Shown here piece by piece: positions 1-17,284 of a stretch of DNA of 17,284 nucleotides. Position 1 is the first letter of the stretch, and every line of letters starts with the position of its first letter. A model generated the notes under the pieces. It worked only from the letters and a program-made list of their open reading frames with translations. It was not told the DNA's origin and did not search any database. The DNA lies in the NCBI GenBank assembly GCA_025934635.1, contig JAICWX010000187.1, forward strand, positions 1 to 17,284, in the 5' to 3' direction. The stretch comes from Streptosporangiaceae bacterium (lineage in GTDB: Bacteria > Actinomycetota > Actinomycetes > Streptosporangiales > Streptosporangiaceae). The position numbers and the translations under genes are program-made.

Positions 1-2
1 GG

Positions 3-248
3 ACGCCGTCGAAGGCGCCGCTGTCGCGGAGCCGGGTGACCTGCTCGCATGCGGCCTCGACGCCGGCCATCTTGTCGTGCGCGACCTGGCCGGCGAGCCA
101 GCCGGGGATCTCGATGTCGGGGATGGCGGCGGCCAGGCGGCGGCCCATGGCCTGCGGTCAGCACCCCGATCTGGTGACGGGCGTGGGTGAGGTCCGGCCG
201 GACGGGAGGCTCGATCTCGCAGACGATCCCGAACGGGCGCGCGCTCAT
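3..248 (-). pseudogene. Methylenetetrahydrofolate reductase remnant (internal deletion, frameshift)
   Basis: This is a decayed gene, cut by the left edge of the window. From the ATG at 248 the first 30 codons read like the N terminus of actinobacterial MTHFR-like proteins, with the pieces IVCEIEPP, RPDLTHARHQIGVL. After about position 159 the similarity stops. From about 157 down to 3, in a different frame, the translation reads like the C-terminal part of the same family (RRLAAAIPDIEIPGWL, then AGVEAACEQVTRLRDSGAFDGV, of which the last part continues off the window). The middle of the protein, which normally carries most of the TIM barrel (roughly 170 residues), is missing and the two ends are out of frame. 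An intact enzyme would reduce 5,10-methylene-THF with a flavin cofactor; this copy cannot. The family assignment is from memory of conserved motifs. No convincing ribosome binding site precedes the ATG. Confidence 0.68.
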
Positions 249-279
249 GACGGCAACGCTAGCGCGCAGGCCATGAACG

Positions 280-296
280 CTGACCGGTTCGGTCAG
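280..296 (-). terminator. Hairpin after wzy
   Basis: A perfect inverted repeat CTGACCG-GTT-CGGTCAG (7-bp stem, 3-base loop) lies 9 bases past the wzy stop codon (306-308). No T-run follows on the minus strand, so it would be a hairpin-only terminator of the kind common in actinobacteria. It fits as the end of the polysaccharide operon and separates it from the MTHFR remnant. Confidence 0.5.
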
Positions 297-305
297 GCAG
301 CACTG

Positions 306-1709
306 TTATAACACTCTGCCATAAAGACTTCCCGGCGCCATGCGGCGAAGTCCTCGGCCGCCGCCCGTCCTCGGCCGAGGACTGCGGTCCGCCGGGGCCC
401 GGCGGCCGTACAGCAGCAACTCGGCGCACGTGGCCAGCAGGGCAAGCGCCGCCGCCGCGCGCATCTGGACCACCATCGTGGGCAGGCCGGCCTCGTACAG
501 CAGGGCTGAAGCGATCGCGCCTGCGAGCAGGATGACCCTGGCGGGCGTGCACTCCCGCAGCAGCCAGCTTTCGAACCGGCCGAAGACGAGCCCGAGGAAA
601 AAGAAAAGAAGGAACAGCCAGGGAAACGGGAGCATCCCGACGTAGGTGCCCACCATGCTCGGGATGTAGTTGATCTGCTGCAAGCCGAAGTCATCGATCT
701 GCAGCTGCGCCGGGTTAATGCCCGGCCCGAGCGCGAGCTTGCTCTTCCACAGGAAGCTCGGGACGGCAAGGAGCAGCGATTCCGGCACGTAGCTAGCGCT
801 CAGCCGAGGCTGCCCCTCGCTCATCGACTGCAGGATGGACCCCGCGAAGTCAACCCCGGCTTCCCGGGTCGCGAACTGGGCGACAAGCCCCGGCATCGCG
901 GCGTCGTTCCCCGAGGACCCGCCGAACAGGCCGCTGCCGAGCGCGCTTATCCGGCTGCCCAGACCGCTGTTCGTGTAGAAGATGTCGCGTCCCTGCTGAA
1001 CCCGTACCCCGTTGATCGCATGCAAGGCCATCAACGCCAGCAGCGCCGCGGCCAGGAGCTGACGGCGCGGTAGCCGGATGCCGATGAAGGTCAGCACGAC
1101 AATCAGCGCGAGTCCGTCCATCAGGATGGGGGTGCGCTCCCCGGCCAGGGCGAGCATCAGGGACTGGACGATCAGCACCGGCAGGAGCCACCGGGTCCCG
1201 TGCCGCAGCACGAACGCGACCGCTGCCGTGGCGATCATGACGATGAAGAAGGTGGAGACCAGGTTGGTCTCCAGCGACGTGCCCGCGCCGGTCGCCCTGC
1301 CGTCGTTGTAGCCCTCGCCGGCGGCGGTGACTATGACCATCGGGACGCAGGCCGCCGCGAGTACCCGCCAGTCGAGCACTCTGGTCAGGGCGGTCAGGTT
1401 GACCGGGCGGGACGGCCCCTCCACCCGTTCCGGGTGGGTTAGCAAGTAGGCGATGGTGAAGCCCAGCATGACGACTGACATGATCAGGTCGGCCTGGTCG
1501 GTAAAACTGCGATTGACGCCGATCGCGAAGCTGTCCTGCGCGCTGACCGACGGGATGGCCAGCAGCGCGGGCGCGATGCCCAGGTCGACGGTGGAGGCGA
1601 GCATGAACAGCACCACCGGGCGAAGCAGCCAACGCCGCCCGATCCGGTGCCTGAGCAGCGCGAGCGACACGGCCTGCGCGAGCAGCGCGGCGAGCAGGGT
1701 AGTACTCAC
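306..1709 (-). CDS. Wzy-like O-antigen/EPS polymerase, multi-pass membrane protein
   Basis: This 467-residue, very hydrophobic protein has about ten predicted membrane segments. Segments lie near residues 4-20, 31-52, 75-91, 114-130, 150-168, 174-190, 197-212 and 217-233, and more follow from 360 to 434. Between them is one large loop at about 235-350, the arrangement seen in Wzy polymerases, which join lipid-linked repeat units on the outer face of the membrane. A GERTPIL piece at 190-196 resembles the conserved G-x-R patch before a mid-protein helix in this family. The GTG start at 1709 is chosen because AGGGGA sits 5 bases upstream and because GTG overlaps the stop of the preceding short gene as GTGA, suggesting translational coupling. 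The C-terminal tail (about 435-467) is Arg/Pro rich and probably cytoplasmic. Wzy sequences are poorly conserved, so the call rests on topology and context. Confidence 0.72.
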   Translation of the reverse strand: MSTTLLAALLAQAVSLALLRHRIGRRWLLRPVVLFMLASTVDLGIAPALLAIPSVSAQDSFAIGVNRSFTDQADLIMSVVMLGFTIAYLLTHPERVEGPSRPVNLTALTRVLDWRVLAAACVPMVIVTAAGEGYNDGRATGAGTSLETNLVSTFFIVMIATAAVAFVLRHGTRWLLPVLIVQSLMLALAGERTPILMDGLALIVVLTFIGIRLPRRQLLAAALLALMALHAINGVRVQQGRDIFYTNSGLGSRISALGSGLFGGSSGNDAAMPGLVAQFATREAGVDFAGSILQSMSEGQPRLSASYVPESLLLAVPSFLWKSKLALGPGINPAQLQIDDFGLQQINYIPSMVGTYVGMLPFPWLFLLFFFLGLVFGRFESWLLRECTPARVILLAGAIASALLYEAGLPTMVVQMRAAAALALLATCAELLLYGRRAPADRSPRPRTGGGRGLRRMAPGSLYGRVL

Positions 1710-1906
1710 GTGCGTCCCCTAGCCAGCGGCCCCAGGTCAGCCGGCAGTTCGGTGCTGGCGATTCTGGCTACCCGTGCCGGGTCGGGGCTGACCACCGTCA
1801 CCGCGATCATGATTGACTGCACGAGCAGCTGCGTTGTGGCTGAGCGCTGCCTGGTCAGCCCGTGCAGGTAACCGCGGAGTGTCGTCTCGACTCCAGGCTC
1901 AGCCAT
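1706..1906 (-). pseudogene. Mini-Wzz: internally deleted relative of the Wzc N terminus
   Basis: The 66-codon frame aligns in three blocks with the Wzc-like protein encoded at 12525-14156. Residues 1-20 match Wzc 1-20 (11 identities, including EPG, YLH). Residues 21-30 match Wzc 46-55 (SATxQLLVQ, 8 of 10). Residues 33-51 match Wzc 111-129 (MIAVTVVS...ARVARIA, 10 of 19). The missing pieces are the first transmembrane helix and about 55 residues of the periplasmic domain; everything after residue 129, including the kinase, is also gone. The frame nevertheless stays open, starts with ATG after GGGGGA at 1912-1917, and its stop overlaps the wzy start as GTGA. It is most simply a degraded Wzz gene kept as a translational leader for wzy, but a functional soluble small protein cannot be excluded. 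No membrane segment or kinase motif remains. Confidence 0.7.
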
Positions 1907-2312
1907 CGGATTCCCCCAGGTTTCCCTCGATCCCCAATCGTGCGGACTGACCCGCCAAGCCGGTCGCTGGCGTGACGCCCGTAGACCGTCACGAGACCGT
2001 CACGCAAGAACTGAAAGCTTAGTGTACACGAATGAATACACATAGTGATTACATACGTCCGATGTCTGCTATCCTCTTACTGCGCTGGACCCGGGGTGCC
2101 GGGCGGCTGCGGTCCGGTGCCTACGCGGCCCGGGCGGCAGCTGCGGGAGCCGGGCGCCGCTCCCGTCGATGACCTCGACGCGAACCACGTCATCCCGGCC
2201 GTGACGGTGGCGGTGACCGCCTGGCCGGAGGCCTGATCGGGCTGTACCGCACGCTGTTGCCGCACAGCTCATGCCGACGCCGTCTAACTTGATAAAAAGT
2301 CAGGTCCCAAAG
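1907..2312. other. 406-base spacer between methyltransferase and mini-Wzz genes
   Basis: No convincing gene is seen here. The part nearest the mini-Wzz (1965-2060) is comparatively AT-rich and repeat-bearing and probably holds a leader and promoter for the mini-Wzz/wzy pair on the minus strand. The part from 2070 to 2270 is GC-rich; its short open frames (around 2045-2236 plus, 2069-2272 minus) have no recognisable motif or clear ribosome binding site. Past 2280 the sequence turns AT-rich at the end of the methyltransferase gene, with a T5 run on the minus strand (2293-2298) but no GC-rich stem directly before it. Confidence 0.5.
1970..2005 (-). promoter_or_regulatory. Tandem 11-bp repeat with alternative stem-loops in the mini-Wzz/wzy leader
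   Basis: AGACCGTCACG occurs twice head to tail (1983-1993 and 1994-2004). GCGTGACG at 1970-1977 is complementary to both: 7 bp with the first copy (loop of 9) or 8 bp with the second (CGTCACGC, 1998-2005, loop of 20). The two pairings exclude each other. The element lies 64-99 bases upstream of the mini-Wzz ATG and could be an operator with direct repeats or a switchable leader structure. The repeats are seen in the sequence; any function is inference. Confidence 0.4.
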
Positions 2313-2984
2313 TCAGCTCCTGATGAAGATAGCCGTGTCCCATATCCCGGAACTTGTCCAGATAGACCGCCAGCCGGCCATCTCGGCCGCTACCTCGGCC
2401 CAGACCGGTGTCAGCGGGCCGAGCGCGGCGGTCCGTGAATTCGGCGCCTTCGACTGACACGGCAAGTACCAGTTGACATTGTCGATGATGAGCATTCCGC
2501 CCGGCTTGATCTTGGGCAGGATGAATTTGGCCGAGTAATCCCGGTAGTGCCCGTCGACGAGGGCGAAGTCGATGCTCTCATCGGCGAATGACAGCGCGGT
2601 CCTGGCGTAGGCGCTGTCGCCGCCGCGCTCCATGGGCTGGTCCCCGGGGGCCAGGATGTAGTCGACGTTTTGCAGCCCGCGGGCTTGCAGCGTAGCGGTG
2701 ACGGTCTCATGCCATCGCTCGTCGTGCTCCACGCTGGTCAGCGCGGCGACGCGCCGCGCGAACCAGACCGTGCTGCGGCCGGAGCCGAACTCCACGCCCA
2801 CGTCGGCGGGGCGCAGCAGGGACTCAAGCAGCCCGATGGCGGCCGGGGTCAGCCACGGGGCGTCGGCGTGACCGCGCTCGTAGATCAGCTGGCGCGTGCG
2901 GTTGTAGAGGTAACGGGGGGTCCGGTGACCCAGCGCGCGGGAGAGCGCGGGCACTGGGCGGGCGGGTGCGGACACGGCGTTCAT
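2313..2984 (-). CDS. Class I SAM-dependent methyltransferase (Methyltransf_24-like)
   Basis: The 223-residue protein has a Rossmann SAM-binding fold: motif I VEFGSGRSTVW (64-74), the acidic strand-2 end SVEHDERW (84-91), ALVDGHYRDY (141-150) and GGMLIIDN (162-169). The DGxH plus IIDN pattern is typical of the Methyltransf_24 group, which includes sugar and small-molecule O-methyltransferases; the acceptor here is unknown. The ATG at 2984 is preferred over one at 3011 because GGAGGA (2994-2999) lies 9 bases before it and because the ATG shares one base with the stop of the FkbM gene (TGATG), indicating coupling. It is the last of four consecutive methyltransferase genes and is followed by a 400-base spacer. 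No signal peptide or membrane segment is seen, so it should act in the cytoplasm. Confidence 0.85.
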   Translation of the reverse strand: MNAVSAPARPVPALSRALGHRTPRYLYNRTRQLIYERGHADAPWLTPAAIGLLESLLRPADVGVEFGSGRSTVWFARRVAALTSVEHDERWHETVTATLQARGLQNVDYILAPGDQPMERGGDSAYARTALSFADESIDFALVDGHYRDYSAKFILPKIKPGGMLIIDNVNWYLPCQSKAPNSRTAALGPLTPVWAEVAAEMAGWRSIWTSSGIWDTAIFIRS

Positions 2985-3847
2985 CAGCGAGCATCCTCCA
3001 GGGCGGGACAAGCGAAGACATCAGCACCGAAGCCGTCGGCGGCGACCGGGATGAGGCATCCAGCCAGGTCGGGGCGGTAGAGCCGGTACCCGTAGCCGAT
3101 CAGCAGCTCGGCGACAGGACGCCGGTCAACGCCGACGGCAAAGGTGGACATCTGGTTCCACTCGAGCTGGATCAGGCCGATCCGGTGGCCGGCGAGCGCA
3201 CGGGCACAGCCGCGGAGCACGTCGATCTCGAACCCCTCGACATCGATCTTCATGCCGGTGACGTGACGATCACCGATGAGCGAGTCGACCGTGACCAGCT
3301 CGGTTTCCACCGGGCCGTCCGGGTCCAGGCTGTTGCCGGCGTCCCGGCCCGCGGTGAACCTGGCGATTCCGCAGTGGTCGCCGGCGGCGGCCTGCACCGC
3401 GGTCACCTGGTAGCCGTTGAGCGCGATGTTCTCCCGCAGCAGGCCGAAAGTGTCGGCGGCGGGCTCGAGCGCGATGACCTCGGCGCCGAGTTCGGCGGCC
3501 CACAGCGTGTACGTACCCACGTTGGCGCCCACGTCGACGAACAGCCCGCCGTCCCGCAGCACCCGCCGCCACACCAACATCTCGGGCAGGTCGGGCGGGT
3601 TGGCGTACAGCACCATCGAGGCGCTAGTGCGGTGCAGGTCGACCCAGAGCCGGGATCGCTCCCCTAGCCGCGCGATCGCCCGGCGGCGGAGCAGGCGGCT
3701 CCGTGCCTGGTAACGGACGACGCGCAGCAGAGCGCGGCCGCGCCGCCCGGAGTTCGAGGGATGCCGCCAGACGTACCTGACGACTGACGCGACAGTGCCG
3801 AGCCAGGTGCGGACGGCAGGCATGTAACGGCCGGACCGCTTCCGCAT
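2984..3847 (-). CDS. FkbM family SAM-dependent methyltransferase
   Basis: This 287-residue protein has a basic N-terminal stretch (residues 1-65, many Arg) followed by the FkbM methyltransferase domain: motif I FVDVGANVGTYT (103-114), ALEPA (126-130), ENIALNG (139-145), LVTVDSL (184-190) and MKIDVEGFE (199-207). FkbM enzymes methylate hydroxyl groups of macrolides and, in glycan loci, of sugars. The ATG at 3847 is selected by a strong ribosome binding site (GAGGAG at 3855-3860, spacing 7); the frame is open further upstream, but that part lies under the preceding gene and reads as shadow sequence. The start lies inside the preceding methyltransferase frame (out-of-frame overlap of 224 bases), and the stop overlaps the next start. 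The sugar acceptor cannot be deduced. Confidence 0.87.
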   Translation of the reverse strand: MRKRSGRYMPAVRTWLGTVASVVRYVWRHPSNSGRRGRALLRVVRYQARSRLLRRRAIARLGERSRLWVDLHRTSASMVLYANPPDLPEMLVWRRVLRDGGLFVDVGANVGTYTLWAAELGAEVIALEPAADTFGLLRENIALNGYQVTAVQAAAGDHCGIARFTAGRDAGNSLDPDGPVETELVTVDSLIGDRHVTGMKIDVEGFEIDVLRGCARALAGHRIGLIQLEWNQMSTFAVGVDRRPVAELLIGYGYRLYRPDLAGCLIPVAADGFGADVFACPALEDAR

Positions 3848-4502
3848 AGACGCTCTCCTCTGCCCGCTCGTGCAGGTCGAGCTGGCCCGGGTCGGCGATC
3901 GCGGTCGAGCCGGGCGGCAGGATGCCACCGTCGGCGAACCCCGCATCGGCCAGCAGCCGCAGCAGCGAGTCCCCGTCATACATCCACAGATGATGCCGCG
4001 GCCCGGCCAGCGCCCACCGCGCCCGCGCCCGCAACCCCGCGGGCCGATCCAGGCCCATGTGAGTACCGGCCACGAACCCGTCCGCATCCCCGGAGGCGAC
4101 GTACCCGGCCACCAGCCGGGACAGGTCCGGGGCAGCCAGCCGGGCGATACCGCCAGGCCGCAGCACCCGCATCACCTCAGCCAGGAACGCCCGCGCCTCG
4201 CCGCGATCCAGATGCTCGATCATGTGTGAGCTGTACACTGCCCGGGCCGCCCCTGTGGCACACGGAATACGTACCGCAGCATTAGCGAACCGAATATCCT
4301 CCGACCGCGCCAAGGCAACCAAGTCCGCAGACCGCGGGCCGAGGAAAAACGTGCCCGCGAGCATCGCGCCAATTCCTGGCCAGCGGGACACGCGAACGCT
4401 GAATGAGTTGTCGAAATTAAGCCATCCGGGAGTGGGCGTCGCCCCACATCCGACATTCACCAGAATGTCGGACTTCGTTACTTGAAGATTGATTCTCCCC
4501 AC
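3624..4502 (-). CDS. Class I SAM methyltransferase with read-through C terminus
   Basis: The 292-residue frame has motif I LVNVGCGATPTPGWLNFD (14-31), SSHMIEHLD (91-99), VLRPGG (113-118) and HHLWMYDGDSL (170-180), the pattern of small predicted methyltransferases common in glycan loci. In relatives I know, the protein ends shortly after a segment like ESVYAEA (216-222). Here the frame continues about 70 residues beyond it, entirely on top of the FkbM gene in another frame, with Arg/Pro/Ala-rich sequence of shadow type. The gene has therefore probably lost its original stop by a small indel or substitution, or there is a sequencing error. The start is uncertain: GTG at 4502 lacks a clear ribosome binding site. 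The methyl acceptor is unknown. A 92-base gap without a clear promoter separates it from the upstream methyltransferase. Confidence 0.78.
   Translation of the reverse strand: MGRINLQVTKSDILVNVGCGATPTPGWLNFDNSFSVRVSRWPGIGAMLAGTFFLGPRSADLVALARSEDIRFANAAVRIPCATGAARAVYSSHMIEHLDRGEARAFLAEVMRVLRPGGIARLAAPDLSRLVAGYVASGDADGFVAGTHMGLDRPAGLRARARWALAGPRHHLWMYDGDSLLRLLADAGFADGGILPPGSTAIADPGQLDLHERAEESVYAEAVRPLHACRPHLARHCRVSRQVRLAASLELRAARPRSAARRPLPGTEPPAPPPGDRAARGAIPALGRPAPH
3855..3860 (-). promoter_or_regulatory. Ribosome binding site fixing the FkbM start
   Basis: GAGGAG on the minus strand, 7 bases before the ATG at 3847, lies inside the coding sequence of the upstream methyltransferase. It decides the FkbM start and shows that the upstream gene's natural end should be near here. 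Confidence 0.7.
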
Positions 4503-4594
4503 TGTCCAAGCGTATCGTAAAAGGCACGTCAGGTGAATTAGCGAGCAGTCAGGATGACATAGTTACGGCAACTGGGCACCGGCTGGCTGTCTCC

Positions 4595-5551
4595 TCACCG
4601 GGTCAGGCGGGCCTTGAGGGATCCGGCGCGGCCGAGCGCTCCCGACAGTCGGTACACCGGGTCGAAAGGCGCGGCGGCCGAGTAGAAGCGAGCTAGCGCC
4701 GTCTTGGCACCGGGATTGACCTTTCCGGATTCCAGAGCAGGCCCCGTCGCGGCCAGGCTCTGCTCCGCGGCCCGGCCGAGGCCGCGACGTGTCCGGGACC
4801 GGTCGCGGGCGGCGATCAGGGCGGAAACCGGGAACTCGAAGGGGAGCCCGGTCGACCAGATCCGTTCTATCCGCAAGCCGCTTGCCTGCGCCGCCATGGC
4901 CAGTCCGGAGGATGAGGGAAAGGAGACGTGGTCGTGCACCTTGCACATCGCCCACCAGGCCCTGAGCGCGGTTGCCTCAAACGACAGCGCGTTCGGCGTC
5001 GACAGGTAAAAGGTACCGCCGGGAGTGAGCACCTCCCTGACGGCACGCAGGAAGGCCGCGATGTCATAGATATGCTCGAATACGTTAATGGCCACGACCG
5101 CGTCGAAGGTGCGGCCGTCAGGGATCTCATCCATCGTCGAGTACAGCGTGCCGATGCCCCACGTATCGCGGATGTAGTCCCGGTGAACCGCGCTGGACTC
5201 CACCGCCTCCACTGAGCAGCCGGCCTCGCGCGCCGCCGCGAGCAAGTGGCCCGACCCCGGCCCGATCTCGAGCACTGATCCGGCAGGAAGGGCCAGTCCG
5301 GTCCAGAGCGCACCCGACGGCTCGCGCCCGGTGAGCGCATTACTGACATCTATGTACTCATCGTCCTGAAATGCCTCATCGTGAAGAAGCTGGAACCTGG
5401 CTGGCGTTATGTCCCTGAATACCGAGCGACAATTCTGGCATCTAATCCAGATATCGACTCTGGTGCCGACGACACGCGATGAATCGCCGCCGCAAAAAGG
5501 GCACCTACGACGCGTGGCCGTTCGGGCGCCGGCCATCGGCTGCCGGGTCAT
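4595..5551 (-). CDS. SAM methyltransferase with N-terminal zinc ribbon
   Basis: The 318-residue protein begins with two CxxC knuckles (C17/C20 and C38/C41), which probably bind zinc. A Methyltransf_23-type domain follows: EIGPGSGHLL (95-104), EAVESS (115-120), VAINVFEHIYD (153-163), LTPGGTFYLSTPN (175-187) and HDHVSFPS (206-213). Zinc-ribbon methyltransferases of this layout are frequent in O-antigen and natural-product sugar loci, where members act as sugar C- or O-methyltransferases; the C-terminal partner domain typical of the 400-residue C-methyltransferases is absent here. The ATG at 5551 overlaps the stop of the two-domain oxidoreductase as ATGA, and an AGGGTG lies about 10 bases upstream; an in-frame ATG at 5536 is an alternative. 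It is the last member of the tightly coupled operon segment. Confidence 0.86.
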   Translation of the reverse strand: MTRQPMAGARTATRRRCPFCGGDSSRVVGTRVDIWIRCQNCRSVFRDITPARFQLLHDEAFQDDEYIDVSNALTGREPSGALWTGLALPAGSVLEIGPGSGHLLAAAREAGCSVEAVESSAVHRDYIRDTWGIGTLYSTMDEIPDGRTFDAVVAINVFEHIYDIAAFLRAVREVLTPGGTFYLSTPNALSFEATALRAWWAMCKVHDHVSFPSSSGLAMAAQASGLRIERIWSTGLPFEFPVSALIAARDRSRTRRGLGRAAEQSLAATGPALESGKVNPGAKTALARFYSAAAPFDPVYRLSGALGRAGSLKARLTR

Positions 5552-7659
5552 GGCGCCAGCACCCTGTCGACGACCTGGATGGTGGCGCGCATGCTGCTCA
5601 GCATCGCCTCGGTCGGCATATCGGCGTTGCCCTGGACCGCCTGACGGAACGCGGCAGCGTGGGCGCGGTGGCCCTTGTCGTGGCGGCCCTTCCAGCGGGT
5701 ACGGCCGTTTACCAGTACCGACCGGAAGTCATCGATGATCACCTGGTGCGATCCGGCGAGGACCTCGATGCGTTCCTTGCCCGCTACCGGCGGGGTACAG
5801 CCGTAGGCGATCGACGCGACCGATCCGTCCGCGAACCGCAGCGCCGCCACCACGCTGTCGTTCCCGGGGGGCACGTCCCTGCTCAGCAGGCCCGTGACGG
5901 CCTCGATGTCGGCGCCCACGAGCGCCTGCGCGGTGTCGATGAAATGGCACACCTCGCCGAGCAGGCGGCCGCCCTGGCGCCGGTCCAGGTACCAGTGGCC
6001 GTCCGGCACCTGGCCGGCGGCGACCCGGTAGACGACCAGCTTCGGCCCGTTCTCCGGCGCCAGCGCCTGCCGCGCGGCCAGCACGGCCGGCGCCCAGCGC
6101 CGGTTGAAGCCGATGGTGAGCTGGCACCCGGAGCCGCGCCAGGCCTTCTCGACCTCGTCCAGGCCGGCCAGGCTCAGCGCCACCGGCTTCTCGCACCACA
6201 CGTCTCGCCCGGCGGCCAGGGCCTGACAGGCCAGTTCCTGGTGGGTGTCGTGCGGGGTGGCGATCACGACCACGCCGACATCCGGATCGCCGATGACGGC
6301 GGCGGCGCCGCTGACCGCCTGCTCGAAGCCGTGCCGTTCGGCCGCCCGCCGCGCGGAGACGCCGCTGGCCGTGGCCACGGCTACGAACCGGGCAAAGCCG
6401 GCCTGCCGGAAGGCGGGCAGCAGCGTCCCGGCGGAAAACGCGCCGGCCCCGATCCAGCCGACCCCGGGCTCCGCGGCGCGGACCGCCTCGTCCCGGTCCG
6501 GGCGGGGACGCAGCCGGACCGGCCCGTCCGCGTCCGCGCCGGCGGGATAGGTCAGGCGGATGGCCAGGCAAGGTTCGGTCCGCTCGTCCAGCAGCCGGTA
6601 GGCCTCATCCGCGCCTTCGATGCCGAACGTCTGGGTGACCAGGTCGCCAACCTGCAACCGCCCGGCGGCGAGGAGGTCGAGCACCGCCTCCTGGTTCCGG
6701 CCCTCGGTCCAGCGGACCTGGCCGGCCGGGTAGTCCACCCCCCACGCCTCGTAGGACGGCTCGTACCGTCCCGGGCCGTAGGACCGGGCGAACAGCAGCG
6801 AGATCTCCCGCTCGTAGTACGGGGTCCGCTGCGGCGGCATGCCCACGTCGCCCACCATGACCACGCAGGCCCGGTCCCGGCACAGCGCGGGCGCCCGGGA
6901 CATCGGCCCGGCCGAGGAGTCCGCCGCGCAGACCAGCACGGCGTCCGCTCCCCGCCCCCGGGACCAGCGCAGGATCGCCGCGGTGGTGGCGTCGCCGGCC
7001 TCGTCCAGGGCGAGGACGCCGGACCTGGCCGCGGTGTCCCGGGCGTACCCGCCGGGGTCGATCCCGGCCACGTCGCACCCGGAGGCCATCGCCAGCCGGG
7101 CCGCGAGCTGGCCGATCAGCCCGAGGCCGAGCACCGCGACCTTCGAGCCCGGTCCGACCCCGGCCAGGCGCAGCGCATGCAGCGGGATGGACGCGAGGGT
7201 GGCGAACGCCGCGTCCTGTGCCGGGACCGTCTCCGGCACGACCGCGCAGAGCAGGCCGGGCACGGCCTGGAACTCGGCGTGGCTGGCCAGGCCGGCCCCG
7301 CCGGTGGCGACGAGCTGGCCGGGTGTGATTCCGTCGACGGCGGCGCCGACCTCCAGGGCCAGCCCGGCCGCGGAGTAGCCCAGCGGCACGTCGGAGGCGA
7401 GTCGGCTGCGGACCGCCTGGGCGGTGGCCGCGAGACCCTCGGCCCGGGCCTTGCGGGCCACCTGGCGGACCAGGTCCGGCCGGGCCCGGGCCTTGGCCAG
7501 CAGGCTCGACTGGGCCAGCGCGGTGACCGCCCGCTCGGTCCCCGGCGAGATCACCGAGGCCACGGTGCGGACCAGCACTTCGGTGGGGCCGATGGCGGGG
7601 CGAGGCACGTCGAGGACCTCGACGGGTCCGCCGCTGACCGGCTGGACGACTTGCTTCAT
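5548..7659 (-). CDS. Bi-domain oxidoreductase (MDR dehydrogenase + Gfo/Idh/MocA)
   Basis: The 703-residue fusion has two halves. Residues 1-370 resemble medium-chain (alcohol dehydrogenase-like) enzymes, with a nucleotide-binding GLGLIG (178-183). At the usual catalytic-zinc site the sequence is SVISPGTERA (35-44), with no Cys, and no GHE motif follows, so catalytic zinc binding is unlikely. Residues 396-703 are a Gfo/Idh/MocA oxidoreductase with a second dinucleotide motif GAGAFSAG (404-411), the family signature CEKPVAL (489-495) and a catalytic-type histidine in CHFIDTAQ (571-578). Proteins with this double architecture occur in polysaccharide loci, usually next to heparinase II/III-fold genes, as here; I know of no firmly assigned reaction. 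A redox step on a sugar, perhaps a hidden oxidation passed between two NAD sites, is inference. Its ATG follows the heparinase stop directly (TAAATG), with AGAGGGG upstream. Confidence 0.88.
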   Translation of the reverse strand: MKQVVQPVSGGPVEVLDVPRPAIGPTEVLVRTVASVISPGTERAVTALAQSSLLAKARARPDLVRQVARKARAEGLAATAQAVRSRLASDVPLGYSAAGLALEVGAAVDGITPGQLVATGGAGLASHAEFQAVPGLLCAVVPETVPAQDAAFATLASIPLHALRLAGVGPGSKVAVLGLGLIGQLAARLAMASGCDVAGIDPGGYARDTAARSGVLALDEAGDATTAAILRWSRGRGADAVLVCAADSSAGPMSRAPALCRDRACVVMVGDVGMPPQRTPYYEREISLLFARSYGPGRYEPSYEAWGVDYPAGQVRWTEGRNQEAVLDLLAAGRLQVGDLVTQTFGIEGADEAYRLLDERTEPCLAIRLTYPAGADADGPVRLRPRPDRDEAVRAAEPGVGWIGAGAFSAGTLLPAFRQAGFARFVAVATASGVSARRAAERHGFEQAVSGAAAVIGDPDVGVVVIATPHDTHQELACQALAAGRDVWCEKPVALSLAGLDEVEKAWRGSGCQLTIGFNRRWAPAVLAARQALAPENGPKLVVYRVAAGQVPDGHWYLDRRQGGRLLGEVCHFIDTAQALVGADIEAVTGLLSRDVPPGNDSVVAALRFADGSVASIAYGCTPPVAGKERIEVLAGSHQVIIDDFRSVLVNGRTRWKGRHDKGHRAHAAAFRQAVQGNADMPTEAMLSSMRATIQVVDRVLAP

Positions 7660-9360
7660 TTACGACCCCTCTGCGTGTGCGCCGCCCGCGGCGCGGCTCC
7701 AGGTGGTGGTGATCAGGACCGGCAGCGGCGCGTCCGCCCGGCAGGTCAGCACCGGCGCGTCGGTCCTGACCCCGAACCCGGCGGCGACCGGCCGGGACGC
7801 GGCCGTGAGCAGGACCGGGACGGTCGCGGTGACGGTCGCGGTGAAGGCGCCGGCCGGGCCGTAGAGGAAGGCCGTGTCCCCCGCGACCCGCGCGGACCAG
7901 CCCGGCGCGAGCTGCCAGCGGATGACGACCTCGGGCCGGCCGCGCCCGGTGACCGCGTCCTCGACGAGCAGGCCGCCGCCGGCGAGCGTCCACCGGCGGC
8001 GGTGCCGCGGGCGGCCGGGCAGGTGCCGGAACCCGTCGTGGACCGCCTCGCAGCGGATCCCGACCCGGCTGGCCTCGGCGGCGAGCCCGCTGACCCGGGC
8101 CCGCCGCCCGGCCCGGAACGTGCCCCAGACCTCGGTCGAGTCCGCCCCGTCTAGCTGCACGGTGCTGTGCGCGGCGGTGGACCGCTCGTAGCAGCGCACC
8201 GGCCCGGGCTCGTACGTGGACGTGCCGGTATCGGCCAGCAGCGGCACCCCGTCCACATGCACCAGGCAGCCGAACGTGTCGGCGTGCGCGTGGGCCGGCA
8301 GCGACTTCGGGCACGGCGCCCCGACGTCGGCCAGCAGGTGCCAGCCGCCCGCGGCCATCCGGACCAGCCCGGTGTCCGGCAGGACGAGCAGCGGTTCTCC
8401 TGGTTCTGGCCCCGGCTCCAGCGCGGCGAGCAGGGCTCGGTCCACCGGGTAGCCGTCGTTGAGCAGCGGGACCTGGCCGCCGGGGGTGAGCACGGCACCG
8501 AGCCAGCGCCGCATCGCGGCGATGGCCGCGGTGATCTCCGCAGGCGGCTCCCGGCCGGCCGCCCGGAGCAGCTCCGCCACGTCGATGAAGTCGGCGAGGA
8601 CCTGGCAGTGGTAGGCGGGCGCGCGCTCGAAGTGGCCGCCATCGCCGAGAACCTGCCGCCGGATCTGCCGCTCAAGCCGCCGCAGGGACCGCCGCAGCAG
8701 CCGCTCGTCGGCGAAGAAGACGGCCAGGCCGGTCACCGCCTTCAGCCCCTTGATCAGGTGGTTGCCGCCGACGTCGTACTCGAGGTGGCGGCGCAGGAAG
8801 CCGGCGTGGGCGGCCAGCGCGGCGGTGAAAGCCGGCTCGAGGTCGCCGCCGGCGACCAGGCCGCGGTGCAGCCCGCACCAGGACCAGGCGCGCAGGGCGG
8901 CGGGGTACGGATGCCAGGCGTCGTGGTGGCGGTAGCCGGCGTGAGCCTGCCAGGACCGCCAAAGCCGGGTGAAGTCGGCCCGCTCGCCCGGCGCTGTCCC
9001 GTCCGCGGCCAGGCCCCAGGCCCAGTCCCAGTAGTGCAGGTGGAAACGCCACAGCCGGGGTGCTTCGGCGTGCTGCCAGTCGTCGCCGAGCGAGCGGGTC
9101 ACGCCGAGCAGGGTGATCTTCCCGGCCCGCAGCTCGGACGGGGACGGCCAGCGAGCCGGGGCCAGCGCGTCCAGCGGGCGGAACGCGGCGGGCCAGCCGA
9201 CCGCGGCCGCGGGATCCGGGCCGGGCAGGAGCCGGCCGGCGGCGCTGGAAAACCGGGTCAGTCCGGCCCGCTGGACGCGCAGCCGGGCCCGGTGCGCCGC
9301 CTGGCCGGGGCTCAGGTGGATAACGGTGCGACTGAACCGGGCCAGTTCCGCAGCGGTCAT
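7660..9360 (-). CDS. Heparinase II/III family protein (polysaccharide lyase fold)
   Basis: The 566-residue protein has an N-terminal alpha/alpha-toroid region (about 90-330) with WRFHLHYWDW (104-113), GGNHLIKG (198-205) and ERAPAYHCQ (245-253). A C-terminal beta-sandwich region follows, with PAHAHADTF (355-363) and ADTGTSTYEPGPVRCYERST (376-395). The Asn-His, Tyr-His and HAHAD elements correspond to catalytic and metal-site positions of heparinase II/III and alginate lyases. No N-terminal signal peptide is visible: the start is MTAAELARFSRTV and has no hydrophobic stretch. It should therefore be cytoplasmic, which is odd for a lyase and suggests a role in making or editing lipid-linked glycan rather than degrading secreted polymer. 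The ATG overlaps the upstream SDR stop as ATGA. Pairing with the two-domain oxidoreductase is a recurring arrangement in EPS loci. The substrate is unknown. Confidence 0.88.
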   Translation of the reverse strand: MTAAELARFSRTVIHLSPGQAAHRARLRVQRAGLTRFSSAAGRLLPGPDPAAAVGWPAAFRPLDALAPARWPSPSELRAGKITLLGVTRSLGDDWQHAEAPRLWRFHLHYWDWAWGLAADGTAPGERADFTRLWRSWQAHAGYRHHDAWHPYPAALRAWSWCGLHRGLVAGGDLEPAFTAALAAHAGFLRRHLEYDVGGNHLIKGLKAVTGLAVFFADERLLRRSLRRLERQIRRQVLGDGGHFERAPAYHCQVLADFIDVAELLRAAGREPPAEITAAIAAMRRWLGAVLTPGGQVPLLNDGYPVDRALLAALEPGPEPGEPLLVLPDTGLVRMAAGGWHLLADVGAPCPKSLPAHAHADTFGCLVHVDGVPLLADTGTSTYEPGPVRCYERSTAAHSTVQLDGADSTEVWGTFRAGRRARVSGLAAEASRVGIRCEAVHDGFRHLPGRPRHRRRWTLAGGGLLVEDAVTGRGRPEVVIRWQLAPGWSARVAGDTAFLYGPAGAFTATVTATVPVLLTAASRPVAAGFGVRTDAPVLTCRADAPLPVLITTTWSRAAGGAHAEGS

Positions 9361-10238
9361 GACCTCAGTCCCAGCAGGCGGGCTTCGTCGGCGATGCCGT
9401 CGGCGAACGGGCGCGGCGCGTAGCCCAGGTCACGGATCGTGTCCTCGATCGCGAACGCCTTGTCCTCGCCGAGGCGCAGCAGTTGCTCGGCCCGCAGCCG
9501 CGGGCGGCGGCTGACCCGCTCGTAGCCGCGGGCCAGCGGCACCAGCGGCGCCAGCGGGACCGGCAGCAGCCGGGTCCGGCGGCCCACCGCGCGGGCACAG
9601 GTCCGCAGCAATTCACCGAACGGGATGGGTTCGGGTCCCGCCACGTTATACAGCCCCCCGGCCGAGACGGGGCACTGGGCCGCGGCCAGCACGGCACCGG
9701 CCACGTCCGCCACGTGCACCGGCTGGTGCAGGCAGCCGCCCGTGGCCGGGACCGGCAGCACGGGCGTCTTCGCCAGCAGCCGCAGCAGCCGGGACAAGTT
9801 ACGGTCGCCGGCGTCGCCGTAGATCATCGTCGGGCGCAGGATCGTCCAGTCCAGCGCGGAGCGGCGGATCTGCTCCTCCGCGGCCAGCCGGACCTGTTTG
9901 GTCGGCGGGTGCAGAGTGGTGGTCACCGCGGTGGTGGAGACGAACACGGCCCGCTTGAACCCGGCCCCCTCGGCGGCGGCCACGATGGCCGGGCCATGCC
10001 CGAAGCCCAGCGAGGCCAGGCAGACCAGGACGTCGCAGCCGCCCGCCGCGGCGAACGCCTCGTCCAGGCCGGCCGGGTCGCCGAGATCCCCGGCGGCCGG
10101 CCGCGCGCCGCGGGCCGTCACCGTGCCCGCGGCGGCCGCGCTCCGGGCCAGCGCCAGCACCTGGTGGCCCTCGCGGGCCGCCGCCCTGAGCACGTATCCG
10201 CCCAGGAAGCCGCTCCCGCCGAGGACGAAGAGCTTCAC
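9357..10238 (-). CDS. Atypical NAD(P)-binding SDR (epimerase/dehydratase-like)
   Basis: This 293-residue Rossmann protein has the dinucleotide-binding GGSGFLG (7-13), STTAV (101-105) and LRPTMIYGD (134-142). The usual Tyr-x3-Lys catalytic pair is not found: the corresponding region reads HPPTKQVRLAAEE (110-122), with a Lys but no Tyr at the expected spacing. It therefore belongs with atypical SDRs (NmrA or NDUFA9-like), whose members may bind cofactor without standard epimerase chemistry. Position in the operon suggests nucleotide-sugar or lipid-linked sugar reduction, for example of the 4-keto product of the CapD-type dehydratase, but the missing Tyr argues for caution. The GTG at 10238 is chosen because it overlaps the glycosyltransferase stop as GTGA and follows GGGGGA; the longer open frame upstream is shadow sequence. 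Confidence 0.84.
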   Translation of the reverse strand: MKLFVLGGSGFLGGYVLRAAAREGHQVLALARSAAAAGTVTARGARPAAGDLGDPAGLDEAFAAAGGCDVLVCLASLGFGHGPAIVAAAEGAGFKRAVFVSTTAVTTTLHPPTKQVRLAAEEQIRRSALDWTILRPTMIYGDAGDRNLSRLLRLLAKTPVLPVPATGGCLHQPVHVADVAGAVLAAAQCPVSAGGLYNVAGPEPIPFGELLRTCARAVGRRTRLLPVPLAPLVPLARGYERVSRRPRLRAEQLLRLGEDKAFAIEDTIRDLGYAPRPFADGIADEARLLGLRS

Positions 10239-11458
10239 CTTCGGTCCCCCAGGAGCTTGCGGTAGTTCCGGGCCAGGGTGCCCCGGTCGAAGTACTTCTC
10301 CACGTAGCAGCGGCCCCGCCGCCCCATCTCCGCCCGGCGGGCCGGGTCGGCGGCCAGCGCCCGGACCGCCTCGGCCAGGGCCGCGCTGTCCCCGGGCGGC
10401 ACGACGGACCCTCCCGCCTCGCGCAGGATCTGCGCGGCCTCGCCGGCCAGCGCGCCCACGACAGGTTTGCCCGCGGCCAGGCACTCGAACATCTTCGACG
10501 GGATGAACGAGGAGAACAGCGGCACGTCCCGCAGCGGGACCAGGCAGATGTCGGCCGCGGCCAGCAGCGCCGGGACATGCTCGTGCGGCACGCCGGGCCG
10601 CAGGGTGACGTGGCCGAGCCCGCCTTCGGCGACCCGCTGCTCCAGCCGCGGCTTGTCCGCGCCCTCGCCGACGAACGCGAACCTGATGGCCGGGTCACCG
10701 CCCAGGCGGCCCGCGGCGTCGGCCACCGCGGTAAGCCCCTGGGAGATACCGTGGGTACCGGCGTAGAGCACCAGGCAGTCGCCGGGGCCGGCGCCGAGGG
10801 CGGCCCGCAGCTCAGGATCGGCCGCGGCGTCCGGGTCGAACTCCGCCGGATTCACCCCGTTGCGGATGGTGTGCACCTTGCCGGCCGGCACGCCGCGGCC
10901 GATCAGGTTGGCGCGGAACCCGATGCTGACCACGACCACGGTGTCGGCCGCCGCGTACGCGGCCAGTTCCAGCCGTTCCAGCAGCCAGATCAGCGGGCGG
11001 CTGGTCAGCACGCCGAGCTCGGTGAAGATGGCCGGCCACAGGTCGCGGATCTCCACCACCAGCCGGGCGCGCTTGAGCCGGGCCAGCAGCCAGCCCGCGC
11101 CGACGGAGAAGAAGGTGGGCGAGGAGACCACCACCACGTCGGCCGGGCCGCTGGCTCGCGCGCCGAGCAATACGGCGCTGGCCATGAAGCTCAGGTGGCC
11201 CAGGGTCTTGCGGGCTACCCCCTCGTTCGGGGTGGCGTACAGACAGGTGCGCAGCACCCGGTAGCCATCACGCCGCTCGCGGCGCCGGATGGCGCCGCGG
11301 TACCGCGGCGGGATCACCCCGGTCGGATGGTTCGGCATGCCGGTGAGCACGGTGACCTCGTCGCCGCCGGCGGCCCAGGCCGCCGCCAGGCCGGACAGGC
11401 GGGCCTGCGGCGCCCCGGTCTCGGGCGGGAAGTAGTGGGTGACGATGAGGATCTTCAC
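10235..11458 (-). CDS. GT4 family glycosyltransferase, WbuB-like
   Basis: The 407-residue retaining GT-B enzyme shows THYFPPETGAPQAR (7-20), MPNHPTG (41-47), EIRDLWP (136-142), IRNGV (198-202), the donor-site FVGEG (262-266) and SKMFECLAAGKPVV (321-334) with an acidic residue at 340. The PPETGA and RDLWP blocks are characteristic of the WbuB group, whose studied members are assigned to transfer N-acetyl-fucosamine-type sugars in O-antigen synthesis. The donor here is not proven, but that would match the deoxy-amino sugar made by a CapD-type dehydratase. The GTG at 11458 overlaps the stop of the initiating transferase gene (GTGA), with GGGGAGG about 10 bases upstream. It is the only classical glycosyltransferase in the window. 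It is expected on the cytoplasmic face of the membrane. Confidence 0.9.
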   Translation of the reverse strand: MKILIVTHYFPPETGAPQARLSGLAAAWAAGGDEVTVLTGMPNHPTGVIPPRYRGAIRRRERRDGYRVLRTCLYATPNEGVARKTLGHLSFMASAVLLGARASGPADVVVVSSPTFFSVGAGWLLARLKRARLVVEIRDLWPAIFTELGVLTSRPLIWLLERLELAAYAAADTVVVVSIGFRANLIGRGVPAGKVHTIRNGVNPAEFDPDAAADPELRAALGAGPGDCLVLYAGTHGISQGLTAVADAAGRLGGDPAIRFAFVGEGADKPRLEQRVAEGGLGHVTLRPGVPHEHVPALLAAADICLVPLRDVPLFSSFIPSKMFECLAAGKPVVGALAGEAAQILREAGGSVVPPGDSAALAEAVRALAADPARRAEMGRRGRCYVEKYFDRGTLARNYRKLLGDRR

Positions 11459-12474
11459 GCCGCGGCCGCCTCCCCGCGGGCGGCGCGGATGGCGAGCAGC
11501 GCCGGCGATCTCAGGTAGGCCAGCACGACCCACGCCCCGGCCAGGTCGGCGGCGGCGCGCAGCACCGGCTGCCCGGTCAGGCTGACCGCGCCGAGGCCGC
11601 TGAGCAGGGCCGTGGTGGCCGCGGTCGTCGCCGCCACCCGCTGGTGCGACCACCCGGCGTCGCACCAGCGCTGGTAGACGTGGCTGCGATGCGACTCGGA
11701 CCAGCGCTCGCCAGCCCGGATGCGCCGCTGCAGCGTCCAGGCCGTGTCGGCGACGTAGAGGACCAGCGGGCCGCCGGCGGCCTCGACCGGGACCCCCTGC
11801 AGGACCGCGAACGCGGCCAGCGTGGCCAGCACCGCGCCCAGCGCGTAGCTGCCCGCGTCGCCGAGGAACACCCGGGCCCGGCCGGCGTTCCACGGCAGGA
11901 AGGCGAGCGCGCCCGCGGCCACCGCCGCGCCCGCCGGGACCAGGAACCCGTCGTGCTGCCACCACCCCACGGCGGCGTAGACCAGGCCGGCGAGCAGCGC
12001 GTGCGCCCCGGAGATGCCGTTGACGCCGTCCATGAAGTTGAAGGCGTTCACGAACCCGGTGATCCACGCGGTGCACAGCACGACCAGCAGCGCCAGCACC
12101 GACATGGGCGCGGCCAGGCCGCTGACCAGCAGCACGGCGATCATCAGGGCACCGCTGGCCTGAAGGGCCAGCCGTCCTCGGACGGTCAGGCCGCGGACGT
12201 CCTCGGCCGTCCCGAGCATCCCGAACGTGGCCACGGCCAAGACGAAGAACGTCATGTCGAGACCGCCGATCAGGCCCGCCGCGACCAGCAGCCCGGCGGC
12301 GACGGGGATCCCCCCGCCGCGCGGGGTCGGCACGACGTGCGAAGAACGGTGCCCGGGCACGTCGACGACGGCCGCCCGCCGCAGCAGCGGAATCGCCAAG
12401 GCCTCGGTCCCGGCGACCACCGCACCGCACGCGGTGACGGCGAGCACCGTGGTAAGCCCCTCCGACATGGGCAT
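11455..12474 (-). CDS. MraY/WecA-family undecaprenyl-phosphate sugar-1-phosphate transferase (WbpL-like)
   Basis: The 339-residue polytopic membrane enzyme has DVPGHRSSHVVPTPRGGG (38-55), NAFNFMDGVNG (143-153, the Asn/Asp Mg-binding motif), FLGDAGSY (203-210) and SHRSHVYQR (261-269, the HRxHxYQR loop). It moves a HexNAc-1-phosphate from a UDP-sugar to undecaprenyl phosphate and so starts the repeat unit. The usual DD pair after the second helix reads ED (91-92). The ATG at 12474 is preferred because AAGG lies about 7 bases upstream; a GTG at 12498 would add 8 residues but has no ribosome binding site. It opens the tightly overlapping gene chain, 50 bases after the Wzc gene. Membership of the WbpL branch rather than MraY proper is judged from the short HxH loop and from context. 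Confidence 0.92.
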   Translation of the reverse strand: MPMSEGLTTVLAVTACGAVVAGTEALAIPLLRRAAVVDVPGHRSSHVVPTPRGGGIPVAAGLLVAAGLIGGLDMTFFVLAVATFGMLGTAEDVRGLTVRGRLALQASGALMIAVLLVSGLAAPMSVLALLVVLCTAWITGFVNAFNFMDGVNGISGAHALLAGLVYAAVGWWQHDGFLVPAGAAVAAGALAFLPWNAGRARVFLGDAGSYALGAVLATLAAFAVLQGVPVEAAGGPLVLYVADTAWTLQRRIRAGERWSESHRSHVYQRWCDAGWSHQRVAATTAATTALLSGLGAVSLTGQPVLRAAADLAGAWVVLAYLRSPALLAIRAARGEAAAA

Positions 12475-12524
12475 GCCAGCACCTTCCCCCCAAGGCACGA
12501 AAACTGGCCGGCGCGCTACCCGGC

Positions 12525-14156
12525 TCAGGCCGGGTCAGAGTGAGATGCGGCTCCCAGCTTGCTGTTCCCGTTCGGGTGCTCCGCGTCGGCCTCCGCTGTC
12601 TCCCTTGGCTCGTACGCCTTGTACTCGTGCCGCCCGTGGCCGTAGGTGTATCCGTAGCTATAGCCGTACCCGTAGCCGTACTCGCGGCTGGTCTGCTTCG
12701 TCACCTTGTTCAGCACGATGCCCAGGATCGTGGCACCGACCTGGTCCAGCTTCTCCGCGGCCCGGTGCAGGTCACCTCGCCGGGTCTGGCCCGCGGCGGC
12801 CAGCATCAGCGTGGCGTCCGCGTACTGGGACAAGATCGCGGCGTCGGTGACGGGCAGCACCGGCGGGCTGTCGATGAGCACCAGGTCGAACTGGTCGCGG
12901 AGCTGGCCGAAGATGTCCCGCACCTGGTCGCCGTTGAGCAGTTCGGCCGGGTTCGGCGGGATGGGGCCAGCCGGGAGCAGGGTGAGCCGGTCGATCCCCG
13001 AGACCGGTACCAGCGCCTGTTCCAGCGTGTGCTCGCCGAGCAGGATGCTGGTCAGGCCGACCCGCTCGTCGAGCCCGAAGAACTCGCCGATCTTGGGCCG
13101 CCGCAGGTCGCACGAGACGAGTAGGACCCGCTCGCCGGCCTGGGCGAAGACCACGCCCAGGTTGGCCAGGGTGGAGGTCTTGCCGTCGCCGACCGCCGGG
13201 CTGGTCACCACGATCACCCGCAGCTGCCGCTCCTGCCGGGCGAACTGCAGCGAGGTGCGCAGCGATCGGTATGCCTCGGCGGCCGGTGAACTCGGCTCGG
13301 CCACCACCGCGACCGTCGGCCCCGGCCGCCGCCCCGCGGGCACCAGCGGGGCCATCGCTAGCACCGGCGCTCCCCCCGCGCGCTCGGCCGCGTCCTTGGA
13401 CGCCAGCCGGTCGTCCAGGCTTTCCAGCAGGAACGCCGCGCCCAGGCCGAGGGCGAGCCCCGCGACCAGGCCGAGCAGCGCATCCTGAACCGGTTTGGGC
13501 GAGCTCGGCGCCGCCGGCGTCTGCGCGGGGGTGACCAGCGCCACCTCGCCGGTGTTGACCGCCCCGCTGACCTCCATCTGGGCCAGCTGCTCCTTCAGCA
13601 CCGCCTCCTGGTTGAGCAGTGCCGACGCTGCCGGGGAGGTGATATTGCGACCGAGGGACCTGATCTGGTTCCCCAGCGTGGAGATCTGCGACCGCAGCTG
13701 CGCCTCGGCACTGGCCAGGCTGTTGCTCGTCACCTGCTGGCGGTACTGTACGAACGCGCCCGCGTACAGGTTCGCGATGCGGGCCGCCCGGGACGGCACC
13801 CGGCTCGTGGCAGTGATCGCGATCACGTTCGTCTGGCCCACCTGCGTAGCCTTGACTGCCGGGGCGCTGCCGAGCTTGGCGCGTACCGCCTGCACCACGG
13901 GGGCGCTGGTGACCAGTTGCAGCTCGGTGGCCACGTCGGTCTGGGTGACCGGCTGCGGGGTGGTGCCCGCGGTGGCCGCGGTGACCGACGGCTGCACGAG
14001 AAGCTGCGCCGTGGCCGAGTACTGCTTGTGCGAAGTCAGCGAGAGCGCGAGGCTGGCGGCGAGCCCGAGCAGGGTGATCGACACCACCCACCATTTCCTG
14101 CGGCGCAGGACATGGAGGTATGCACGAAAGGACGGCTCGGTGCCGGGTTCGGTCAT
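12525..14156 (-). CDS. Wzz-domain BY-kinase (Wzc-like polysaccharide tyrosine autokinase)
   Basis: The 543-residue protein combines a Wzz chain-length domain with a bacterial tyrosine kinase. Membrane helices lie at about 23-41 and 225-245. The kinase has EAYRSLRTSL (294-303), Walker A SPAVGDGKTS (319-328), Walker A' VSCDLRRP (347-354) and Walker B DLVLIDSPP (424-432). The C-terminal tail carries nine tyrosines between 493 and 515, mostly as alternating Tyr-Gly, the expected autophosphorylation cluster. The codons form a degenerate hexamer run (about 12620-12690), which could change length by slippage. Cycles of phosphorylation and dephosphorylation control chain length and export; the divergent phosphatase gene beside it is the natural partner. 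The ATG at 14156 has only a weak ribosome binding site. Its first 130 residues are mirrored in the mini-Wzz at 1706-1906. Confidence 0.93.
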   Translation of the reverse strand: MTEPGTEPSFRAYLHVLRRRKWWVVSITLLGLAASLALSLTSHKQYSATAQLLVQPSVTAATAGTTPQPVTQTDVATELQLVTSAPVVQAVRAKLGSAPAVKATQVGQTNVIAITATSRVPSRAARIANLYAGAFVQYRQQVTSNSLASAEAQLRSQISTLGNQIRSLGRNITSPAASALLNQEAVLKEQLAQMEVSGAVNTGEVALVTPAQTPAAPSSPKPVQDALLGLVAGLALGLGAAFLLESLDDRLASKDAAERAGGAPVLAMAPLVPAGRRPGPTVAVVAEPSSPAAEAYRSLRTSLQFARQERQLRVIVVTSPAVGDGKTSTLANLGVVFAQAGERVLLVSCDLRRPKIGEFFGLDERVGLTSILLGEHTLEQALVPVSGIDRLTLLPAGPIPPNPAELLNGDQVRDIFGQLRDQFDLVLIDSPPVLPVTDAAILSQYADATLMLAAAGQTRRGDLHRAAEKLDQVGATILGIVLNKVTKQTSREYGYGYGYSYGYTYGHGRHEYKAYEPRETAEADAEHPNGNSKLGAASHSDPA

Positions 14157-14413
14157 AATGAAGGTCTTTCTGATTGACAGGATGCCGATTCCGGCGCCCG
14201 AGAACTGTCACTGCGGCATTGTGTTCCGAACATATTAAGGGAATTGCAAGTGTACGGCACGTGCGGCCGTACTACGATTTCATCTCGTACCACGCAAGGT
14301 TTTGCGGTGCAAATAAATCTGGTTATCCGGGTATTTTCACCTGATATCTGCTTAAGGTGCTGGATACCCGATTCGACACCATCGGCAGAAGGGTAGCGTC
14401 CGGTAATATCGTG
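14157..14413. promoter_or_regulatory. Divergent promoter region between wzc and phosphatase genes
   Basis: This 257-base region separates divergent start codons and is AT-richer than its surroundings, especially 14221-14350. It should hold promoters for both genes. A TAATAT hexamer on the minus strand (14232-14237) could serve as a -10 element for wzc, but no good -35 is at the right distance. Assignment is by position and composition only. Confidence 0.5.
14252..14272. promoter_or_regulatory. Inverted repeat, candidate operator
   Basis: GTACGGC-N7-GCCGTAC is a perfect 7-bp inverted repeat with a 7-base centre, about 96 bases before the wzc start and about 140 before the phosphatase start. 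Its symmetry and place in a divergent intergenic region suggest a dimeric regulator site; a hairpin in the wzc leader is the alternative. Confidence 0.4.
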
Positions 14414-15031
14414 ATGAATACCGGTGATGCTGTCCAGGCTGCGCGGCCGCGGCCGGGTCCCGGCTCCCAGGCCGACGTCCTCGTGCTGTGCACGGCCAAC
14501 GTGTGCCGCTCGGCGATGGGCGCCCCGCTGCTGGCCCGGCGGCTGGACCGGCTGGGCATGACGGTGCCGGTCCGCTCGGCCGGGATGCTCGGCGACGGCG
14601 CACCGCCGGACCCGGCCGCCGTCACCGTCATGGCCGGCTACGGGATCGAGATCGCCGCGCACCGCAGCCACCAGGCCCGCCCCGGAGATCTGGCCCAGGC
14701 CGGCCTGGTGCTGGCCATGGCCCGGGAGAACCTGCGGTACGCCGTGGTCACCGAGCCGGCCGCCTGGCCGCGCGCGTTCACCCTCAAGGAGCTCATCCGG
14801 CGGGGCGAGCGGATCGGGCCGCGGGCCCCCGGCGAGCCACTCGCCACCTGGCTGGCCCGCGCCCATGACGGCCGGGACCGCGCGTCGCTGCTCGGCGGCT
14901 CGGCCGACGACGACGTGCCCGACCCGACCGGCGCTCCGCCGCGGGCCTACGCCGACACCGCCGCGCTGCTCGACGGGCTGATGACGCGGCTCGCCGAGCT
15001 CGGCTGGGCTCATGCGGTACCGTCCCCCTAA
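14414..15031 (+). CDS. Low-molecular-weight protein tyrosine phosphatase (Wzb-like)
   Basis: The 205-residue protein has the LMW-PTP P-loop CTANVCRS, with nucleophile Cys26 and Arg32, and a late DP motif with candidate general acid Asp170 in VPDPTG. Between them is SAGMLGDGAPPDPAAV (55-70), the usual substrate-loop region. In polysaccharide loci such phosphatases dephosphorylate the BY-kinase; the divergent Wzc-like gene supports that here. It is longer than the typical 140-160 residues because of a 20-residue N-terminal extension and an insert before the DP motif. The ATG at 14414 is chosen, but a GTG at 14357 in the same frame would add 19 residues; neither has a strong ribosome binding site. 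Its stop overlaps the stop of the convergent CapD-type gene by 4 bases. It is the only plus-strand gene found. Confidence 0.87.
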   Translation: MNTGDAVQAARPRPGPGSQADVLVLCTANVCRSAMGAPLLARRLDRLGMTVPVRSAGMLGDGAPPDPAAVTVMAGYGIEIAAHRSHQARPGDLAQAGLVLAMARENLRYAVVTEPAAWPRAFTLKELIRRGERIGPRAPGEPLATWLARAHDGRDRASLLGGSADDDVPDPTGAPPRAYADTAALLDGLMTRLAELGWAHAVPSP

Positions 15032-16926
15032 CCGGCGTGCTGCACGCTGAGGCCGGTTCCGGCCTGGGTTTCCTGGGGCGGTACCGCCAGCACGTCGTGC
15101 GCCGGGGCGCAGGCGTGCCGGGCCAGGACCTGGCGCAGCGACTCCGGGCCGGCGCAGGTGTCGAGCCCGGCCACCTCGCCGGGGTTCAGGCCGGGCACCG
15201 GGACCTGGCTGATCATCGGGTGACACGGCCGCTGATCACTCTCTCCGGGGCCGAACAGGTCCTCGGCCAGCTTCTCCCCCGGCCGCAGGCCGGTGAACAC
15301 GATGTCCGCCTCGCGCCCGCTGCCGGCCGCCAGCCGCCGCGCCATGTCGGCGATCCGCACCGGCTGGCCCATGTCGAGCACCAGCACCTCGCCGCCCCGG
15401 CCGATCACGGCCGCCTGCAGCACGAGCTGGACCGCCTCGTCGGCGAGCATGAAGTAGCGGGTTACCTCCGGGTCGGTGATCGTGACCGGTCCGCCGGCGG
15501 CGACCTGCGCGGACAGGGCGGTGAGCACCGACCCGCGGCTGCCGAGGACGTTGCCGAAGCGGACGCTCAGGTACGTGCCGCTGGCCCGGGCCGACATGTG
15601 GGCAGTGAGTCGCTCGGTGATCCGCTTGGAGTAGCCGAGCACGCTGATGGGACTGGCAGCCTTGTCGGTGGAGATGTTGACGAACGACTGGACGCCGTGC
15701 TCGGCCGCGGCCTCCAGGACAGCCAGGGTGCCCAGGACGTTGGTCTTGAGCGCCTCGGCCGGCCACAGCTCGAGCAGCGGCAGGTGCTTGAGGGCCGCGG
15801 CGTGGAAGACGATGTCCGGCCGGAGCCGGCCGAAGACCTCCCTGACCCGGCACCGGTCCCGGATGTCGGCCAGCACGGTCTCCTCGGAGTCGAGCAGGGC
15901 CCGCCCTTCCAGCGCGAGCTGGACCGCGTGCAGGGCCGACTCGTCCCGGTCCAGCATGATCAGCGCGGCCGGGCCGAGCTTGTGCAGCTGACGGCAGAGC
16001 TCGGCGCCGATGGATCCGCCTGCCCCGGTGACCAGCACGCGCTTGCCCGCCACGAACTCGCGCACCGCCGCCACGTCGATGCTGGTCGGCGGCCGGCCGA
16101 GCAGGTCGCTGATGCGCGGATCCCGCACCCCCTCGATCCGCGCTCCGCCGGTCAGCAACTCCATGACCGATGGGATCACCTTGGGGACCAGCCCGCAGCC
16201 CTCCGCCGCCTCGGTCAGGTCCCGGATGACCTGCCGACTCTGCCCGGCGATCGCGATCACGAGCACCCGCGCCCCGGTGCTCGCGGCCACCTGCGCCAGC
16301 TGGGCGCGGCCGCCGAGGACCGGGACCCCGTGGATCCGCAGCCGTCGTTTCAGCGGATCGTCATCCAGGATGGCCACCGGCCGGTACGCGGCGCCGGGCT
16401 GGGTGGCCAGCCGGCCGATGAGCTGGGTACCCGCATCCCCGGCCCCGAAGACGATGATCCGCTCCGCAGTCGGGGCGGGCGGCCGCGACCGCATCCGCAC
16501 GGCGAAGTTCACGTACCGGGCCCCGAGCATCGCCGCCACGGCGAACGAGAAGCTCAGCGGGCTTTGGAGCAGCACCTGCCACCCGCCGGTCATCAGGCAG
16601 ATACCCGTCAGGCAGCACGCGGCCAGGCCGCCCGCGACGATCACCGCCCGCACCTCGTCCCGGCTCCCGCGCAGATAACGGCGCCGGTACAAGCCGGCGG
16701 CCAGGCCGCATCCGGTTACCACCACGCAGATTCCCGCGACCCCGCCGAGCACGGCCCGGGTCATGTGCAGCCCCTCCGGGCCCGCCGCCCTAGCCGTGAT
16801 GAGAAGGCCGCCTACCCAGGCGAGCGTGTCATACCCCGCCTCCACGGCCGACCGTACCCAGGCAAGCCTGCTTACCCGGCGGACGAGCTGCCATGAAGAC
16901 ACGCAAGTCAGCGCTTCGTCGGTCAC
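15028..16926 (-). CDS. Membrane-bound nucleotide-sugar 4,6-dehydratase (CapD/WbpM/PglF type)
   Basis: This 632-residue protein has about four N-terminal membrane helices (35-50, 59-80, 94-113, 121-142). A first Rossmann-like domain (FGAGDAGTQL, 160-169) is followed by the catalytic SDR domain with TGAGGSIG (300-307), NISTDKAASP (417-426), VRFGNVLGSRGSV (455-467) and GLRPGEKL (546-553). Characterised relatives convert UDP-GlcNAc to the 4-keto-6-deoxy sugar, the precursor of QuiNAc, FucNAc and bacillosamine. The catalytic Tyr position of ordinary SDRs (Met in WbpM) is Leu430, four residues before Lys434. The GTG at 16926 follows AAGGGGGG. It is transcribed from its own upstream region, apart from the wzc operon, because the oppositely oriented phosphatase gene lies between. 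The length is normal for the family. Confidence 0.92.
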   Translation of the reverse strand: MTDEALTCVSSWQLVRRVSRLAWVRSAVEAGYDTLAWVGGLLITARAAGPEGLHMTRAVLGGVAGICVVVTGCGLAAGLYRRRYLRGSRDEVRAVIVAGGLAACCLTGICLMTGGWQVLLQSPLSFSFAVAAMLGARYVNFAVRMRSRPPAPTAERIIVFGAGDAGTQLIGRLATQPGAAYRPVAILDDDPLKRRLRIHGVPVLGGRAQLAQVAASTGARVLVIAIAGQSRQVIRDLTEAAEGCGLVPKVIPSVMELLTGGARIEGVRDPRISDLLGRPPTSIDVAAVREFVAGKRVLVTGAGGSIGAELCRQLHKLGPAALIMLDRDESALHAVQLALEGRALLDSEETVLADIRDRCRVREVFGRLRPDIVFHAAALKHLPLLELWPAEALKTNVLGTLAVLEAAAEHGVQSFVNISTDKAASPISVLGYSKRITERLTAHMSARASGTYLSVRFGNVLGSRGSVLTALSAQVAAGGPVTITDPEVTRYFMLADEAVQLVLQAAVIGRGGEVLVLDMGQPVRIADMARRLAAGSGREADIVFTGLRPGEKLAEDLFGPGESDQRPCHPMISQVPVPGLNPGEVAGLDTCAGPESLRQVLARHACAPAHDVLAVPPQETQAGTGLSVQHAG

Positions 16927-16990
16927 GAACCCCCCTTAGGCCTGAAGAAACCAAGCCATTTATGCTCCCCCTCTAGCCCCGCCCGTCACA

Positions 16991-17009
16991 TTACACTAGG
17001 GATTTGTAA
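16991..17009. promoter_or_regulatory. Inverted repeat upstream of the CapD-type gene
   Basis: TTACA-N9-TGTAA forms a 5-bp inverted repeat spanning the candidate -10 area, as expected of a repressor site. The arms are short, so chance is possible. Confidence 0.25.
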
Positions 17010-17031
17010 GATAACAGAAGGTAATGATGGC

Positions 17032-17058
17032 TGATCGTCACGGCTTGGTGAGCGATCA
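17032..17058 (-). terminator. Hairpin downstream of the tRNA genes
   Basis: TGATCG and CGATCA arms with further TCAC/GTGA pairing (one bulge) around a GGCTTG loop lie about 60 bases after the 3' end of the tRNA genes. No T-run follows. It could terminate the tRNA transcript. Confidence 0.35.
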
Positions 17059-17120
17059 CATCCGCCGTCGACGGACGGGCTGACAGCGTCCACAGCGTGA
17101 GCACCAGGGGTGATGCGAGG

Positions 17121-17192
17121 CCGGCCCGGCGCGAGTCGAACGCGCACTAGCGGTTGAGGAGACCGCTGTCCTCTCCGTTGGACCACGAGCCG
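17121..17192 (-). tRNA. tRNA-Arg(CCT)-like, unusual
   Basis: A full cloverleaf of 72 bases folds on the minus strand. Its acceptor stem is CGGCTCG/CGGGCCG (one G-U), the D stem GTCC/GGAC with loop AACGGAGA, the anticodon stem GCGGT/ACCGC with loop CTCCTCA, the variable loop TAGT, and the T arm GCGCG-TTCGACT-CGCGC. Read canonically the anticodon is CCT (Arg, AGG codons). A20 and C35 agree with arginine identity, and A15-T48 forms the Levitt pair. Oddities are C1-G72 in place of G1-C72 and C at position 37, normally a purine. No CCA is encoded. It could be a divergent functional tRNA or a decaying one. Confidence 0.75.
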
Positions 17193-17209
17193 CGGGTCGT
17201 GCGTCGCGG

Positions 17210-17283
17210 CGTCCCCGGCCCGACTCGAACGGGCGACCTGCTGTTCCGGAAACAGCCGCGCTTTCCTGCTGCGCCACGGGGAC
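17210..17283 (-). tRNA. tRNA-Arg(CCG)
   Basis: A 74-base cloverleaf on the minus strand has acceptor stem GTCCCCG/CGGGGAC, D stem GCGC/GCGC with loop AGCAGGAAA, anticodon stem GCTGT/ACAGC with loop TTCCGGA, variable loop AGGTC, and T arm GCCCG-TTCGAGT-CGGGC. The anticodon CCG reads the arginine codon CGG. G15-C48, G18G19, A20, C35 and G37 are all as expected for tRNA-Arg, and the discriminator is G. No CCA is encoded. It sits 17 bases upstream of the other tRNA, so the two are probably cotranscribed; the promoter lies beyond the window. Confidence 0.88.
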
Positions 17284-17284
17284 C

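Follow-up and report, generated by a model that had tools for sequence, protein, structure and literature searches.

A 66-codon open frame ahead of a wzy-like gene as a probable remnant of a second wzc

Wzz and Wzc co-polymerases carry N- and C-terminal membrane helices around a periplasmic helical domain, according to a published account (PMC7809406). In Wzc (PF02706, TIGR01007) the co-polymerase is fused to a tyrosine autokinase. Other relevant systems are coupled gene pairs with a 4-nt overlap, for which one report describes E. coli reporter constructs where the last 15 nt of the upstream gene sufficed for termination-reinitiation in two gene pairs (PMC10666635). A short frame in a polysaccharide cluster of a Streptosporangiaceae bacterium bears likeness to both. 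This "mini frame" (1706–1906, minus strand) shares with Wzc the start, an N-terminal motif, a QLLVQ motif and an IAVT...PARxA segment in the same order, but it lacks the first helix, most of the periplasmic domain, the second helix and the kinase, and several near-invariant residues are altered. With the coupled pairs it shares, at the sequence level, a GTGA overlap with the following wzy-like gene. The window, meaning the whole 17,284-nucleotide stretch analysed, also encodes an intact full-length Wzc with a Wzz domain and tyrosine autokinase (12525–14156, minus strand).

Layout of the mini frame and its homology to Wzc

The mini frame runs for 66 codons from ATG to TGA on the minus strand, with a purine-rich GGGGGA a few bases 5′ of the ATG. 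Its TGA shares the bases GTGA (1706–1709) with the GTG start of the polymerase-like frame at 1709–306 on the same strand. The start codon, a plausible ribosome binding site and the overlap, which the sequence-only reading described as kept, are all present. Block 1 (codons 1–20; 1847–1906) corresponds to Wzc residues 1–20, which lie ahead of the first membrane helix, and block 2 (codons 21–31; 1814–1846) corresponds to residues 46–56, directly past that helix. Block 3 (codons 32–51; 1754–1813) corresponds to residues from about 110 to 129. The remaining codons 52–66 and the stop (1706–1753) contain AGGGGA ahead of the polymerase start and have no match in the window Wzc.

Between blocks 1 and 2 the frame has lost about 25 codons, and between blocks 2 and 3 about 54. 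Both gaps, previously described as two in-frame deletions, are real, but that count overlooked a third loss, the remainder of the gene past about residue 130, kinase included (about 414 residues when counted on the window Wzc). The mini frame departs from the helix architecture of Wzz/Wzc co-polymerases, the first-helix segment and all past about residue 130 being gone. RNA folding, a promoter and terminator scan and Rfam yielded nothing for the mini frame. Tandem repeats were absent from positions 1–3000, and repeats within 1600–2400 included nothing that accounts for the deletions. Rfam does place a tRNA gene at 17121–17192 (minus strand), at the edge of the polysaccharide cluster.

The three ordered blocks proposed from the sequence are borne out; they share one frame and fall within the N-terminal quarter of Wzc-type chain-length proteins. 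BLASTP of the mini frame against the window Wzc recovers blocks 1 and 2 with an E value of 8e-7 and block 3 with 0.001, and an alignment permitting long gaps scores 125, where 5000 shuffles reach at most 91. Taken singly, the scores of blocks 1, 2 and 3 were equalled by 0, 2 and 1 of 20000 shuffles, respectively. The last 14 residues do not match the window Wzc, their score being equalled by 19176 of 20000 shuffles, and a free nucleotide-level alignment to that gene does not rise above shuffles (it scores 81, and shuffles reach 86). Of the relatives in which all three blocks occur, the database protein P0131 is the closest. It is identical at 37 of 51 residues (15/20, 9/11 and 13/20 by block) and, when long gaps are cheap, aligns with a score of 152 and a z of about 19.

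Searched against proteins, the mini frame recovered its own cluster (three member sequences on five contigs) along with three N-terminal stretches from Wzc-type proteins that carry the motif MAEPGAEPTLRGYLH (E 0.03–0.5). A profile made from this cluster and the three stretches retrieved 91 proteins. The Pfam Wzz family PF02706, which the window Wzc matches with 38.7 bits, was not listed for the mini frame at E limits of 1 and 10, although even at the limit of 10 most matches with an E value above about 0.1 are filtered out by the tool. Such an outcome is expected because the core of the Wzz domain is missing. A poor profile match had been named as grounds for dropping the homology claim; a PF02706 match is indeed not listed at these limits, and homology to Wzc stands on the ordered blocks. 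Judged by these sequence comparisons, the mini frame descends from a Wzc gene.

Parent clade, polymerase partner and occurrence elsewhere

In a tree built from the 51 block columns only, with 34 sequences, the mini frame groups with P0129, P0131, P0132 and P0135 (UFBoot 85), and these four group without it at a support of 90. Fifty rows had been chosen (43 database proteins, six full-length Wzc and the mini frame), of which 16 were dropped for gaps or damaged frames. The window Wzc sits elsewhere in the tree, in a clade that differs from that of the mini frame's parent, and the mini frame is therefore no recent copy of the gene at 12525–14156. The resemblance to the same-window protein holds as far as homologous blocks are concerned, but the parent belongs to a second Wzc clade. 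Wzc homologs were found in seven of 341 genomes at an E value of 1e-25 or better; they align to the window Wzc over 484–551 columns, kinase included, and the homologous frame in one locus (L041) runs off its contig end.

The frame that follows (306–1709, minus strand; GTG start) encodes 467 amino acids, and Wzy is a likely label for it. Its Pfam Wzy match lies below the cut-off (12.6 against 26.6 bits) and no Pfam family is assigned at E 0.01, while in the family alignment 18 of 35 members match PF14296 with an E value no higher than 0.01 and four match PF01901. Among 7995 candidates scored there were 129 homologs; in the 120 homologs listed, those that are named are called hypothetical protein, and a few come from Trebonia or Streptosporangiaceae. 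The AlphaFold model is poor (mean pLDDT 41.7). Relatives of the polymerase were found neither in genome contigs searched with two peptide patterns, nor in viral contigs, nor in plasmids. Matches occur in three of the seven genomes reached through loci (28–44% identity; E 1e-5) and in two of 341 family genomes, the same two recurring among 345 order genomes (40–44%; E 1e-40), with the four best candidates of each genome scored in the results shown. One metagenomic protein of 767 amino acids (P0031) consists of an FkbM-type methyltransferase fused in frame to a polymerase-like protein.

Both first blocks are present in 81 short database proteins among the 91 of the profile set. Their spacing is 26 in 79 of these and 27 in one; the mini frame, with a spacing of 1, is the exception, so the first deletion is confined to the mini frame among the 81, and its architecture is unmatched in the set of 91. 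The longest contig with a member of the mini-frame cluster has 17,284 nucleotides, the length of the window, and relatives of the polymerase such as P0002, P0009, P0010, P0013 and P0018 lie on longer contigs. If the counts are complete, this hints that the contigs of these five carry no copy of the cluster, short genes being often uncalled. A full-length parent wzc ahead of wzy was not seen in any relative, the one with readable context being locus L001 of genome G002. There the polymerase is 40% identical to that of the window, the frame ahead of wzy encodes a 342-residue protein of another kind, Wzc lies elsewhere in the locus, and the mini frame finds no match. In a tblastn search of the first 19 loci the mini frame had a single weak match, in L013 (E 0.048).

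A second shrunken Wzc that has kept its frame is P0209, an 86-residue protein from metagenomes with three members on three contigs. Like the mini frame it has an in-frame internal loss and the same N-terminal motif, but its deletion is a different one, retaining about 24 residues of the N-terminus (62% identity with L040; E 2e-7) and a C-terminal tail. The piece joined to this N-terminus resembles Wzc residues 477–491 (60%; E 0.02), and the tail is, by eye, rich in tyrosine and glycine. Anchored at their ends, the tail of the mini frame and the C-terminus of P0209 agree weakly, at four of 14 positions (chance about 0.04). Another metagenomic protein, P0197 (104 amino acids), joins a Wzc N-terminus in frame with the last part of a glycosyltransferase and has lost a further internal segment. 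Its second part resembles the end of the window's glycosyltransferase frame (E 4e-9), and the protein may represent either a true deletion or an assembly chimera.

Relaxed constraint and survival of the open frame

Among the 21 Wzc columns that are near-invariant (at least 90% conserved among the other 33 sequences), the mini frame breaks eight, whereas the 33 relatives break 1.2 on average and at most four. Its terminal branch, at 0.40, is the second longest of 34 (median 0.09). GC3 is 0.76, compared with an average of 0.92 in 66-codon windows of nine other genes, where values this low or lower occur in 20 of 1174 windows. Codon adaptation, for which the same nine genes also supply the reference usage, is as low or lower in 17 of 1167 of their windows. 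Constraint on the mini frame is relaxed relative to intact homologs, and its codon usage is degraded. Judged by the minima of each gene, a single gene (4595–5551) supplies all the low-GC3 windows, and codon usage is therefore supporting rather than decisive.

Survival of an open frame was simulated on the three block stretches of five full-length genes, which lie outside the parent's own clade. Mutating 12–16% of sites gives a mean residue change of 23–30%, comparable to the 27% by which the mini frame and P0131 differ. With the blocks in register, 61–69% of simulated sequences contained no stop, and in any register 37–41% retained a frame of at least 60 codons. The chance that both inner gaps fall in register is 1 in 9. 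In DNA this rich in GC, an open frame after such decay is a modest coincidence and not strong evidence of selection. The premise of the sequence-only reading that random decay rarely keeps the frame is thus too strong here, and the selection it proposed finds no support in the broken columns, the long branch, the low codon adaptation or the simulation.

Gene loss by deletion is also seen nearby. At 1–248 (minus strand) lies a pseudogene, cut by the window edge, of a gene that we take to be methylenetetrahydrofolate-reductase-like. Compared with the intact copy in L047 it lacks about 480 nt and its frame is changed, the first 31 residues and a later piece lying in different frames; internal deletion has thus been at work about 1.5 kb from the mini frame. 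Over 50 residues the later piece shares 84% identity with an intact gene of G035, and intact counterparts in L047–L049 are open frames of 265–278 codons. Searches of Pfam and NCBIfam with the pieces gave no family above cut-off. The mini frame is like this pseudogene in its internal deletions, relaxed constraint and degraded codon usage, and unlike it in being still open, by chance or selection. Elsewhere in the window, in the minus-strand pair at 3624–4502 and 2984–4087, a methyltransferase frame overruns the likely ATG of an FkbM-type gene by about 220 bases in another frame, as if it had lost its own stop.

Origin and possible roles of the mini frame

We favour, with a probability of roughly three in four, the view that the mini frame is the collapsed, decaying remnant of a second full-length wzc before wzy and is without Wzz function. 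A second full-length wzc would have stood ahead of wzy, and the resident gene at 12525–14156 plausibly made it redundant. Internal deletions, in whatever order, would then have removed about 25 codons with the first helix, about 54 periplasmic codons and everything past about residue 130, leaving pieces that happen to share one frame ending at the wzy start. The product is probably inert as a Wzz protein because it would have no membrane helix, little of the periplasmic domain and no kinase. Several observations speak against a relic. The start, the plausible ribosome binding site and the coupling overlap are intact and the three blocks remain open in one register; the three member sequences on five contigs indicate that the frame persists at least among close strains; P0209 has likewise shrunk in frame; the one readable context, L001, reveals no intact parent ahead of wzy; and a genuine gene, that at 4595–5551, can have such codon usage.

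Some of these same observations would suit a leader for translational coupling, in which Wzc function is gone and ribosomes that terminate at GTGA re-initiate at wzy, so that only the frame and its end matter. The retained 4-base overlap and ribosome binding site, the relaxed amino-acid constraint and the existence of P0209, with start and C-terminal tail in frame, all fit this role, and termination-reinitiation has a precedent in the E. coli constructs described in that report (PMC10666635). However, wzy has its own AGGGGA ahead of its GTG, clearing the upstream RNA does not increase the predicted accessibility of this ribosome site, the junction is no better folded than shuffles (187 of 200 at least as stable), and in-frame survival by chance is not rare. 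Re-initiation from the mini frame onto wzy would be possible in principle, and we consider a leader role unlikely, if worth keeping in view. The alternative offered alongside it, a selected small cytosolic Wzz-like protein, could draw on the open frame and on the three member sequences on five contigs, but such a protein would have lost near-invariant residues, would be without both membrane helices and the kinase, and would have an architecture unique within the 91-member set; we regard it as very improbable. What stands of the earlier proposal of a selected leader peptide or small protein is the possible leader role, without support for selection.

The mini frame might instead owe nothing to Wzc, being open by chance or a piece of some other family. 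A stretch of 47 residues does resemble, nearly without gaps (about 40%), a conserved segment of other genomes, presumably acyltransferase-like, to which all of the weak matches in 12 of 341 genomes belong (E 0.005–0.01; z 12), and under standard gap costs the two comparisons score fairly close together (P0131 at 91, this segment at 78). Allowing long gaps favours Wzc far more, 152 against 80, with the 37 of 51 identities and z of 19 given above. Moreover, the Wzc match begins at Met 1, the frame adjoins wzy inside a polysaccharide cluster, and the competing match is the top one out of 341 genomes searched. An origin outside Wzc is hardly credible on this evidence.

It is conceivable, as a speculation that we would back only at long odds, that in these soil actinomycetes redundant wzc genes before wzy repeatedly shrink in frame to ribosome-carrying leaders, with the mini frame and P0209 as independent examples. 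If the leader role were true, the mini frame would neatly exemplify how a gene can be pared down to its coupling signal. The locus also carries a caution: where a genome is rich in GC, a frame that is open, has a good start and overlaps the next gene is weak evidence of function. As a relic, the mini frame would document a second wzc lost from this polysaccharide cluster.
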